Under the pieces are notes generated by a model. That model saw only the letters and a list, made by a program, of their open reading frames with translations, had not been told where the DNA came from and made no database searches. From NCBI GenBank assembly GCA_013214705.1, contig JABSRZ010000004.1, forward strand, positions 372,001-436,000: DNA of 64,000 bases, given 5' to 3'. The stretch comes from Hyphomicrobiales bacterium. GTDB lineage: Bacteria > Pseudomonadota > Alphaproteobacteria > Rhizobiales > OSC116. Below are positions 1 to 64,000 of the stretch, one piece after another (positions within the stretch are counted from its first letter, which is position 1; every line of letters starts with the position of its first letter). Position numbers and translations under genes: made by a program.

Positions 1-1
1 A

Positions 2-1114
2 CCAGTTTATAATGGCATGGCCTTCATATTAGATGAAGAATCGCGCATGGGCGGCTATCATGCCCATGCCAAATACACGCAAGAATTAGAGGTCGAATTA
101 TACACCTCGGTCGCCAAGTTAATAAACGCCAAACCAAGCGAAATTGCCATTGTCGAAAGCGCCACCACCGCGTGGCAAAAAGTGTTTTATTCGCTCGCCC
201 TCACCTGGAATAAAGGCGATATCATCTTATCCAGCACCTTAGAATATGGCGCAAATTTGGTGGCATTTCTGCATGTCAAAAAACTCTACAATGTCGATGT
301 GAAAATTATACCCGATAATGAGTTTGGCGAGATTGACTGCCAAGCGATGGATGCCCAAATTGACGATTTGACCGCGGCAGGTAAAAACATCGTGCTCATT
401 GCCGTCTCGCACATGCCGTCCAATAATGGCCTCATCCAACCGGCCGAACAAATTGGCAAAATTGCCAATAAACATAATATAATATATCTGTTAGATGCCT
501 GCCAATCTGTCGGTCAATACCCGATAAATGTCAAAAAAATTGGCTGCGATTATCTCACCACCACCAGCCGCAAATTTTTGCGTGGCCCGCGTGGCAATGG
601 CTTTATGTATGTCAGCAGCAAACAATTAGAAACCATACAACCCAATGTGTTAGACTTTTTTGGTGCCGAATTAGATGGCGCTAATAATTATAAATTGCGC
701 AAAGATGCCCGCCGTTTTGAACAATGGGAAAACGCCTATACCTTGCGCGCCGGGTTGCACGCCGCGTGCGATTATGCGCTAGACGTTGGCATGCATAAAA
801 TTTGGAAACGCGGCCAAATTGTCGCCACCAAATTACGCGCCGCCATCGCCGAAATTCCGCAAATACATATAGCCGATTTAGGCGCTCAACAATCTTCCAT
901 TATCACTTGTTATCATGAAAATAAATCGTCCAAAGAAATGCTTACATTTTTGGAAGAAGAAAAAATATACCTAGCTCTGGCAAGTGATTCTAGCGCCCCA
1001 TGGGATGGTGAAAAACGCAAATTACCCGAAAAATTGCGTTTCTCTCCACATTATTATAATGACGAAAATGACATGGATAAAGTGATTGAAATTTTAAAGA
1101 TAGCTGCTCAATAA
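2..1114 (+). CDS. class V PLP-dependent aminotransferase (5' end outside window)
   Basis: This is a PLP-dependent enzyme of the class V aminotransferase / cysteine desulfurase fold. The frame is open to the left edge of the window, so the true start lies upstream and the ATG at 17 is probably internal. The motif DACQSVGQ supplies the Asp that contacts the pyridine nitrogen, and SRKFLRGPRG holds the predicted Schiff-base lysine followed by the usual GPRG turn. The sequence resembles the EgtE / isopenicillin-N-epimerase-like branch more than IscS, and I see no desulfurase-type cysteine loop. The substrate cannot be told. Its stop codon directly abuts the stop of the convergent methyltransferase gene, so the two share no terminator space. 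Confidence 0.8.
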   Translation, partial: PVYNGMAFILDEESRMGGYHAHAKYTQELEVELYTSVAKLINAKPSEIAIVESATTAWQKVFYSLALTWNKGDIILSSTLEYGANLVAFLHVKKLYNVDVKIIPDNEFGEIDCQAMDAQIDDLTAAGKNIVLIAVSHMPSNNGLIQPAEQIGKIANKHNIIYLLDACQSVGQYPINVKKIGCDYLTTTSRKFLRGPRGNGFMYVSSKQLETIQPNVLDFFGAELDGANNYKLRKDARRFEQWENAYTLRAGLHAACDYALDVGMHKIWKRGQIVATKLRAAIAEIPQIHIADLGAQQSSIITCYHENKSSKEMLTFLEEEKIYLALASDSSAPWDGEKRKLPEKLRFSPHYYNDENDMDKVIEILKIAAQ

Positions 1115-1921
1115 CTATTTTGTGGCAATGAATAAATGGCATTTTTGCGGAATGATCAATTCTCCCGCCAGTTTAAACGGTTGCATTTTGTCAAAAACCT
1201 CCTCAACAACTTTGGCTACAATTTGCTGGTTTTGTTGTGCCAAAATCATCCCTGCGGGCGTGCTTAAAATTAAATTTTTCACCGCTTCGGACGAGGCTTT
1301 TAAAACCCGCAATGTCCCGACCGAGCGCAATTTAATATGCGCATAATCTTGCTCAGCCAACAGCGCCCCGATAATCTTTTCGTCTCTAAACGCAAACGGC
1401 GAAAGTGCCTTTTGTTCAGCTTCAAGCCCAATATGTTGCTTAACCGAAGCGGCAATTGCCTCAATCAGCGGGCTTAACTCACTCCACACCGTCAAAATAA
1501 ATCTGCCGTTTTTTGCCAGCAATCGATACATTTCTTTTAATGATGCAGGCTTATCTGGAAAATATTGCAAACCCTGTTGGCAAAAAATAAGGCTAAATTC
1601 CTCATTGTCATAATGGGTATTTGTCACATCTGCGACCTCCCAAATGCAACTTTTAGCATGCGGGTCAGGTAGGCTATTTGCCGTTTCAATCATCGCTTGG
1701 TTCAAATCAAACCCGACAATGCGCGGCTTGCTGCCCACCTTTACCCGCACTTCACGTGCCACAACACCAGTGCCGCAGGCGGCATCCAATATCACATCAT
1801 GCTCAGCAATAGAAATTTCTGCCAGCACAGCCTGTGCCAAAGGCCGTAATACTGCAGGCACCAAGCTGGTTTCGTATTTTTCTGCTGCGGCAATGTCTAA
1901 CTGAAATCCATCTTTGTCCAT
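1115..1921 (-). CDS. class I SAM-dependent methyltransferase
   Basis: This 268-residue protein has a Rossmann-fold methyltransferase core. Motif I is DAACGTGVVA at about residues 46-55, and an acidic motif II (GFDLN) follows about 24 residues after it. The middle part (QQGLQYFPDK) matches the motif IV region of UbiE/BioC-like enzymes. I chose the ATG at 1921 because a clear GGAGG lies 8 bases before it; a TTG at 1936 would place that site inside the gene. The substrate is unknown. It is convergent with the class V aminotransferase and is followed upstream by an exported-protein gene on the same strand. Confidence 0.8.
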   Translation of the reverse strand: MDKDGFQLDIAAAEKYETSLVPAVLRPLAQAVLAEISIAEHDVILDAACGTGVVAREVRVKVGSKPRIVGFDLNQAMIETANSLPDPHAKSCIWEVADVTNTHYDNEEFSLIFCQQGLQYFPDKPASLKEMYRLLAKNGRFILTVWSELSPLIEAIAASVKQHIGLEAEQKALSPFAFRDEKIIGALLAEQDYAHIKLRSVGTLRVLKASSEAVKNLILSTPAGMILAQQNQQIVAKVVEEVFDKMQPFKLAGELIIPQKCHLFIATK

Positions 1922-1956
1922 AACACCCGCCTCCAAAGTTTTTGTGTCTGTCTAAA

Positions 1957-3648
1957 TCATTTATTTAAATCTAGCTTTACGGCAAATTCAATGCCATTTT
2001 CACTAAAGTCTATGCCCATTTCCACTTCCAAATCGACCCCCACAAGCGATTGCATCTGCTCAGGAATGGGTTCATTTTGCAATTCAGCCACTTTTTGCAG
2101 GATGTCATAGAATTTAGAATAGTTGAAATAATAGCTAAACAAGCCATTCGGGTCTATCGACTCATTTTTCATGCCAGCAGAGGTTTTTGCCGCGGTCTCA
2201 CCTTGGAATATATTCAGATGTTGCCCAACAGCCGCAATTTTTGTTATGCCGCCTAATTCATCAGCCTCTATCATATAATCATTCAAATCCACAGGTGTGC
2301 CATCTTCTGGTAGCGCCAGCAAGGCTAACCCAGGTGCCAATAATGATGCCATCGCCAATTGCCCAGCTGGGTTTTGCGCGGCTAGGCTTAACAATGCATC
2401 TAAAGTTTTTAGCTTCGGTTGGGCGCTGGCCTCATCCAAATCGGCTTTATACACGTCTAATGATATGCCCATAATGCCTTGTGCCATGCCGGTAAACGCG
2501 CCCAGAATAGCCGGGTTTGCCTCGGCCAAATTAGTTTGCATTTCTATCAGTGACTCACATTTATAGCTGGTTTGCATAACGTCAGCCCACATATTGATGA
2601 GCGCCGTCGGCAATTTATCGACATTTATACCCAGCGCAAAGCTAAATATTTTATCGGCCACATTACTTATGGAATGTGGAATATAACCGCGCATATCCAT
2701 CAAATTTGAGTTGGTGGTTTGATTTGTGCTTTCAATAATTAGAAGACTGTCGCTCGAGTAACTATTTTCAGAAATTGAGAAACTCTTATTGCCCGCAACG
2801 GTGCGCGGCCACGCGGCGGCGATCGAGGCATATTCCGCCCGACATTCTGGCGTCTGAATATCCGCCATGCCTTGCCAATCTTCTTGAGTAATATAATCGA
2901 TCGGCTTAGTGCCGGTAATTTTATCGACAATCACTTCATGGTTTATGATCAGCAATTGGGTGCTATCAAACTCATATTTATCGTTCAGCTTTTGCAATGT
3001 GTCGGTTTGCCCAAACGATTGGTTGGGTTTTGCGCCGCCTAAAGCTATTTCCAAATGCTTATTGTCGGTGGTTTCATATTCAAGCGTAATGGTCACCCAA
3101 CCATCGTCTATCGCCACCGCAAAAGCTGGTGCATTCGCACTGGCCTGCACAGGCTTATATGATTTATATTTTTTACCAGCCGAAATTTTGTCAATCGCCT
3201 TAAAACCAGTTTTCTCAGCCGCTCGGTCTAAAATATCGATAATCGCCTGCGGGTTTGCGGCTTCATATTTTAACACTGGGCTAAAATCTACAGTGTAGAA
3301 TAAAATGCGAATGTCATCGGCAAAACCAAATCTCTGCATAAATTTGTCGGTGTCGCCAATGGTTTCAAAATATTCATTGGCGATGGAAGCACCAAATTTT
3401 TGCATGCGCTTGCCATATTCAAAAACCTCATCAAAGTTTTCTGGTTTGGGTATATTAAAAAGGGTTTGGTTCAAATTTAGATAGGTTTTTAGTGAAAATG
3501 GCACCAAATTGCCGCTAAAAATAGCGGTGTTATCTGGCACATAATTTAGGGCATCAAATTTTGCCACCTCCGCCGCCATTGGCATGGATAATATTGACAC
3601 GCTTGCGGTTAAGATAATGGCCGATTTTTTCAATAAATTTAAATTCAT
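1957..3648 (-). CDS. unrecognised large exported protein
   Basis: I do not recognise this 563-residue protein. The N-terminus has lysines followed by a hydrophobic run ending in MPMAAEVA, which is a convincing Sec signal peptide with an Ala-x-Ala type site near residue 25. The mature part opens with a phrase like LNYVPDNTAIFSGNL, similar in shape to the start of DUF3352-type surface proteins, but I cannot confirm the family. It contains only three cysteines and no clear second membrane span, so it is probably periplasmic or outer-surface. The ATG at 3648 is chosen over an upstream start because AGGAGGGCG sits just before it. It stands alone between a methyltransferase and a DUF2332 gene. Confidence 0.6.
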   Translation of the reverse strand: MNLNLLKKSAIILTASVSILSMPMAAEVAKFDALNYVPDNTAIFSGNLVPFSLKTYLNLNQTLFNIPKPENFDEVFEYGKRMQKFGASIANEYFETIGDTDKFMQRFGFADDIRILFYTVDFSPVLKYEAANPQAIIDILDRAAEKTGFKAIDKISAGKKYKSYKPVQASANAPAFAVAIDDGWVTITLEYETTDNKHLEIALGGAKPNQSFGQTDTLQKLNDKYEFDSTQLLIINHEVIVDKITGTKPIDYITQEDWQGMADIQTPECRAEYASIAAAWPRTVAGNKSFSISENSYSSDSLLIIESTNQTTNSNLMDMRGYIPHSISNVADKIFSFALGINVDKLPTALINMWADVMQTSYKCESLIEMQTNLAEANPAILGAFTGMAQGIMGISLDVYKADLDEASAQPKLKTLDALLSLAAQNPAGQLAMASLLAPGLALLALPEDGTPVDLNDYMIEADELGGITKIAAVGQHLNIFQGETAAKTSAGMKNESIDPNGLFSYYFNYSKFYDILQKVAELQNEPIPEQMQSLVGVDLEVEMGIDFSENGIEFAVKLDLNK

Positions 3649-3764
3649 AACGCCCTCCTTTATATATTTTTTTGATTTTATATACACATATTAGTTGCCC
3701 AATATTGTTGCGATAATATGTTTTAAATATGACATTTATAGTGATAATAGGCCTCAAACCGGGC

Positions 3765-4820
3765 TTAAATCAACCATTCTATTTCGGCACCATGCGGGTG
3801 AGCATTGCCAAGTTTAATTTCCAAACCTTCAGCTTGGGTGCCATCCCAAATTTTAAAATGCAAATCTGCACCTTTTTGGGCGTCAAACTCAAAAGCCAAA
3901 TGCACCAACGGGCAGTTTTTTGTCGCTTGCGCGCCCGCCAAATTTATCATTTCAGTCAGTTCGGTTTTTACCGAATCGGGAAAATATTGCCATGCAATTG
4001 TGTGGTAAATAACATGGCCATGCCTGGCCTGTAAATGTTGCAATTTATCTTTCAACCAAGCGGCCGCATCCGCTTTATCCACCTTTAATCCAACTTTTCG
4101 GCCTATTTTAACCGCCGCTTCAAACCGCTGTTTGCGCCCCGGCATGTCAGGCCAAATATAAGCCCGCAGGCTTAACAAATCTTTCGGGTCATTGACATCT
4201 AGCGGGTTTAAATCACAGCCAAATCGTTGCGCAATGTCTAACTTAAAATCTAAATCTATAGCCTTGCCCAGCCAATTGGGGCTTAAGTTTACACCCGAGG
4301 CTTTATCGCCCCATTTTTGCCCATTCATCTCATAATAAAAATCGGCAAATAATAAATTCAATCCGGCACTCGCGCCCAATTCATAAAGCGATATTGGCAA
4401 TTTTATCCGTTTTGAAATTTCAGAAAACGCAGCTAACAACACTGCACTTCTGGCCACCTCGTTGGTTTGTGGGGCTTCTATTACAAATTGTTTAAATTCG
4501 GCAATATGACTTTGAATCAACAGTTCGATTTGTGGCCATAATTGCGTATAATCTTGGTTTCCATCTTCATACCACGGCTTTAAATCTGGCGCTTTACCCC
4601 TAAGAACCAAGCTATGTATAGCGCCCGTAAACCGCAATGCAGCCGCCGAACCGCGCATATTATTGGCAAATTCCAACATTAAATCAGCAAGTAATTTATT
4701 GCCGCCTATATGTTTCGCCGCTTGGCGACATATATAGGCGGTTAATGGCGAGCCTAAATCATCACACCATTGGCTCTGGCGTTCAAATCCCTCAGCAATC
4801 AATAAAAGCTGTTTGCGCAT
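3765..4820 (-). CDS. DUF2332 family protein
   Basis: A cytosolic protein of 351 residues that fits the DUF2332 family, whose function is unknown. The hallmark is the segment ELGASAGLNLLFADFYYE in the middle, which resembles a glycine-rich nucleotide or SAM-binding loop, together with the aromatic-rich C-terminal part (YHTIAWQYFP, HLAFEFD). GGAG lies 5 bases before the ATG at 4820. Some members look like degenerate methyltransferases, so a SAM-related activity is possible but is only an inference. It is transcribed alone, upstream of ettA on the same strand but separated by a gap. Confidence 0.75.
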   Translation of the reverse strand: MRKQLLLIAEGFERQSQWCDDLGSPLTAYICRQAAKHIGGNKLLADLMLEFANNMRGSAAALRFTGAIHSLVLRGKAPDLKPWYEDGNQDYTQLWPQIELLIQSHIAEFKQFVIEAPQTNEVARSAVLLAAFSEISKRIKLPISLYELGASAGLNLLFADFYYEMNGQKWGDKASGVNLSPNWLGKAIDLDFKLDIAQRFGCDLNPLDVNDPKDLLSLRAYIWPDMPGRKQRFEAAVKIGRKVGLKVDKADAAAWLKDKLQHLQARHGHVIYHTIAWQYFPDSVKTELTEMINLAGAQATKNCPLVHLAFEFDAQKGADLHFKIWDGTQAEGLEIKLGNAHPHGAEIEWLI

Positions 4821-4902
4821 ATCATCTCCACCATAATTAAGTCAGTATTAATGACCTATTATATGGCAATGTAGCTGTATGTCAAACCAACCCAAAACTC
4901 TC

Positions 4903-6570
4903 CTAAATATGGAATTTTTTGAATTTTAGGCGGGTTGGTCTATCTGCAGCTGCACCTAGGCGGCGTTTCTTGTCGGCTTCATAGTCGGTAAAGTTACCTT
5001 CAAACCATTCGACATGGCTGTTGCCTTCAAAGGCCAATATGTGGGTGGCTACCCGGTCTAGAAACCATCTATCATGGGTGATGACCACGGCACAACCGGC
5101 AAAATTCATCAAGGCATCTTCTAGTGCGCGCAAGGTTTCTACGTCCAAATCATTGGTCGGTTCGTCAAGCAGCAACACGTTTGCGCCGGTTTTCAACATT
5201 TTGGCCAAATGCACCCGATTACGCTCACCGCCAGATAATATGCCAACTTTTTTCTGTTGGTCACCACCCTTAAAATTAAACGCACTGCAATAAGCCCGGC
5301 TCGAGCGCTCGAACTTACCAAGTTGGATAATGTCATTGCCTTCAGAAATTTCTTCCCACACGGTTTTGTTGGCATCCAGCGAGTCGCGGCTTTGGTCCAC
5401 ATAGCCAAGTTGCACGGTTTCACCCACCCGAATGCTACCGCCATCGGGTTGTTCTTGCTCCAAAATCATTTTAAATAAAGTCGATTTACCGGCACCGTTA
5501 GCGCCAATAATGCCGACAATGCCGCCCGGTGGCAGTCTAAAATCTAGGTTATCAATCAGCAATTTATCGCCAAAAGCTTTATTCAGCCCTTCAGCTTCAA
5601 TCACCACGCCGCCCAAACGTTCGGAGGCGGGTATAACGATTTGCGCCGTGCGCAAAGCTTCACTATCTTTTTGCTCAACCAAATCATTAAATGCCGATAT
5701 CCGCGCTTTGGATTTAGCTTGGCGGGCTTTGGGGCTAGAACGCACCCAGTCTAGCTCACGTTCAATGGTTTTCTTGCGGTTTTCATCCACCCGGGTTTCT
5801 TGCGCCAAGCGCTTGGCTTTTTGCTCTAGCCAATTGGTGTAATTGCCTTCATATGGTATGCCTTCGCCGCGGTCTAATTCCAATATCCATGCGGTGATGT
5901 TGTCCAAGAAATACCGATCATGGGTGACGCAAACAATCGTACCGGTATAATTGACCAAATAATTCTGCAACCAACTAATGGTTTCGGCGTCCAGATGGTT
6001 GGTCGGCTCATCCAGCAATAATAAGTCAGGTTTCGATAGCAATAAAGCGCAAATCGCCACCCGGCGTTTTTCACCGCCTGACAATGTAGCAACTGGTGCA
6101 TCGGCTGGTGGGCAACGCAAGGCTTCCATAGCCACTTCAACTTGGTAATCTAAACTCCAAGCATCTACCGCATCAATTTTCTCCTGCAGAACGCTCATTT
6201 CTTCCATCAACTCATCGGTATAATCTTCGGCAACTTTAGCCGCCACAGCATTAAAATCATCGAGTAATTTTTTGGTTTCCGCCACACCTACCATAACATT
6301 TTCAATAACCGATTTGGTTTCATCAAGCTGTGGTTCTTGTGCCAAATAACCAACTTTAACCCCATCAGCTGCCCAAGCTTCGCCGCCAATTTCGGTGTCC
6401 ATACCGGCCATAATTTTTAACAAGGTCGATTTACCACTACCGTTCTCGCCAACCACACCAATATGTGCGCCGGGCAGAAACGATAAGCGAATGTCTTTAA
6501 ACAATTGCTTGCCACCGGGGAATGATTTAGACAGTCTGTCCATTGTGTAAATATATTGATAAGCAGCCAT
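4903..6570 (-). CDS. ettA: energy-dependent translational throttle protein EttA (ABC-F)
   Basis: An ABC-F ATPase that binds the ribosomal E site and gates translation according to the ATP/ADP ratio. Two ATP-binding cassettes are present: Walker A GENGSGKST and GANGAGKST, signatures LSGGEKRR and LSGGERNR, and Walker B LLLLDEPTNHLD and VLLLDEPTNDLD. Between them lies the charged linker (VDENRKKTIERELDWVRSSPKARQAKSKARI) typical of EttA. With the ATG at 6570 the protein has 555 residues, the usual EttA length, and begins MAAYQYIYTM like other members; a GTG six bases upstream overlaps the GAGG ribosome site. No membrane segments exist, so this is not a transporter. Confidence 0.95.
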   Translation of the reverse strand: MAAYQYIYTMDRLSKSFPGGKQLFKDIRLSFLPGAHIGVVGENGSGKSTLLKIMAGMDTEIGGEAWAADGVKVGYLAQEPQLDETKSVIENVMVGVAETKKLLDDFNAVAAKVAEDYTDELMEEMSVLQEKIDAVDAWSLDYQVEVAMEALRCPPADAPVATLSGGEKRRVAICALLLSKPDLLLLDEPTNHLDAETISWLQNYLVNYTGTIVCVTHDRYFLDNITAWILELDRGEGIPYEGNYTNWLEQKAKRLAQETRVDENRKKTIERELDWVRSSPKARQAKSKARISAFNDLVEQKDSEALRTAQIVIPASERLGGVVIEAEGLNKAFGDKLLIDNLDFRLPPGGIVGIIGANGAGKSTLFKMILEQEQPDGGSIRVGETVQLGYVDQSRDSLDANKTVWEEISEGNDIIQLGKFERSSRAYCSAFNFKGGDQQKKVGILSGGERNRVHLAKMLKTGANVLLLDEPTNDLDVETLRALEDALMNFAGCAVVITHDRWFLDRVATHILAFEGNSHVEWFEGNFTDYEADKKRRLGAAADRPTRLKFKKFHI

Positions 6571-6632
6571 GCGCACCTCGTTTGATCATAAGTTGAGTAT
6601 TTGTAATTGATAAAGCCCCAAGCCGCAAGCTG

Positions 6633-7526
6633 TTACGCTGCATTGCGCGAATGTGTCACCAAATAAATGCCCAAAATTATCGGCACTAGACCCATATAAT
6701 CACCCAGCGGAATGCTCTCATCAAACGCCAGCCAGCCATAAAACAGCCCCAATGGCGGCATGATGAAATGCAAGCTCGAAGCTTCGGCCATGCCTTTGGT
6801 CTCGATCAACTTAAACCACAGCACAAAGCTTAGGCCGATAACCACCACCAAATAAAACATACTCATCACAAATTGCGGCTCAAACCAAACCTTCGGCACA
6901 TCTTCAAACAGCAAAGCCGGAATATACAACGCCGCCGCCCCGGCCATATTTTGCACACTAAGGCTTAACCAAAAATCTGTTTTGCCATTTAACCGACTGA
7001 ATAATATTGTGGCGGCGCTAAAGCTTAACAACGCCACACATAAGAGGCCGATAATGTATAATGGCACGCCCTCGACACTCACCCGGCTTTGCAAAATATA
7101 CGCCACGCCAGCAAAACCCAACACCACGCCAAATAATTTACGCTGGCTAAAACTGGCGGCCACCAATGTAAATTGCGCCAAGGTGACCAGCACCGGGTTG
7201 GCGCTAATTATAGTCGCCACCAAGCCAGAGGGTATGCCGTCAACGCTTAAACTATACCAAGCAAACCCCAAATAACCGACATTGTTAAGCAGGCCCAAAA
7301 CCACCAAACCGGCAAAGCGTTTGCGGCTTAACTTGGCAAGGCGGCCAAACAAAGCGCATAAAGCCAAAAAGAATAAAGCGGTGAGTAAAAACCGCGTGGC
7401 CAAAAACCAAAATGGCGGCCAAAATTGCAGGCCGTATTTTGCCGTGGCAAAAGCCGATGCCCACGCCAAACAAAATACCAATATCATCAGGCTAGATTTT
7501 ATATCAAATTTGGTTTTTCTAGTCAC
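6633..7526 (-). CDS. DMT-family (EamA) transporter
   Basis: An inner-membrane protein of 297 residues with about ten hydrophobic segments arranged as two EamA halves, typical of drug/metabolite transporters. The first helix carries FCLAWASAFATAKYGLQFWPP and the second half repeats the pattern (SLSVQNMAGAAALYIPAL). The substrate is unknown. The start is uncertain: the longest frame begins with GTG at 7526, with an ATG at 7487, and neither has a strong ribosome site. It is followed on the same strand by ettA, which has its own ribosome site. Confidence 0.8.
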   Translation of the reverse strand: MTRKTKFDIKSSLMILVFCLAWASAFATAKYGLQFWPPFWFLATRFLLTALFFLALCALFGRLAKLSRKRFAGLVVLGLLNNVGYLGFAWYSLSVDGIPSGLVATIISANPVLVTLAQFTLVAASFSQRKLFGVVLGFAGVAYILQSRVSVEGVPLYIIGLLCVALLSFSAATILFSRLNGKTDFWLSLSVQNMAGAAALYIPALLFEDVPKVWFEPQFVMSMFYLVVVIGLSFVLWFKLIETKGMAEASSLHFIMPPLGLFYGWLAFDESIPLGDYMGLVPIILGIYLVTHSRNAA

Positions 7527-7576
7527 AAATACCCAATTACATAAAAAGATGGAAGATTTTCAAAGATATTCTAGGC

Positions 7577-7617
7577 GAGCCTTGAGCCAATGGACGAATA
7601 GTCCATGCGAAAGGCTC
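7577..7617. repeat. nested inverted repeat between carbonic anhydrase and DMT genes
   Basis: An outer perfect stem GAGCCTT/AAGGCTC (7577-7583 with 7611-7617) encloses an inner perfect stem ATGGAC/GTCCAT (7590-7595 with 7601-7606) with a 5-base loop. It lies 30 bases beyond the stop of the carbonic anhydrase gene. No T-tract follows on the minus strand, so it is not a standard intrinsic terminator. It may be a processing or stabilising hairpin, or a copy of a palindromic repeat. Confidence 0.6.
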
Positions 7618-7646
7618 AACGACGAAGAACGACGAAAATGACCCGA

Positions 7647-8312
7647 TCAAGTGGATTTGAGGCGATGAAACTCCCCAGTCTCTTCATTGCCGATCAGCAC
7701 AATGCCCAGATCTAAATCAAACCATGAGCCGACCATTTCTAGCTCGCCGCTGTCCAGAGCGTCTTGGACAAATTTAAAACTGCGTAGGTTTTTTAGGCTT
7801 AACAAAACATTTTGTTGCTCTAGTCGTTTTAATTGCTCGCGCTCAGATAGGACATGGTGATGGGTGTGAATGTCATCACTAATTTCTTGAATCATGCTCA
7901 TCCATTGGCGGGTAAAGCCGCGGCCAGTAGTGGGGTCTAGCTCGGCGAAAGCATCGGTGTTTTCGTAAGCGGCTTTTATACCACCGCAATAGCTGTGGCC
8001 CATCACAATAATCAGTTTTACATTTAATTCGGTAACCGCATATTCAATGGCCGCGCTGGTGCCGTGGTGGCCACCATCTAACTCATAGGGCGGCACCAAA
8101 TTGCCAACATTGCGTAACACAAACATATCACCGGCCTTGGCCGAAAATATCTGCGTACTGTTAACCCGGCTATCGCAACAAGAAATCATCATAATTTCAG
8201 GGCTTTGGCCTTTTTCGACCAATTCTTTGAATAATTTTTCGTGTTTGGGGTATATTTCTTTGCGAAAATTCGCATAACCTTCTAGTAAGTTAGAGAATTT
8301 GACTTTGTGCAT
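7647..8312 (-). CDS. beta-class carbonic anhydrase
   Basis: Interconverts CO2 and bicarbonate in the cytosol with a catalytic zinc. The ligands of the beta class are visible: Cys45 in SCCDSRV with the Asp47-Arg49 dyad, then His106 and Cys109 in MGHSYCGG. At 221 residues the size is normal. I start at the ATG at 8312 because GAGGGG lies 5 bases before it; a TTG at 8327 would include the ribosome site. Bicarbonate is a substrate of carbamoyl-phosphate synthase, but that gene pair lies far away and there is no operon link. It could serve pH balance or general carboxylations. Confidence 0.93.
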   Translation of the reverse strand: MHKVKFSNLLEGYANFRKEIYPKHEKLFKELVEKGQSPEIMMISCCDSRVNSTQIFSAKAGDMFVLRNVGNLVPPYELDGGHHGTSAAIEYAVTELNVKLIIVMGHSYCGGIKAAYENTDAFAELDPTTGRGFTRQWMSMIQEISDDIHTHHHVLSEREQLKRLEQQNVLLSLKNLRSFKFVQDALDSGELEMVGSWFDLDLGIVLIGNEETGEFHRLKST

Positions 8313-8374
8313 ATTACCCCTCACCAATCAGAACCGATGTCTTAATTTTAGCTTCAAGTCACTAATTTTTCAAT

Positions 8375-8989
8375 CTATTTTTCTTTTATAATGGCTAATA
8401 AACTTCCACCTAACATTAAAAAACTGCCCGAAACGCGGTTAATAATCGTCTCCGATTTCAACAGAAAATTCTTAGCTATATTCACCATCAGCGTCCACGC
8501 GCTGTCCAAAACCAACGCAATGGTAAAAAAGCTTATCGACATAAGTGCCAATTGGGCGGTTATATTGCCTTCTGGGTTTAAAAACTGCGGAAAAAACGCG
8601 CCAAAAAACACCAGTGATTTCGGGTTGCTAATCGAAACGATAAAACCACGCATAAATATTTTTTTGGGGTTAGGCGCTTGCGCCTTCACGCCGCTCAATT
8701 GTGAAGTTTTTGCCGTCCAAGTTTTATAGCCTATATATATTAAATACACCACTCCCGCCCATTTTATATAGGTAAGTGTCTGCCCAAGATTTTCCAATAT
8801 TGCGCTTAAACCCAAGGTCACAAAAACCAGCAAAATGGCCATGGCCACCATGCCACCGGCCACCGTCACCATGCCTATTTTTGTGCCATGTTTTAAACTA
8901 TTGGCTATCACCACCGCCACGGTCGGGCCGGGCAAAATAATGAGAATGGTGCAAGCCAATATAAACGTCAGATAAACCGATAATTCCAT
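8375..8989 (-). CDS. LysE/RhtB family exporter
   Basis: An inner-membrane exporter of 204 residues from the LysE/RhtB family, which expels amino acids or related compounds. Typical marks are the N-terminal helix ending in IILPGPTVAVVIANSLKHG, the GGMVAMAILLVFVTLG helix, and RGFIVSISNPKSLVFFGAFFPQF in the middle, the family's conserved loop. I place the start at the ATG at 8989, with AGGA before it, giving MELSVYLTF; the longer reading would add 17 residues not seen in the family. The substrate cannot be inferred from its neighbours. Confidence 0.88.
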   Translation of the reverse strand: MELSVYLTFILACTILIILPGPTVAVVIANSLKHGTKIGMVTVAGGMVAMAILLVFVTLGLSAILENLGQTLTYIKWAGVVYLIYIGYKTWTAKTSQLSGVKAQAPNPKKIFMRGFIVSISNPKSLVFFGAFFPQFLNPEGNITAQLALMSISFFTIALVLDSAWTLMVNIAKNFLLKSETIINRVSGSFLMLGGSLLAIIKEK

Positions 8990-9087
8990 AACCAAATCCT
9001 GTGTTTTTGCCATTAACACAGCCGCTGCAAATAATGTCAAATAAATTAATTTGATAAGGTTGCAACGAAATTGATGGTTGCAAACGC

Positions 9088-9121
9088 AAAAAAGCCACCC
9101 CGCTTATCAATTCGGAGTGGC
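9088..9121 (-). terminator. intrinsic terminator after the two-helix membrane protein gene
   Basis: On the minus strand GCCACTCCG pairs with CGGGGTGGC (9 pairs, one G-T), with a 10-base loop, followed by six T. It lies 26 bases beyond the stop of the gene ending at 9147. Confidence 0.85.
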
Positions 9122-9146
9122 ATAAATGCTGAGAGAGTTTTCGGTT

Positions 9147-9440
9147 TTAATATTCTAAATGGCTGTAATCTGTTTTCTTAACGGTTAAAGATTGAATGAA
9201 GCGGCTAGAAACAACGCTTACAATCAAATATCCTATGGCTAAAAAGCCCATAATGGCCATTAATATCGGCATGATGTTGGGCAAATATACATTTTCTAAC
9301 CACAATATCGATGGTGAGCTAGAGATAAATAACAAGCCAGCCAAAATCACCAAGCCAAAAATAAACGCCCCAATAATAACCAAACTGGCAGGGGTTGTTT
9401 TTAACATTAGGCTTATTGGGTTTTTATCAATGCGGCTCAT
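9147..9440 (-). CDS. small two-helix inner-membrane protein, unrecognised
   Basis: A 97-residue protein with two strong hydrophobic segments (about residues 18-39 and 52-75) joined by a short polar loop (SSPSILWLENVYLPN). I do not recognise a family. The start ATG at 9440 has GGAA nearby, and a good intrinsic terminator follows the stop, which supports a real single-gene unit. No catalytic or metal-binding motif is visible. It could be a small membrane stress or assembly protein, but nothing in the sequence decides this. Confidence 0.65.
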   Translation of the reverse strand: MSRIDKNPISLMLKTTPASLVIIGAFIFGLVILAGLLFISSSPSILWLENVYLPNIMPILMAIMGFLAIGYLIVSVVSSRFIQSLTVKKTDYSHLEY

Positions 9441-9604
9441 TATATCATTCCGTTAATTTTGTTTTATAACTGCTGTTATTTGTTGTGTTGATTGCAATAT
9501 GATATAAGAATAAGGCAGCTATTTGCTTCAAATGGGGTCAAATCGTGAAATGATTGTGACGATATTGTGTCATAAGCCGCCCCAATTAATGTGACGAGTT
9601 CATT

Positions 9605-10375
9605 ATGTGTCGACTATTTGCCTATCAAGGTGAACCAATTTTTCTATCAGATCATATTTTCGAGCCTGAACATTCGCTCATCGAGCAAAGCCACCACGCC
9701 ACCAAGGGCAAAATGTCAATCAATGCCGATGGCTATGGGCTTTCGTGGCAAAGTGACCGGCAAGATTCTGTGGTGTTTAAAGACATATTGCCAGCTTGGG
9801 GCTGCTCAAACCTCGAAAATATTGCCTATAACATCAAGTCGCCAACCTTTATTGCCCATGTCAGAGCCACAACTTCAGCGCCGGTATCGCGGTTAAATTG
9901 CCACCCGTTTAAACATGCGGGTTGGGTATTTGCCCATAATGGCCAAATAAATGAATATCATAAAATTCAGCGACAGGTAGAAAACGCCTTGCCAGACCCT
10001 TTGTTTGCCGCCAAGCATGGCCAAACCGATAGCGAAGTTATATTTTTAGGCTTGTTAGATCATGGCTTTGATGCCGACCCAGTGGCCGCCACCCAAAAAT
10101 ATATAGAGTTTATCGAACTTATTGGGGCCAATAAAAATATCCAAAAACCATTAGTGCTCACGGCGGCCATGTATAAACAAGATAAATTGGTGCTGATAAG
10201 ATATGCCTCCAAAGGCCGCGCCGCGCCAAGCCTGTTTCAAAAGCAATGCGACAAGGGCGTGTGCTTCGCATCCGAGCCGTCAGAAAAAGACAATAAATGG
10301 CACAGCGTTGCCAATAACAGCATCACCCTGGTGGTGAAAGGCGAATCGATTCAAAATTTTGCATTAAATAGTTAA
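9605..10375 (+). CDS. class II glutamine amidotransferase (YafJ-like)
   Basis: A stand-alone N-terminal-nucleophile glutaminase domain. After removal of the initiator Met, Cys2 of MCRLFAYQGEP becomes the catalytic residue. The typical signature of the YafJ branch follows: NADGYGLSW, then HVRATTSAPVSRLNCHPF and WVFAHNGQINEY, which form the glutamine site. The length of 256 residues is normal. In cells, YafJ-like proteins have no well-established acceptor; related domains act with gamma-glutamyl compounds such as ergothioneine precursors. It is preceded by a 160-base gap and is probably transcribed alone. Confidence 0.88.
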   Translation: MCRLFAYQGEPIFLSDHIFEPEHSLIEQSHHATKGKMSINADGYGLSWQSDRQDSVVFKDILPAWGCSNLENIAYNIKSPTFIAHVRATTSAPVSRLNCHPFKHAGWVFAHNGQINEYHKIQRQVENALPDPLFAAKHGQTDSEVIFLGLLDHGFDADPVAATQKYIEFIELIGANKNIQKPLVLTAAMYKQDKLVLIRYASKGRAAPSLFQKQCDKGVCFASEPSEKDNKWHSVANNSITLVVKGESIQNFALNS

Positions 10376-10616
10376 GGCGTTGAATCAAGCGGGTTAATTT
10401 TATTAACCGACATATCTGTTTGGCGCTTATAGCGTCTAAAGCTAGGTAAAACTCGCAAATAAGCATTAGCGCCAAAGTTAGATTCAAATCAGAATCTTAT
10501 GCCAATAAGCTGATGTTTTGAGTCAAGCCTCTACCTGCACCAAAATTAAGCGCACAGCACCGGTTTATCTTAAGAGGGCTAATTAATTCAAAGTCTTATA
10601 CTGGTTTGTTAATCCA
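10376..10616. other. intergenic stretch with two inverted repeats
   Basis: There is no gene here. Two dyads stand out: GGTTAAT/ATTAACC with a 3-base loop (10392-10408), and a wider perfect 9-bp pair TTTGGCGCT (10419-10427) with AGCGCCAAA (10468-10476). Neither is followed by a T-tract. This gap lies between the 3' ends of two convergent genes, so the dyads might act as a bidirectional end structure or be part of an unannotated RNA. Confidence 0.45.
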
Positions 10617-11060
10617 CTATATTTTCTCTATTTCACCATGGTCTTTGCCGCAATGTTTATGGTCATCCAACACTTCGATAACGCGGCAATTCGCCACTTC
10701 ACCATGTTGACAAGATTTAATCATGCGGGAAAGTTCTGTTTGCAGACTTTGTAGCCGTTTAATGCGGCTGTTGATGCGTAGTAAATGCGCATTTGCGATG
10801 GCATCTATCTGCTCACAAGTTTGTCCCCTCGTGCTAGACAATAATAGCAACTCCTTAATATCATCTAAACAAAATCCCATCTCTCGCCCATGGCGAATAA
10901 ATTTTAATTTGTTTAACGAATCAACGTTATAGCGCCGTTGCCCAGCTTCAGTGCGCAAGGGTATATCTAGCAATTGCTTATGCTCATAAAACCGTATGGT
11001 TTGTACATTTGTGTGGGCCAATTTTGCCAATTGGCCAATGCTAAAGTCGTTAATTTCCAT
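10617..11060 (-). CDS. MerR-family metal-responsive regulator (ZntR/CadR-like)
   Basis: A 147-residue DNA-distorting activator. The N-terminal winged helix begins FSIGQLAKLAHTNVQTIRFYEHKQLL, followed by the dimerisation helix. Metal-site residues resemble ZntR: Cys82 at the start of the coiled coil, and Cys117, His119 and Cys125 in a C-terminal loop, plus extra His/Cys in HKHCGKDH. This points to a divalent ion such as Zn, Cd, Pb or Co rather than Cu(I). It faces a cation efflux gene across a promoter with the elongated spacer these regulators need, so efflux control is the likely job. I cannot assign the metal. Confidence 0.88.
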   Translation of the reverse strand: MEINDFSIGQLAKLAHTNVQTIRFYEHKQLLDIPLRTEAGQRRYNVDSLNKLKFIRHGREMGFCLDDIKELLLLSSTRGQTCEQIDAIANAHLLRINSRIKRLQSLQTELSRMIKSCQHGEVANCRVIEVLDDHKHCGKDHGEIEKI

Positions 11061-11119
11061 GGCTATATTTAGCGGCAGAGCGTTTAACCATGCAAGCGAA
11101 TTTATTTTTTATTTAACCC

Positions 11120-11150
11120 TTGCCCCTATAGTCGCTATAGCCATTACACT
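11120..11150 (+). promoter_or_regulatory. MerR-type promoter with 19-bp spacer and central dyad
   Basis: The -35 TTGCCC (11120-11125) and -10 TACACT (11145-11150) are separated by 19 bp, longer than the usual 17. Inside the spacer lies a perfect dyad CTATAG-TCG-CTATAG (11126-11140). This is the layout that MerR-family proteins untwist to activate. The gene read from it is the cation efflux gene starting at 11190. Confidence 0.8.
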
Positions 11151-11189
11151 TAGATAAATTGAAATTCTACAGCTGAACCGGAATAAAAT

Positions 11190-11837
11190 ATGAGTGCAAA
11201 ATGTGGACATGACGTGGTATTTGATGGCCAAAGCCAAGCTTATAAACGCGCCATTTGGGCGGTAATCTTGCTAAATGCTGGCATGTTTGTGGTCGAAATT
11301 TGGGGCGGGCAGATGGCGCATAGCTTGGCTTTATTTGCCGACGCGATGGATTTTTTGGCCGATGCCGCCACCTATGGCATATCCATATTAGTCATTGGCA
11401 TGCCGCTGGCCATACGCGCCAAAACCGCATTGGCCAAAGGCCTAAGTTTAAGCCTCATGGGCTTGTTTGTATTGGCCAGCACAATTTACAACCTGTTTAT
11501 ATTACAAGTGCCAGAATATACCACCATGGGCATCATCGCCCTTATGGCGTTGGCCGCAAACCTGCTGAGCGTGCTGATTCTGTATAGGTTCAAAGATGGC
11601 GATGCCAATATACGCAGCGTGTGGCTGTGCTCGCGTAATGATGCCATTGGCAACATAATGGTCATGCTGGCCGCTGGCGCGGTGTATTATACCAGCTCTG
11701 CCCTGCCCGATCTGTTGGTGGCTGGGCTGATGAGCAGTTTATTTTTATCTAGTTCTTACCAAATCATCCGCCAAGCGCGCGCCGAGCTAATAACTGGCAA
11801 AGCTGCGGGCAATTCGAATAGGTTGCAATCCGATTAG
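11190..11837 (+). CDS. short CDF-family cation efflux protein
   Basis: An inner-membrane cation/proton antiporter of the cation diffusion facilitator family, 215 residues, with about six helices and without the usual C-terminal cytosolic metal domain. The metal site in helix 2 reads DAMDFLADA, with Asp54 and Asp58 as a DxxxD pair instead of HxxxD. The matching helix 5 reads CSRNDAIGN, with Cys in the place of the usual His. These changes may shift ion choice. The divergent MerR regulator and its promoter suggest metal-induced export. The last 4 bases overlap the convergent Rid gene. Confidence 0.85.
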   Translation: MSAKCGHDVVFDGQSQAYKRAIWAVILLNAGMFVVEIWGGQMAHSLALFADAMDFLADAATYGISILVIGMPLAIRAKTALAKGLSLSLMGLFVLASTIYNLFILQVPEYTTMGIIALMALAANLLSVLILYRFKDGDANIRSVWLCSRNDAIGNIMVMLAAGAVYYTSSALPDLLVAGLMSSLFLSSSYQIIRQARAELITGKAAGNSNRLQSD

Positions 11838-12214
11838 CCTTTAAAGGCCGTCACTTCTATTTCAATCTTCATGTCATCGGTGGCTAAACCGGCAATAATT
11901 ATCATCGCCGCAGGTCTTATGTCGCCAAAATATTCGCCAAATATCTCAAAACATTCATTTACATATTCTTGTTTTGTGGTCACATAATTAACCCGCACAA
12001 CGTCAGATAGCTTGGCATCGGCGGCTTCTAAGGTTTCGATAATGGTTTTGAAACAATTGCGAATTTGCGCCTCCAGGCTTTCGGGCATGGTCATGTCTGC
12101 ATAATCAAAACCAGTTGTGCCAGCCACAAAAACCCAATCACCTTGCACAACAGCGCGGCTATAGCCAGCCTGTTTTTCCATCGGTGAGCCAGTCGAGATC
12201 AGTCTTTTTGTCAT
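11834..12214 (-). CDS. Rid-family protein (YjgF/YER057c/UK114)
   Basis: A small trimeric protein of 126 residues related to RidA, which hydrolyses reactive enamine/imine intermediates. The family pattern is visible: [41 protein letters not shown], and the C-terminal [25 protein letters not shown]. The canonical RidA arginine position is present in the RPAAM segment. The start ATG overlaps the tdk stop as ATGA, with AAGGAG inside the end of tdk, so it is translationally coupled to thymidine kinase. It may belong to a Rid subgroup other than RidA itself. Confidence 0.87.
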
Positions 12215-12804
12215 GTTTTATACTCCTTAGATGGTCTCTTCTCTGTCCAATGTCGCCTACAAACCGATTCGTAGGATTCTTGCCCGCCTATCACCACTTG
12301 TTCGCCTTCGACAATCGGCGCGCCATTGGCGTCCAACCGCAACACCATAGAGGCCTTGCGTCCACACCAACATATGGTTTTAATTTCGCGTAAATTGTCG
12401 GCAATAGCCAGCAAAGCTGCACTACCGGGAAATAACTTACCCTGAAAATCCGTGCGCAAACCATAACACATAACCGGTATTTTTTGTGTGTCTGCCACCT
12501 CGGCCACTTGCCAAACTTGCGCTTCGGTTAAAAATTGCGCCTCGTCAATTAATATGCAATCAATTTTTTCTTGCGCATTTTGGGCTTTAATCTCAGCAAA
12601 TAAATCGCTATCAGCATCATAGGTTTTGGCTTCGCTATCAAGCCCAATGCGTGAGGCTATTTTGCCCACTCCGGCACGGTCATCAAATGCCGCAGTGTAT
12701 AAAATCACTTCCATCCCGCGCTCACGGTAATTATGTGCCGCTTGCAATAAAGTGGTCGATTTACCCGCATTCATCGCGCTAAAACTGAAATATAATTTTG
12801 CCAC
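12211..12804 (-). CDS. tdk: thymidine kinase
   Basis: Phosphorylates thymidine to dTMP in the salvage pathway. The P-loop SAMNAGKST is at residues 9-17, the DEAQF motif (IDEAQFL) forms the Walker B/lasso region, and the zinc-binding part has CWCGRKA and a later Cys in SVCRRHW. At 197 residues the length is that of type II TK. The stop overlaps the start of the downstream Rid gene (ATGA). The DMT transporter gene lies 17 bases upstream, so the three may form one unit. Confidence 0.95.
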
Positions 12805-12821
12805 AGATACCTCTTTTATGG

Positions 12822-13742
12822 TTACTTATCTGATAGCTGAGTCGGCTTGGTTTGGCTAGTGAATCTGTTTAGAATCTTGTCGCCAACATTCACCAGCAAC
12901 GCTGCCAAAAGCACCAATATAATGCCACCAATTTGAGTTAAAGATAGATTTTGCGCATAAAATACATAATCGACCATGATAGCCACCACTGGGTAAATAA
13001 ATACCAAAACCGAGATTATCGACACATCTAGCTTGGCAAACGCGCGGTACATGATGATATACATAACAAAGGTATTTAAAAAACCTAATGCCAAAATGTG
13101 CATCCACTGATAGCTATTAATGTCCAAATTGCCAAATTCAACAAATGGCCATAAATACAATACCCCCATGCTAATTTGCACAAATGCCACCAATTCAGAC
13201 TTCAGATTTTTAACTTTTTTAACCACTAAAGTTGCCACGGCATATAAAAAACCCGCCGCCAAAGCCATCAACATACCAATGAATTCATCGTTAGATAGGC
13301 TTATCTGGCTGATATCCAGCTCAACGATGAGCAACAAACCAATAAATGCCAATATCATCCACACAGCTTTGCCTAATTTTAACCGCTCTCTAAATATAAC
13401 CGCATTTAGGATCAGCAAAAAAAACGGCTGAAAATGGTAGGTGACGGTGCTGACCGAGATAGACGCATAGCTAAATGATGTGAATAAAAATATCCAATTC
13501 GCCACCAAAGCCGCGCTGCCAAACAACACATATAGCATAGATTTATTAAGCAGAGTTTTTGCGGTTAATAAGCCACGCCACCAACAATATAGCCCCAAAA
13601 ACACTGCGCCCAATACACACCTAAAAAACACCACAGTGTATGGGTCTTGTCCACTTTCAAATACAAATAAGCCAATAAAGCCCGAAAGCACCATGGCCAG
13701 TATCATTTCCACCAGACCAGTTTTTAATTTATCATTCATCAT
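12822..13742 (-). CDS. DMT-family (EamA) transporter
   Basis: An inner-membrane protein with about ten helices in two EamA repeats, for example [17 protein letters not shown] in the first half and [20 protein letters not shown] in the second. I start at the ATG at 13742, 7 bases after GGAG; an upstream ATG at 13760 would contain that site. The divergent LysR gene has a palindrome right before its start, so regulation of this transporter by that LysR protein is plausible. The substrate is unknown. The tdk gene follows after 17 bases. Confidence 0.85.
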
Positions 13743-13815
13743 TTCATCTCCAAGTTTCATTTTGGCGACTTTACAAAAAAAAGCTAGCCAAATAAATTTA
13801 GAAATTATAATATAG

Positions 13816-13832
13816 CATTAGTTTAACTAATG
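13816..13832. promoter_or_regulatory. 17-bp palindrome, likely LysR-type operator
   Basis: CATTAGTT and AACTAATG flank a single T, a perfect palindrome that includes the T-N11-A pattern of LysR-type boxes. It ends 8 bases before the LysR start codon and lies between two divergent genes, so it fits autoregulation together with control of the transporter. Confidence 0.6.
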
Positions 13833-13840
13833 GCAGACCC

Positions 13841-14749
13841 ATGACTCATCACTCTCTACCGCCGCTCAACAGCTTGCGCGCATTTGAAGCCACGGCCAGA
13901 CACGGCAATATAGCCAATGCCGCTAAAGAGCTGGGCGTATCGGCCTCGGCCATCAGCCAACAATTGGCCAAATTAGAGGCGCATTTAGCCACTCAATTTT
14001 TCACCCGCAAGGCAAATTTAATCAGCATCACGGCCAATGGTCAAACCTATTTTAACTATGTGAATGAGGCATTCGGCCTGTTGCACAAAGCCACCGAAAA
14101 TGTACAAAAACACAACGCGCATAATGTCATTCGCATCACCACATTTGCGTCTTTCGCCACCCATTGGCTATTGCCACGCTTGCCATTATTTACCGAAATT
14201 CAACCAGATGTCCAATTTGAGATCATCACCAATCTAAATTTGCAAGATTTGGAAAACGAGAATATAGACATTGGCATACGGTTTGGCTTGGGTGCTTATA
14301 AAAAATATGCGGGTAAAATACTGTTTGGCGACAAAGTCGCGCCCGTCGCCACCCCCGAAATTGCTGCCCAAATCCACAGCCCTCAAGATTTAAAAAACTT
14401 CACTTTATTCAAAAGTGTCGGCATGGCCAATCATTTCGAAAACACCTATGAACATTGGCTTAAAACCCACGGCTTTACGCAACAACAAATAAATGCCCTC
14501 AGCTTCCAATCATTTAGTGATGGCAATTTAAACATCGCCGCCGCACTCAATGGCCAAGGCATATATTTAGGCCATTATGCCTATGTGAAAGACCTCGTCA
14601 GCCAACGCCGCTTGGTCAATATATTTGGTGGATGGCAAAAAACCGAATATAATTATTATCTAATTCAGTCCAAATTTAGTCACTTCAAACCCGTGGTGCA
14701 AAAATTCCACCATTGGTTATCAAAACAAGCGGCTTCATTCGATAAATAA
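13841..14749 (+). CDS. LysR-family regulator, GcvA-like
   Basis: A 302-residue transcription factor. The N-terminal helix-turn-helix reads LPPLNSLRAFEATARHGNIANAAKELGVSASAISQQLAKLE, which is typical of the GcvA/AmpR branch (PLNSLRAFEA). The C-terminal periplasmic-binding-like domain follows. It is divergent from a DMT transporter and likely regulates it. The 3' end overlaps the convergent oxyR gene by 15 bases, so strong transcription of one could interfere with the other. Confidence 0.88.
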   Translation: MTHHSLPPLNSLRAFEATARHGNIANAAKELGVSASAISQQLAKLEAHLATQFFTRKANLISITANGQTYFNYVNEAFGLLHKATENVQKHNAHNVIRITTFASFATHWLLPRLPLFTEIQPDVQFEIITNLNLQDLENENIDIGIRFGLGAYKKYAGKILFGDKVAPVATPEIAAQIHSPQDLKNFTLFKSVGMANHFENTYEHWLKTHGFTQQQINALSFQSFSDGNLNIAAALNGQGIYLGHYAYVKDLVSQRRLVNIFGGWQKTEYNYYLIQSKFSHFKPVVQKFHHWLSKQAASFDK

Positions 14750-15601
14750 TTTGATAAGCTTTTCAAACAATTGACGTTTATGTGTGGTTTTGCGCCACAC
14801 CAAGGCGATACGCCGCACCGGTGGGTTATGGCTAAATTTAATATAGTGCAAGCCGTCATTTTTTTGCATCGCAAGTTTTGGCATCAGCGTAATGCCGCCG
14901 CCAACCCGCACCATTTGGCGCAAAGTTTCGAGGCTGGTCGCCCTAAATTCTTGCTGCTCATTGGCGCCCGATAATTGGCAAATATCCAACGCATTTTGGC
15001 GCATGCAATGCCCGTCTTCTAACAATAACAAGTTCTTGTGGTTAAGCTCAGCTAGGTTAATTTCTGTCTGTCCGGCCAATTTGTGAGTGTTGGCCACCGC
15101 CAGATAAAACTCATCGTCAAATAAATGCTGATAGTCCAAATTTTCAACAACCACCGGCAGCGCCATAAAGGCGCAATCAAGTTCACCTTTTTGTAGCTGT
15201 TTAATCAGGATATCGGTTTTTTCCTCGACCAATAACAGTTTAAGTTTCGGAAATTTCAGCGCAATTTTTGGAACTATTTTGGGTAAATAATACGGCGCCA
15301 AAGTCGGGAATGCGCCTAATCTCAGCTCGCCGCTAAAAACATCGCCCTCGCCCTTGGCAAATTGTTTTAAATCTGCCGATTGTTGCAATATCAACCGCGC
15401 CCGCATGGTAATTTGGGTGCCAATTTTGGTAATTAACACTTGCTTATTGTTGCGCTCAAACAATAACACCCCAAGCTCTTGCTCTAGTTTTTTAAGCTGC
15501 ATGCTAAGCGCAGGTTGGCTAACATGGCAATAGGTCGCGGCTTTGCCAAAATGTTTAAACTGCGCCACCGCCACCAGATATTCTAATTCGCGTAAATTCA
15601 T
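14735..15601 (-). CDS. oxyR: hydrogen peroxide sensor OxyR
   Basis: A LysR-family activator of peroxide defence. The segment EDGHCMRQNALDIC places cysteines at residues 199 and 208, the same positions as the redox pair of E. coli OxyR, and the following FRATSLETLRQMVRVGGGITLMP matches the family closely. The N-terminal HTH is MNLRELEYLVAVAQFKHFGKAA. The peroxiredoxin gene is directly divergent, which supports the assignment. Length 288 is slightly shorter than the E. coli protein. Its 3' end overlaps the LysR gene on the other strand. Confidence 0.93.
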   Translation of the reverse strand: MNLRELEYLVAVAQFKHFGKAATYCHVSQPALSMQLKKLEQELGVLLFERNNKQVLITKIGTQITMRARLILQQSADLKQFAKGEGDVFSGELRLGAFPTLAPYYLPKIVPKIALKFPKLKLLLVEEKTDILIKQLQKGELDCAFMALPVVVENLDYQHLFDDEFYLAVANTHKLAGQTEINLAELNHKNLLLLEDGHCMRQNALDICQLSGANEQQEFRATSLETLRQMVRVGGGITLMPKLAMQKNDGLHYIKFSHNPPVRRIALVWRKTTHKRQLFEKLIKLFIE

Positions 15602-15698
15602 ATCATAAGCATAAGTTATTATTATAATAAAAACAATATATTTTTCTTATACATTTTTTCCACCTATAATAAATTCATCATTTAAACAGGAGACAAAA
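15602..15698. promoter_or_regulatory. oxyR-ahpC intergenic control region
   Basis: A very AT-rich 97-base gap between divergent oxyR and the peroxiredoxin gene. ATAAG (15611-15615) and CTTAT (15646-15650) are inverted with a total span of 40 bp, close to the footprint expected of an OxyR tetramer. A -10-like TATAAT lies at 15665-15670 for ahpC, and AGGAGA (15688-15693) is its ribosome site. The -35 element is not clear, which is common at activated promoters. The operator assignment is inference. Confidence 0.5.
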
Positions 15699-16271
15699 AT
15701 GTTAGCTCTAGGCCAAAAATTCCCCGATTACAATCTAACAGCGGTGGCTGCACTGCCGTTGGATGACATCACAATAGACAATGTATTCATCAACATTAAC
15801 CAGCAAACCTATGCTGGCAAATGGCAAATCATCTTCTTTTACCCTAAAGATTTTACCTTTGTCTGCCCGACCGAAATTGCCGCCTTTGGCGCGTTGAATG
15901 AAGATTTCGCCTTGCGCGATACCCAAGTGCTGACCGCCAGCACCGATAGCGAACATGTCCATTGGGCGTGGCGCAAACATCAGGCCGAATTGCGCGACCT
16001 GCCCTTCCCGATGTTATCCGATGTGAAACGAGAACTAACCTCTGCATTGGGCATTCTAGGCGATGACGGCGTGGCACAACGCGCCACCTATATTGTCGAC
16101 CCGCAAGGCATCATTCGCTTTGTCATGGTCAATGATGGCAATGTCGGCCGCAACCCAGATGAAGTACTGCGTGTATTAGATGCGCTACAAACAGACGAAT
16201 TATGCGCCTGCAATTGGCAAAAAGGCGATGATGCCATCAACACCAAAGCCAAAGACCCAAAAGCCGCCTAA
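15699..16271 (+). CDS. ahpC: peroxiredoxin, AhpC type
   Basis: A typical 2-Cys peroxiredoxin that reduces hydrogen peroxide and organic hydroperoxides. The peroxidatic Cys56 is in DFTFVCPTEI, and the resolving cysteine is at Cys169 in DELCACNW, with a further Cys171. The length is 190 residues. Many alphaproteobacteria pair this AhpC type with AhpD, but here the next gene is a metallo-beta-lactamase-fold protein 8 bases downstream, and no ahpD or ahpF is visible. Position opposite oxyR implies peroxide induction. Confidence 0.93.
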   Translation: MLALGQKFPDYNLTAVAALPLDDITIDNVFININQQTYAGKWQIIFFYPKDFTFVCPTEIAAFGALNEDFALRDTQVLTASTDSEHVHWAWRKHQAELRDLPFPMLSDVKRELTSALGILGDDGVAQRATYIVDPQGIIRFVMVNDGNVGRNPDEVLRVLDALQTDELCACNWQKGDDAINTKAKDPKAA

Positions 16272-16279
16272 ACCATATT

Positions 16280-17104
16280 ATGAAAGTTAGCAAGATGACC
16301 AAATACACCTGTAAAGCCTGCGGGGTGCAACATTCAAGCACTCACGCATTGCCAACTCATTGCCCCATTTGCGATGATGACCGACAATCCGTTCCCCCAT
16401 CAGGCCAGCAATGGGTCATCTTGCCCGAACATTATAATAAACATCAGGCGGATTGGACCATGATGGAGCAAAATGTCCACCGCTTGCCAACCAGTTTGGA
16501 AGTTGGCATCGGCCAAGATGCCTATTTTATCGAAACCAAAAATGGCAATTATTTGTGGGATTGCGTGCCATTGGTCAGCGATCAATGGGTCGATAAAATA
16601 ATGGCCAAAGGTGGCTTGAAAGCCATCATCATCTCACATCCACATTTTTATTCTAACATGGTCTGTTGGAGCGCGGTTTTCGGCAACATCCCCATATATA
16701 TCCACCATAATGACAGGCATTGGGTGCAAGATGATGCCGACAATATATTATTCTGGCAAGGCGATAGCTTGCGCCTCGAGGATGATTTAACTGTCATTAA
16801 CCCTGGCGGCCATTTTGATGGCAGCTCGGTGCTGCACTGGGCAAACGCGGCCGATGGCAAAAACGTGTTATTTGGTGCCGATACCATCTGCCCAAACGCT
16901 GTGCCGCTAGCCAGAGATGTAACTTTTATGCACAGCTTCCCCAAGCGCATACCTTTGCCAACCCGCAAAGTCGCACATATCGGCCAGACCATCAAACCCT
17001 ATAAATATGACCGGCTCTACGGCGCATTTAAGTCCAATATAGCAGAACATGCCGACATCATCGTGCAAAATAGCGTCAAAAGCTATATCGAGGCGCTTAC
17101 CTAG
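16280..17104 (+). CDS. metallo-beta-lactamase-fold protein with N-terminal zinc ribbon
   Basis: A 274-residue protein. The first 31 residues form a rubredoxin-like knuckle pair (CKAC at 11-14, CPIC at 28-31). The rest follows the MBL fold: IIISHPHFYSNMV at about 117-128, GGHFDGSSV with His178, and LFGADTI with Asp201. The metal motif HxHxDH is reduced to HPHFYS (120-125), so the second-metal Asp and His are missing. It lies 8 bases after ahpC and is probably cotranscribed and OxyR-induced. An electron-transfer or mononuclear hydrolase role is possible but unproven. A second ATG at 16295 is an alternative start. Confidence 0.8.
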   Translation: MKVSKMTKYTCKACGVQHSSTHALPTHCPICDDDRQSVPPSGQQWVILPEHYNKHQADWTMMEQNVHRLPTSLEVGIGQDAYFIETKNGNYLWDCVPLVSDQWVDKIMAKGGLKAIIISHPHFYSNMVCWSAVFGNIPIYIHHNDRHWVQDDADNILFWQGDSLRLEDDLTVINPGGHFDGSSVLHWANAADGKNVLFGADTICPNAVPLARDVTFMHSFPKRIPLPTRKVAHIGQTIKPYKYDRLYGAFKSNIAEHADIIVQNSVKSYIEALT

Positions 17105-17124
17105 ACCGCCACCAACAGCTTATG

Positions 17125-17607
17125 TCAGTCTAATAACGTATGAACATCAAACACTTTTGTCTGGTTTAAACTGCCGTCAATATTGCTTGCATGTTCGTCA
17201 AATGTAGGGAACCCAGCCGGTATAACCGTATTATTCTGCGCCACACCCAAATATATATATTTAGTGGTCTCTGGGTTGCGGTCAAACCAATTGGGGTCAT
17301 CAAATGTGCCGCCATATAGGCCAGTTACATCGGCAAATCGCTCATATGTATGCAATATCTTGGTGCCACATTGGTCGCAAAAATGCACATACATAAGTTT
17401 GCCGCTGCCTTCAGACCGATGTTCGTAAATCTTGGCTTTGCCGTGGGTAATTTCTACATTTGCACTGTCAAATACTGGCGAAACCAAATTGCCGCCACCG
17501 GTGGCACGCTGGCAATATTTACAATAGCAATATGTCAGTCGTTGTGGCTGGCCTTTAACCGCATAACGCAATTTCCCGCACAAACATCCACCTTTTGCAA
17601 TTGTCAT
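17125..17607 (-). CDS. GFA-domain zinc protein (CENP-V/GFA family)
   Basis: A small zinc protein of the glutathione-dependent formaldehyde-activating enzyme fold. Zinc ligands appear in three places: CLCGKLRY near the start, CYCKYC, and FCDQCGTK. At 160 residues the size is normal. Most members have no proven formaldehyde role, so I give only the family. The ATG at 17607 is preferred to an in-frame TTG at 17634, because it gives the usual short lead before the first CxCG. It is convergent with the MBL protein gene, with a 20-base gap. Confidence 0.85.
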   Translation of the reverse strand: MTIAKGGCLCGKLRYAVKGQPQRLTYCYCKYCQRATGGGNLVSPVFDSANVEITHGKAKIYEHRSEGSGKLMYVHFCDQCGTKILHTYERFADVTGLYGGTFDDPNWFDRNPETTKYIYLGVAQNNTVIPAGFPTFDEHASNIDGSLNQTKVFDVHTLLD

Positions 17608-17696
17608 CAAATCATTCCCATTAAATAGTCCCAATTTCTACATTGAACAGCATACAATTTTGTCTATGCTGCCATTAAACCAAATTAGGCTATGTA

Positions 17697-18197
17697 ATGC
17701 AATTCAAACTATTATCGGTAGATCAATGCCAAGCCATATTAAATTTCGAAACCGAAAATAGAGAATTTTTCGAACAATATGTGCCACCACGGCCGCCAGG
17801 TTATTTCCAGTTGGGAAGCCTGCGCAAAATTATTAAAAATTTGGTGGCAGAGCAAGACAGCGGCCAATGCTACTTATATTTAGCCTATCAAGACGATGAA
17901 ATCATTGGCCGTTTAAATTTGGTCAACGTTCAAAACGGCACTGCCGAACTTGGCTATCGACTGGCCGAAAATTCTACCGGCAAAGGCCTTGCGACAAAAC
18001 TAGTGACAAACATAATTCACTTAGCCAAAACCGATCATCAACTCATCCAGCTTGTCGCCCGCGCAAAAAATAACCATATAGCTTCACTTCGGGTTTTGAC
18101 CAATAACCATTTCATCATCGACAAAACCCAAGCAAACAGTGGTGATGCAAAAGATGAGCCACAAGACATCACCCACTTTAAACTGGTCATAAATTAA
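17697..18197 (+). CDS. GNAT-family N-acetyltransferase
   Basis: An acetyl-CoA-dependent acetyltransferase of 166 residues. The layout fits the RimJ/RimL branch: FETENREFFEQYVPPRPPGYF at the N-terminal side, then ELGYRLAENSTGKGLATKLV, where the R/Q-x-x-G-x-G/A-like loop (STGKGLAT) binds the pyrophosphate of CoA, and VARAKNNHIASLRVLTNNHF, the conserved N-x-x-S helix. The substrate, a ribosomal protein N-terminus or a small molecule, is unknown. It appears to be transcribed alone. Confidence 0.85.
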   Translation: MQFKLLSVDQCQAILNFETENREFFEQYVPPRPPGYFQLGSLRKIIKNLVAEQDSGQCYLYLAYQDDEIIGRLNLVNVQNGTAELGYRLAENSTGKGLATKLVTNIIHLAKTDHQLIQLVARAKNNHIASLRVLTNNHFIIDKTQANSGDAKDEPQDITHFKLVIN

Positions 18198-18264
18198 TTT
18201 TATCCCTATGCTGCTGGTATATTCATAGCAAAAATCTAGCAGTTTTGATTTTGGGGTACTCATA

Positions 18265-19179
18265 ATGGCTCATATTTTAAAAAAACTAACCACGCAATTT
18301 ATACTGGCTGTGGCCTTAACAGTGCCAACATTGGCCGATCTAAATGCCGGCAATATTGCCTATGTCGCTGGCGATTTTGAAACCGCCTATGCCGAATATT
18401 TACAATCTGCTAAAGATGGCGACGAGCAAGCCCAACAATATTTAGCCGAATTGCTATATGAAGGCCAGGGCACTGAATTAGATTACGCAGCGGCTTTTTA
18501 TTGGTTTGAACAATTGGCGCAAAAAGGCAGCGTCGATGCCCAGGGCTATTTGGGCAATATGTATGAGCTAGGCGAAGGCGTGGCTGCCGACCCGCAACTT
18601 TCCTACGGCTGGTATTTAAAAGCCGCGCTGCAAGGCCATGCGCACTCACAATATGCGCTCGGAGTCTATTACGACCAAGGGGTTATTATTGAGCAAGATT
18701 TAACTCAATCGGCCGAATGGTTTGCCAAAGCCGCCGAACAAGGCGACCTAAAAGCCCAGTTTAACTTGGCCAATTATTACGAAACTGGCACAGGTCTGCC
18801 TCAAGATATGTCATTAGCCGTCGCTTGGTACGCGGCAGCAGCCGACGAAGGCTTTGCCCCCGCCCAAGCCAACCTAGCCCGCCTCTATTATAATGGCACC
18901 AATGGAGTCGAAAAAAATCTAGCTCAAGCCGCCAAATTATACAAAGCCGCGGCCGACCAAGGCATTGGCCTAGCCCAACAAAAATTGGCAATCATGTACT
19001 ATAATGGCGAAAGTGTCGAAAAAGACTATTTGTTGGCGCATATGTATTTCAGCCTCGCCGCAGCGCAGAATGTAAATAATGCCGAAAAATTTAAAACCGC
19101 TGCTGCGGGCAATTTATCCGCCGAAAGCCTGGCACAAGCCCAAAAAATGCAAGCCGAATGGATTGCCGCCCATCAATAA
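18265..19179 (+). CDS. exported Sel1-repeat protein
   Basis: A 304-residue protein with a signal peptide (hydrophobic stretch FILAVALTVPTLA ending near residue 24) followed by about six Sel1-like tetratricopeptide repeats. Each repeat is close to 36 residues with the pattern AQxxLxxxYxxG...D...A..W(Y/F)xxAAxQG. Such solenoids act as scaffolds for protein contacts in the envelope, often in cell-surface or stress functions. No enzymatic domain is present. The gene is single, and the tRNA gene lies downstream on the opposite strand. Confidence 0.88.
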   Translation: MAHILKKLTTQFILAVALTVPTLADLNAGNIAYVAGDFETAYAEYLQSAKDGDEQAQQYLAELLYEGQGTELDYAAAFYWFEQLAQKGSVDAQGYLGNMYELGEGVAADPQLSYGWYLKAALQGHAHSQYALGVYYDQGVIIEQDLTQSAEWFAKAAEQGDLKAQFNLANYYETGTGLPQDMSLAVAWYAAAADEGFAPAQANLARLYYNGTNGVEKNLAQAAKLYKAAADQGIGLAQQKLAIMYYNGESVEKDYLLAHMYFSLAAAQNVNNAEKFKTAAAGNLSAESLAQAQKMQAEWIAAHQ

Positions 19180-19246
19180 ACGCCAAAAAACTGCAATTAT
19201 ACGCCGATGACAGGGCATCACAGCCACATATATATTTCTGAAAACT

Positions 19247-19322
19247 GGTGGGCCCGGTAGGACTTGAACCTACGACCGATCCGTTATGAGCGGATAGCTC
19301 TAACCAACTGAGCTACAGGCCC
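19247..19322 (-). tRNA. tRNA with CAU anticodon, probably tRNA-Ile2 (lysidine type)
   Basis: A full cloverleaf on the minus strand: acceptor GGGCCTG/CGGGCCC, D arm GTAGCTCAGTTGGTTAGAGC, anticodon stem ATCCG/CGGAT with loop CTCATAA, T arm GTAGG/CCTAC, discriminator A and an encoded CCA. The anticodon is CAU. The general sequence (for example GGTCGTAGGTTC) resembles bacterial tRNA-Ile2 that TilS modifies to lysidine, rather than elongator Met. An initiator tRNA is unlikely because the first acceptor pair is a normal G-C. Confidence 0.9.
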
Positions 19323-19483
19323 TCCAAAGAGGAATTTGATTTGTATAAAGGATAAAAACCAAGCTGTAAATTCACAATGACGTTTAAATCACAATTTTTA
19401 CTTGCCCGACCATTAAATCGTCTAATTTCGGCTTTACGTTCGGGCCAACCCTTTACTTTCAGGCCAACCAAAGAGGATAAAAC

Positions 19484-20224
19484 ATGAAATTAGTACCAAA
19501 AATTACACTTATCACCCTGTTTTCTATTTCTGCCATTTTCGGGTTGGCGGCTAACAAAGCTTCTGCTGCAAGCCACACCGTCGTCAATCGCATTTCAATT
19601 CAAGGCACTGGCGTGGTCATCACCGCGCCAGACATCGCCTATATTAACATCGGCGTTAGCAACCAAGCCAAAACCGCGCGCGAAGCGTTGGATAAAAATA
19701 ATCTGGCGATGAATAACATTGTCGATTTACTCAGCTTCGCTCAGGTCGAAAATAGCGACATCCAAACTTCGAACTTTTCCATCAACCCGCGTTATGACAG
19801 GTCACAAAATAACGGCCAATTGCCAAAAATTATTGGTTACGAAACTTTCAACACCCTTAACATCACCATCCGCGATTTAGATGGCCTTGGCGATATACTC
19901 GACCAAGTCGTCACATCAGGCTCAAACCGCATAGACAACATCCGCTTCGCTGTTGCCAACCCGCAACCCCTGCAAGATCAAGCCCGGGCACTAGCCGCCA
20001 AAGACGCATTGCGCCGTGCACAAATTTATGCCACTACCTTGGGTTTTGAGCTAGGTAATATTGTCAGCATTACCGAAGGCAGCTCACGCAGCACACCCCG
20101 CGCCGAAGCTTTTATGCCCCAAGGCGCGATGATGATGGACAGCATGGCAAAATCCACCCCCATCGAGGCCGGCGAACAAGCCATAACCTCAAATGTAAAT
20201 ATCGTTTGGGTTATCAATCAATAA
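19484..20224 (+). CDS. exported SIMPL-domain protein (YggE-like, DUF541)
   Basis: A 246-residue protein with a signal peptide ending near KASAAS and a SIMPL (DUF541) domain. The family pattern is seen in ISIQGTGVVITAPDIAYINIGVSNQAKTAREALDKNN, then NFSINPRYD and YETFNTLNITIRDLDGLGDILDQVVTSG. E. coli YggE affects oxidative stress; other members are periplasmic or outer-membrane rings, so the role here is not settled. It has no operon partner; the next gene is convergent. Confidence 0.88.
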   Translation: MKLVPKITLITLFSISAIFGLAANKASAASHTVVNRISIQGTGVVITAPDIAYINIGVSNQAKTAREALDKNNLAMNNIVDLLSFAQVENSDIQTSNFSINPRYDRSQNNGQLPKIIGYETFNTLNITIRDLDGLGDILDQVVTSGSNRIDNIRFAVANPQPLQDQARALAAKDALRRAQIYATTLGFELGNIVSITEGSSRSTPRAEAFMPQGAMMMDSMAKSTPIEAGEQAITSNVNIVWVINQ

Positions 20225-20233
20225 GTTAATTCA

Positions 20234-20638
20234 CTAGTCTTCGGCTGTAGATTTATCCAGCACACCCCAAGGCGGCGATAATCTATTGCCGCCCGCATGG
20301 TATAAAATAACTGTAAACCCACTCGGGTCAACCACGTGCGATTCTCGCCACAGCCAATTCTTGTCTACTGGATCGGTAAATTCAGCAAAGTTTTTACTCC
20401 GCAATTCGGCAACTTTTTCATCTAAGGCTTGAACGGTTTCTAGTTCAAAATACAAATGGCAAACCGAAGCATCGGCAATTTCACTGGCTTTAGATAATGA
20501 GAAGGTCGAGCCACCATCTGGTGCCAATAGCCGCGCATATTCATCGCCCTCTACCACCATTTTGCAGCCAAGCTTTACATAAAATTCAGCCGACTCCATC
20601 ACATTCAAAGCCGAAATTGTCACCTGATTCATTTTCAT
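20234..20638 (-). CDS. VOC-family (glyoxalase-like) protein
   Basis: A 134-residue protein of the vicinal oxygen chelate fold made of two beta-alpha-beta-beta-beta units. The first runs VTISALNVMESAEFYVKLGCKMVVEGDEYARL and the second has WRESHVVDPSGFTVILYHAG, with the usual DPSG(F)xxxL ending. Candidate metal ligands include a His and a Glu (CHLYFELE), but the enzyme is not identifiable; bleomycin-resistance-like or dioxygenase-like members look alike. It is convergent with the SIMPL gene and has rpoD upstream, separated by the rpoD terminator. Confidence 0.82.
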   Translation of the reverse strand: MKMNQVTISALNVMESAEFYVKLGCKMVVEGDEYARLLAPDGGSTFSLSKASEIADASVCHLYFELETVQALDEKVAELRSKNFAEFTDPVDKNWLWRESHVVDPSGFTVILYHAGGNRLSPPWGVLDKSTAED

Positions 20639-20657
20639 ATTAAGTCTCCATTAAGGC

Positions 20658-20685
20658 AAAAAAAGAGGCGCTCACTAAGCGCCTC
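20658..20685 (-). terminator. intrinsic terminator of rpoD
   Basis: On the minus strand GAGGCGCT pairs perfectly with AGCGCCTC around a 5-base loop, followed by seven T. It starts 8 bases beyond the rpoD stop and isolates the downstream VOC gene. Confidence 0.92.
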
Positions 20686-20693
20686 ATCTAATT

Positions 20694-22685
20694 TTAACTG
20701 TCTAAGAAACTGCGCAATTTACGCGAGCGGCTCGGATGTTTTAATTTCCGCAACGCTTTGGCTTCAATTTGCCGAATGCGCTCACGGGTCACGCTAAATT
20801 GTTGCCCGACCTCTTCCAGTGTATGGTCAGTGTTCATACCAATACCAAATCGCATCCGCAATACACGTTCCTCACGCGGGGTTAGTGATGCCAGAACCCT
20901 CGTTGTAGTTTCGCGCAAATTGGCATGGATAGCCGATTCAATCGGCAAGATAGCATTTTTATCTTCAATAAAATCACCCAAGCTACTATCTTCTTCGTCA
21001 CCCACAGGGGTTTCCAAGCTAATCGGCTCTTTGGCAATTTTCATCACTTTGCGCACTTTTTCAATCGGCATAGATAGCTTAACGGCCAATTCTTCAGGCG
21101 TTGCTTCGCGGCCAATTTCATGCAGCATTTGGCGGCCAGTACGCACAATTTTGTTAATGGTTTCAATCATATGCACAGGTATGCGGATGGTGCGTGCTTG
21201 GTCAGCAATCGAGCGGGTAATGGCTTGTCTAATCCACCATGTTGCATAGGTCGAGAATTTATAACCACGGCGATATTCAAATTTATCAACCGCTTTCATC
21301 AACCCAATATTACCTTCTTGAATCAAATCCAAGAATTGCAAACCGCGGTTGGTGTATTTTTTGGCGATAGATATAACCAAGCGTAAATTGGCTTCGACCA
21401 TTTCTTTTTTGGCTTTGCCGGCTTCACGTTCACCTTTTTGCACCCGCTGCGCAACACGTCTATAATCACCAATATCTAGGCCAGTTTCACTAGCCAAATT
21501 TTGCACATCACTACGCACTTGTTCAATCAATGCACCATCGATTTCAACAAATTTTGCCCAGCCTTTTTCTTTCATTTTGCCAACACGTTCGGCCCAACCA
21601 AGTTCCAATTCATTGCCATGATGCTGCTTTAAAAAGCTCTCACGTTTAATGCCATGGCCAGTTGCGGTGCGCATTAATTTACCTTCAAGGCTCATTAAGC
21701 GTTTGTTTATGTTGTATAAATGTTCGACCAAAGCTTCAATACGGTTATTGTTAAGCGAAAGGCTTTTCACTTCATCAATCACTCTTTGCTTATAGTCATC
21801 ATATTGGGCTTGAATTTTCTTGGGTATTTTTTCACTGGCACTGTTCAGGCGGTTAATCGTCTCTTGTGCATCGCGCAATTCAATATAATCACCAGAAATT
21901 TTGTCAAAAATTTCCATAACTTTCGGCCGAATTTCGGCTTCCATTGCCGCCAATGACATGTTGTTTTCGTCATCATCTTCTTCATCATCATCATCATCGT
22001 CATCGTCATCGTCATCCGATGCCGTTTCGTCGTTTAACTGTCGTTCGGCCTTAGCCTTAGCCTCTGCCTTGGCTTTTTCTGCTTTGGCTTTCTCGTCTTC
22101 GGCATTTGGTACCTTTTTGCCCTCAGGGCCAGCAAATGTCGTTTCCAAATCAATAATATCACGCAATAATATGCGCTCTTCTATCAGCTCATCGCGCCAA
22201 ATAATAATCGCCTGAAACGTAAGCGGGCTTTCGCACAGCCCGGCTATCATCGCTTCGCGGCCAGCTTCAATTCGCTTGGCTATAGCAATTTCGCCCTCAC
22301 GCGATAGCAATTCAACAGTGCCCATTTCACGCAAATACATGCGCACGGGGTCATCCGTTCTATCGCCAGCGGTGCTTTTGGTTTCTTTTTTAACAATCGC
22401 GCCGGTTTTCACTTCGGCGGGCAAAGCAGCATCAGAGCTTCCGCTCTCAAGCTCGTCTTCACTCTCGATTACATTGATGCCCATTTCCGAAATCATCGAT
22501 AAAACGTCTTCAATTTTATCAGATGAAAATTCGCCCGCAGGCATAATTTCATTTATTTCATCATAAGTCACAAAACCGCGTTTTTTTGCGGTCTTTATCA
22601 TCAATTTTACAGCTTGTTCTGCATCAATTACAGGTGCAGTGTCGGCTACATTATCAGCTGTAGCTTCCGTCGACTTGCTTGCCAT
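20694..22685 (-). CDS. rpoD: primary sigma factor RpoD (sigma-70)
   Basis: The housekeeping sigma factor. The N-terminal region 1.1 is recognisable ([25 protein letters not shown]). Region 2 has [37 protein letters not shown], region 3 follows, and region 4 ends with the -35-binding helix ([21 protein letters not shown]). The non-conserved insert holds an acidic run at about residues 224-240, made mostly of Asp. The 663 residues are typical of alphaproteobacteria. GGAG precedes the ATG at 22685. It follows dnaG on the same strand after a 167-base gap, so it may have a promoter of its own as well as readthrough. Confidence 0.97.
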
Positions 22686-22852
22686 TCAGCAATTCTCCGT
22701 CCAGATTATGAGCAAAAGCTCGTGGGTAACTGTGTATAACTCGGTCAAAATTATTATTAGCCGAATCATTCCTTATCAATTATAGGGAAAATCTAGTTAA
22801 ACTTTGCTTAACCAAAACCACAGTTTTTACTTTTAACGCCACTTCTTAAACT

Positions 22853-24727
22853 CTAATTATCGTCATTGCGCAACATGCGCTCTCTCTGTGCTTTAATTCC
22901 TTGCAGCCTCACAAAATTCTGTTCTTCGGTATCATCACCCAAAGCAATAGCAGCGGTCGCAACGTCACTATTCATAGCGTTACCGCGGTATTGACGGTAT
23001 AAATCGCTCCACCCATCAATCACATCTTGCTGCTCAGCTTCGGGCATTAAAAACCCAAAATTCCGTAAAGTAATAGACCTGTCTAAACGTTCTAAAGTTT
23101 GGCCTAACCCTATAGTTTTCATATGGGTTCGAAGGCTGTGGCTGTCAAGATCAGGGTCTGTAGAAGTCACATCTAAAATAACTTTATATATAGAGTCAAG
23201 CTCCGTTGATAAAAATTTCATTTTCGAAATGTCATCAAAAAACGCGCCAACCAACCAAGGGTGATGAATCAAGGTCATCAATAATACAATTTCACGTGGC
23301 GATTGCACCTTGTGCATGTCCTGCACCAAGGGTGAATTTTTCAATGCAGATGTGCCCGATTGCAATGGTTTTCGACCGCCAAAACCAGCATATCGGTTGC
23401 GATTTTGGTTATATTGCGGCTGCCGATTTTGGTATTGGTTTGCATTTGTGCGCCGCTGATCGCCAAATAATTTATACAGCCTGTCTTCCATCGATTTTTT
23501 GTAATATTTTGCAATGGTCGGGTTTTGTATTTGCCGCACAGTCTCCAACAAGCCACTTTCCAACATCGCGCGGCGCTCTGGCGTGTCAAAATTGCCATCT
23601 TGGGTATGTTCTAACCACAACATTTCATCTAATGGCATGGCATTTTGCAATATTTCATTAAGCGCATCTGCGCCAAAATCGCGCAATATATCATCTGGGT
23701 CTTGGCCATCGGGCAGCAAGGCAAATTTGAGGCTTAGCCCGGGTTCAATGTTGGGCAATGCCAAATTCATGGCTCTAAACCCTGCTTTTACCCCAGCTTT
23801 GTCGCCATCAAAACACAATATTGGCTCTGGCACGGTGCGCCATAATAATTTTAGCTGGTCTATGGTCATGGCGGTGCCCAAGGGCGCAACTGCATGCTCT
23901 ATGCCCGCCCGTGCAAAGGCAATCACGTCCATATAGCCTTCTGCCACCACCATTTGCTGGTGGTTAAACGCACTCTGCCGCGCCTTGGCAAAGTTATAAA
24001 GTATATGGCCTTTGTGAAACAACGGCGTTTCTGGCGAATTTAAATATTTGGCGGCCACATCTTTAGATAAAGCCCGGCCCCCAAACGCAATTATTTTGCC
24101 GCGCAAATCAGCAATCGGAAACATAACCCGGTCACGAAACCGGTCGTATGAAACCGCAATGTCAGGGCCGCCAATCACCAAGCCGGCCTCTATCATTTGG
24201 TCTTGGCTTATGTCTTTTTCGGCCAAATAAGTTTTAAGCGCATATCTATCTGCACCGGCATAACCCATCCTAAATTCTAGCTGGGTTTTGGCGGTTATTT
24301 CGCGCCCAGCCAAATAACCCCGCGCCTTAGCGCCAACCGGTTTTTGCAAATTTTGCTCAAAAAACTTAGCCGCAATTTCCATAATTTCAACTAGGCTGGC
24401 GCGTTTGCGTTCTCTTTCTTCGGCAAATTCGTCACGCGCAGGCAGCATAACCCCGGCCTCATTTGCGCATTTTTCAACCGCTTCCGGAAAGCTCAGCCCT
24501 TCAACTTCGACCAAAAACCTAAATATATCGCCATGTTCCCCAGATGAGAAACAATGGTAAAAACCCTTTTGGTCATTGACCGTAAAACTAGGGGTTTTTT
24601 CGGAGTTAAACGGGCTTAAGCCAGTAAATTCTTTGCCTTTTTTGGTCAGTTTTACCCGCCGCCCAACCACCGTGGATACTGGCAATCGCGCGCGAATCTC
24701 ATCCAAAAAATCTGGGGTAAAACGCAT
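22853..24727 (-). CDS. dnaG: DNA primase DnaG
   Basis: Makes RNA primers at the replication fork. Order of domains: N-terminal CHC2-type domain, the TOPRIM core (VVAEGYMDVIAFARAGIEHAVAPLG; CFDGDKAG with the metal-binding Asp residues), and the C-terminal DnaB-binding helical domain. The zinc knuckle looks degenerate: SPFNSEKTPSF at 38-48 has Ser38 and Asn41 where E. coli has Cys and His, and CFSSG keeps Cys59 but has Ser62 for the last Cys. The 624 residues are normal. AGGA lies before the start. It precedes rpoD, an old replication-transcription gene pair. Confidence 0.96.
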   Translation of the reverse strand: MRFTPDFLDEIRARLPVSTVVGRRVKLTKKGKEFTGLSPFNSEKTPSFTVNDQKGFYHCFSSGEHGDIFRFLVEVEGLSFPEAVEKCANEAGVMLPARDEFAEERERKRASLVEIMEIAAKFFEQNLQKPVGAKARGYLAGREITAKTQLEFRMGYAGADRYALKTYLAEKDISQDQMIEAGLVIGGPDIAVSYDRFRDRVMFPIADLRGKIIAFGGRALSKDVAAKYLNSPETPLFHKGHILYNFAKARQSAFNHQQMVVAEGYMDVIAFARAGIEHAVAPLGTAMTIDQLKLLWRTVPEPILCFDGDKAGVKAGFRAMNLALPNIEPGLSLKFALLPDGQDPDDILRDFGADALNEILQNAMPLDEMLWLEHTQDGNFDTPERRAMLESGLLETVRQIQNPTIAKYYKKSMEDRLYKLFGDQRRTNANQYQNRQPQYNQNRNRYAGFGGRKPLQSGTSALKNSPLVQDMHKVQSPREIVLLMTLIHHPWLVGAFFDDISKMKFLSTELDSIYKVILDVTSTDPDLDSHSLRTHMKTIGLGQTLERLDRSITLRNFGFLMPEAEQQDVIDGWSDLYRQYRGNAMNSDVATAAIALGDDTEEQNFVRLQGIKAQRERMLRNDDN

Positions 24728-24777
24728 TTTTAATCCTGTACCGATACACTATTTAGCAAAATCAAAGGCTCATTAGC

Positions 24778-24817
24778 AAAAAAAAGAAGGCTCAAGGTGG
24801 CAATTCCTTAAGCCTTC
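24778..24817 (-). terminator. intrinsic terminator after the YqeY gene
   Basis: On the minus strand GAAGGCTTAAGG pairs with CCTTGAGCCTTC (one mismatch), followed by eight T. It lies between the YqeY-like gene and dnaG, so dnaG-rpoD should be a separate transcription unit. Confidence 0.85.
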
Positions 24818-24906
24818 AATATATAATTTATTAACCTTGCCTGCAAGCCATAACAATTGGCTATTTTTAGGGCCAATAAAATCGGCAATAAGCCAAAATT
24901 ATTACC

Positions 24907-25356
24907 CTATAATATATCGCGGATCATTTTAGATGCCTTGCCAAAATCCATCTGTCCGGTATATTTGGCTTTTAATGCCCCCATAATTTTGCCCATATCT
25001 TTAAGCCCTTCGGCATTAATTTTAGCAATGGTGGCCTCACAAGCGGCTTTAATTTCTTCGTCGCTCATTTGTTTCGGCAAAAATTCGGTAATAATGTCTA
25101 TTTCTTTGGCTTCTTGATCCGATAAATCAAGCCGTCCAGCCTCTTTATATATGCTGAAACTTTCGCGCCGTTGCTTGACCATTTTCGAGAGTATTTCTAA
25201 TATTTCTTCATCTCCAACTAGGTCTCGGCCGCCGTTTCCGCGGGCGGCAATGTCTCTATCTTTAATCGCCGCGTTTACCAACCTAAGGGTGGAGGTCTTT
25301 AAAGAATCACGGGCTTTCATAGCTAGTTTTAAAGCATCATTAATTTGATCGCGCAT
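24907..25356 (-). CDS. GatB/YqeY domain protein
   Basis: A 149-residue protein with the domain found at the C-terminus of GatB and as stand-alone YqeY. The helical N-terminal part is MRDQINDALKLAMKARDSLKTSTLRLVNAAIKDRDI, and the C-terminal part ends with GLKDMGKIMGALKAKYTGQMDFGKASKMIRDIL, where the KYxGQxDFGKAS-like tail is the family signature. It may bind tRNA. In alphaproteobacteria it often lies between carA and dnaG, as here, and is divergent from carA. Ribosome site GAG precedes the ATG. Confidence 0.93.
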   Translation of the reverse strand: MRDQINDALKLAMKARDSLKTSTLRLVNAAIKDRDIAARGNGGRDLVGDEEILEILSKMVKQRRESFSIYKEAGRLDLSDQEAKEIDIITEFLPKQMSDEEIKAACEATIAKINAEGLKDMGKIMGALKAKYTGQMDFGKASKMIRDIL

Positions 25357-25474
25357 TTTTCACTCAAATATAATTATAGATGCGGCGATAATAAAACCAT
25401 TCAACTCGAAACGCAAGTAAAATAATTCACCTAACATATTGAATTATCTATGTAAATTAATTTTGATTTTGCAC

Positions 25475-25503
25475 TTGACGTTTCCATCAGATTTATATAT
25501 TTT
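25475..25503 (+). promoter_or_regulatory. probable carA promoter
   Basis: TTGACG (25475-25480) and TATTTT (25498-25503) are 17 bp apart, about 80 bases before the carA start. The ribosome site AGAGG lies at 25571-25575. No obvious pyrimidine-responsive leader hairpin with a T-tract is visible between them. Confidence 0.5.
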
Positions 25504-25581
25504 CTGCGCGATTTAAGCATTGCCCACAAGGTCGATCTACATTATATAGTCGATAACTTGCGTAAATATCAGAGGTCGTCC

Positions 25582-26784
25582 ATGAATAGCCCCAAACAAG
25601 CCGCCGTCGCTCCTGCAAATTGGTCACTCGAAAAACCCACAGCATTACTATTGTTGGCAGACGGCACCGAAATTTACGGCACCGGCGTTGGCAAGCAGGG
25701 CAGCTCTATTGCCGAAGTTTGTTTCAACACCTCTATAACTGGCTATCAAGAAATTCTGACCGACCCTTCATATGCTGGGCAAATTGTCACCTTCACCTAT
25801 CCACATATTGGCAATATCGGCACAAATGATGACGATATGGAAACCCTAAACTGGCAAACCCGCTCTGGTGTTTCTGGCTTGGTCATCCGCGCCGATATAA
25901 CTGCCGCCAGCTCTTATAGAAGCACCCAAGAATTTAACGAGTGGCTGATTAAGCGCGACATTATCGGCATTTCAAACATCGACACCCGCGCCCTTACAGC
26001 GCTGATTCGCGACAAAGGCACACCCAACGCCATCATTTGCCACAATCAAAATGGCCAATTCGATATAGAAGCATTGCTCAGCCAAGTGCAAAACTGGGGC
26101 GGCTTAGAAGGCCTTGATCTTGCCAAAACCGTCACTTGTACCGACATTCTCAGTTGGGATGAAAAACGCTGGAACTGGGAAGTGGCCGACCAAAATGCAA
26201 CCGGCTTCACAAACTTAAAATCTGCCGAAAAACATATTGTGGTGGTTGATTACGGGGTTAAACGCAATATTTTACGCTGCCTCACCAACCTCAATTGCAA
26301 AGTGACCATTGTACCAGCCAATACCAGTGCAGATGCCATCTTTGCGCTCAACCCAGATGGTATATTTTTGTCAAACGGCCCCGGCGACCCTGCCGCAACC
26401 GGCAAATATGCCGTGCCGACCATTCAAACGCTTATTAAATCTGGCAAACCAATATTTGGCATATGTTTGGGCCATCAAATGCTGGCGATCGCGCTTGGCG
26501 GCAGCACGGTTAAAATGCACCAAGGCCATCATGGTGCCAACCATCCAGTGCTCGACAATATAACCAATAAAGTCGAAATCACCTCGATGAATCACGGTTT
26601 CGCGGTCGATGCCGCGACACTGCCCGCTGGCGTGGTAGAATCGCATGTGTCATTATTCGATGGCAGCAATTGCGGCCTCGAAGTTACCGGCAAGCCGATA
26701 TTCTCAGTGCAGCATCACCCAGAAGCTTCACCCGGCCCTCAAGATAGCTATTATTTGTTCGACCGTTTTTTCGAACTTTTATAA
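25582..26784 (+). CDS. carA: carbamoyl-phosphate synthase small subunit
   Basis: The glutaminase subunit that hydrolyses glutamine and passes ammonia to CarB for arginine and pyrimidine synthesis. The N-terminal CPSase domain starts near ALLLLADGTEIYGTG. The C-terminal class I amidotransferase has the nucleophile Cys in IFGICLGHQML and the His/Glu pair in VQHHPEASPGP. The ATG at 25582 is chosen over TTG at 25558 because AGAGG lies between them. The length is 400 residues. carB lies downstream with an SRPBCC-like gene inserted between the two. Confidence 0.97.
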   Translation: MNSPKQAAVAPANWSLEKPTALLLLADGTEIYGTGVGKQGSSIAEVCFNTSITGYQEILTDPSYAGQIVTFTYPHIGNIGTNDDDMETLNWQTRSGVSGLVIRADITAASSYRSTQEFNEWLIKRDIIGISNIDTRALTALIRDKGTPNAIICHNQNGQFDIEALLSQVQNWGGLEGLDLAKTVTCTDILSWDEKRWNWEVADQNATGFTNLKSAEKHIVVVDYGVKRNILRCLTNLNCKVTIVPANTSADAIFALNPDGIFLSNGPGDPAATGKYAVPTIQTLIKSGKPIFGICLGHQMLAIALGGSTVKMHQGHHGANHPVLDNITNKVEITSMNHGFAVDAATLPAGVVESHVSLFDGSNCGLEVTGKPIFSVQHHPEASPGPQDSYYLFDRFFELL

Positions 26785-27072
26785 TTTTTCAAGTTTAGCC
26801 AAACATCAACACTCATTATTAAACCATCACCGTTAGATATCGGCTTAGCGATTGCAGCCACACTAGCAGCACTGCCATTTGCCTGACTAGTAGATTTAGT
26901 TGTATATTTGGTTTTACCACTTTAACCCTAAAATAAATAAATAAAAAAATCATTTTACATTTTTGCTAAAGCAATAGATGGTATATATTGCGCATATACT
27001 ATCCTTCAACCCAAGTTAGTTTATTAAAATAACTGGATGGCGGAGTGTGTGCCGGTCTATGAGGGAGAGCGT

Positions 27073-27633
27073 ATGCCAGATGGTGCATTTTCGTTCGATA
27101 TCGATTCTTGTTGGGATATCGATGTCGATATAAGCCAACTTGATTTTGTCATTAATGAACCGCATTTAATCACCACTTGGTGGGCAGCGGTGTTTCTAAA
27201 AGTCGAAATTTTAGCGGGCGATTATTATAGCCCCGAAGGTTTAAAAGTCAGGCTTTGGACCAAGGGCATGATGCCGCACAGCTTCAAATTTTTAGCGCGG
27301 GTATTTCACGACAAGCAAAAAAACCAAGTCATCGTAAAAACCGATGGCGATTTTAATGGCATTGGCACCATTTCATTAAACGCGGTGACCAAAAACAAAA
27401 GCCAAATTCACATCAATTGGCGCACCAGCGTTAACAACCACTATTTATACCCACTCATGATATTGCTAAAGCCTATTTTTATAGCCAACCACCGGTGGGC
27501 GATGCGGCGCGGTGAGCAAGGCATAAAGCAAGAGCTTATCTACCGCAATGCGCCCCAACAGGACAATATGCGCCAGCGGCAAAAACCAACATTTCCGCAT
27601 AGTTTATTTATCTCAAAAATTCGCAATTCTTAA
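27073..27633 (+). CDS. SRPBCC-fold (START-like) protein between carA and carB
   Basis: A 186-residue protein whose spacing of strands and helices suggests an SRPBCC/polyketide-cyclase-like lipid-binding fold: WAAVFLKVEILAGDYYSPEGLKVRLWTKGMMPHSFKFLARV, then VIVKTDGDFNGIGTISLN, and a long C-terminal helix (LMILLKPIFIANHRWAMRRGEQGIKQEL). This final helix with a basic W/R-rich part is usual for the family. I start at the ATG at 27073 because GAGGGAGA lies 4 bases before it. It interrupts the carAB pair and is probably read with carA or from its own promoter. The function is unknown. Confidence 0.7.
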   Translation: MPDGAFSFDIDSCWDIDVDISQLDFVINEPHLITTWWAAVFLKVEILAGDYYSPEGLKVRLWTKGMMPHSFKFLARVFHDKQKNQVIVKTDGDFNGIGTISLNAVTKNKSQIHINWRTSVNNHYLYPLMILLKPIFIANHRWAMRRGEQGIKQELIYRNAPQQDNMRQRQKPTFPHSLFISKIRNS

Positions 27634-27684
27634 AAACCCCAATACTCAATTCTTAAAAACCCCAATACTCAATTCTTAAAAACC
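27624..27684. repeat. 23-bp tandem repeat over the stop codon of the SRPBCC gene
   Basis: Two perfect copies of CAATTCTTAAAAACCCCAATACT-type unit (27624-27646, 27647-27669) and 15 bases of a third copy follow directly one after another. The first copy contains the last codons and the TAA stop of the upstream gene. Because 23 is not a multiple of three, copy-number change would leave the stop in place while altering the carB leader length. Confidence 0.9.
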
Positions 27685-27836
27685 AATGGGGCTGACACAA
27701 AAACTGCTCATAAATATATAAATCCCATTCTTTTTAATAGCCAAAGCCGTTGTTTTGAGCTACATGTTCGTCAGTTTAACGAGGCTTCACGCCTGTGTTT
27801 ACCGCAGATCTGCAAAAGCTGTTTTCGGAGTTCAAT

Positions 27837-30800
27837 ATGCCAAAACGTACTGACATCAAATCCATTCTTATCATTGGCGCTGGCCCCATCATTATTGGCC
27901 AAGCCTGCGAGTTCGATTATTCGGGCACGCAAGCTGTCAAAGCCTTAAAAGAAGAGGGTTATCGAGTCATTCTGGTCAATTCCAACCCCGCCACCATCAT
28001 GACTGATCCAGATTTAGCCGATGCCACCTATATCGAGCCGATCACCCCCGAAGTGGTCGCCAAAATAATCGAAAAAGAGCGGCCAGACGCGTTGCTGCCC
28101 ACCATGGGCGGCCAAACAGCGCTTAACACCGCGCTCTCATTGCGCAAAGATGGCGTGTTAGAAAAATATAATGTCGAAATGATTGGCGCCGACCATGAAG
28201 CCATCGACAAAGCCGAAGACCGCGAGCTATTTCGCCAAGCGATGGATAAATTAGGCCTCGAATCAGCTAAATCTTGCGTCGCGCATAACCGCCAGGAGGC
28301 CGAACTAGCCTTTGACATTATCGGTCTACCGGCCATCATCCGCCCGTCATTTACAATGGGCGGCACCGGCGGCGGCGTGGCTTATAATGCACAAGAATTT
28401 TACCAAATTGTAGACTCCGGCATCGATGCCTCACCCACCAACGAGGTGCTGATAGAAGAAAGCATTATCGGCTGGAAAGAATATGAAATGGAAGTGGTGC
28501 GTGACACCAAAGACAATTGCATCATCATTTGCAGCATCGAAAATGTCGACCCAATGGGCGTGCATACTGGCGACAGCATCACCGTTGCCCCCGCCCAAAC
28601 CTTGACCGACAAAGAATATCAAATTATGCGCAACGCATCATTGGCCGTATTGCGCGAAATCGGCGTCGAAACCGGTGGCTCTAATGTGCAATTTGCCGTC
28701 AACCCCGCCGATGGCCGTTTGATCGTTATCGAAATGAACCCGCGGGTATCACGCTCATCGGCCTTGGCCTCTAAAGCCACTGGCTTTCCGATTGCCAAGA
28801 TAGCCGCCAAATTAGCGGTTGGCTACACGTTGGACGAGCTAGAAAACGACATTACCGGCGGCCAAACTCCGGCCTCGTTCGAGCCAACAATCGATTATGT
28901 GGTCACCAAAATTCCACGTTTTACTTTCGAAAAATTCCCCGGCGCTAAAAACAACTTGTCGACTGCCATGAAATCGGTCGGCGAGGCCATGGCCATTGGC
29001 CGTACATTTCCCGAAAGCCTGCAAAAAGCCTTGCGTTCATTAGAAACCGGTTTTGATGGTTTAGACGAAATTGAAATTCCAAACATCGGCACCGGCAATG
29101 ATGAAACCGCCATTCATGCCGCCTTAGCCAACGCAACACCAGAGCGGCTCATGTATATTGGCCAAGCTCTACGCCTTGGTTGGACGCCCGAAAAAATCCA
29201 TCAGGTTAGCCAGTTTGACCCGTGGTATATCGAACAGATTGGCTTGATTGTTGACATGGAAGCCCGCGTCAAAGCCCATGGCCTGCCAGATGATGCGGTT
29301 AATATGCGCAAAATCAAAGCTTTAGGCTTTTCCGATGCCCGCCTAGCCGCGCTCACATCCAGCACATCTGACGCTGTGCGGGCCACGCGCCACGCGCTGA
29401 ATGTGCACCCAGTTTATAAAAAAATAGACACCTGCGCTGCCGAGTTTAAAAGCCCCACGCCATATATGTATTCAACTTATGAAACTCCATTACTCGACAT
29501 TCCAGTGTGCGAAGCCGAGCCAACAAATGCCAGAAAAGTCATCATTTTAGGCGGCGGGCCGAACCGCATTGGCCAAGGCATCGAATTTGATTATTGCTGC
29601 TGCCATGCCGCATTTGCTTTAAGCGATGCTGGTTATGAAACCATTATGGTCAATTGCAACCCCGAAACCGTATCGACCGATTATGATACCTCCGACCGGT
29701 TATATTTTGAACCATTGACCGAAGAAGACGTGCTAGAAATCATTCGTGTCGAGCAAAAAAATGGCACATTGCATGGAGTTATCGTGCAATTTGGTGGCCA
29801 AACCCCACTTAAATTGGCCGATTTCCTCGAACGCAATGGCGTGCCGATTTTAGGCACAACTCCAGATGCTATAGATTTGGCCGAGGATCGTGATCGGTTC
29901 AGCGCCTTAATCGATAGACTGGGTCTATTGCAACCTAATAATGGCATCGCTTCAACCGCCGAACAAGCGTTTGACATTGCCGAACGCATTGGCTTTCCAG
30001 TGGTCATCCGCCCGTCATATGTTTTGGGTGGCCGGGCGATGGAAATTGTCCGCGATGCCGAACATTTACAGCGCTACATCACGCAAGCCGTGGTGGTTTC
30101 TGGCGACAGCCCGGTGCTGTTAGATAGCTATTTAAAAGACGCCATCGAAGTGGATATCGATGCCTTATGCGATGGCCAAGATGTATTTGTCTGCGCCATC
30201 ATGGAACATATCGAAGAAGCCGGCGTGCATAGCGGCGATAGCGCCTGTTCATTGCCGCCATATTCATTGCCACAAAGTCAGATTGACGAAATTAAGCGCC
30301 AAACCAAAAAAATGGCGCTGGCGCTAAATGTGGTCGGCCTGATGAATATGCAATATGCCATCAAAGATGATCAAATCTATATATTAGAAGTGAACCCTCG
30401 CGCCAGCCGCACCGTGCCATTTGTGGCCAAAGTTATCAACGAGCCAATTGCCAAAATCGCTGCCCGCATTATGGCTGGTGAAAAGCTAGCCAGCTTTAAT
30501 TTACAAGAAAAAACCTTCGATTGCATCGCGGTCAAAGAAGCGGTCTTCCCGTTTGCGCGCTTCCCCGGTGTTGATATTATTTTAGGCCCAGAAATGCGTT
30601 CAACTGGCGAAGTTATGGGTTTAGATAGCAATTTCGCCATGGCCTTTGCCAAAGCTCAATTGGGCAGCGGCACCATTGTGCCGACATCCGGCAAAGTGTT
30701 TATATCGGTAAAAGATGGCGACAAACAAAACATCACCATTGCCGCCAAACACTTGGTTGCTAACGGTTTCACCCTATGTGCCACCACTGGCACCGGCAAA

Positions 30801-31082
30801 TATCTGCGCGCCCAAGGGCTAGAGGTTGAGCATGTCAATAAAGTGACCGAAGGCCGGCCGCATATTGTCGATGCCATCAAAAATGGTGAAATTCAACTGA
30901 TGTTCAATACCACCCAAGGCAAAAAAGCCTTAGAAGACAGCAAAGCCCTACGCCGCGCCGCGCTGATGAACAAAGTGCCATATTACACAACTGTGCGCGG
31001 CGCTTGTGCCGCTGCCGAGGGCATCGAAACCTATAAAAATGATGAGTTAACCGTGCGCGATTTACAAAGCTACGCGCATTAA
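27837..31082 (+). CDS. carB: carbamoyl-phosphate synthase large subunit
   Basis: Makes carbamoyl phosphate from bicarbonate, ammonia and two ATP. Two homologous halves are visible, each with a pre-ATP-grasp segment ([42 protein letters not shown]) and an ATP-grasp domain ([35 protein letters not shown]). The C-terminal methylglyoxal-synthase-like domain ([31 protein letters not shown]) is the allosteric site for UMP and ornithine. The length is 1081 residues. The ATG at 27837 is preferred because GGAG lies 6 bases before it; the upstream GTG at 27795 has no ribosome site. Confidence 0.97.
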
Positions 31083-31104
31083 GTTGGCGCGTTTATAAAC
31101 CAGC

Positions 31105-31728
31105 TTAGTAAATCGTATCTTTCATGCGTGCTGGGTAAGCTTTGTCATAAGCTTCATCATTGTGAGTTTCATCAAAGGCCTTGATCATTTGCCCCGCCGT
31201 TGGCAAATGGGAGCGGTCAGGAAACGTCTCTGGCTGCCACAATTTAGATCGGGCAATGGCCTTTTGGCACTGAAAATATATTTTGTCGACCCTAATCGAC
31301 AATACGCTCGAAGCTGGCTTGCCATTCATCGCAAACGACGCGTTTAGCTCTGCATCGATAATAATTTCAGCCTGCCCGGCAACCCGTATTGCCTCACCCG
31401 CATTTGGCACCAAAAATATCAGCCCCACTTGCGGGTTTTCAACAATGTTTTTCAAGCTGTCTAGGCGGTTATTGCCGCGTCTATCGGGCAATAATAAATG
31501 TTTTTCATCAACCACCCGCACAAACCCGGCCGGGTCACCACGTGGCGAGCAGTCAATGCCATTTGCACCATATGTGGCCAATATACAAAATGGCGAAGCT
31601 TCTATAAACTGCCGGTAATGCTCGTTAATATAATCAATTTCCTTGTTTAACGACGTGTCGCCGGGCAAACCATAAATCTCTGTCAACTCACTTAATTTGG
31701 TTATTTTTTTCATCGATATTCCATTCAT
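31105..31728 (-). CDS. pyridoxamine 5'-phosphate oxidase-like FMN protein (MSMEG_1061 type)
   Basis: A 207-residue split-barrel flavoprotein of the PNPOx-like superfamily. The pattern EASPFCILATYGANGIDCSPRGDPAGFVRVVDEKHLLLPDRRGNNRLDSLKNI is characteristic of the subfamily named after MSMEG_1061, which is not a true PdxH; CSPRGD and LPDRRGNNR line the predicted flavin site. It lies 7 bases after a methyltransferase gene on the same strand, so the two form a small operon convergent with carB. The ATG at 31713 is an alternative start. Confidence 0.85.
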   Translation of the reverse strand: MNGISMKKITKLSELTEIYGLPGDTSLNKEIDYINEHYRQFIEASPFCILATYGANGIDCSPRGDPAGFVRVVDEKHLLLPDRRGNNRLDSLKNIVENPQVGLIFLVPNAGEAIRVAGQAEIIIDAELNASFAMNGKPASSVLSIRVDKIYFQCQKAIARSKLWQPETFPDRSHLPTAGQMIKAFDETHNDEAYDKAYPARMKDTIY

Positions 31729-31735
31729 TCAGCCA

Positions 31736-32527
31736 TCACGCCACACCTTTAACCGCCCAAACCCGCGCCGCCAACAATATTTCACCATCAGGGCTGGTTG
31801 GCAATATCGACATTAATTTAGTTTTTATTTTTTCACGGGTTTCATCACTAAGCGAATTACAATATTTAGGTGCCGAACCGGTGCCAGAGGTAAACGGTTG
31901 CCAATAATCGTCAAAATTCTTAAATGCCGTGGTGATGTCCAATGCAACCACCTCCACATCGTTAAACCCCGCCTTTTCAAACGCCAATTTCAACGGCTTG
32001 GGGTTACATATTAGCGCTTTAATGCCGTCGTCAAATTCATCACCGCCGTCATCAAACTGACGCGCGACATCAAAAAAATATCGCATAATTTGCATTTGCC
32101 CAGCATAATCCCATACATATAAAGCGCCGGTGCCACCTATGCGCAGCACCCTTTTCATTTCGGCAATTGCTTTGGCTTGGTCTGGCATAAAGTTCAACAC
32201 CAACCCACTTACCGCATAATCTAACAGCGCGTCCGCAAGCTTCAAATCAAGTGCATCACCAACCCAAAAATTCCCGGACGAAATTTTATTTTGCGAATAT
32301 TCAATATAAGCAGATGATTGGTCAACGCCCGCCAAATCCTTAGGCTGAGTTTTTTCCACAATTGCCGTGCTTAATTCAGCGGTGCCACAGCCAATATCTA
32401 ACCATCTTTTATCTAAATCTGCATTTAACCAATCTAAAAAAAGCGGAGCAATTTTTTGGCTCCATCGCCCCATATAATTGTTATAGGCATCTGCATTTCC
32501 AGAAAATTTGCTTTTAGCATCATTCAT
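31736..32527 (-). CDS. class I SAM-dependent methyltransferase
   Basis: A 263-residue small-molecule methyltransferase. Motif I is WLDIGCGTAELSTAI at about residues 42-56, the acidic partner is GVDQSSAYIEYSQ, and YAVSGLVLNFMPDQAKAIAEMKRVLRIGGTGALYVWDY covers motifs IV to VI. The substrate is unknown. The ATG at 32527 with GGAG 8 bases upstream is chosen; a GTG two codons earlier is less likely. The PNPOx-like gene is 7 bases downstream. It is divergent from greA. Confidence 0.87.
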   Translation of the reverse strand: MNDAKSKFSGNADAYNNYMGRWSQKIAPLFLDWLNADLDKRWLDIGCGTAELSTAIVEKTQPKDLAGVDQSSAYIEYSQNKISSGNFWVGDALDLKLADALLDYAVSGLVLNFMPDQAKAIAEMKRVLRIGGTGALYVWDYAGQMQIMRYFFDVARQFDDGGDEFDDGIKALICNPKPLKLAFEKAGFNDVEVVALDITTAFKNFDDYWQPFTSGTGSAPKYCNSLSDETREKIKTKLMSILPTSPDGEILLAARVWAVKGVA

Positions 32528-32597
32528 CTGCACACTCCAATTTGCTTAATTTTACGCATCTAATTGTAGATTACAAGATGATTTTGAGCATTGCTAT

Positions 32598-32627
32598 TTG
32601 AACTTATTATGTTACATTAAGTATATA
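32598..32627 (+). promoter_or_regulatory. probable greA promoter
   Basis: TTGAAC (32598-32603) and TATATA (32622-32627) are separated by 18 bp, about 90 bases ahead of the greA start. This is a good sigma-70 match; the start site was not otherwise constrained. Confidence 0.45.
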
Positions 32628-32717
32628 TGAAATGGTGCTAATTTTATTCCTCACTGGTTCGATCAGTAGAGGATTTATTTTTTTAGCCAGCTTTAAAAGT
32701 AGCGAAAAGGACAAATA

Positions 32718-33191
32718 ATGGAAAAAATCCCCATGACTATTGGTGGACACGCCGCTATGCAAGAAGATGTTAAGCGTCGCAAATCTGTAGCCCGTCCTGC
32801 CATCGTCAAAGCCATTGCCGAAGCACGCGCCCATGGCGACCTGTCCGAAAACGCCGAATATCATGCCGCTAAAGAAGAGCAGGGTATGAACGAGTCTACC
32901 ATTCAAATGCTAGAATCTAATTTAGCCCTTGCCGAAGTGATTGATGTGACAGCACTTTCAGGCGATAGAGTTATTTTTGGCGCCACCGTTGAACTGGTCG
33001 ATGAAGACACCGAAGAAGAAGTGACCTACCAAATTGTTGGTGAAGCCGAGGCCGATGTAAAATCTGGCAAAATCTCCATCACTTCACCCATTGCCCGCGC
33101 ACTTATTAACAAAAAAGTCGAAGACAGTGCCGAGGTCAACACACCCGGTGGCGGCAAAACCTACGAAATTTTGAACATTTCATTTGATTAA
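32718..33191 (+). CDS. greA: transcript cleavage factor GreA
   Basis: Rescues backtracked RNA polymerase by stimulating cleavage of the nascent RNA. The N-terminal coiled coil carries the acidic tip in [21 protein letters not shown], and the C-terminal FKBP-like domain ends with [23 protein letters not shown]. The length of 157 residues is normal. It lies between the carB region and trxB, which is the usual alphaproteobacterial neighbourhood. The Lrp gene downstream is convergent. Confidence 0.96.
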
Positions 33192-33211
33192 TCACGCCCC
33201 GACAGCCGCGT

Positions 33212-33697
33212 TTATACCGGTTGCACAATTTCAAGCGGCACACCGGTCTCTTGTTTGGCGCATTTTATGGTCAAAGACGTTTTCACATTGTCGACATTGG
33301 GCGCGGCGGTTAAATCATTAATCACAAAGTTCTGAAACACCGTTAAATCTGGCGCCACGCATTTTAAAATATAATCAGCCTCGCCAGATAACATATAAGC
33401 CTCGCGCACCAAAGGCCATGTATTCACCAACGCCTCAAACGCCACCAAATCGGCTTCAGATTGGTTATGCAAGCCGACCATGGCAAATACCGTTAGGTCA
33501 AAACCAAGTTGTTTTTCGGCCAATATCGTGCGGTAACCTTTTATCATGCCCGCCTGTTCGAGCGCCCGCACCCGGCGCAGGCATGGCGGCGCAGATATGC
33601 CGACCATTCTGGCCAATTCAACATTGGTAATGCGGCCAGAATCTTGCAAAATCTTTAATATCTGCCAGTCTGTTTTGTCTAATTTCGCTGCCACCAT
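33212..33697 (-). CDS. Lrp/AsnC-family transcriptional regulator
   Basis: A 161-residue feast/famine regulator. The N-terminal HTH is LDKTDWQILKILQDSGRITNVELARMVGISAPPCLRRVRALEQAGMIKGY, and the RAM effector domain follows (GLHNQSEADLVAFEALVNTWPLVREAYMLSGEADYILKCV). The effector is presumably an amino acid. The ATG at 33697 has AGAGG 6 bases before it. The location between greA and trxB is conserved in many alphaproteobacteria, which suggests a vertically inherited core regulator rather than a local one. Confidence 0.93.
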   Translation of the reverse strand: MVAAKLDKTDWQILKILQDSGRITNVELARMVGISAPPCLRRVRALEQAGMIKGYRTILAEKQLGFDLTVFAMVGLHNQSEADLVAFEALVNTWPLVREAYMLSGEADYILKCVAPDLTVFQNFVINDLTAAPNVDNVKTSLTIKCAKQETGVPLEIVQPV

Positions 33698-33932
33698 CAC
33701 TCACCTCTTAGCTTTAAAACATATCGATTATGTTAAAGCATTAGCACATTTTGTAATTTAATTTCAATATTCAATTCGAATATTTCGCAATCATCCAATA
33801 TTTTTTAAACTTTCACCTTGGCTATGCTTTCAATGTCACCCGCGAAATATATTTGTTAAATTTAAGACAAACCACTTGAAAATAGGCGTCGAATGGGCGA
33901 CATAAAGGTATAAACAAATAGCAGGAAATAAT

Positions 33933-34871
33933 ATGGCCAAAACTCATTCAAAACTCATCATCCTAGGGTCTGGCCCAGCCGGTTATAGTGCGGCCATTTA
34001 TGCAGCTCGCGCTATGTTAGAGCCGCTCATCATTCAAGGCATTCAGCCTGGCGGCCAACTCACCATCACCACCGAGGTCGAAAATTACCCGGGTTTTGCC
34101 GATGAAATCCAAGGTCCATGGCTTATGGAACAAATGCAGGCCCAAGCCGAAAAAATGGGCGCTCTCACCGTTGAAGATCATATTATGAAGGTCGATTTAA
34201 ACGCCAAACCGATCGAACTTATTGGCGATGGCGGCACCAAATATACCTGCGATGCGCTCATCATTTGCACCGGCGCACAGGCCAAATGGCTAGGTCTACC
34301 GTCAGAACAAGAGTTTCAAGGCTTTGGCGTATCTGCCTGCGCCACTTGCGATGGGTTTTTCTATCGCGGCAAAGAGGTTGTGGTGGTTGGCGGCGGCAAT
34401 ACTGCGGTCGAAGAAGCTTTGTTTTTAACCAATTTTGCCACCAAAGTCACCATAATGCACCGGCGCGATAGCTTCAGAGCCGAAAAAATCCTCATCAACC
34501 GGTTAGAGAAAAACCCAAAAATCGAAATTTTATGGGACAGCACATTAGAGGAAATTGTCGGCGAAATGCCCAAAGGTGTCACCGGCGCAAAAGTTAAAAA
34601 TGTCAAAACTGGCGAAACCAGCATTATTCCTGCCGACGGCGTGTTCATCGCCATTGGTCATGCGCCAGCAACTTCATTATTTACCGACCAGTTAGAAACC
34701 AAACAAGGCGGCTACTTAATCACCGCGCCAGATAGCACTGCCACCAAGATAGCTGGCGTTTATGCCGCTGGCGATGTAACCGACGATAAATACCGCCAAG
34801 CCGTAACTGCGGCGGGTCTGGGCTGCATGGCCGCGCTAGAAGTCGAAAAATATTTGGCAGAACAAGAATAA
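33933..34871 (+). CDS. trxB: thioredoxin reductase
   Basis: Passes electrons from NADPH through FAD to thioredoxin. The FAD-binding motif is ILGSGPAGYSAAIYAARA at residues 10-27, the redox cysteines are Cys136 and Cys139 in SACATCDGFF, the NADPH motif is VVVGGGNTAVEEALFLTNF, and the C-terminal FAD contact is GVYAAGDVTDDKYRQAVTAAGLGC. At 312 residues it is the low-molecular-weight type. The LysR gene follows on the same strand after 36 bases. Confidence 0.97.
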   Translation: MAKTHSKLIILGSGPAGYSAAIYAARAMLEPLIIQGIQPGGQLTITTEVENYPGFADEIQGPWLMEQMQAQAEKMGALTVEDHIMKVDLNAKPIELIGDGGTKYTCDALIICTGAQAKWLGLPSEQEFQGFGVSACATCDGFFYRGKEVVVVGGGNTAVEEALFLTNFATKVTIMHRRDSFRAEKILINRLEKNPKIEILWDSTLEEIVGEMPKGVTGAKVKNVKTGETSIIPADGVFIAIGHAPATSLFTDQLETKQGGYLITAPDSTATKIAGVYAAGDVTDDKYRQAVTAAGLGCMAALEVEKYLAEQE

Positions 34872-34907
34872 TAAGTTAGGCTTTATCCACTTAAGAGGGA
34901 ATTTTGT

Positions 34908-35795
34908 ATGGATTGGGACAAATTACGTATATTTCATGCGGTTGCCGCCGCGGGTAGTTTTACCCATGCCGGCGAAGAATTGCATTTAAGCCAAAGCGCA
35001 GTGAGCCGCCAAATTGCCAATTTAGAACATGAAGTGAAAACCAAATTATTCTTGCGTCACGCCCGCGGCCTCAAGCTGACTGAGCAAGGTGAAATGTTAT
35101 ACCGCACCGCGCATGATGTTTTCTCTAAGCTAAAAATGGCTGAAACCATGCTAAAAGACAGCACCGAAAAACCGTTTGGCGATTTAACCATCACCACCAC
35201 CGAAGGTTTGGGCACGAATTGGCTAACCCCCCGGCTCAGCGATTTTATGGATCAATATCCAGATGTGAATATTAAAATATTATTCAGCGATAGAGATGTA
35301 GATTTGGGCATGCGAGAAGCAGATTTGGCGATAAGATTGCACCGACCCACGCAGCAAGACCTTATTGCCCGCAAGTTATTCACTGTGCATTTTCATGTAT
35401 TTGCCTCACCTGACTATTTGGCAGAATATGGTACGCCGCAGACAATAGACGATCTAGAAGACCACAAAATCCTTACCTATGGCAGCAATGCCCCATCATA
35501 TTATAAAAACGTAAATTGGCTCGAAACATTGGGGCGCGACCCGCGCAAGCCACGCTCAGCCCATTTAAGCATGAATAGCGTGTATGGCCTAAAACGCGCC
35601 TGCATGTATGGCATTGGCCTCGCCGCTTTGCCCGATTATATAATCGATGATGCCAACTTGATACAGGTCTTACCGGACATCGAAGCTCCAGAATTTGATA
35701 CCTATTTGGTTTATCCGGTAGAATTACGCAATTCAAAACGCATCGGTGTGTTTAAAGAATTTCTAGTTTCAAAGGCCAAAGAATGGAAATTCTAG
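34908..35795 (+). CDS. LysR-family regulator in the LsrB/VtlR position
   Basis: A 295-residue LysR regulator. The HTH is MDWDKLRIFHAVAAAGSFTHAGEELHLSQSAVSRQIANLEHEVKTKLFLRHARGLKLTEQG, and the effector domain contains DRDVDLGMREADLAIRLHRPTQQDLIARKLF. This kind, next to trxB, is known in Rhizobiales as LsrB/VtlR, which activates AbcR small RNA genes. Here three AbcR-like RNA units lie directly downstream, so it is the best candidate regulator of them. The ribosome site AAGAGGGA (34893-34900) is itself complementary to the CCCTCCCTC loops of those RNAs. Orthology is inferred from position and family only. Confidence 0.85.
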   Translation: MDWDKLRIFHAVAAAGSFTHAGEELHLSQSAVSRQIANLEHEVKTKLFLRHARGLKLTEQGEMLYRTAHDVFSKLKMAETMLKDSTEKPFGDLTITTTEGLGTNWLTPRLSDFMDQYPDVNIKILFSDRDVDLGMREADLAIRLHRPTQQDLIARKLFTVHFHVFASPDYLAEYGTPQTIDDLEDHKILTYGSNAPSYYKNVNWLETLGRDPRKPRSAHLSMNSVYGLKRACMYGIGLAALPDYIIDDANLIQVLPDIEAPEFDTYLVYPVELRNSKRIGVFKEFLVSKAKEWKF

Positions 35796-35824
35796 CTATT
35801 TCAATGGCTTAATCGGCGCAAACT

Positions 35825-35847
35825 AGCTATGCATTTAGCGCATAGCT
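35825..35847. promoter_or_regulatory. dyad element upstream of sRNA unit 1
   Basis: AGCTATGC (35825-35832) and GCATAGCT (35840-35847) form a perfect 8-bp inverted repeat around a 7-base centre. The same centre (TTAG-GCAT) recurs at a similar distance upstream of units 2 and 3. It includes a T-N11-A pattern, compatible with a LysR-type box. Confidence 0.65.
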
Positions 35848-35865
35848 CATACGCATTCATTGTAA

Positions 35866-35894
35866 TTGTAAAAATTTAGCCCATCGCCTATATA
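35866..35894 (+). promoter_or_regulatory. predicted promoter of sRNA unit 1
   Basis: TTGTAA (35866-35871) and TATATA (35889-35894) are 17 bp apart. The sequence after it (AACAGATC, CTCTA) is shared with the other two units, which places the start near 35901. Confidence 0.6.
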
Positions 35895-35900
35895 AGCAAT

Positions 35901-36030
35901 AACAGATCTCTCTAATTGTGTTGGAAGTTCCCTCCCTCTTTTCTTCCACATACTCCAATCTTCCCTCCCTTTTTGATTGGTAATTAGAGATGACTATGCG
36001 GGTAGCCTTTTGGCTCACCCGCTTTTTTTT
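35901..36030 (+). ncRNA. AbcR-like small RNA, unit 1 of 3
   Basis: A predicted RNA of about 130 nt. Hairpin 1 has stem GGAAG/CTTCC (35923-35927 with 35943-35947) with CCCTCCC in the loop at 35930-35936. Hairpin 2 has stem CCAATC/GATTGG (35955-35960 with 35975-35980) with CCCTCCC at 35963-35969. An intrinsic terminator ends it. Exposed CCCUCCC loops can bind Shine-Dalgarno sequences. The layout and place, between a LysR gene next to trxB and aatA, match the AbcR/alpha-r15 family of Hfq-dependent RNAs that repress ABC transporter mRNAs; cuckoo/alpha-r14 RNAs are the other family with such loops. No convincing protein is encoded here; apparent short frames arise from the repeats. Confidence 0.82.
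35998..36030 (+). terminator. intrinsic terminator of sRNA unit 1
   Basis: GCGGGTAGCC pairs with GGCT-C-ACCCGC (one bulged C) around TTTT, followed by eight T at 36023-36030. Confidence 0.93.
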
Positions 36031-36043
36031 GCCCCCATTTACT

Positions 36044-36060
36044 CATGCAATTAGTGCATG
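36044..36060. promoter_or_regulatory. dyad element upstream of sRNA unit 2
   Basis: CATGCA-ATTAG-TGCATG is a perfect 6-bp inverted repeat. The TTAGTGCATGGCTAC part (36051-36065) ends 15 bp before the -35 box, as it does in unit 3. Confidence 0.65.
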
Positions 36061-36080
36061 GCTACAAAGCGTTCAATATG

Positions 36081-36110
36081 TTGGTAAACAATAAATGAAT
36101 GGTCTATATT
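36081..36110 (+). promoter_or_regulatory. predicted promoter of sRNA unit 2
   Basis: TTGGTA (36081-36086) and TATATT (36105-36110) are 18 bp apart; the predicted start is near 36117. The same elements recur 217 bp later in unit 3. Confidence 0.7.
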
Positions 36111-36116
36111 TATTTC

Positions 36117-36247
36117 AACAGATCGCTCTAGGGTCTTACAGGAAGTTCCCTCCCTCTTTTCTTCCTGAAACGTCAATCTCCCTCCCTTTTGGTTGACATC
36201 TAGAGAATGACTATGCGGGTGGCCTTCTGGCTCACCCGCTTTTTTTT
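36117..36247 (+). ncRNA. AbcR-like small RNA, unit 2 of 3
   Basis: A predicted RNA of about 131 nt. Hairpin 1: CAGGAAG/CTTCCTG (36139-36145 with 36161-36167), loop CCCTCCC at 36148-36154. Hairpin 2: GTCAATC/GGTTGAC (36172-36178 with 36191-36197, one G-T pair), loop CCCTCCC at 36180-36186. Compared with unit 1 the stems have changed sequence on both sides while the C-rich loops are unchanged, a compensatory pattern that supports a selected RNA fold. The terminator stem also changes one pair from A-T to G-T. Unit 2 and unit 3 are nearly identical over the RNA body, which suggests a recent duplication. Confidence 0.85.
36215..36247 (+). terminator. intrinsic terminator of sRNA unit 2
   Basis: GCGGGTGGCC pairs with GGCT-C-ACCCGC around TTCT, then eight T at 36240-36247. 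It is nearly the same as the terminator of unit 1. Confidence 0.93.
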
Positions 36248-36260
36248 GCCCAAATTGACC

Positions 36261-36278
36261 CATGTAATTAGTGCATAG
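36261..36278. promoter_or_regulatory. dyad element upstream of sRNA unit 3
   Basis: CATGTA-ATTAG-TGCATAG is an imperfect copy of the dyad of unit 2; TTAGTGCATAGCTAC (36268-36282) again ends 15 bp before the -35 box. Confidence 0.55.
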
Positions 36279-36297
36279 CTACAAAGCGCTCAATATG

Positions 36298-36327
36298 TTG
36301 GTAAACAATAAATTAATAACCTATATT
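36298..36327 (+). promoter_or_regulatory. predicted promoter of sRNA unit 3
   Basis: TTGGTA (36298-36303) and TATATT (36322-36327), 18-bp spacer, predicted start near 36334. Confidence 0.7.
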
Positions 36328-36333
36328 TATTTC

Positions 36334-36462
36334 AACAGATCACTCTAGGGTCTTACAGGAAGTTCCCTCCCTCTTTTCTTCCTGAAACGTCAATCTCCCT
36401 CCCTTTTGGTTGACATCTAGAGAATGACTACAAGGCAGCTCTTTATGGGCTGCCTTTTTTTT
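36334..36462 (+). ncRNA. AbcR-like small RNA, unit 3 of 3
   Basis: A predicted RNA of about 129 nt. Hairpin 1: CAGGAAG/CTTCCTG (36356-36362 with 36378-36384), loop CCCTCCC at 36365-36371. Hairpin 2: GTCAATC/GGTTGAC (36389-36395 with 36408-36414), loop CCCTCCC at 36397-36403. The body equals unit 2, but the terminator hairpin is of different sequence (GGCAGC type rather than GCGGGT type). The RNA ends just before the terminator of aatA, which comes from the other strand, so the two transcripts end face to face. Confidence 0.85.
36433..36462 (+). terminator. intrinsic terminator of sRNA unit 3
   Basis: AGGCAGC pairs with GCTGCCT (36433-36439 with 36449-36455) followed by a run of eight T at 36455-36462. 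Confidence 0.92.
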
Positions 36463-36473
36463 ATGCGCGGCCG

Positions 36474-36500
36474 AAAAAAAAGGCCGAGAAAATCTCGGCC
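36474..36500 (-). terminator. intrinsic terminator of aatA
   Basis: On the minus strand GGCCGAGA pairs perfectly with TCTCGGCC around a 3-base loop, followed by eight T. It lies 21 bases beyond the aatA stop. Confidence 0.93.
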
Positions 36501-36521
36501 TAATTAATTTATGAAAATAAC

Positions 36522-37763
<1,242 letters not shown>

Positions 37764-37839
37764 CTATCAGGCTATGCTTATCTTCTGCATAAGCCAAGTA
37801 AAACAACCATTCCTTGCACATATGCTGGTTTTTATGCAC

Positions 37840-38298
37840 TTATTTTTCTCCCGCTTCGTCCGCTGGCCCTATCCAACTAAACGGGTTATAAGCGATTTCC
37901 CACAAATGCCCATCTAAGTCGGCAAAATATCCGCTATAGCCACCCCAAAAAACTTTTTGTGGTGGTTTCAGCAAAGTCGCCCCTGCGGCAATGGCCTCAT
38001 CCATCTGCATATCCACCGCATCTTCAGAAACCATGTTATGAGAAATACTCACTCCTCTAAAAATACTGGCTTTAGATATACTGTCTTTTTGCGGCATAAT
38101 ATTTGCTGCGGCAATGCCGGCATCTTTGGCCAATTCCTCCCACGGAAAAAGCCCCAACCAAGTGCCATTTAAATTAAAAAATGCCACCTCATCACCATCG
38201 CGTTCTAACAAAGGCAAGCCTAAGCCATCTTTATAAAACGCCCGCGCCCGCGGCAAATCGGCCACCCCAAGCGTAATCATACTCATTCGTGCTTGCAT
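37840..38298 (-). CDS. VOC-family (glyoxalase-like) protein
   Basis: A 152-residue VOC-fold protein. The first module begins MITLGVADLPRARAFYKDGLGLPLLERDGDEVAFFNLNGTWLGLFPWEE, and the second ends FWGGYSGYFADLDGHLWEIAYNPFSW, with the typical DxDGHxWEIA ending whose Glu is a likely metal ligand. The substrate is unknown. The ATG at 38298 is chosen because GAGGGAGA lies 4 bases before it; this is the exact complement of the second loop in small RNA units 2 and 3. It seems to be a single gene upstream of aatA. Confidence 0.85.
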   Translation of the reverse strand: MQARMSMITLGVADLPRARAFYKDGLGLPLLERDGDEVAFFNLNGTWLGLFPWEELAKDAGIAAANIMPQKDSISKASIFRGVSISHNMVSEDAVDMQMDEAIAAGATLLKPPQKVFWGGYSGYFADLDGHLWEIAYNPFSWIGPADEAGEK

Positions 38299-38400
38299 AA
38301 TTTCTCCCTCAGACCACACTAGAACAAAAGACGAACATATCGCAAGCTAATTGTTACATTTGTTGAAAAAAATATGCATCATTCATTCCCATCGCCATAT

Positions 38401-39093
38401 TTAGCCACCATATTTAGCCCGTATATTTTGCGGCACATTAATGCCGGCTGTTAAATCCGCCGCTGCCCGTGGTGTGCCAAACCGAGTGTATAGAGGCACC
38501 TCACCCGCCCAAAATGGCAAGTCTAAATCAGCTTTGTCATCCACCGGGTCACCGGTGCGTATTTTCGCCACCACATTTTCTATCGGCACAATTAAAAAAT
38601 CGGTGGCTTTCATTTCATTCGCCGCTGTTACGCGCACATCGTCATATCTACCAGCGACAAACCTATTGGTCACCAAAGCAGCAAATTTGGCTTTTTCATC
38701 ATCTGTTGCCAAATGCCCGCGTGAGTGAACCACCACACTGCGATAATTCATCGAATGATGAAATGCCGAGCGTCCAAACAGCAAGCCATCAACATGGGTT
38801 ACGCTAATGCATAACTCCACCCCATCCGCCAATTTACGCATAAACCGCGACTTGCGCGAGCCATGAAACACGATGCTAGCGCCATCTCTCACCCCATACA
38901 TAGGTATAATTTGCGGCCGGCCATTGGCCACAAACCCCACTTGCATTACCAAGGCTTCATCCAATATTTTATGCACATTTTCGCGGTCATAATTGGCTCG
39001 TTGCGGCGCTTGTTTGGGCAAGTTTAATGCGGTTTTTGGGTAGTTTGCCGAATCGTTTGTAGCGTCGTTTGTAGCGTTGTTTATATCTGTCAT
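38401..39093 (-). CDS. pyridoxamine 5'-phosphate oxidase-like FMN protein
   Basis: A 230-residue split-barrel flavoprotein. After a 25-residue polar, Asn/Asp-rich leader, the core reads KILDEALVMQVGFVANGRPQIIPMYGVRDGASIVFHGSRKSRFMRKLADGVELCISVTHVDGL, typical of the Pyridox_ox_2 group, which includes nitroimidazole-resistance-like proteins. It is divergent from a MocR/PdxR-type regulator. Such regulators often control nearby genes for vitamin B6 or PLP enzymes, so this gene may act on a B6 vitamer or another flavin-dependent reduction. The true enzyme is not known. Confidence 0.83.
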   Translation of the reverse strand: MTDINNATNDATNDSANYPKTALNLPKQAPQRANYDRENVHKILDEALVMQVGFVANGRPQIIPMYGVRDGASIVFHGSRKSRFMRKLADGVELCISVTHVDGLLFGRSAFHHSMNYRSVVVHSRGHLATDDEKAKFAALVTNRFVAGRYDDVRVTAANEMKATDFLIVPIENVVAKIRTGDPVDDKADLDLPFWAGEVPLYTRFGTPRAAADLTAGINVPQNIRAKYGG

Positions 39094-39130
39094 AATTCAC
39101 CTATTTAACTATCTTTCCTTGTTTTGCCGC

Positions 39131-39183
39131 ATAATTGGCACTACTACTAGGGCCAATTATATTAAACATATAGAGCCAATTAT
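39131..39183 (+). promoter_or_regulatory. pdxR-like promoter with three repeated half-sites
   Basis: A sigma-70 promoter TTGGCA (39135-39140), 17-bp spacer, TATATT (39158-39163) precedes the regulator gene. Three 9-bp half-sites overlie it: ATAATTGGC (39131-39139, inverted), GCCAATTAT (39152-39160) and GCCAATTAT (39175-39183). The pairs are 21 and 23 bp apart. The last half-site includes the start codon. This layout suits autorepression by a MocR-type dimer. Confidence 0.75.
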
Positions 39184-40702
39184 GCCAAATTCCACCGCCT
39201 TTGATGCCGATATTTTACTAAATTTAGCCGCCTCGCCCGCCAACCTGCCCAAATGGCGCAAAATTTACCTGCATTTAAAAACCTCAATCTTAAATGGCAG
39301 CCTCAAGGCCGATATTCGCTTGCCGGCAAGCCGCAATTTGGCGCAGCAGCTTGGTTTAAGCCGCAACACCGTCACCACCGCGCTCGATCAACTCATTGCC
39401 GAAGGTTATTTAGTCGCCAAACCCGGCAGCGGCACTTATGTGGCCAACATTCAGCCCGACCAAACCTTGTTTAACACCCCCAAACGCGCCACGGCAACAA
39501 CCCAAAACAATCAAAATCACCTAGGTTTGAGTGAACGCGGCCTAAATATGAGCCAAATTAAACGGCCAAATTTCAGCAGCACCAGCCGTTACATTCCGTT
39601 TCAATCTGGCATGCCCGATTTAAGCCAATTCCCGCGTCAGGAATTTGCCAAAATTTTAAGCCAAGTCACCAAGAGCATAAAACCAGACCAGTTGGATTAC
39701 GATTATAATGGCGGCCTGCCAACTTTCAAACACGCCATTGCCAGCTATTTGGGTGCCTCACGCGGGGTTATTTGCGATGCCGAACAAGTGTTAATTGTCT
39801 CTGGTTCACAAGCAGGTTTAGACCTAATCGCTAGGCTGATGATCGACATTGGCGATGATATATGGTTCGAACATCCGGGCTATGGCGGCGCACATTCGGT
39901 GTTTTCCAATGCTGGTGCAAACTTTCATGCCTTGCCGATCATCAATGACGAGCATCATTTCCAAGCCGCCATAAAAACCTGCCCACAGCCAAAATTGGCC
40001 TATGTCACGCCTTCGCATCAACACCCCACCGGCACCACAATGAGCCTTAAACACCGCCAAACTTTGCTGCAATTGGCACAAGACAGAAATTTCTGGCTGA
40101 TAGAGGATGATTATGACAGCGAATATAGATATGACGGCCGCCCCATCGCCGCGTTGCAAGGCTTAGATAGTAACAACCGGACCATTTATGTCGGCACATT
40201 TTCAAAAATCCTGTCGCCATCATTGCGCTGCGCTTATATTATATTGCCACATAAATTGGTAGAGGCGTTTACCCGCGCGGCGTTTAATGCTGGCATCATA
40301 GTGCCAACCATAATGCAATTGGCGTTAACCCAATTCATCAATAATGGGCAGTTTATGGCACATATCCGCAAAATGCGGGTATTATATAGCCAACGCCGAG
40401 AGGTTATCCTCAGCGCCATAGACACGCATTTAAGCGCCTATATCAAACCCTTGCAAACCAATGCCGGCATGCATTTTGCCGTTAGGCTTACCCATCCCAA
40501 ACTACAAAATTTAGGCGATGAATATATATGTCAACATTTACAAAACCATAACATCAGCGCCCGTGCCTTATCTGCCTATGCGTTGCAACCATTGGACGTA
40601 AAGCAGCAAGGCCTATTGCTTGGTTTCGCGCCTTTTAAGTCACAACAACTTATCGATGCGGCGCAAAAAATGGCCGTAATATTCGCCAAGTTGACCGCTT
40701 AA
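39182..40702 (+). CDS. MocR/PdxR-type regulator (GntR HTH fused to aminotransferase domain)
   Basis: A 506-residue transcription factor of the MocR class. The N-terminal GntR winged helix reads KIYLHLKTSILNGSLKADIRLPASRNLAQQLGLSRNTVTTALDQLIAEGYLVAKPGSGTYV. The C-terminal domain is a fold-type I aminotransferase with EDDYDSEYRYDGRPIAALQGLD and the PLP lysine in VGTFSKILSPSLRCAYIILP. PLP or an amino acid such as GABA is the usual effector. I start at the ATG at 39182; the longer open frame would overlap the promoter and the divergent gene. The divergent FMN protein gene is the likely target. Confidence 0.92.
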   Translation: MPNSTAFDADILLNLAASPANLPKWRKIYLHLKTSILNGSLKADIRLPASRNLAQQLGLSRNTVTTALDQLIAEGYLVAKPGSGTYVANIQPDQTLFNTPKRATATTQNNQNHLGLSERGLNMSQIKRPNFSSTSRYIPFQSGMPDLSQFPRQEFAKILSQVTKSIKPDQLDYDYNGGLPTFKHAIASYLGASRGVICDAEQVLIVSGSQAGLDLIARLMIDIGDDIWFEHPGYGGAHSVFSNAGANFHALPIINDEHHFQAAIKTCPQPKLAYVTPSHQHPTGTTMSLKHRQTLLQLAQDRNFWLIEDDYDSEYRYDGRPIAALQGLDSNNRTIYVGTFSKILSPSLRCAYIILPHKLVEAFTRAAFNAGIIVPTIMQLALTQFINNGQFMAHIRKMRVLYSQRREVILSAIDTHLSAYIKPLQTNAGMHFAVRLTHPKLQNLGDEYICQHLQNHNISARALSAYALQPLDVKQQGLLLGFAPFKSQQLIDAAQKMAVIFAKLTA

Positions 40703-40725
40703 ATTTGCCCCCTCAACCTAGCGCC

Positions 40726-40761
40726 AAATTAAACACTTATACCCGGCTAAATTAAACACTT
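40726..40761. repeat. 13-bp direct repeat upstream of the ybjN-proC genes
   Basis: AAATTAAACACTT occurs at 40726-40738 and again at 40749-40761, 23 bp apart (about two helical turns). It lies just after the regulator gene and before a YbjN gene, so it may be a binding site or part of a leader. No regulator can be assigned. Confidence 0.7.
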
Positions 40762-40784
40762 GGCAAACCGCTTAAATAAAGCCA

Positions 40785-41318
40785 TTGTTTGGTCGATATA
40801 TTCCCAAATTAGGCAAGCAAGTGAAGTTCTCGTTAAAAGACAACTTACATACCCACCCTATAGATGTGGTCGAAAATCTAGCCGATGATTTTCACTGGTC
40901 AGCAGATCGCGTCGCCGAAGATGAGATAAACATCCACATTGTTGGTGAATGGTGCAAATATAATTTAACCGTACATTGGAACCCCAATATAGATGGCCTA
41001 CATATGGGCATTGCGTTTGATTTCAAACCCAGTAAAGACCGAGTTATAGAACTGCAAAAACTCATCATGCTGATCAATGAACAATTGTGGCTTGGCCATT
41101 TCGAATATTGGGAAAATAGCGATATTTTAATGTTTCGCTATGGCACGTTATTAGCCGAAGGCCAAGGCTTTACCGACATTCAATGCCACACCATCATCAA
41201 CCATAGCGTCGAAACCTGCGAGCAATATTACGCCGCCTTCCAATTCACATTATGGGCCAATAAAACCGCCGATCAAGCGCTAATGGCCTGCTTGTTAGAC
41301 ATTACGGGCAGTGCATGA
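40785..41318 (+). CDS. YbjN-domain protein
   Basis: A cytosolic protein of up to 177 residues in the YbjN superfamily, which shares a fold with type III secretion chaperones. The core is HPIDVVENLADDFHWSADRVAEDEINIHIVGEWCKYNLTVHWNPNIDGLHMGIAFDFK, followed by LIMLINEQLWLGHFEYWENSDILMFRYGTLL. In alphaproteobacteria this gene commonly precedes proC, as here. The start is uncertain: a TTG at 40785 opens the longest frame and a GTG at 40819 is an alternative. The stop overlaps a possible ATG of proC (ATGA). Its function is unknown. Confidence 0.82.
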   Translation: MFGRYIPKLGKQVKFSLKDNLHTHPIDVVENLADDFHWSADRVAEDEINIHIVGEWCKYNLTVHWNPNIDGLHMGIAFDFKPSKDRVIELQKLIMLINEQLWLGHFEYWENSDILMFRYGTLLAEGQGFTDIQCHTIINHSVETCEQYYAAFQFTLWANKTADQALMACLLDITGSA

Positions 41319-41365
41319 AACACCCCTATAAAGACAAAATCAAACATATAAAATTCGAGGCAAAT

Positions 41366-42181
41366 ATGATAAAACACATAGACCGTTTGTTGCTGGTTGG
41401 CGCAGGTAAAATGGGCAGCGCCATGTTGCAAGGCTGGCTTAAATGCGGCTTAAACCCCAATGGCATTTATGTGCAAGACCCGTTCATTTCAGCCGAAATG
41501 CAGCAATATTTAGGCCATAATAACATTGTCTTTGGCGATGCCGCACCGGCAATATTTAACCCGCAAGTGGTGATATTGGCGGTAAAACCGCAGATTATGC
41601 CAAAAGTCTTGCCGCAGCTAAAAAACTTCGTCACCGCAGATAGCCTGTTTATTTCCATCGCCGCTGGCAAAAAAATACAATTTTTCGAGGCTGCATTAGG
41701 CGATGAAGCTCATATCATCCGTTTAATGCCCAATACACCCGCCGCCATTGGCGATGGTATGAGCGTTTTGGTTGGCAATAAAAATGTCACCAAAGCTCAA
41801 ACCAAATTGGGTTTAGCGCTGGCCAACACCATCGGTCTGGCCGAATATATAGACGACGAAGGCCTTATGGATGCCGTCACCGCATTGTCTGGCAGCGGGC
41901 CAGCGTATGTATTCCACATGGCCGAAGCCATGACAGCGGCGGGCATAAAAGCCGGCCTACCTGCCGATTTATCACATAAATTAGCCCTGCAAACCATTAA
42001 AGGTTCTGGCAATCTGATGATGCAATCTGACCAACATCCAAGCGTTTTACGCCAAAATGTAACCTCGCCCGGCGGCACCACCGCGGCGGGTTTAGACATT
42101 TTAATGGGCGATAACGCCTTGGAGAATTTAATGATAGAAACCGTATTGGCGGCAAAAAAACGCGGCGAGGAATTGGGCTAA
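41366..42181 (+). CDS. proC: pyrroline-5-carboxylate reductase
   Basis: Catalyses the last step of proline synthesis with NAD(P)H. The N-terminal Rossmann motif is LLLVGAGKMGSAMLQGWL, and the C-terminal dimer/active-site signature is ALSGSGPAYVFHMAEAMTAAGIKAGLP followed by VTSPGGTTAAGLDILM. With the ATG at 41366 the protein has 271 residues, the common size, and GAGG lies 5 bases before. An ATG at 41315, overlapping the ybjN stop, would add 17 residues and remains possible. The CsaA gene follows after 2 bases. Confidence 0.95.
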   Translation: MIKHIDRLLLVGAGKMGSAMLQGWLKCGLNPNGIYVQDPFISAEMQQYLGHNNIVFGDAAPAIFNPQVVILAVKPQIMPKVLPQLKNFVTADSLFISIAAGKKIQFFEAALGDEAHIIRLMPNTPAAIGDGMSVLVGNKNVTKAQTKLGLALANTIGLAEYIDDEGLMDAVTALSGSGPAYVFHMAEAMTAAGIKAGLPADLSHKLALQTIKGSGNLMMQSDQHPSVLRQNVTSPGGTTAAGLDILMGDNALENLMIETVLAAKKRGEELG

Positions 42182-42183
42182 TT

Positions 42184-42525
42184 ATGACAGATGAAATTAG
42201 TTTTGACGATTTTTTAAAAGTCGACATTCGGTCAGGCAAAATCATCAAAGCCGAACCATTTCCCGAGGCCAGAAAACCCGCCTATAAATTACATATAGAT
42301 TTTGGCGCCGAAATTGGCATTAAAAAATCATCCGCCCAAATTACCGAAAATTACACATTAGAAGAATTAATTGGCAAAAACATTATGGCCGTGGTTAACT
42401 TTCCCCCTAGGCAAATTGGGCCGGTTAGGTCAGAGGTTTTGGTGTTGGGTTTTTATGACCATAATAACCATGTCGAGCTGGTAAGCCATTCAGACAATGT
42501 AAAAACCGGCCAAAGGTTAAACTAA
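42184..42525 (+). CDS. csaA: CsaA-like tRNA-binding protein
   Basis: A 113-residue stand-alone OB-fold tRNA-binding domain, as at the C-terminus of MetRS and in B. subtilis CsaA. Signature parts are FDDFLKVDIRSGKIIKAEPFPEARKPAYKLHIDFG, then KKSSAQITENYTLEELIGKNIMAVVNFPPRQIGPVRSEVLVLGF. CsaA has export-chaperone activity in Bacillus, but in proteobacteria the role is unproven. It lies 2 bases after proC and 17 bases before the PLP decarboxylase, all on the same strand. Confidence 0.9.
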   Translation: MTDEISFDDFLKVDIRSGKIIKAEPFPEARKPAYKLHIDFGAEIGIKKSSAQITENYTLEELIGKNIMAVVNFPPRQIGPVRSEVLVLGFYDHNNHVELVSHSDNVKTGQRLN

Positions 42526-42542
42526 TAAATTAAAGAGGGTAT

Positions 42543-44000
42543 ATGAAAGACCAAGCCGAAACCGGCAATTATGCCGAAACTTTGCAACTTATCGGGTCTA
42601 ACCTCGATAATTATTTAAAATTTGACCATGATGATGCCCAGACCAACGCGCATATTTGGCAACAACAATTAGACACCCCGTTGCCACAACAAGGTGATGG
42701 TTTTGATGCGACCGTCAACCAGCTAATCACTCAAGTCATCGCCAATGCCTCGGCCATTCCCAACCCCGGCTCAAGCGGTTATATAACCACCGGCGCGGTC
42801 ACCATTGCCACTTTGGCCGCAACCGCTGCCAATGTAGCCAGCCCGCAACGCTACACCTTAACTGCATTCAATTTATTAGAAGAAGTTTCCCTCAATTGGT
42901 TGGCGGAAATGTTAGGCATAAAAGGCATGAAAGGCGTGTATTCTAGCGGCGGCTCCGTAGCCAATTTAGTCGCTCTGGGTGGCGCAAAACAATGGGCGTT
43001 TGAACAAGTTGGGCATAATGCCGCCGCCGATGGCATAAACCGCGTTGGCGTTATATATGCCAGCGCCGAATGTCACCACACCATCCAACGTAGCGCCGGA
43101 ATTTTGGGTTTAGGCCGCAATCGCGTTAAATCTATTAAGTGCGATGATAAAGGTTGCATGAATGTAGAAGCGTTAGAGCAAGCCATTAAACAAGACCTAG
43201 CCAATGGCATATTGCCCATCGCCATTGTCGCCAATTTGGGCAGCACAAATACCGGCGCCATCGACCCGATTAAGCCAATGGGACAAATTTCCAAAAAATA
43301 CAAAATCTGGTTTCATGTTGACGGTGCATATGGCCTACCCGGCATTTTAGACCAACGCATAAGCCACTTATATGAAGGTCTGGAACTTGCCGATTCCATC
43401 ATTATAGACCCGCATAAATGGCTAGGTGCTTCAGTTGGTGTTGCCGCCACATTTGTAAAAGATAGAGATGTATTATTCCGTGCGTTTACCCAAGAACCGG
43501 CCGATTATTTAGAAGGCAGCGTAGAGCAAGAGGACGGCGCAGCACCAATAATTGAACATTCCCTCGATGATTTTGGCATCCCTTATTATGATTTTGGCGT
43601 CGAGCTAAGCTCTCCCTGCCGTGGGGTGATTGTATGGGCGATGATCAAGGAAATTGGCGTTGATGGCATGCGCGCGCGCATTATGCGGCATAATGATATG
43701 GCAAAAAGCATTGCCGAAACCGCCAAAAACCACCCAAATTTAGAATTGATGTTAGAACCAACATTGTCGATCTGCTGTTTTAGATATATATCCGATAAAG
43801 TTAATGATTTAGACCTACTCAACCGACGGCTATTGCGCAGATTGGTAAAAGAAAACAATTATTTACCCAGCACCACCCAAGTGAACGGAAAATTAGCCAT
43901 CCGCCCCTGCTTCATTGGCGCAAGGTCAGAACAATCCCACGCCGATGGCCTCATTAAAGCCGTTCTACGCATCGGCGACGATTTAGCCGACCAGCTCTAA
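42543..44000 (+). CDS. group II PLP-dependent decarboxylase family protein
   Basis: A 485-residue fold-type I enzyme of the aromatic-L-amino-acid/glutamate decarboxylase group. The pattern includes PGSSGYITTGAVTIATLA, the serine/glycine-rich YSSGGSVANLVALGGAKQ, WFHVDGAYGLP with the Asp that binds the pyridine nitrogen, and the Schiff-base Lys292 in IIDPHKWLGAS. The C-terminal domain carries PCRGVIVWAMIKEIGVDGMRARI. The substrate could be an aromatic amino acid, aspartate or diaminobutyrate; the sequence does not decide. GAGG lies just before the start. It is the last gene of the ybjN-proC-csaA run. Confidence 0.9.
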   Translation: MKDQAETGNYAETLQLIGSNLDNYLKFDHDDAQTNAHIWQQQLDTPLPQQGDGFDATVNQLITQVIANASAIPNPGSSGYITTGAVTIATLAATAANVASPQRYTLTAFNLLEEVSLNWLAEMLGIKGMKGVYSSGGSVANLVALGGAKQWAFEQVGHNAAADGINRVGVIYASAECHHTIQRSAGILGLGRNRVKSIKCDDKGCMNVEALEQAIKQDLANGILPIAIVANLGSTNTGAIDPIKPMGQISKKYKIWFHVDGAYGLPGILDQRISHLYEGLELADSIIIDPHKWLGASVGVAATFVKDRDVLFRAFTQEPADYLEGSVEQEDGAAPIIEHSLDDFGIPYYDFGVELSSPCRGVIVWAMIKEIGVDGMRARIMRHNDMAKSIAETAKNHPNLELMLEPTLSICCFRYISDKVNDLDLLNRRLLRRLVKENNYLPSTTQVNGKLAIRPCFIGARSEQSHADGLIKAVLRIGDDLADQL

Positions 44001-44099
44001 ATTTTACCATCTCAACAAACTGAGTAGGCAGAACCCGAATTGCTGGTTTTAGTTTTTGTAAAAAATACTTTGCTTAAATTTGCATCATTGCCAAAATTA

Positions 44100-44984
44100 T
44101 CAATCAAGCCCAATCTCATTTGCATAGAAATTCCCACGCAAAATTACATTGTTAGAATTTTCGCCAAACCCGGCAAATGATGATATGAAATCGTCCCTCA
44201 ATGCGGGGTTACAATTATCCGCCGTCTCGGCGTCAGCGTCAGTTAAAAAAGTAGTTTCTGTATATTTCCATTCGCCATTTACATAGGGTGTTACCCCATA
44301 TAGCGAATTCTGCGCTTCTAGTCGACCTTTGTCACTCGCCACATAACCAGCAATACTAGCCATATTTAGTGAATTAGCCGCTTGTTGCCATACATTATTT
44401 ATAGTTTTCTTCTCTAAACCCGCACCGAAGACGACGGCCTCATCAAAGCCCAGTTGATTGGAAAATGAATCAACCGCCCTCAAGACATCTTTGGGCACCA
44501 AAAATTGGCCATCATTAATCGGCAAATCGATGCCTTTCTTGATAATTGACGCAGAGTAGCCGCCAATATCCACTTTTAAACCATATTCAAAGCTTGCCTT
44601 AAAACCAATATTGGTTGGCTCGAATAGTTGCTGCATATTCTTCAACTCCACCACTGCAATGGTTTCATGATTGTTTACACTAGGTGTCGGACCGCCGCCG
44701 ACACATTTATTTTTAATAAGCGTTGCGCCGCCCTCCCATGGCACAAATCGCCCACCTATAACTTCTCCGCATTTAGTCTTGGCACTATAGGTAAGAGCTG
44801 CACCATCTGAAATAGATAAATGCTCGCCAGCACAAGTCCTAAATTGCCATTTTCCTTCTTGTTCGATAGGAAATCCAATTACCCATGCGCCATTGTTCAT
44901 ATAGCTAAAATCTGCAAAAGCCGGGTTCACCCCAATTAATAAGCAAAAACCCACAAATCTTGAAACCACATGTCTAAAATACAT
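44100..44984 (-). CDS. unrecognised exported protein
   Basis: I do not recognise this protein of 294 residues. It has an N-terminal signal peptide (VGFCLLIGVNPAFADF, likely cleaved after AFA) and six further cysteines in the mature part, suggesting disulfides. The first third (NNGAWVIGFPIEQEGKWQFRTCAGEHLSISDGAAL) resembles a small beta domain. It is read with the membrane-protein gene upstream: that gene stops at 44996 and this one starts 11 bases later with GAGG 6 bases ahead. An upstream GTG overlapping the previous stop is less likely. The pair is probably accessory. Confidence 0.6.
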   Translation of the reverse strand: MYFRHVVSRFVGFCLLIGVNPAFADFSYMNNGAWVIGFPIEQEGKWQFRTCAGEHLSISDGAALTYSAKTKCGEVIGGRFVPWEGGATLIKNKCVGGGPTPSVNNHETIAVVELKNMQQLFEPTNIGFKASFEYGLKVDIGGYSASIIKKGIDLPINDGQFLVPKDVLRAVDSFSNQLGFDEAVVFGAGLEKKTINNVWQQAANSLNMASIAGYVASDKGRLEAQNSLYGVTPYVNGEWKYTETTFLTDADAETADNCNPALRDDFISSFAGFGENSNNVILRGNFYANEIGLD

Positions 44985-44995
44985 TATCAACCTCA

Positions 44996-45691
44996 CTATC
45001 TGTTAGTCTTAAAGCTATAACTCGGAAATATTTTTTTGGACAAAACAAAGGTAGTTCGCTCATTGCTACATTCGGATATTCTTTTGCCGACATAAACATA
45101 GTCATCGTCATTCCACACCTCAACCAATTGAGATTTATCAAAAGCTTCTTTCAATCCCTGCCTAGTTTTTACTGTAAGCTGTTCTTCAGATATGGCAGGA
45201 AAATTAAACAACCAGTCCGAAGCACCGGTTTCAAGATTATGAATCAACAAGCGTTGGCAAGCATGCCTCTCACCAATAACCGCAGATAAATAAAACATCG
45301 TATAAAACGTAAATGGAATCGCCACCCCAAGGCGCAGTAGAACTGGAAAATTTATAAACTGAATTGAAATATTTAATTTCTTAAACATATTTATAATGAA
45401 TCTAGGAAATTTAAAATATCGGTCTGGATATTGAACCACCAAGATAATAAGAAAAATCAAACCGACAAATTTCCAGGAATAATCTGGAAATCTAAAACTA
45501 ATAAGATCATGAAAAACAATAAACGAAAAGAAACCATATTGAATTGCCGAAAATTCCTTATAGACTCCGATTAAGCCAAAATAACTGAAATATTTTACCA
45601 CATAATAAAAACCAGAAAAATATAGAATAGACACCAATACAGGCAAATAAATCTTCATAAACTTATCAAGATAATCCACAACGCTTTCCAA
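44996..45691 (-). CDS. unrecognised membrane protein
   Basis: A protein of up to 231 residues with about four hydrophobic segments, rich in Phe and Tyr (YLPVLVSILYFSGFYYVVKYFSYFG; FVGLIFLIILVVQYP; AIPFTFYTMFYLSAVIG), then a polar C-terminal domain of about 85 residues with two or three Cys. No family is evident. The start is uncertain: TTG at 45691 or GTG at 45679. The base composition is visibly more AT-rich than the neighbours. Together with the exported protein that follows it may form a two-gene envelope module acquired by transfer. Confidence 0.55.
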   Translation of the reverse strand: MESVVDYLDKFMKIYLPVLVSILYFSGFYYVVKYFSYFGLIGVYKEFSAIQYGFFSFIVFHDLISFRFPDYSWKFVGLIFLIILVVQYPDRYFKFPRFIINMFKKLNISIQFINFPVLLRLGVAIPFTFYTMFYLSAVIGERHACQRLLIHNLETGASDWLFNFPAISEEQLTVKTRQGLKEAFDKSQLVEVWNDDDYVYVGKRISECSNERTTFVLSKKIFPSYSFKTNR

Positions 45692-45855
45692 TCACTAGTT
45701 GTAATTAGCATTAAGCCACTATAGGTTATCTTAAGTAAATATCAATAACTTTATTTTTATATAGAATTTATCGTTCATCCAGCATTCGAATGTCGATGAT
45801 CCAATTCGGCAGTGTTACGCATTAGTGATAATTTAATAGGCTGGCTTCAAAGCCA

Positions 45856-46338
45856 TTATTTGCGCGCGCGGGCGGTTTTAAACCGTGCCAAAACGTCCTT
45901 TTGGTCGCCTTCATCAATCAACGAAAACAAGCCTTCACACACATTTCGGTAAGCATCGGCGCTTAACGCCTTCATGCTTGTCGATATCCGCTCAAGTTGA
46001 ATTTCAACCAGCTTATCTGCCAGTTTTTGGCCTTTGGCGGTTAGGTATAAATGCCGCCGGCGTTTGTCGCCATCACCTTGTTTTTGATAGATAAACTCTT
46101 CTTCTATCAATTGTTTCAACACCCGGTTTAAACTCTGTTTGGTCACCCGCAAAATATCCAACAATTCGGCCACCATTAAGCCAGGGTTGCGCGATACAAA
46201 ATGCAAAGTGCGGTGGTGCGCGCGGCCAAAACCATACGCCAATAGCTCACTATCTGGCTCGGCAGTAAAATCTCGATACGCAAAAAACAGCAATTCGATA
46301 AGCTCTGCATAGCCCTGTTGGGTTTTATCAAATTTCAT
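45856..46338 (-). CDS. MarR-family transcriptional regulator
   Basis: A 160-residue winged-helix regulator. The DNA-binding core is VSRNPGLMVAELLDILRVTKQSLNRVLKQLIEEEFIYQKQGDGDKRRRHLYLTAKGQKL, with the beta-wing (GDKRRRHLYLT) typical of MarR proteins. The N- and C-terminal helices form the dimer interface. It is divergent from two tandem branched-chain aminotransferases. Both predicted promoters share a 15-bp palindrome, so it most likely controls its own gene and the aminotransferases. The ligand is unknown; a branched-chain keto acid is a reasonable guess. Confidence 0.9.
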   Translation of the reverse strand: MKFDKTQQGYAELIELLFFAYRDFTAEPDSELLAYGFGRAHHRTLHFVSRNPGLMVAELLDILRVTKQSLNRVLKQLIEEEFIYQKQGDGDKRRRHLYLTAKGQKLADKLVEIQLERISTSMKALSADAYRNVCEGLFSLIDEGDQKDVLARFKTARARK

Positions 46339-46397
46339 ATTTTTGCCTTATAAGTATCAATCACTTAATCAGTAGCAGATTCGAAATGCTTTTTCAC

Positions 46398-46460
46398 GTA
46401 TAAAAATAATCCTAATAATACGTCAACATTGTTGACATTTAATTCGACAAATGTTACATA
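46398..46460. promoter_or_regulatory. back-to-back marR/ilvE promoters with shared palindrome
   Basis: Rightward: TTGACA (46432-46437), 17 bp, TACATA (46455-46460). Leftward: TTGACG (46426-46421), 17 bp, TTATAC (46403-46398). The perfect 15-bp palindrome GTCAACA-T-TGTTGAC (46422-46436) covers nearly all of both -35 boxes. A MarR dimer bound there would block both promoters at once. Confidence 0.75.
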
Positions 46461-46474
46461 TTTTCTACTGTTTT

Positions 46475-46519
46475 GGTAATTATATTCCATAATATTCTCA
46501 TTTGCGGAATATAATTACC
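46475..46519. repeat. 14-bp perfect inverted repeat in the ilvE leader
   Basis: GGTAATTATATTCC (46475-46488) and GGAATATAATTACC (46506-46519) are perfect inverted copies around a 17-base loop. It lies downstream of the predicted -10 and just before the ilvE ribosome site (AAGGA at 46536-46540). It could be two extra operator sites, spaced 31 bp centre to centre, or an RNA hairpin in the 5' leader. Confidence 0.85.
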
Positions 46520-46547
46520 GAAAACTATTTTGACCAAGGATTATAAC

Positions 46548-47426
46548 ATGTCATTATCTAGTTTCGAAAACAAGCCCGGTTACATCTGGTTAAATGGCCA
46601 ATTCATCCCATGGGCCGATAATTACGAGCATTTACTTTCGCACGCTTTGCATTATGGCAGCAGCGTGTTCGAGGGCGACCGTGCATATAATGGCAAGATT
46701 TTTGAGCTGGAACAGCATACCAGCCGGTTGTTCGAATCGGCACGTATTTTGGATATTAAAATACCCTATTCAGAAGACGAAATAAATCAAGCCTGCATCG
46801 ATACGTTAAAAAAGCAAGGCTTTACAGACGCTTATATACGCCCCTATGTATGGCGCGGCGTTGGCTCTAGCCTCACCATAGCCCCGCGTGATGCCAAGAT
46901 AAATGTGCTCATCGCCATGTGGGAATGGCCAAGCTATTATAATGAAGAGGAATTAATGCAAGGCATTAAACTTTGCTTTGCCGAATATAAGCGCCCCGCC
47001 CCCGACACCGCGCCTTATAAAGCCAAAGCCGCCGGCCTCTATGTTATTTGCACCATTTCCAAGCACAAAGCCGAGGCCAAAGGCTATAGCGATGCGTTGA
47101 TGTTAGATTATCAAGGCAATGTCGCCGAGGCCACATCGGCCAACATATTCTTTGTTAAAAATGGTGAGTTACACACCCCAAAAGCCGATAGCTTTTTAAA
47201 CGGCATCACCCGCCGCACAATTATGAAACTGGCCGAACAGCACGGCATTAAAGTGGTCGAGCGCCAGATAAAACCCAGTGAGCTGGACGATTTCGATGAA
47301 TGTTTCTTAACCGGCACTGCCGCCGAGGTTACCCCGGTCTCGGTCATCGAAAACCACACATATAAACCCGCGCAAGTGACATTAAAACTGATGCAAGCTT
47401 ATTATGAATTGGTCGGCAAATCTTAA
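46548..47426 (+). CDS. ilvE: branched-chain amino acid aminotransferase, first copy
   Basis: A fold-type IV aminotransferase of 292 residues for the last step of valine, leucine and isoleucine synthesis or the first step of their breakdown. Typical parts: PGYIWLNGQFIPW, HYGSSVFEGDRAYNGKIFELEQHTSRLFESARIL, the PLP lysine in APYKAKAAGLYVI, and DALMLDYQGNVAEATSANIFFVKNGELHTP. AAGGA precedes the ATG at 46548. A close paralog follows 42 bases downstream, and a MarR gene is divergent, which suggests a regulated rather than housekeeping unit. Confidence 0.93.
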   Translation: MSLSSFENKPGYIWLNGQFIPWADNYEHLLSHALHYGSSVFEGDRAYNGKIFELEQHTSRLFESARILDIKIPYSEDEINQACIDTLKKQGFTDAYIRPYVWRGVGSSLTIAPRDAKINVLIAMWEWPSYYNEEELMQGIKLCFAEYKRPAPDTAPYKAKAAGLYVICTISKHKAEAKGYSDALMLDYQGNVAEATSANIFFVKNGELHTPKADSFLNGITRRTIMKLAEQHGIKVVERQIKPSELDDFDECFLTGTAAEVTPVSVIENHTYKPAQVTLKLMQAYYELVGKS

Positions 47427-47468
47427 TGCCTTCGCTATATAAACAAATAGATTATTTTAGGAGAGACT

Positions 47469-48338
47469 ATGACCAATTTAACATTTGACAAGCTACCGGG
47501 TTACATTTGGATGAATGGCCAATTCATCAACTGGTCAGACGCAAAAGTGCATGTAATCAACCACGCTATGCACTATGCTAGCAGCGTGTTCGAAGGCAAC
47601 CGTGCCTATAATGGCAAAATTTTTAAGCTAGAACAACATACCGAACGCTTGTTTAAATCTGCCGAAATATTGGATATGGAAATCCCCCATTCCGTTGCCG
47701 AAATTAACCAAGCTTGTGTTGATATTTTGGCCAAACAAGGCCTAAAAAGTGCCTATTTGCGCCCCATCGTGTGGCGCGGGTCTGAGCAAATGGGCATTAG
47801 CGCCCAAAATACCACCATTAATGTCGCCATCGCAGTGTGGGAATGGCCGAGCTATTTCTCTCTGGCCGACACCATGAAGGGCATCCGCCTAACTGCCGCA
47901 AAATATCGCCGCCCCGCGCCCGATACCGCGCCGTTTCGCGCCAAAGCCGCGGGTCTTTATATGATTTGCACCTTGTCAAAACATGCTGCCGAGGCCAAAG
48001 GCTATAATGACGCGCTGATGCTCGATCATCAAGGCAACATTGCCGAATCCACCGGCTCAAACATATTTTTTGTTAAAAATGGCGAGCTTCACACGCCCGA
48101 CCCAACTAGCTTTTTAGATGGCATCACCCGACAAACCGTCATTCAATTGGCGCAACAAGCCGGCATAAAAGTCGTTGTGCGTGACATCAGCCCGAGTGAA
48201 TTGCCTAGTTTCGATGAATGCTTCTTATGCGGCACAGCCATGGAGATTATGCCGGTTGCCGAAATAGATGAGCATCGCTTCACCCCGGCAGGCATCACCC
48301 AACAATTAATTGAGGCCTATATTCAATTGCATGGCTAA
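47469..48338 (+). CDS. ilvE: branched-chain amino acid aminotransferase, second copy
   Basis: A 289-residue paralog of the preceding gene with the same motifs: PGYIWMNGQFINW, HYASSVFEGNRAYNGKIFKLEQHTERLF, APFRAKAAGLYMI with the PLP lysine, and MLDHQGNIAESTGSNIFFVKNGELHTP. Much of the core is identical to the first copy, but the region after the active site differs (QMGISAQNTTINVAIAVWEW versus SSLTIAPRDAKINVLIAMWEW), so it could have a different substrate range. AGGAG lies 5 bases before the ATG. The stop is 2 bases from the stop of the convergent DUF2842 gene. Confidence 0.92.
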   Translation: MTNLTFDKLPGYIWMNGQFINWSDAKVHVINHAMHYASSVFEGNRAYNGKIFKLEQHTERLFKSAEILDMEIPHSVAEINQACVDILAKQGLKSAYLRPIVWRGSEQMGISAQNTTINVAIAVWEWPSYFSLADTMKGIRLTAAKYRRPAPDTAPFRAKAAGLYMICTLSKHAAEAKGYNDALMLDHQGNIAESTGSNIFFVKNGELHTPDPTSFLDGITRQTVIQLAQQAGIKVVVRDISPSELPSFDECFLCGTAMEIMPVAEIDEHRFTPAGITQQLIEAYIQLHG

Positions 48339-48340
48339 GC

Positions 48341-48562
48341 TTAGCGCTTTATCAAATCATCCATCCAGCGGAATAATTTAATAACCGGGAATATCCAAAT
48401 AATGCCAGCGACGGCAAAATAGCTTATTTCCCAACCAACGCCTTTGCCCAACACCAACCATTCGCCCAGCGCTGCGGCCAAAAACACATATATGGTCAGG
48501 TATATAATAACCACCATTATACCAATGAGTTTGCGGTTTCGCTCACTAGGTTTATACGCCAT
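48341..48562 (-). CDS. DUF2842 family small membrane protein
   Basis: A 73-residue protein that begins MAYKPSERNRKLIGI, the mark of the alphaproteobacterial DUF2842 family, and has two hydrophobic helices (VVIIYLTIYVFLAAAL and YFAVAGIIWIFPVIKLFRWM). The function is unknown. AAGGA lies 6 bases before the ATG at 48562; a longer open frame upstream has no ribosome site and would exceed family length. It is divergent from the heme A synthase gene. Confidence 0.88.
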   Translation of the reverse strand: MAYKPSERNRKLIGIMVVIIYLTIYVFLAAALGEWLVLGKGVGWEISYFAVAGIIWIFPVIKLFRWMDDLIKR

Positions 48563-48687
48563 GCTGTGTCCTTTATTCGCCTCAAATGTTAACTTCAAAT
48601 AGTCGGCTATGGCGATTTTGTCAATATTGACTTGTAATTTGATGCCATATTTTTTAACAATGGCCATCATAACTTTTCAGGCTTTAC

Positions 48688-49815
48688 ATGATTTCTCATC
48701 CGCACACAAGTTGGCACACCCATCCATCCACCCCACAAATTCCGGCCGGGCAGATTTTGGCCCAGCAAATTTGGTTGTGGGTCATTTGCATTTTCATTGG
48801 CCTCATGGTGGTGGTTGGCGGCGCCACCCGGCTGACAAATAGCGGCCTCTCCATCACCGAATGGCAGCCGATAATGGGCGCAATTCCGCCGCTTAACCAA
48901 ACCGATTGGCTGATAGCCTTTGAGAAATACAAATTAATTCCCGAATATTTGGCCGAACATGCCGACATGAATGTCGAAACCTTCAAATATATTTTTTGGT
49001 GGGAATGGTCACATCGGTTTTTAGGCCGGTTTGTTGGCATCCTATGGTTTGTGCCGTTTGTTTATTTTTGGGCGCGCAAACAAATCCCGCAAAGCTATTG
49101 GGGCAAGTTTTTAATTTTGGGCATTCTGGGCGGCGCACAAGGCGCACTGGGCTGGTATATGGTCATGAGCGGCCTCATCGAGCGCACAGATGTCAGCCAA
49201 TATCGCTTGGCGGCCCATTTGGGTTTGGCCATTTTTTTGCTGGCTTTAAGTTTTTGGTATGCGCTAGAGCTTGGCCACATGCGCCGATCCCAAGCTGGAT
49301 ATGCCGCAAATATTAATGCCCCTAAAATTAGCAACAATGTCATCACCCGCAAACGCGGACCGTTCGCTTGGTTTTTATTGGCCATTATATTCATTCAAAT
49401 TTTGCTCGGCGCTTTGGTTGCAGGTACCGATGCCGGCATGGCCTATAACACTTGGCCATTAATGGGCGATCTGTTCATCCCCGATGGCTTGTATGAGTTA
49501 ACCCCGGCTTGGCTTTCGGCGTTTGAAAATGTCACCACCATCCAATTTAACCACCGCATTTTGGCCTATTTCATCATTATTCTGGTCGGCATTCAGGCGG
49601 TGTTTATCTATAAAAACCCAGCCAATAATAAAAAACTGCGGCGCTCACTTATTTGGGTTAAAATTTTGCTTTTGCTTCAAATTGTCCTCGGCATTATGAC
49701 TTTGCTAACATTTGTACAATTGCACATCGCGCTTGCCCATCAAATTGGTGCGGTTTTACTGCTCATTGCCACCATCAACCATGTGTATAAAATCGCCCAT
49801 GAACATTTATCCTAA
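48688..49815 (+). CDS. ctaA: heme A synthase (CtaA/COX15)
   Basis: Oxidises the C8 methyl of heme O to the formyl group of heme A for aa3-type cytochrome oxidase. The 375-residue protein has about eight membrane helices. Conserved histidine sites are visible: EWSHRFLGRFVGI, LAAHLGLAIFLL, FNHRILAYF and LAHQIGAVLLL, together with GGATRLTNSGLSITEWQPIMGAIPP, which marks the COX15 type of alphaproteobacteria. It implies aerobic respiration with an aa3 oxidase. Other cytochrome oxidase genes are not in this window. Confidence 0.95.
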   Translation: MISHPHTSWHTHPSTPQIPAGQILAQQIWLWVICIFIGLMVVVGGATRLTNSGLSITEWQPIMGAIPPLNQTDWLIAFEKYKLIPEYLAEHADMNVETFKYIFWWEWSHRFLGRFVGILWFVPFVYFWARKQIPQSYWGKFLILGILGGAQGALGWYMVMSGLIERTDVSQYRLAAHLGLAIFLLALSFWYALELGHMRRSQAGYAANINAPKISNNVITRKRGPFAWFLLAIIFIQILLGALVAGTDAGMAYNTWPLMGDLFIPDGLYELTPAWLSAFENVTTIQFNHRILAYFIIILVGIQAVFIYKNPANNKKLRRSLIWVKILLLLQIVLGIMTLLTFVQLHIALAHQIGAVLLLIATINHVYKIAHEHLS

Positions 49816-49856
49816 TCTGCCTTAAGATTGGCGCATTTAAACCTTATTCAACCATT

Positions 49857-50168
49857 ATGAAAATGCTAAAACTCAAAACCTATATTTTCATGTTAAGCGC
49901 CGCTTTGGCTCTAGCTGTGCCCAACGTATCTTTCGCGTCTATCATCACCATCGAGCTGCAAATCGAAAAAATGCAGAATCTTACCGATCAATATAAAGTC
50001 CGCAAAATATTGTCATCACTCGATGGCATCCAAAAAGTCATATTGGTCGATGGCGACACCATAATTTTTGTAACTTTTGATGATGATTTAAGCAGCCTAT
50101 TCGATGTAAAAACCGCTTTGTCTGTACAGGGTTACCCCACGCAAAGCCTCCAACCCGTTAGCCAATAG
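49857..50168 (+). CDS. small exported protein with an HMA-like pattern
   Basis: A 103-residue protein with a signal peptide (FMLSAALALAVPNVSFAS) and a mature part of about 72 residues in a beta-alpha-beta-beta-alpha-beta order (IITIELQIEKMQ, VRKILSSLDGIQKVILV, GDTIIFVTFDD, DVKTALSVQGYPTQSL). This looks like the heavy-metal-associated fold, but the CxxC metal loop is missing; there is no Cys in the mature part. No family is recognised with certainty. It lies 41 bases after ctaA on the same strand and might be cotranscribed. Confidence 0.6.
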   Translation: MKMLKLKTYIFMLSAALALAVPNVSFASIITIELQIEKMQNLTDQYKVRKILSSLDGIQKVILVDGDTIIFVTFDDDLSSLFDVKTALSVQGYPTQSLQPVSQ

Positions 50169-50292
50169 TCGGCTATTGTTAACCAAATCTAGCAAAATCC
50201 AAAATTTTTCAAATTAATTTTGCTTTGGGCTTGTAGTTGCGTTTAGAAGCTTTATATCTGCATACAGTTTCTATTTTGCGAGTCTTGTATAC

Positions 50293-51243
50293 ATGTTAGA
50301 ATATTTTCAATTAATTGGTGGTCTGGTATTGTTGCTAATCGCCGGCGATGCACTGGTTTCAGGTGCCGCTAGCTTGGCCATTAAATTCAAAGTTTCCCCC
50401 CTGCTTATTGGCCTCACCATCATTGCTTTTGGCACCAGCGCGCCCGAGCTATTTGTGTCGCTAAAAGCCGCATTTAATGGCACACCCGGCATTGCCATCG
50501 GCAATGTGGTTGGCTCTAACATTGCCAATATATTACTCGTGCTAGGTTTGCCAGCCATATTTTACAATATGAATGCCGACAATGCCGACATCCGCAAAAA
50601 TATGAAAATCGTTATGTTCGCCTCGTTGGTATTTATCGCTTTGGTGCTCACCGGGCTATTGCTCTGGTGGCACGGCACTATATTGTTTTTGGGCATTATA
50701 TTATTTCTATTTTTCGAAGCTAAAAATTCACACAATGCCCGCAAAAATGGCGAATATGATTATTCCGAGATCCAAGACGAGTTAGATGTCGTGCCAAAAC
50801 GTGGCTGGAAAATAACCCTATTCATTCTGTTTGGCATTACCGGCCTGCCATTTGGCGCGCATTATTTGGTCGAAGGTGCCAGCACCATCGCGCTCGATTT
50901 CGGCATATCCGAAGCTGCCATTGGCTTAAGCATTGTGGCTTTGGGCACCAGCCTGCCAGAGCTGGCAGCCGTATTCTCCAGCGTCAGGCGCAAAGAGGCA
51001 GATCTGGCAATCGGCAACATTTTGGGCAGCAACCTATTTAACATGTTGGCGGTTATGGGTTTAACCTCTATCATCCACCCTGTTGCCATCCCAAGCTCAA
51101 TCATTAATGTCGATATTTGGATCATGCTGGCGGTGACAATATTGTTATATTTGGTTATTTTCCGCATTAAAAAAATCAATACAATCATCGGTGTGACTTT
51201 TTCATCTCTGTATTTAATCTATATGTATGTGGTTTTGGCCTAA
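50293..51243 (+). CDS. CaCA-family calcium/sodium antiporter (YrbG-like)
   Basis: A 316-residue inner-membrane exchanger with ten predicted helices in two inverted halves. The alpha-repeat motifs are FGTSAPELFVSLKAA with GNVVGSNIANILLVLG in the first half and LGTSLPELAAVFSSV with GNILGSNLFNMLAVMG in the second; their acidic residues bind cations. A middle charged loop (EYDYSEIQDELDVVPKRG) separates the halves. It is followed 9 bases later by folB on the same strand. Confidence 0.93.
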   Translation: MLEYFQLIGGLVLLLIAGDALVSGAASLAIKFKVSPLLIGLTIIAFGTSAPELFVSLKAAFNGTPGIAIGNVVGSNIANILLVLGLPAIFYNMNADNADIRKNMKIVMFASLVFIALVLTGLLLWWHGTILFLGIILFLFFEAKNSHNARKNGEYDYSEIQDELDVVPKRGWKITLFILFGITGLPFGAHYLVEGASTIALDFGISEAAIGLSIVALGTSLPELAAVFSSVRRKEADLAIGNILGSNLFNMLAVMGLTSIIHPVAIPSSIINVDIWIMLAVTILLYLVIFRIKKINTIIGVTFSSLYLIYMYVVLA

Positions 51244-51252
51244 AGGGAATTT

Positions 51253-51636
51253 ATGATCACCAATCTAGCCGATCAACAGCAAAATTTACGCCACATATTT
51301 GTCCATGGGCTAAAACTCAAAGCCTCTATCGGGGTTTATGATCACGAAAAAACCCGCCAACAAATGGTCATCATCAGTGTCGATTTGGCAGTGGCCGAAA
51401 CCACCCCCCATCATGATGACATCGAAAATGTGGTTTGTTACAAAACCATCGTTAACCAAATAGAAGCCTATATAGCGGCTGGCCATGTGCAATTGGTCGA
51501 AACTATGGCCGAACAAATTGCCGATATTTGTTTAAAAAACCCCCAAGTTAAGCGGGTTTTGGTCAAAATAGAAAAGCCGGAAGCTTTTGCCCATGCCACC
51601 TCCGTCGGGGTCATTATCGAGCGTTTGCAAGTCTAA
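51253..51636 (+). CDS. folB: dihydroneopterin aldolase
   Basis: Converts 7,8-dihydroneopterin to 6-hydroxymethyl-dihydropterin in folate synthesis. Family parts in the 127 residues are IFVHGLKLKASIGVYDHEKTRQQMVIISVDLAVAE, CYKTIVNQIEAYIAAGHVQLVETMAEQIADICL and the C-terminal RVLVKIEKPEAFAHATSVGVIIER, with Glu and Lys of the active site in KIEKPEA. No other folate gene is close. AAGGGAA lies before the start; it may be cotranscribed with the antiporter gene. Confidence 0.93.
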   Translation: MITNLADQQQNLRHIFVHGLKLKASIGVYDHEKTRQQMVIISVDLAVAETTPHHDDIENVVCYKTIVNQIEAYIAAGHVQLVETMAEQIADICLKNPQVKRVLVKIEKPEAFAHATSVGVIIERLQV

Positions 51637-51711
51637 ATATATCGCTGCACATCAGCGATTATTTAACCATTTCAAATTGCCAAATCTCATCAGGTCTGCT
51701 AAGAACAAATA

Positions 51712-53571
51712 ATGAACGATGTTATATCTGGCCCCGAGCTTATAAAACAATATGCCAAAACTTTACCAAGCAAACCCGGCGTTTACCGCATGTTTGCCAA
51801 AGATGGCCGCCTGCTTTATGTCGGCAAAGCCAAAAGCTTGGTAAACCGCGTCAACAGCTATACCCGCATCTCTAGCCAGTCAAACCGCATCGTCAATATG
51901 ATCTTGCAAACCCATAGCATGGAATTTGTCACCACCCAGAGCGAGGCCGAAGCTTTACTGCTCGAGGCCAACCTCATCAAACGCTTGCAACCCAAATATA
52001 ACATCCTGTTGCGCGATGACAAAAGCTTCCCGTATATTTTCATCAAACGCGACCATGAAGCGGCACAAATTATAAAACATCGCGGTGCGCGCAAGGCCAA
52101 AGGCCAATATTTTGGCCCATTCGCCGCCACCGGCGCGGTTAACCGCACCATTTCTATTTTGCAACGGGCGTTTTTATTGCGCACCTGTTCCGATAGCTAT
52201 TACAACGCCCGCTCGCGCCCGTGTCTATTATACCAAATCAAACGCTGTTCAGCGCCCTGCACTGGCGAAATTACGCTTGAGGCCTATGACCAATTGGTCG
52301 GCCAAGCGGAGGATTTCCTACAAGGCAAATCTAGCCATATTAAACAAGAAATTCAGGCCAAAATGGCCGAAGCGTCTGAGGATATGGAATATGAATTAGC
52401 TGCGTTTTATCGTGATAGAATGAGCGCGCTAACCATGATTCAAAGCGATGACAGCGTCAACCCCACCACAATTGTCGAAGGCGATATCTTTGCCCTACAT
52501 CAACAAGGTGGGCAAGTTGCCATTCAGGTATTTTTCATCCGCGCCGGGCAAAATTGGGGCAACCGATGTTATTACCCAAAAATAGACAAAAGCCATGAGC
52601 CAGATGATATTTTGGCCAGTTTCATCGCCCAATTTTACGACAATAAACCCTGCCCAAAACAGCTCATTGTATCACATGAACTGCCTAACGCTGCTTTGCT
52701 AGCAGAAGCTTTGGCCAGCCGCATCGGCCATAAAGTCGAAATTATCCACCCCAAGCGCGGCGACAAAATGAACATGATGAAACAGGCCTTGCGCAACGCG
52801 CAAGAAGCTTTGGGGCGCAAATTGGCCGAAACTTCTAGTCAAAAGAAATTGCTATCGCAAGTTGGTGAAAAATTTGGCTTAACCGACATGCCCGAGCGGA
52901 TAGAAATTTACGACAATAGCCATATTTCGGGCAGTCATGCCATTGGCGCTATGGTGGTTGCCGGTGTCGAAGGCTTTCTAAAAAGCCAATATCGCAAGTT
53001 TAACATTAAGTCAGACATTGCCGCCGGTGATGATTATGGCATGATGCGCGAAGTGTTAACCCGCCGCTTTAAACGCATGCTGGCCGAACAAGATGACCCG
53101 ACAAAACAAAGCATCATTCCGCAAAAACCCGACATTGTATTTGTCGATGGTGGCAAAGGTCAATTGTCGATAGCGGTAGACGTGTTTAAAGAGTTGAACA
53201 TCGATGACATTATTTTAGTCGGCATCGCCAAAGGGCCCGAGCGCAATGCCGGCCGTGAGACATTCTACCTGCCAGATGGCACAAATTTCATGCTGCCACC
53301 CAAAGACCCGGTGCTTTATTATATGCAGCGCATGCGCGATGAAGCCCATAGATTTGCCATCGGCACTCACCGCGCCAAACGCAGCAAAGCCCTCATTAAA
53401 AGCCCGTTAGATGAAATTTCCAGCATCGGCGCCAGCCGTAAAAAAGCCTTGCTCAACCACTTTGGCAGCGCCAAAGCCGTATCAGGCGCCAGCGCCAAAA
53501 ACATCGCCTTAGTGGGCGGCATCAGCCAAAAACTAGCTCAACATATTTACGACCATTTCCACGAAGATTGA
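51712..53571 (+). CDS. uvrC: excinuclease ABC subunit C
   Basis: Makes both incisions of nucleotide excision repair. Order of domains: N-terminal GIY-YIG nuclease (KPGVYRMFAKDGRLLYVGKAKSL), cysteine cluster around CSDSYYNARSRPCLLYQIKRCSAPC, UVR motif (QAKMAEASEDMEYELAAFYRDRMSAL), RNase H-like nuclease with its catalytic Asp in DNSHISGS and VDGGKGQLS, and C-terminal helix-hairpin-helix pair (SPLDEISSIGASRKKALLNHFGSAKAV). The 619 residues are normal. pgsA follows after a structured gap and a small lipoprotein gene, a variant of the usual uvrC-pgsA pair. Confidence 0.97.
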   Translation: MNDVISGPELIKQYAKTLPSKPGVYRMFAKDGRLLYVGKAKSLVNRVNSYTRISSQSNRIVNMILQTHSMEFVTTQSEAEALLLEANLIKRLQPKYNILLRDDKSFPYIFIKRDHEAAQIIKHRGARKAKGQYFGPFAATGAVNRTISILQRAFLLRTCSDSYYNARSRPCLLYQIKRCSAPCTGEITLEAYDQLVGQAEDFLQGKSSHIKQEIQAKMAEASEDMEYELAAFYRDRMSALTMIQSDDSVNPTTIVEGDIFALHQQGGQVAIQVFFIRAGQNWGNRCYYPKIDKSHEPDDILASFIAQFYDNKPCPKQLIVSHELPNAALLAEALASRIGHKVEIIHPKRGDKMNMMKQALRNAQEALGRKLAETSSQKKLLSQVGEKFGLTDMPERIEIYDNSHISGSHAIGAMVVAGVEGFLKSQYRKFNIKSDIAAGDDYGMMREVLTRRFKRMLAEQDDPTKQSIIPQKPDIVFVDGGKGQLSIAVDVFKELNIDDIILVGIAKGPERNAGRETFYLPDGTNFMLPPKDPVLYYMQRMRDEAHRFAIGTHRAKRSKALIKSPLDEISSIGASRKKALLNHFGSAKAVSGASAKNIALVGGISQKLAQHIYDHFHED

Positions 53572-53603
53572 AACTATCGGCACAAACTTACCGCATAACT
53601 CCC

Positions 53604-53631
53604 GTTCTAAAAACTCATGTGTTTTTAGAAC
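53604..53631. repeat. 11-bp perfect hairpin after uvrC
   Basis: GTTCTAAAAAC (53604-53614) and GTTTTTAGAAC (53621-53631) pair perfectly around a 6-base loop, 32 bases after the uvrC stop. There is no trailing T-tract, so its action as a terminator is uncertain. Confidence 0.8.
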
Positions 53632-53694
53632 CAGCCGGACTGGAGGCCGCCACTTATGTGGCGCACCCGCGTAGGCCTGAGCAAAGCGAAGAAT

Positions 53695-53883
53695 AGCCGT
53701 GAGCGAAATAAATGCAAGTACCCGTAAATTCGGCAGGAGCGCTAACTGGCTTTGTCTTTACAGCGTTTAAGGCTAGCTCAGTGGCCGAAACTCCAGCACA
53801 AAATTTCAACATCACAGCATTTCAGCAATCTCCGGGCGGCGCTCCTGCCTAAACTCTGGAAGTTTGCATTTATACGCTCGGCT
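53695..53883. repeat. long imperfect inverted repeat
   Basis: The arms 53695-53742 and 53839-53883 are imperfect inverted copies. They share an end of 11 perfect bases, GGCAGGAGCGC (53732-53742) with GCGCTCCTGCC (53839-53849), and further blocks ATAAATGCAA/TTGCATTTAT and AGCCG..AGCG/CGCTCGGCT. The arms enclose about 96 bases. The size is that of a small non-autonomous element or of a structured RNA; no target-site duplication was recognised. Confidence 0.65.
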
Positions 53884-54020
53884 TTAGCCTCGCTGTTAGC
53901 ACTTGCATGCGCTCGACTGCGTCTCGCTAGCCTCCGCGCGTTAGTTGGCAGCGGCTTCGAACGGCCGCTTTCGCGCTCACCGGGTAGCACGTTGTGTGGA
54001 TAGGAGGGATAGACAAAAAT

Positions 54021-54572
54021 TCAGCATTCAGCCTGATAGGCAATTATCGGCATGGTTAGGTTTTCAAACCGTTCCAAGTCATCATATATTCTATCAAATG
54101 CATCTTCTTCATTGCGTCGTTGGTATAGAGTTGTGACTATTTTATGGTCAGCAATGGCTTGGGTGCGGCAAATGGCAAATATAATAGTTTCAGATAGGGT
54201 AAACAAGGTGGGGTTATTGTTCACCTTCACATCCCAATCGGCCAAATATTTATAAGCGCTTTCGCGCTGCTTTTGCGGAAAATTAAAATAGGAAAAATAC
54301 AGATATTGCAGCTCAAGTTTTTTAAACACCGGCGCAAACGGGTAAAAATTCATCCGTTCTAGCCGAAACCTCTTCACCTCAACAAAGTCATTTTCATTAT
54401 TCTCAATGCGCACTTCATAAAAAAAACTATTTTCGGTAATCTGCACTTGGTCCGGCAACCTAATGGCATAGGTGCCACCAAATGGCGAGGTGAATTTTGT
54501 CAGGTCAACCGTGTCTTGGCTGCAAGACATAAGCAAGAAAAAACAGGTGAATATAATTGTAAAATATTTCAT
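54021..54572 (-). CDS. small lipoprotein, unrecognised
   Basis: A 183-residue protein with a lipoprotein signal peptide: MKYFTIIFTCFFLLMSC, where LMSC is the lipobox and Cys17 the likely lipidation site. The mature part is rich in aromatic and charged residues (FFYEVRIENNENDFVEVKRFRLERMNFYPFAPVFKKLELQYLYFSYFNFPQ). No family is recognised. A strong GGGGAGG ribosome site lies before the start. It is inserted between uvrC and pgsA on the opposite strand, next to the GC-rich dyad stretch, and may be an acquisition. Confidence 0.7.
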   Translation of the reverse strand: MKYFTIIFTCFFLLMSCSQDTVDLTKFTSPFGGTYAIRLPDQVQITENSFFYEVRIENNENDFVEVKRFRLERMNFYPFAPVFKKLELQYLYFSYFNFPQKQRESAYKYLADWDVKVNNNPTLFTLSETIIFAICRTQAIADHKIVTTLYQRRNEEDAFDRIYDDLERFENLTMPIIAYQAEC

Positions 54573-54704
54573 GTTCCTCCCCTTGTTATGGCTTCAACAT
54601 ATATTATCTTATAAGTGTAAAATTAGTGTTCTATTCCAAAGATAAATATTACTTTATCGGTTTAGGGTGTATAATGGCCATATAAAAATCGGATGATGAG
54701 ACTC

Positions 54705-55274
54705 ATGAATTTAAACATTCCCAATAGCTTAACTATTTTCCGCATCGTGGCTGTCGCGGCCATTGTGGTTTGTTTTTATTTCGAGGGCGATACCGCACGT
54801 TGGGTCGCTTTGGGCATTTATTTTATTGCTGGCGTTACCGATTTTCTCGATGGCTATATCGCCCGCAAATGGGATATGCAGTCAGACCTTGGCCGCATGC
54901 TCGACCCGATTGCCGATAAATTACTCATTTCCATCGTGCTCATTATGTTGGCCGCTTATGGCACAATTAACATGGGCAATTATTCCATCATTCCGGCCGT
55001 CATTATTTTAAGCCGCGAAATTTTGCTTTCTGGCTTGCGCGAATATCTGGCACAATTGCACATAAACATGCCAGTATCCAATTTGGCAAAGTGGAAAACA
55101 GCCGTCCAAATGGTGTCACTTGGCTTTTTATTGGCCGGCACAGCGGGCGATCAAGTGCTGCCCTATAATACCGAAATCGGCCTAACAACATTGTGGTTAG
55201 CCGCCGCCATCACCGTCTATACAGGTTATGATTACCTGCGCATCGGCATTCAACATGTTATAAATAAAGACTAA
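54705..55274 (+). CDS. pgsA: CDP-diacylglycerol-glycerol-3-phosphate 3-phosphatidyltransferase
   Basis: Makes phosphatidylglycerol phosphate from CDP-diacylglycerol in the inner membrane. The CDP-alcohol phosphotransferase motif D-G-x2-A-R-x8-G-x3-D-x3-D is seen in DFLDGYIARKWDMQSDLGRMLDPIADKLL. The 189 residues have about five helices, normal for the family. I start at the ATG at 54705 (MNLNIPNSLTIFRI, the usual beginning); two ATG codons at 54693 and 54696 are alternatives. The YehS-like gene follows 4 bases later and is probably cotranscribed. Confidence 0.95.
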   Translation: MNLNIPNSLTIFRIVAVAAIVVCFYFEGDTARWVALGIYFIAGVTDFLDGYIARKWDMQSDLGRMLDPIADKLLISIVLIMLAAYGTINMGNYSIIPAVIILSREILLSGLREYLAQLHINMPVSNLAKWKTAVQMVSLGFLLAGTAGDQVLPYNTEIGLTTLWLAAAITVYTGYDYLRIGIQHVINKD

Positions 55275-55278
55275 ACAC

Positions 55279-55779
55279 ATGACAAATAACGACATTCTTA
55301 GAAACCTCCGCTACACCTTCAACCTCGGCGATACAAAAATGATCGACATTTTTGCCGCGGCCGGTCTTAAAACCGACCGTACCGAAATAAGCAATTGGCT
55401 TAAAAGCGATGAGGATGAGAGTTTCGTAAAAATAACTGATGAAGAGTTTGCCACATTCTTAAACGGCTTCATCAACAAACGCCGTGGTAAAAAAGATGGT
55501 CCACAACCCGTGGCAGAAACCACGCTTAACAATAACATTATTTTTCGTAAACTAAAAATAGCGCTGAATTTAAAAAGTGATGATATTTTAGACCTGTTGG
55601 ATATGGCCGATTTTCGCCTCAGCAGCCACGAGCTAAGCGCCTTTTTCCGCAAAGACGGTCATAAACATTACAGAGAATGCAAAGACCAAATTCTGCGTAA
55701 TTTCCTCCAAGGCTTAAAGCTAAAGCACCGCCCAGCGCCAAAAACCGAATCAGAAACTGAGCCAAAGCCAGAGGCCTAA
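55279..55779 (+). CDS. DUF1456 (YehS-like) protein
   Basis: A 166-residue protein made of two copies of the DUF1456 unit: NNDILRNLRYTFNLGDTKMIDIFAAAGLKTDRTEISNWLKSDEDESFVKITDEEFATFLNGFI and NNNIIFRKLKIALNLKSDDILDLLDMADFRLSSHELSAFFRKDGHKHYRECKDQILRNFLQGL. The function is not known in any organism. The C-terminal tail is Lys/Pro/Glu-rich. It lies 4 bases after pgsA, so translation is probably coupled, and it is convergent with a DUF1801 gene 1 base away. Confidence 0.88.
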   Translation: MTNNDILRNLRYTFNLGDTKMIDIFAAAGLKTDRTEISNWLKSDEDESFVKITDEEFATFLNGFINKRRGKKDGPQPVAETTLNNNIIFRKLKIALNLKSDDILDLLDMADFRLSSHELSAFFRKDGHKHYRECKDQILRNFLQGLKLKHRPAPKTESETEPKPEA

Positions 55780-55780
55780 T

Positions 55781-56203
55781 TTAGCCATATCTGTCATTCA
55801 TCACGTCGATAGATATGGTAATTATTTCAGCTAGAATATCCAGATTCACATCGGCCAATTTGTTGATATATAAACAAGATTTTCCCGTCTTGCATTTCCC
55901 CAAGCGCGCCAACTTGTCTTTATAATCGTCAAACCCCGGCATGATATATAATACCAAATTAGCTTTGCGTGGCGAGAAGCCAATTTTCATGCTGTCGCCC
56001 TCGCGCCCACTATCATATTTATAATGATAGGTGCCAAACCCAATCATCGATGTGCCATACATTTTGGGCGGGTAACCGCTTAAAGTCTCCATCATTGCCA
56101 GCAGTTTTTCGGCATCGGTGCGGCGCACATCATGCTCGATAGAGGCAATAAACTCCTCAACATCATGGCTGTTAAATCGGGTTTTATTTTGGTTTTTGGT
56201 CAT
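55781..56203 (-). CDS. DUF1801 protein
   Basis: A 140-residue cytosolic protein of the DUF1801 group, related to the frataxin-like B. subtilis YdhG fold. Typical parts are VEEFIASIEHDVRRTDAEKLLAMMETLSGYPPKMYGTSMIGFGTYHYKYDSGREGDSMKIGFSPRKANLVLYIMPGF, then YKDKLARLGKCKTGKSCLYINKL, the family's conserved end. The role is unproven. I start at the ATG at 56203; the open frame extends to a TTG eight codons earlier, and neither has a clear ribosome site. It follows ychF on the same strand after a 40-base gap. Confidence 0.87.
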   Translation of the reverse strand: MTKNQNKTRFNSHDVEEFIASIEHDVRRTDAEKLLAMMETLSGYPPKMYGTSMIGFGTYHYKYDSGREGDSMKIGFSPRKANLVLYIMPGFDDYKDKLARLGKCKTGKSCLYINKLADVNLDILAEIITISIDVMNDRYG

Positions 56204-56243
56204 GCTATAATTTAAAACCAAAGCCAATATATGCGCAAGTTAT

Positions 56244-57341
56244 TTAAACATTAAACCTGAAATGCAAAATATCGCCATCTTTGACAACATATTCTTTGCC
56301 TTCAACCCGGTGTTTACCAGCTTCTTTACAGCCTTGCTCGCCATTATATTGCATGAAATCATCATAATTCATGCATTCAGCTCTAATAAAGCCTTTTTCA
56401 AAATCTGTATGAATCACCGCAGCGGCTTTTGGCGCTTTTGTGCCCTTACTTATGGTCCATGCGCGGGCTTCTTTTGGCCCAACGGTAAAGTAGGTTTGCA
56501 AACCCAGCAGCTCATAACCAACCCTGATCATCCGGTCAAGGCCCGGCTCTTTAATGTCCAAATCATCCATAAATTCTTTGGCCTCATCGGCATCCAATAG
56601 GCTTATTTCAGCTTCAATTTCTGCCGAAATAATCACTGTTGCCGCACCTTCTTCAGCGGCTTTTTTCTCCACCAATTTTGAGAATTCATTGCCGGTGGCA
56701 ATGCTATCTTCATCGACATTACAAACATATAACACCGGCTTAGATGTCAGTAGATTCAAGCCTTTAAATATAACCTGCTGGTCATCATCTATTTTGGCAT
56801 GCCGCGCCGCTTTGCCATCATTTAACGGCAGCAATGCGGCTTCCATCACCGCCAATATTTCAATGGCTTCTTTGTCCTTAATGCCAGCTTTTTTGCGTAT
56901 CGCTGGCAAGCGTTTTTCCAGACTTTCAAGGTCGGCAATCATCAATTCGGTTTCAACAATTTCAGCATCTGCCAATGGGTCGATGCGGCCTTCAACATGG
57001 GTGATGTCATCATTTTCAAAACACCGCAATACATAGGCAATGGCGTCCACTTCTCTAATGGTGGCCAAAAATTGGTTGCCCAAACCTTCGCCCTTAGATG
57101 CGCCTTTTACCAAACCGGCAATGTCGACAAATGTTAACCGCGATGGTATTAATTCTTTAGAACCTTCAATCGCCGCAATGGCCGCTATGCGTGGGTCTGG
57201 CACGGCCACATCGCCAACATTTGGTTCAATTGTACAAAACGGAAAGTTAGCCGCTTGCGCCGCCGCTGTTTGTGTTAACGCGTTAAATAGGGTCGATTTA
57301 CCAACATTTGGCAAGCCAACAATTCCACATTTAAAACCCAT
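56244..57341 (-). CDS. ychF: redox-regulated ATPase/GTPase YchF
   Basis: An Obg-family P-loop protein that prefers ATP and binds ribosomes; it represses oxidative stress responses in E. coli. G1 is VGLPNVGKSTLFNALT, G2/G3 includes FCTIEPNVGDVAVPD and FVDIAGLVKGASKGEGLGNQFL, a coiled-coil insert follows, and the C-terminal TGS domain ends AECMNYDDFMQYNGEQGCKEAGKHRVEGKEYVVKDGDILHFRFNV. The 365 residues are the norm. AGGAG lies 6 bases before the start. It follows pth after 9 bases, part of the rplY-pth-ychF group. Confidence 0.97.
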   Translation of the reverse strand: MGFKCGIVGLPNVGKSTLFNALTQTAAAQAANFPFCTIEPNVGDVAVPDPRIAAIAAIEGSKELIPSRLTFVDIAGLVKGASKGEGLGNQFLATIREVDAIAYVLRCFENDDITHVEGRIDPLADAEIVETELMIADLESLEKRLPAIRKKAGIKDKEAIEILAVMEAALLPLNDGKAARHAKIDDDQQVIFKGLNLLTSKPVLYVCNVDEDSIATGNEFSKLVEKKAAEEGAATVIISAEIEAEISLLDADEAKEFMDDLDIKEPGLDRMIRVGYELLGLQTYFTVGPKEARAWTISKGTKAPKAAAVIHTDFEKGFIRAECMNYDDFMQYNGEQGCKEAGKHRVEGKEYVVKDGDILHFRFNV

Positions 57342-57350
57342 ATCAATCTC

Positions 57351-58067
57351 CTATTTCGTAAACTTATTTTTTAATTCTTTTAATGCCGCAAACGGGTTGC
57401 CCAATTTGACTATTTTGGCCTTTTGTGGCGCTTTGGGCGGTTTATCAGCCTTTGTTACAGCCTGTTTCGGCTGTTCATTTATGTCTTCATTGGCCGCACG
57501 TTTTGCCAGTTTTTGCTCCACCGCGGCTTTAAAATCGGTCAATTTGTCTAAAGTCAATTTTGGTGCAGCGTCTGCCATGCTTTCCAGCAATGGCAGCAGC
57601 CATTCTTTGTCGGCTTTGGCAAAATTGCCCAACACATAATGCGCGACTTGGTTTTTTTGCACCGGCCGACCCACGCCAATGCGCACCCGGTGGTATTCAT
57701 TGCCAATATGCTGAGTCAGGCTTTTCAGGCCGTTATGCCCAGCCACACCACCGCCAAATTTCACTCTAAATTTGGCCGGTGCTAAATCAATTTCATCGTA
57801 TAAAACAATAACATCATCTGCTTCAAGTTTATAAAAGCGCATGGCTTCACCCACCGCTTGGCCAGATAAATTCATAAATGTTTGTGGTTTAATAATCAGC
57901 ACTTTTTCTGTGCCTAGCCGCCCGTCAGAAACCAAAGCGCTAAATTTTTGCTTATAGGGGGCAAAGTTATGGCGGCGGACAATCTCGTCCACCGCCATAA
58001 AACCAACATTGTGGCGATTTAGTGCATATTCCGAACCCGGGTTTCCCAAACCAACTATAAGTCGCAT
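57351..58067 (-). CDS. pth: peptidyl-tRNA hydrolase
   Basis: Recycles peptidyl-tRNA by cleaving the ester bond. The active-site pattern is LIVGLGNPGSEYALNRHNVGFMAVDEI with the catalytic His in RHNVG, and GGGVAGHNGLKSLTQHIG with the conserved Asn. The 238 residues exceed the usual size of about 195; the extra part is a Lys/Ala/Pro-rich C-terminal tail (NEQPKQAVTKADKPPKAPQKAK), a common alphaproteobacterial extension. GGAG lies before the start. It is between rplY and ychF on one strand. Confidence 0.96.
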   Translation of the reverse strand: MRLIVGLGNPGSEYALNRHNVGFMAVDEIVRRHNFAPYKQKFSALVSDGRLGTEKVLIIKPQTFMNLSGQAVGEAMRFYKLEADDVIVLYDEIDLAPAKFRVKFGGGVAGHNGLKSLTQHIGNEYHRVRIGVGRPVQKNQVAHYVLGNFAKADKEWLLPLLESMADAAPKLTLDKLTDFKAAVEQKLAKRAANEDINEQPKQAVTKADKPPKAPQKAKIVKLGNPFAALKELKNKFTK

Positions 58068-58099
58068 GAGCTAGCTCCGTTTATGCTGCCACCAAAAAC

Positions 58100-58753
58100 C
58101 TATTCTTCAGCTGCATCTGCATCTGGAGTTTCAGCTTCATCACCTTCAGTTGCTTCAGCATCATCAGCATCATCTGCATCAACAGCACCACCAGGTGCGG
58201 CAACAGATACGATGGTAAAGTCGCGGTCAGTAATTGTAGATTTCGCGCCTTCAGGCAACGTGATTTGCGAAATATGAATAGATTCGCCAACATCAAGGTT
58301 AAGCAGATCAACTTCAATTTCAGATGGAATTGCGTTGGCACGAACTGTAATCATAATAGAATGACGAACCACATTCAATGCACCACCAGCTTTTAGGCCT
58401 GGGCATTCTTCTTCGTTCAAGAACACAACTGGAATTTCCAAATCAAGCGTCGCGCCTTTTCCTAAGCGGAAAAAGTCAATATGTATAGGGATGTCTTTTA
58501 CTGGGTCTAGTTGAACCGCACGGCAAATCACCCGGGTTTTTGTGCCATTAACATTAACTTCAAAAAGTGTTTGTTTAAAACCACCTCTAAAAATCAATTT
58601 ATGCATCAAGTTATATTCTAACGAAATGGTTACAGGGTCTTGACCGTCACCGTAAATAACCGCAGGTACATTACCTTCACGGCGTTCTTTACGAGCAGCC
58701 CCCTTGCCAACTCTTTCGCGTGGTTTAGCTTCTAAACTAATCATATCAGCCAT
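58100..58753 (-). CDS. rplY: 50S ribosomal protein L25/general stress protein Ctc
   Basis: A 217-residue L25 of the long Ctc type. The N-terminal 5S rRNA-binding part is ISLEAKPRERVGKGAARKERREGNVPAVIYGDGQDP, followed by the TL5-like C-terminal domain (IPIHIDFFRLGKGATLDLEIPVVFLNEEECPGLKAGGALNVV). The end is a low-complexity acidic tail of Ala/Asp/Glu. I start at the ATG at 58753 because GGAG lies 7 bases before it. It begins the rplY-pth-ychF group, the next gene lying 32 bases on. Confidence 0.95.
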   Translation of the reverse strand: MADMISLEAKPRERVGKGAARKERREGNVPAVIYGDGQDPVTISLEYNLMHKLIFRGGFKQTLFEVNVNGTKTRVICRAVQLDPVKDIPIHIDFFRLGKGATLDLEIPVVFLNEEECPGLKAGGALNVVRHSIMITVRANAIPSEIEVDLLNLDVGESIHISQITLPEGAKSTITDRDFTIVSVAAPGGAVDADDADDAEATEGDEAETPDADAAEE

Positions 58754-58964
58754 AATTTTACTCCAAAATAAGCCCAAAATGGGCAGAAATTCGATGATAG
58801 GAGATTAATCCCTCCAGGGGTGGAAGATCTGTATACCTAAAATCGATAGCGGTTTATACCACTAAATCCAGCAAATGCAAGCCTTAGCTCAACTTATCAA
58901 TGTCAAATTATCAATGTCAAAAAATTGAAAACCTTGCAAACATTACCAGCATCAAACACATCAC

Positions 58965-59903
58965 TTATAAATTAGTAAATAAGTCAGAGACCGATTCTTC
59001 TGCCGCGGTGCGTTTAATGGCTTTGCCAAACAATTCAGCAATGGTAATCACCCTTATATTCCGGGCGGTTTTCACCGCTTCATTGGCTTCAATAGAATCA
59101 GTGATCACTAGATTTTTCAGTTTGCTGTTAACAATGCGCGAAACCGCACCACCAGATAACACCCCATGGCTAATATAAGCGCTAACCGATTTTGCACCTG
59201 CTGCTAACATCGCGTCAGCCGCATTGCACAAAGTGCCGCCGCTATCCACAATGTCATCCACCATAATACAATCATAGCCAGCCACATCGCCAATGATATT
59301 CATCACTTCAGATACACCGGCTTTTTCCCGGCGTTTGTCGACAATCGCTAGCGGTGCATTTATACGTTTCGCCAGCGATCTGGCCCGCACCACACCACCA
59401 ATATCAGGCGATACCACCATAATATTTTCACCGCTAAATTGCTTTTTAATGTCGCGCACCATAACCGGTGCTGCTTGCAAATTATCGGTCGGTATGTCAA
59501 AAAAGCCTTGTATTTGGCCAGCATGCAAATCCATCGTCAACACCCGGTCAACACCCGCACGGGTGATTAAATTAGCCACTAACTTTGCCGATATGGGCGC
59601 TCTGGGCGCAGGTTTTCTATCTTGTCTTGCATAGCCAAAATAGGGCATAACTGCAGTTATGCGGCGGGCAGATGCGCGGCGCAATGCGTCAGTAATAATC
59701 AGCAATTCCATCAAATGGTCATTGGTTGGAAAGCTAGTCGATTGAATTATATATACGTCTTCACCCCGTACATTTTCTTTAATTTCGACATATATTTCTT
59801 CATCCGCAAAGCGTTTCACTTCGCAGACAACCAAAGGTATGTCTAAATGGTCAGAAATATGTTGAGCGAGGGAGGAGTTAGAATTACCAGCAACCAGTTT
59901 CAT
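58965..59903 (-). CDS. prs: ribose-phosphate pyrophosphokinase
   Basis: Makes PRPP from ribose 5-phosphate and ATP for nucleotide, histidine, tryptophan and NAD synthesis. The class I pattern is clear: [31 protein letters not shown] (ribose 5-phosphate/PRPP contacts), and [19 protein letters not shown], the PRPP-binding loop. The ATP flexible loop is [26 protein letters not shown]. At 312 residues it is normal. It precedes rplY on the same strand with a gap of 187 bases, in which I see no terminator of the T-tract type. Confidence 0.97.
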
Positions 59904-60055
59904 GGCGACAGACTCTCTTTAAGTTCTGGCGACAGAGGCGGTACACCATCTACACCAGATATGGGTTTCAGCGGCGGCAGTTTTTACACTTAACTTTCTT
60001 TAACAGTGATGACCAGAGTCTTCAACAGATGAATCACTTACCCCCAGCTTCCCAC

Positions 60056-60301
60056 TTATTTTTTACCTTCTAACGCGTCTATGCGGGCTAATAATTTTTG
60101 GTTTTGCAAGGTCAAATTGGCCACCATTTCTTTGACCACATCAAATTCTTCGCGGCGCACAAGTTCCATATCGTTGACAATTTTTTCGCCTTGGTTTTTG
60201 GCCATTTCCTTCACTTCGTCAAATACGCCCTCAGCGGCGCTGACCACATTGGTAGTGGCCTTGGCAACTTCATCAAAAAATCGGTTATTAGTTTGGGTCA
60301 T
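60056..60301 (-). CDS. ubiK: ubiquinone biosynthesis accessory factor UbiK
   Basis: An 81-residue protein of the BMFP/UbiK family (YqiC). It has an amphipathic N-terminal helix (TQTNNRFFDEVAKATTNVVSAAEGVFDEVKEM) and a C-terminal coiled coil ending REEFDVVKEMVANLTLQNQKLLARIDALEGK, the most typical part. In E. coli UbiK binds UbiJ and helps aerobic ubiquinone synthesis on lipid particles. The gene stands alone upstream of prs on the same strand. Confidence 0.9.
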   Translation of the reverse strand: MTQTNNRFFDEVAKATTNVVSAAEGVFDEVKEMAKNQGEKIVNDMELVRREEFDVVKEMVANLTLQNQKLLARIDALEGKK

Positions 60302-60495
60302 ATCAGGTCCTTAAATTCCAACTGGCATACTTAACAGATAGTGTGTTTCCCAGCCATATTCAACCATTTACAATCCTAATGGCCAAATAATTCGGCTCAA
60401 AATTTGCAAACCATCGCTGCGGGTTGAAATAAATTTTTAATTCCCCACTTAACAGCCAAGCATCCAAAGCACAATTCAGGTTTGAGGAAGTCTAT

Positions 60496-61284
60496 ATGGC
60501 CAACAAATTGAAATCAATAATGTCAGAACCATATCAAGTCATTCTATATAGCATTCTGGCGCTAGCCGCATCAGCCGGCATCGCCGCTATTGCATCGGCA
60601 ATAGACAACAGCAATATCAGCATTTTAACCGTCATCACCCCAACAATATTGGCGGCTATTTTTAGCGCTATATTCATCGGCAAAACTGGGCTAAAACAGC
60701 TTTTCATTGCACAGTTGTTCAAACCGGTGAAATTAATTTGGCTCAGCATAGCGCTGTTTGGCATCCCTGCCCTTGCGGTCGTCAGTATTTTAATAAGCCA
60801 ACAATTTGGTGGCGATGGCCTTTACCTTACAAATTCGAACTTGATGCCGCAATTGGTGGTTATCTTACTCATTTCAATTGGCGAAGAATTCGGCTGGCGT
60901 GGCTATTTACTGCCCAAATTGCAAAATCACTATAATGCGCTCATCGCGAGTTTAATTTTGGCACTTATTTGGAGCTTGTGGCATTATCCAGCTTATTTAA
61001 TCGGCGTGGGCACCCCGCTAGATGTGCCGTTTTACATTTTTATGTTGTGGGTATTTCCGGTCACGCTCATCATCACTTGGGTTTACAATAATAGTGGCAG
61101 CATATTATTGCCCATCATCATGCATTCTGCGGCCAACGCATCATTCTCATATCTGCCAATTTTGCCCGAAACCACCGGCGAACATACCAGCTTTTACATT
61201 TTCATTGCTGTGGTATGGGTAGCGGCCATCACCATGGTCATAATATTCAAACCCGCCAAATTTATTTATACGCCTAACGTGTAA
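60496..61284 (+). CDS. CPBP-family intramembrane glutamic protease
   Basis: A 262-residue membrane protein with about seven to eight helices of the CPBP (CAAX protease and bacteriocin-processing, ABI) family. Motif 1 is GEEFGWRGYLLPKLQ with the paired catalytic Glu and an Arg; motif 2 is ALIWSLWHYPAYLIG with His; motif 3 is IIMHSAANASF with His and Asn. The substrate is unknown; there is no bacteriocin or toxin gene near. AGGA lies before the start region. The next gene is convergent. Confidence 0.9.
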   Translation: MANKLKSIMSEPYQVILYSILALAASAGIAAIASAIDNSNISILTVITPTILAAIFSAIFIGKTGLKQLFIAQLFKPVKLIWLSIALFGIPALAVVSILISQQFGGDGLYLTNSNLMPQLVVILLISIGEEFGWRGYLLPKLQNHYNALIASLILALIWSLWHYPAYLIGVGTPLDVPFYIFMLWVFPVTLIITWVYNNSGSILLPIIMHSAANASFSYLPILPETTGEHTSFYIFIAVVWVAAITMVIIFKPAKFIYTPNV

Positions 61285-61290
61285 CCAAGT

Positions 61291-61938
61291 TTAATAAGGT
61301 CTGGTGTCCGCAAATTTAGGGTAAAGGCCATAAAAGCCTGCCAGCCATGCTTCTAATTCTGGGTGGCTACTGCGCCATTGGCCTTTATTTTCGCCAAGCT
61401 CTGTGCCATGTTTGGCGTCTTCATTAATTCTAATGTCTAAATATTCCAGCAATATCGCCAGGCTAATGTTCACAATGTTTAGCTTTTGCAATTGTGGTGG
61501 ATTGTCTACAAACCAGTTTAAACCTTTGGTCACTTTTGCCATTTGCATATCCACAATCTCTTGGCAATATTTATCGGCAGGTCGCAGTCGGCCTTCATAA
61601 ACCACCAACAAAGCCGCATCGGTAATGCCTGTGGCCAATTTTGCGTGGGTCAATTGCAAATATTTATCATTCCCCTGCGGCATTAATTTCGCCTCATCGC
61701 CGAGGTCATCCAAATAGTTAAAAATCACTTCGCTGTCATATAAACTATCGCCATTTGGCATGATTAATGTCGGTATTTTGCCCAGTGGATTTTCTTTTTC
61801 CAACCGGTCATTAACATCATGAGTTTTGGCAATCTGAACATATACTTTGTCACTAAGACCATGATGTTCAACGACAATATCAATTTTGCGGCAAAATGGC
61901 GAAGGCACAGCATGCAGTAGAATCATTTGTTTTGACAT
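61291..61938 (-). CDS. glutathione S-transferase family protein
   Basis: A 215-residue GST. The thioredoxin-like N-terminal domain is MILLHAVPSPFCRKIDIVVEHHGLSDKVYV, with Ser/Cys in PSPFCRK as the likely thiol-activating position and the cis-Pro and glutathione contact in NPLGKIPTLIMPNGDSLYDSEVIFNYLDD. The C-terminal helical domain follows. The substrate is unknown; members of this group include the DCM and beta-etherase-like branches. It is convergent with the CPBP protease gene, 6 bases apart at the stops. Confidence 0.9.
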   Translation of the reverse strand: MSKQMILLHAVPSPFCRKIDIVVEHHGLSDKVYVQIAKTHDVNDRLEKENPLGKIPTLIMPNGDSLYDSEVIFNYLDDLGDEAKLMPQGNDKYLQLTHAKLATGITDAALLVVYEGRLRPADKYCQEIVDMQMAKVTKGLNWFVDNPPQLQKLNIVNISLAILLEYLDIRINEDAKHGTELGENKGQWRSSHPELEAWLAGFYGLYPKFADTRPY

Positions 61939-62023
61939 AATATTTATTATCCTTAGAATCGGCAGCTATTGATAAAAACAAAATATACACTAGCTAATAT
62001 ATATCAACTTAAAAGAGGTAAAA

Positions 62024-62878
62024 ATGTCTAATTTCCAAATTCCAGAAATCAAAATAGCCCGACATTCCGCGCAGGCCGGCCAAGATGACGATATTGACTT
62101 TGAAATTAAAGGTCAAGAAATGCAATTTGTCGAAATTGAACTCGACCCCGGCGAAAGCGCCATTGCCGAAGCCGGCGCCATGATGATGAAACATAAAGAC
62201 ATCACTATGGATACTGTATTTGGCGATGGCTCTAAACAAGATCAACAAGGTGGTTTTTTTGACAAATTATTAGGCGCAGGCAAACGCCTCATCACTGGCG
62301 AAAGCCTGTTCACCACCGTATTTACCCATCAAGGCAGCGGCAAAGCCAAGGTTTCGTTTGCCGCGCCTTATGCTGGGCATATCATCCCCATTAAGCTCGA
62401 TAAAATTGGTGGCAAAATAATTTGCCAAAAAGACGCATTTTTATGCGCTGCCAAAGGCGTATCGATTGGCATTCATTTCCAGAAAAGAATCATGACCGGG
62501 CTATTTGGTGGCGAGGGTTTTATTATGCAAAGCCTAGAAGGCGATGGCTGGGCATTCATTCACGCTGGCGGCACATTGGTCGAACACGAATTGGCGGATG
62601 GCGAAGTGTTACATGTCGATACCGGTTGTTTAGCCGCTATGGAACCGACAGTAGACATGGATGTCGAACGTGCAGGCAACATTAAATCGATGATTTTTGG
62701 TGGCGAAGGCATGTTTTTTGCGCGGCTACAAGGCCCCGGCAAAGTGTGGATTCAATCATTGCCATTTTCTCGTTTGGCTGGCCGGATGTTTGCCAACGCA
62801 CCACAAAGGGGTGGTTCAAAAGGCGAAGGTTCACTATTAGGCGGGGTTGGTCGTCTGCTAGATGGCGACAATTTCTAG
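62024..62878 (+). CDS. TIGR00266 / AIM24 family protein
   Basis: A 284-residue protein of the AIM24 family, a trimeric beta-sandwich found also in mitochondria, where it supports the inner membrane structure. Family parts include FVEIELDPGESAIAEAGAMMMKHKDI, GESLFTTVFTHQGSGKAKVSFAAPYAGHIIPIKL, GDGWAFIHAGGTLVEHELADGEVLHVDTGCLAAME and the C-terminal GRMFANAPQ-like end with a Gly/Ser-rich tail. The bacterial role is unknown. AGAGG lies before the start. It is convergent with pgeF, 8 bases between the stops. Confidence 0.9.
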   Translation: MSNFQIPEIKIARHSAQAGQDDDIDFEIKGQEMQFVEIELDPGESAIAEAGAMMMKHKDITMDTVFGDGSKQDQQGGFFDKLLGAGKRLITGESLFTTVFTHQGSGKAKVSFAAPYAGHIIPIKLDKIGGKIICQKDAFLCAAKGVSIGIHFQKRIMTGLFGGEGFIMQSLEGDGWAFIHAGGTLVEHELADGEVLHVDTGCLAAMEPTVDMDVERAGNIKSMIFGGEGMFFARLQGPGKVWIQSLPFSRLAGRMFANAPQRGGSKGEGSLLGGVGRLLDGDNF

Positions 62879-62886
62879 TTAACTCA

Positions 62887-63690
62887 CTATTTAATCATAA
62901 TCACCGATAGTTGGCGGCCTTCTTTTTCTTGATTGTTGTGGGTCGCCCGCCGATGCGAATAGAATAAATCGTCATTCGCATAGGTATCTATTTGAATATG
63001 CTCAATATTTCGCACGCCGCTAGCGTATAATTTCTTGGCCGCCAACGCCGGCAAATCAAACATATAATGGCCTTCGCGTTCGGCTTTTTTGAAATGTCCG
63101 GCATAGGTAATATCTTGGCGGGTGAAACGCAATATCATTTCTTTGCCAACCTCGTAAGACTGGCCGGCAATGGCCGGGCCGACCGAAGCCACAATTTGTC
63201 TTAAATCTGCGCCCAATTCGACCATTTTTTTCAGCACATCTTCGATAATGCCGGCATAAGTGCTCGGCCAGCCGGCATGTATGGCGGCAATGATGTCGCC
63301 CTTGCCGCTGCTGAGTAGAATTGGCACACAATCGGCAGTTCTGATGCCCAAGGCTACGCCTTTTTGGGTGCTGATAATGGCGTCTGCCACCGGCTCAATT
63401 GCCACCGCGCTGATCCCAGCTTTATAAATGCCGGCTTCGTGTACTTGTTTAACCGTAATTAATTTTGCCCGCGCAATGCCAAAATTTTTGCAGACAATTT
63501 CCATATTCACATTTATGGCTTTTTCATCATCTAACGACATTTCAATTTTTGCACAATTTAAACTGCTAAATTCATGCTCAGAAACCCCGCCCAAACGACT
63601 TAAAAAACCATGCTGAATTTGGGGGATTTCAGTTAAATTTTTCGCCAGAAAACCAGGCAATTTGCCGATATTTTGTAATTTTTCGTGCAT
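62887..63690 (-). CDS. pgeF: peptidoglycan editing factor PgeF (laccase-domain, DUF152)
   Basis: A 267-residue member of the YfiH/PgeF family, which removes L-Ser wrongly placed in peptidoglycan stem peptides; some relatives act as polyphenol oxidases or adenosine phosphorylases. Typical metal-site parts are GIRTADCVPILLSS with Cys, AAIHAGWPSTYAGIIEDVLKKM with His, and the C-terminal DTYANDDLFYSHRRATHNNQEKEGRQLSVIM. Its neighbour upstream is a COG1565-type methyltransferase, which is the common alphaproteobacterial pair. Confidence 0.93.
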   Translation of the reverse strand: MHEKLQNIGKLPGFLAKNLTEIPQIQHGFLSRLGGVSEHEFSSLNCAKIEMSLDDEKAINVNMEIVCKNFGIARAKLITVKQVHEAGIYKAGISAVAIEPVADAIISTQKGVALGIRTADCVPILLSSGKGDIIAAIHAGWPSTYAGIIEDVLKKMVELGADLRQIVASVGPAIAGQSYEVGKEMILRFTRQDITYAGHFKKAEREGHYMFDLPALAAKKLYASGVRNIEHIQIDTYANDDLFYSHRRATHNNQEKEGRQLSVIMIK

Positions 63691-63771
63691 TTTTGGCCCC
63701 TTTTTGGGTGTTTTTGAGCCGTTTTAAGCGTTTTTAGGCCATTTTTTGACAGTTTTTTACCTGATATCCTA

Positions 63772-64000
63772 TCATTCTAGCCCAAATCCGGCCGGTGTAA
63801 ACTGGCTTTTTATGTCTTTATGATCAAAATAATGCAAAGCCATAACTTTAAATAAATTTCCCATTTCATCTTCGGCCACCAAGCGGTTTAAAGCTTCGGA
63901 AATTTCTAATTTTTTGTCGGGGTTTTTGCGTATAAGCATTTGCGCTCGCAAACCAATGCCCAGATCATTTAAAAATTTAGCTTGCGTAACCACGGGGTTT
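63772..64000 (-). CDS. COG1565/NDUFAF7-type methyltransferase, C-terminal fragment (continues outside window)
   Basis: Only the last 76 codons are inside the window; the frame is open to the right edge, so the start lies beyond it. The visible part reads VVTQAKFLNDLGIGLRAQMLIRKNPDKKLEISEALNRLVAEDEMGNLFKVMALHYF, which fits the end of the SAM-dependent methyltransferase family COG1565 (DUF185), whose mitochondrial member NDUFAF7 modifies a complex I subunit. The phrase MGNLFKVMAL is typical (MGxLFKVLAI). It precedes pgeF by 81 bases on the same strand, as often in alphaproteobacteria. Confidence 0.85.
   Translation of the reverse strand, partial: NPVVTQAKFLNDLGIGLRAQMLIRKNPDKKLEISEALNRLVAEDEMGNLFKVMALHYFDHKDIKSQFTPAGFGLE

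Follow-up and report, generated by a model that had tools for sequence, protein, structure and literature searches.

C-rich small RNAs related to the locus

A C-rich motif is common to AbcR, NfeR1 and cuckoo RNAs, which catalogues list as separate families of small RNAs (sRNAs). The AbcR1/AbcR2 pair (alpha-r15, RF02345) of S. meliloti represses transport mRNAs through two such motifs: the first loop carries CUCCUCCC, and the segment linking the stem-loops carries UUCCCCUC, with AbcR1 being driven by LsrB and AbcR2 by RpoH1 (PMC8844928). Flanking the pair in both S. meliloti and A. tumefaciens are lsrB/vtlR on one side and a gene of arsR type on the other (PMC8844928, PMC7486931), and the LsrB/VtlR box was published as GCAT-N3-TG-N3-T, at -61 to -49 of PabcR1 (PMC7486931, PMC8844928). 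S. meliloti was described as having three homologues of alpha-r15, of which two are tandem copies, and alpha-r15 RNAs were said to be partly homologous to suhB (PMC7143759). NfeR1 (alpha-r14, RF02344) is activated by LsrB in S. meliloti and has three redundant loops (PMC10746234). The cuckoo/CcsR RNAs of the CIN locus include CcsR1-4, which share a processed transcript with ccaF1, made from an RpoHI/RpoHII promoter (PMC10253847), and the SisA-D (alpha-R8) siblings of Caulobacter carry a single-stranded CU-rich anti-Shine-Dalgarno (anti-SD) stretch behind promoters without a conserved common motif (PMC12559287).

The locus described here lies in a window of 64,000 nt (the whole stretch of DNA that was analysed) and comprises three putative sRNA genes in tandem. 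It resembles that of AbcR1/AbcR2 in its trxB-lsrB surroundings, tandem copies, LsrB-type promoter phase and terminators, and also in the C-rich anti-SD motif of the first hairpin loop, followed downstream by a second C-rich motif. It differs in that the second motif is placed in a hairpin loop, an outer stem clamps both hairpins, three copies are present that all carry the box core (the S. meliloti PabcR2 depends on RpoH1; PMC8844928), and the array has no Rfam ar15 match. With NfeR1 it shares the placement of all anti-SD motifs in hairpins with variable stems; NfeR1, however, has three hairpins with CCUCCUCCC and a different locus, whereas the window units have two with CCCUCCC plus a closing stem, and the window genus shows no Rfam ar14 match. 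As in cuckoo/CcsR, there are several homologous RNAs with CCU-rich hairpin loops, and both kinds of locus have a link to DUF1127 proteins, but each window unit has its own box and promoter, the upstream neighbour is the LysR gene and not a DUF1127 gene in the same transcript, and the loops are CCCUCCC, similar to but not the repeated CCUCCUCCC. The likeness to SisA-D consists in being sibling RNAs with a CU-rich anti-SD stretch. A third AbcR copy alone is not new, given the three S. meliloti homologues (PMC7143759). What is unusual is a tandem array of three copies that all show the LsrB-type promoter phase, together with the clamped double-loop fold; no description of a triple tandem AbcR locus or of this fold was found in the part of the literature searched, which excludes most subscription papers.

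Organisation of the locus

The features of the locus are the following (window coordinates; sRNA ends are predicted):

33933..34871, + strand: trxB, thioredoxin reductase (Pfam Pyr_redox_2)
34908..35795, + strand: lsrB/vtlR-type LysR regulator, presumed activator (Pfam HTH_1 and LysR_substrate)
35840..35846, + strand: unit 1 LysR-box core GCATAGC, right half of an ATGC-N7-GCAT dyad
35888..35893, + strand: unit 1 -10 element CTATAT, 48 nt past the box core
35900..36030, + strand: unit 1 putative sRNA with closing stem, two CCCTCCC hairpins and terminator
35930-35936 and 35963-35969, + strand: unit 1 loops; the T-run extends to 36030
36056..36062, + strand: unit 2 LysR-box core GCATGGC
36104..36109, + strand: unit 2 -10 element CTATAT, 48 nt past the box core
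36117..36247, + strand: unit 2 putative sRNA, terminator included
36126-36131 and 36200-36205, + strand: unit 2 closing stem CTCTAG/CTAGAG; loops at 36148-36154 and 36180-36186
36273..36279, + strand: unit 3 LysR-box core GCATAGC
36321..36326, + strand: unit 3 -10 element CTATAT, 48 nt past the box core
36334..36462, + strand: unit 3 putative sRNA
36343-36348 and 36417-36422, + strand: unit 3 closing stem CTCTAG/CTAGAG; loops at 36365-36371 and 36397-36403
36432-36456, + strand: unit 3 own terminator, followed by a T-run
36522..37727, - strand: aatA-like aminotransferase, convergent with the array (Pfam Aminotran_1_2)

The array thus sits directly behind trxB-lsrB/vtlR. Among 41 genomes, that of the window included, 36 have a match to the LysR gene at E <= 1e-50, and trxB adjoins the gene in 28 of 30 loci (L004-L033). 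On the trxB-lsrB-sRNA order and the shared box and promoter phase, the site is the AbcR locus. An earlier note on this DNA, which had proposed an AbcR-type locus with a third copy, was right as regards the locus and the third tandem copy, while membership of alpha-r15 or alpha-r14 was not upheld by family models (see below); its statement that the AbcR pair lies between the LysR gene and aatA does not agree with the arsR-type neighbour reported for S. meliloti and A. tumefaciens (PMC8844928, PMC7486931). The possibility that the array is a leader of aatA was rejected because this gene converges with it. Transcription of the array from the opposite strand would present GGA loops, a feature of CsrA-binding RNAs, but it is on the + strand that the T-runs come after the hairpins, and this option was discarded for that reason. 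Directly past unit 3, at 36481-36501, the minus strand has a hairpin and T-run that probably form the aatA terminator.

The units contain 50-nt core repeats spaced by 218 and 217 nt. Of the seven CCCTCCC motifs in the 64 kb, six fall within 35930-36403, two in each unit; the total (3.41 expected; reached in 7 of 100 shuffles) is unremarkable, the clustering and the placement in hairpin loops being what is remarkable. The longest open reading frame (ORF) within the array is antisense and codes for 70 aa, a separate 78-aa ORF starts beyond the array, and five array ORFs that were scanned matched no Pfam family to E 0.1, DUF1127 included. The three tandem units, the two CCCTCCC-loop hairpins in each and the lack of an encoded protein, all announced in the earlier note, were therefore borne out by the repeat spacing, by motif positions and folds, and by the ORF analysis, respectively. 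The outer closing stem, the LysR box and the mosaic history of the units were absent from that note. Concerning the latter, identity between units 2 and 3 amounts to 99% for the body and 53% for the terminator, against 72% for the body and 90% for the terminator between units 1 and 2; this disparity suggests recombination between the copies. Only three copies were found in the window genome, all of them in the array.

LysR box and promoter phase

The earlier note had assigned a sigma-70-like promoter to each unit. A generic sigma-70 scan lent this no support, as it found one site in unit 2 and one in unit 3 where 2.4 were expected, and proves nothing by itself. Better evidence is the 48-nt phase between box and -10 element: CTATAT follows the box core at exactly this distance in all three units, which is also the phase of the AbcR1 promoter. 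By itself, the 7-mer box core occurs in the window no more often than expected (36 vs 35.95).

The phase was also analysed in the regions behind the LysR gene at 114 loci, that is, 116 minus L041 (no LysR match in its stretch) and L073 (same contig as L039), a set that still holds other duplicates and many close relatives, so that its counts are not independent. These regions contain 140 half-boxes GCATRRC. Among 61 CTATAT-like sites (at most one mismatch) found 30-70 nt past a half-box, 35 are at exactly 48 nt, the commonest spacing, and the first CTCCC falls 80-100 nt past the half-box in 71 of 89 cases. Counted per locus, a -10-like site at 47-51 nt is present in only 30/114 and CTCCC at 80-100 nt in 58/114. 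The reverse-strand control (92 half-boxes) gave 3/5 distances at 47-51 nt and 4/4 at 80-100 nt, and probably includes two inverted units of genome G005.

The form of the box seen in 69 promoters from outside the genus is ATGC-N7-GCATGGCTG-N-CATGCA. The upstream T-N11-A dyad is present in 9/9 genus promoters and in 46/69 of the others. The full published box was found in 39/69 of these others, against 0/9 genus promoters (the first unit of G003 does carry it, but was left out of the promoter set by the distance filter) and 0/3 window promoters, which have the GCAT-N3-T part only. In the first (a-type) copies of other species CTATAT is missing at that phase in three of four, the fourth having GCATAT.

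Fold, terminators and covariation

When folded alone, each unit is predicted to form an outer stem around two hairpins whose wide loops contain CCCTCCC; a terminator hairpin with its T-run comes next, and the folding z-scores are -7.1, -4.3 and -3.4. An intrinsic terminator for every unit, as the earlier note had it, was recovered in these folds (3/3 as hairpin plus T-run), and a simple terminator scan listed that of the third unit only. The clamped two-loop shape was obtained for all 12 genus copies folded (three from the window and nine others) and for 6 of 1200 shuffles (100 per copy, C-rich blocks kept). The first anti-SD motif lies in the 5' hairpin loop in 12/12 folds, as in AbcR. The second, which in AbcR is unpaired between stem-loops, was in that state in 0/12 folds and in a hairpin loop in 12/12.

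Covariation was analysed in the eight copies of the better-alignable type. Two-sided changes that keep pairing affect 12 of 27 pairs, seven in the two hairpins and five in the terminator, a number reached in 0/500 shuffles, and the covariation value of 0.275 (0.148 in shuffles) was likewise reached in none of 500. Sliding the partner strands lowered every covariation measure. Further pair types were not exceptional among these copies (18 vs 15.6; 64/500 shuffles reach the value), and 62.5% of the terminator cells pair, which was counted against the fold. The compensatory changes support the two predicted hairpins. The closing stem is invariant among the eight aligned copies, which says nothing on covariation there; across copy types it varies with pairing kept, being CTCTAG/CTAGAG in units 2 and 3, CTCTAATT/AATTAGAG in unit 1 and TCTCTGG/CCAGAGA in the first copies of G001 and G005. 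RNAalifold run on all 12 copies recovered the terminator stem only, we think as a result of MAFFT misregistering the two copy types. A covariance model built from all 12 copies (R1) kept only six terminator pairs and was not used.

Family models

At gathering threshold, Rfam gave a single tRNA in the window. At E up to 10 there were 36 matches in the array, none above its gathering score; the best was SorY on the minus strand (E 0.0057), and a suhB match (RF00519; E 0.028, 22.8 of 41 bits) was too weak to be used. The search with the ar15 and ar14 models that had been proposed for the array gave no match with either to E 10. In the six genus genomes there was no ar15 match to E 1 and no ar14 match to E 0.1 (0/6). 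By the models tested, the array belongs to neither family. The ar15 model is narrow: of 41 genomes of the order, G028 alone scores above its cut-off, with matches beside the LysR gene. Weak ar14 matches were found beside the lsrB-type gene in G010 and G011, one genome having best E values of 6.6e-4 and 0.001; in G010 the ar14 match had E 6.6e-4 and the ar15 match was not significant (E 0.07). Weak matches of both kinds count for little because control genomes match too, 4/14 with ar15 at E up to 1 and 1/14 with ar14 at E up to 0.1. Of ten loci with ar14 matches (L168-L177), the box phase was present only at L176, beside an lsrB-type gene, and its absence from the other nine speaks against a common LsrB origin of the ar14 family.

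Distribution in the genus and the order

The window genome (G000; 3.5 Mb, 98.87% complete) belongs to the same order as Rhizobium, as seen through G028, a genome of this order that groups with Rhizobium and Agrobacterium records; the remark in the earlier note that the organism does not look like a typical Rhizobiales is thus not sustained, although the genus does sit on an early branch. A FastTree phylogeny of LysR and TrxB placed it there together with G011 at weak support (0.71), which makes G011 the likely sister of the window genus. The window LysR protein has one cysteine (residue 232) and those of G003 and G011 have none, so that all three lack the conserved redox cysteine pair C144/C273 of the Agrobacterium LsrB (PMC11975290); because this pair is missing, the signal sensed may differ from that of the Agrobacterium protein.

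Besides the window, copies were read in four genomes of the genus: two in G001, three in G005, three in G003 and one in G002. A third copy in G001 is clipped by a contig end beside aatA, and G004 has one copy, found by model search. In G005 (L035, 1554-1907) two units are inverted relative to lsrB, while the first keeps its orientation. Copies adjoin lsrB and/or aatA in 5/6 genus genomes; that of G004 has no lsrB, trxB or aatA in its fetched stretch. Model R2 matched only the six genus genomes among the 41, with incomplete sensitivity (stricter filters miss the first G003 copy, which another R2 search found). Weak R2 matches at L166 and L167 were dropped, as they are without C-rich loops.

A scan of units along the order, covering only loci with a half-box and terminator near the gene, returned 82 units at 66 of the 114 loci, 10 of them from the genus. 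The clamped two-loop shape was predicted in 10/10 genus units and in 0/72 units outside the genus, of which 59 have one C-rich loop, six have two loops without a surrounding stem of at least five pairs, and seven have none. In these models the clamped double-loop fold is seen only in the window genus. Two RNAs with two C-rich loops lie in tandem in G011, one unit having four enclosing pairs, just below the threshold of five. In G009, which is not sister to the genus in the LysR and TrxB tree, a UUCCCCUC stretch lies in the second hairpin loop, elsewhere being the unpaired second AbcR site. The array of G010 (L059), too distant from the gene for the scan, comprises several RNA-like units located some 1000-2100 nt past the LysR gene; as many as three CTCC motifs occur per unit, and three units have the 48-nt phase when two mismatches are allowed. 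Where its relatives have one or two AbcR RNAs, the window bacterium has the three putative sRNA genes of the array. By eye, C-rich repeats (CTCCC, GCCTCCCTGTT) and a terminator were also noted in the first 700 nt behind the LysR gene of Thalassospira (L140, L141) and Minwuia (L088, L104). As these records, named for other groups, show C-rich motifs and a terminator, there is a hint that the link between LsrB and sRNAs may be older than the order.

Candidate targets

The pattern GGGAGG-N4-9-ATG has 42 sites in the genome against six for the reversed pattern, and control AGGAGG sites are about as frequent (51 vs 11 reversed). ORFs of at least 60 aa follow 23 of the 42 GGGAGG and 34 of the 51 AGGAGG matches. 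ABC solute-binding proteins account for 5/23 GGGAGG genes and 1/33 AGGAGG genes (p 0.037, one-sided and uncorrected), where the denominator 33 counts two overlapping ORFs in L252 once, 30 of the 34 AGGAGG ORFs were sent to Pfam, and the four outside that scan (the two in L252, L263 and L265) were taken as non-transporters. With a TRAP protein included the count is 5 vs 2 (p 0.09), and for any ABC part it is 8/23 vs 6/33 (p 0.14). The enrichment in transporters among putative target genes is thus weak and suggestive only. Three of the solute-binding-protein genes were compared with orthologues in five genomes: that of L186 has GGGAGGGAAA in 4/4 orthologous copies (three genomes) and GGGAGGGGAA in the window genome, that of L210 has GGGAGG in 3/3 copies (three genomes), and that of L207 has GAGGGAGGG in the single orthologue found (one genome), which at 98% identity is little informative. 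A strong Shine-Dalgarno site would be conserved regardless of sRNA pairing.

Proposed function and alternatives

We consider it likely that the array encodes three LsrB/VtlR-activated, trans-acting sRNAs of the AbcR locus that pair with Shine-Dalgarno sites of uptake mRNAs. Transcription, LsrB binding and activation, target repression and mode of action are what we infer here, partly by analogy with AbcR and NfeR1. Each unit would probably be transcribed from its own LsrB/VtlR-activated sigma-70 promoter, yielding an RNA whose two CCCUCCC loops, which resemble the ribosomal anti-SD, would be held on a closed scaffold. Pairing of the loops with GGGAGGG-type Shine-Dalgarno sites would block translation and accelerate decay of mRNAs that encode solute-binding proteins or serve uptake in other ways, and Hfq, for which the window genome has a gene, may assist the pairing RNAs. 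Three copies with a common promoter phase would mainly raise dosage, and by analogy the two loops of each RNA may be redundant. The second loop most likely represents the second AbcR pairing site (UUCCCCUC), which would have shifted from an unpaired stretch to a hairpin. The array offers a natural case for asking why cells keep several near-identical riboregulators and whether a closing stem alters target finding by two seed loops.

A wider reading, which we hold to be doubtful, is that AbcR (alpha-r15), NfeR1 (alpha-r14) and cuckoo-type RNAs form one LsrB-linked lineage of modular anti-SD hairpins whose numbers of hairpins and RNAs grew by duplication, with the genus as a surviving intermediate that carries the two AbcR sites as equal loops on a clamped three-way scaffold. 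If true, a single RNA would present two ribosome-mimicking loops at once. The combination of AbcR position and phase with the all-in-loops layout of NfeR1, and the other layouts that relatives have there, make common descent testable; it tells against this reading that L176 alone among the ten ar14 loci showed the box phase. Should the RNAs instead be of cuckoo/CcsR or alpha-r14 (NfeR1) type and stand beside lsrB by chance, not as AbcR descendants, the placement of all C-rich motifs in hairpin loops would be as in those families (PMC3927594, PMC10746234), and the weak ar14 matches beside the lsrB-type gene of G010 and G011 would fit. This we regard as improbable in view of the missing ar14 matches in the genus, the motif being CCCTCCC and not CCTCCTCCC, the lack of DUF1127 among the scanned array ORFs, and a box phase and position that are those of AbcR1.

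The preferred reading of mRNA-repressing AbcR-locus sRNAs was also weighed against sponging, in which the loops would bind G-rich RNAs or the array would titrate free LsrB. The several similar copies and promoters could serve such a role, and the CU-rich alpha-R8 siblings of Caulobacter have a G/A-rich sRNA as pairing partner (PMC12559287), but promoter, fold and terminator are kept in each copy and Shine-Dalgarno complementarity is kept in the orthologues found, so that we give this explanation very little credence. It seems very unlikely that the units are non-functional repeats or a mobile element with hairpins: the near-identity of the unit 2 and 3 bodies and the two inverted copies of G005 would be in keeping with it, and against it stand the confinement of the three genome copies found to the array, the compensatory changes and the recurrence of copies beside lsrB and/or aatA in the genus.

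The box at DUF1127 genes

A pattern search of seven genomes for the box, 40-43 nt and TATAT gave 29 matches, against seven for the reversed pattern. The 29 rows comprise 10 array units (at nine sites), nine DUF1127-type sites, first chosen by eye for a common promoter look, and 10 that are neither. Whole proteins were available from seven of the nine DUF1127-type sites, and 7/7 match Pfam DUF1127, in five genomes (that of the window and four others of the genus); the ORF of L285 is clipped, and L287 (G004) has no ORF of 40 aa after the box. The five pattern matches of the window genome are the three units, one other site and one DUF1127 gene:

L286 1255-1437, - strand: DUF1127 gene of the window genome, box at G000:C34:316340

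In Brucella, VtlR was reported to control abcR2 and three DUF1127 genes (PMC12595884), and the assignment of the box therefore has outside support. Further DUF1127 genes with box and spacing are those of L284, L290, L291, L296, L302 and L277, and such box sites lie near each other in two genomes, two in G001 and three in G002.
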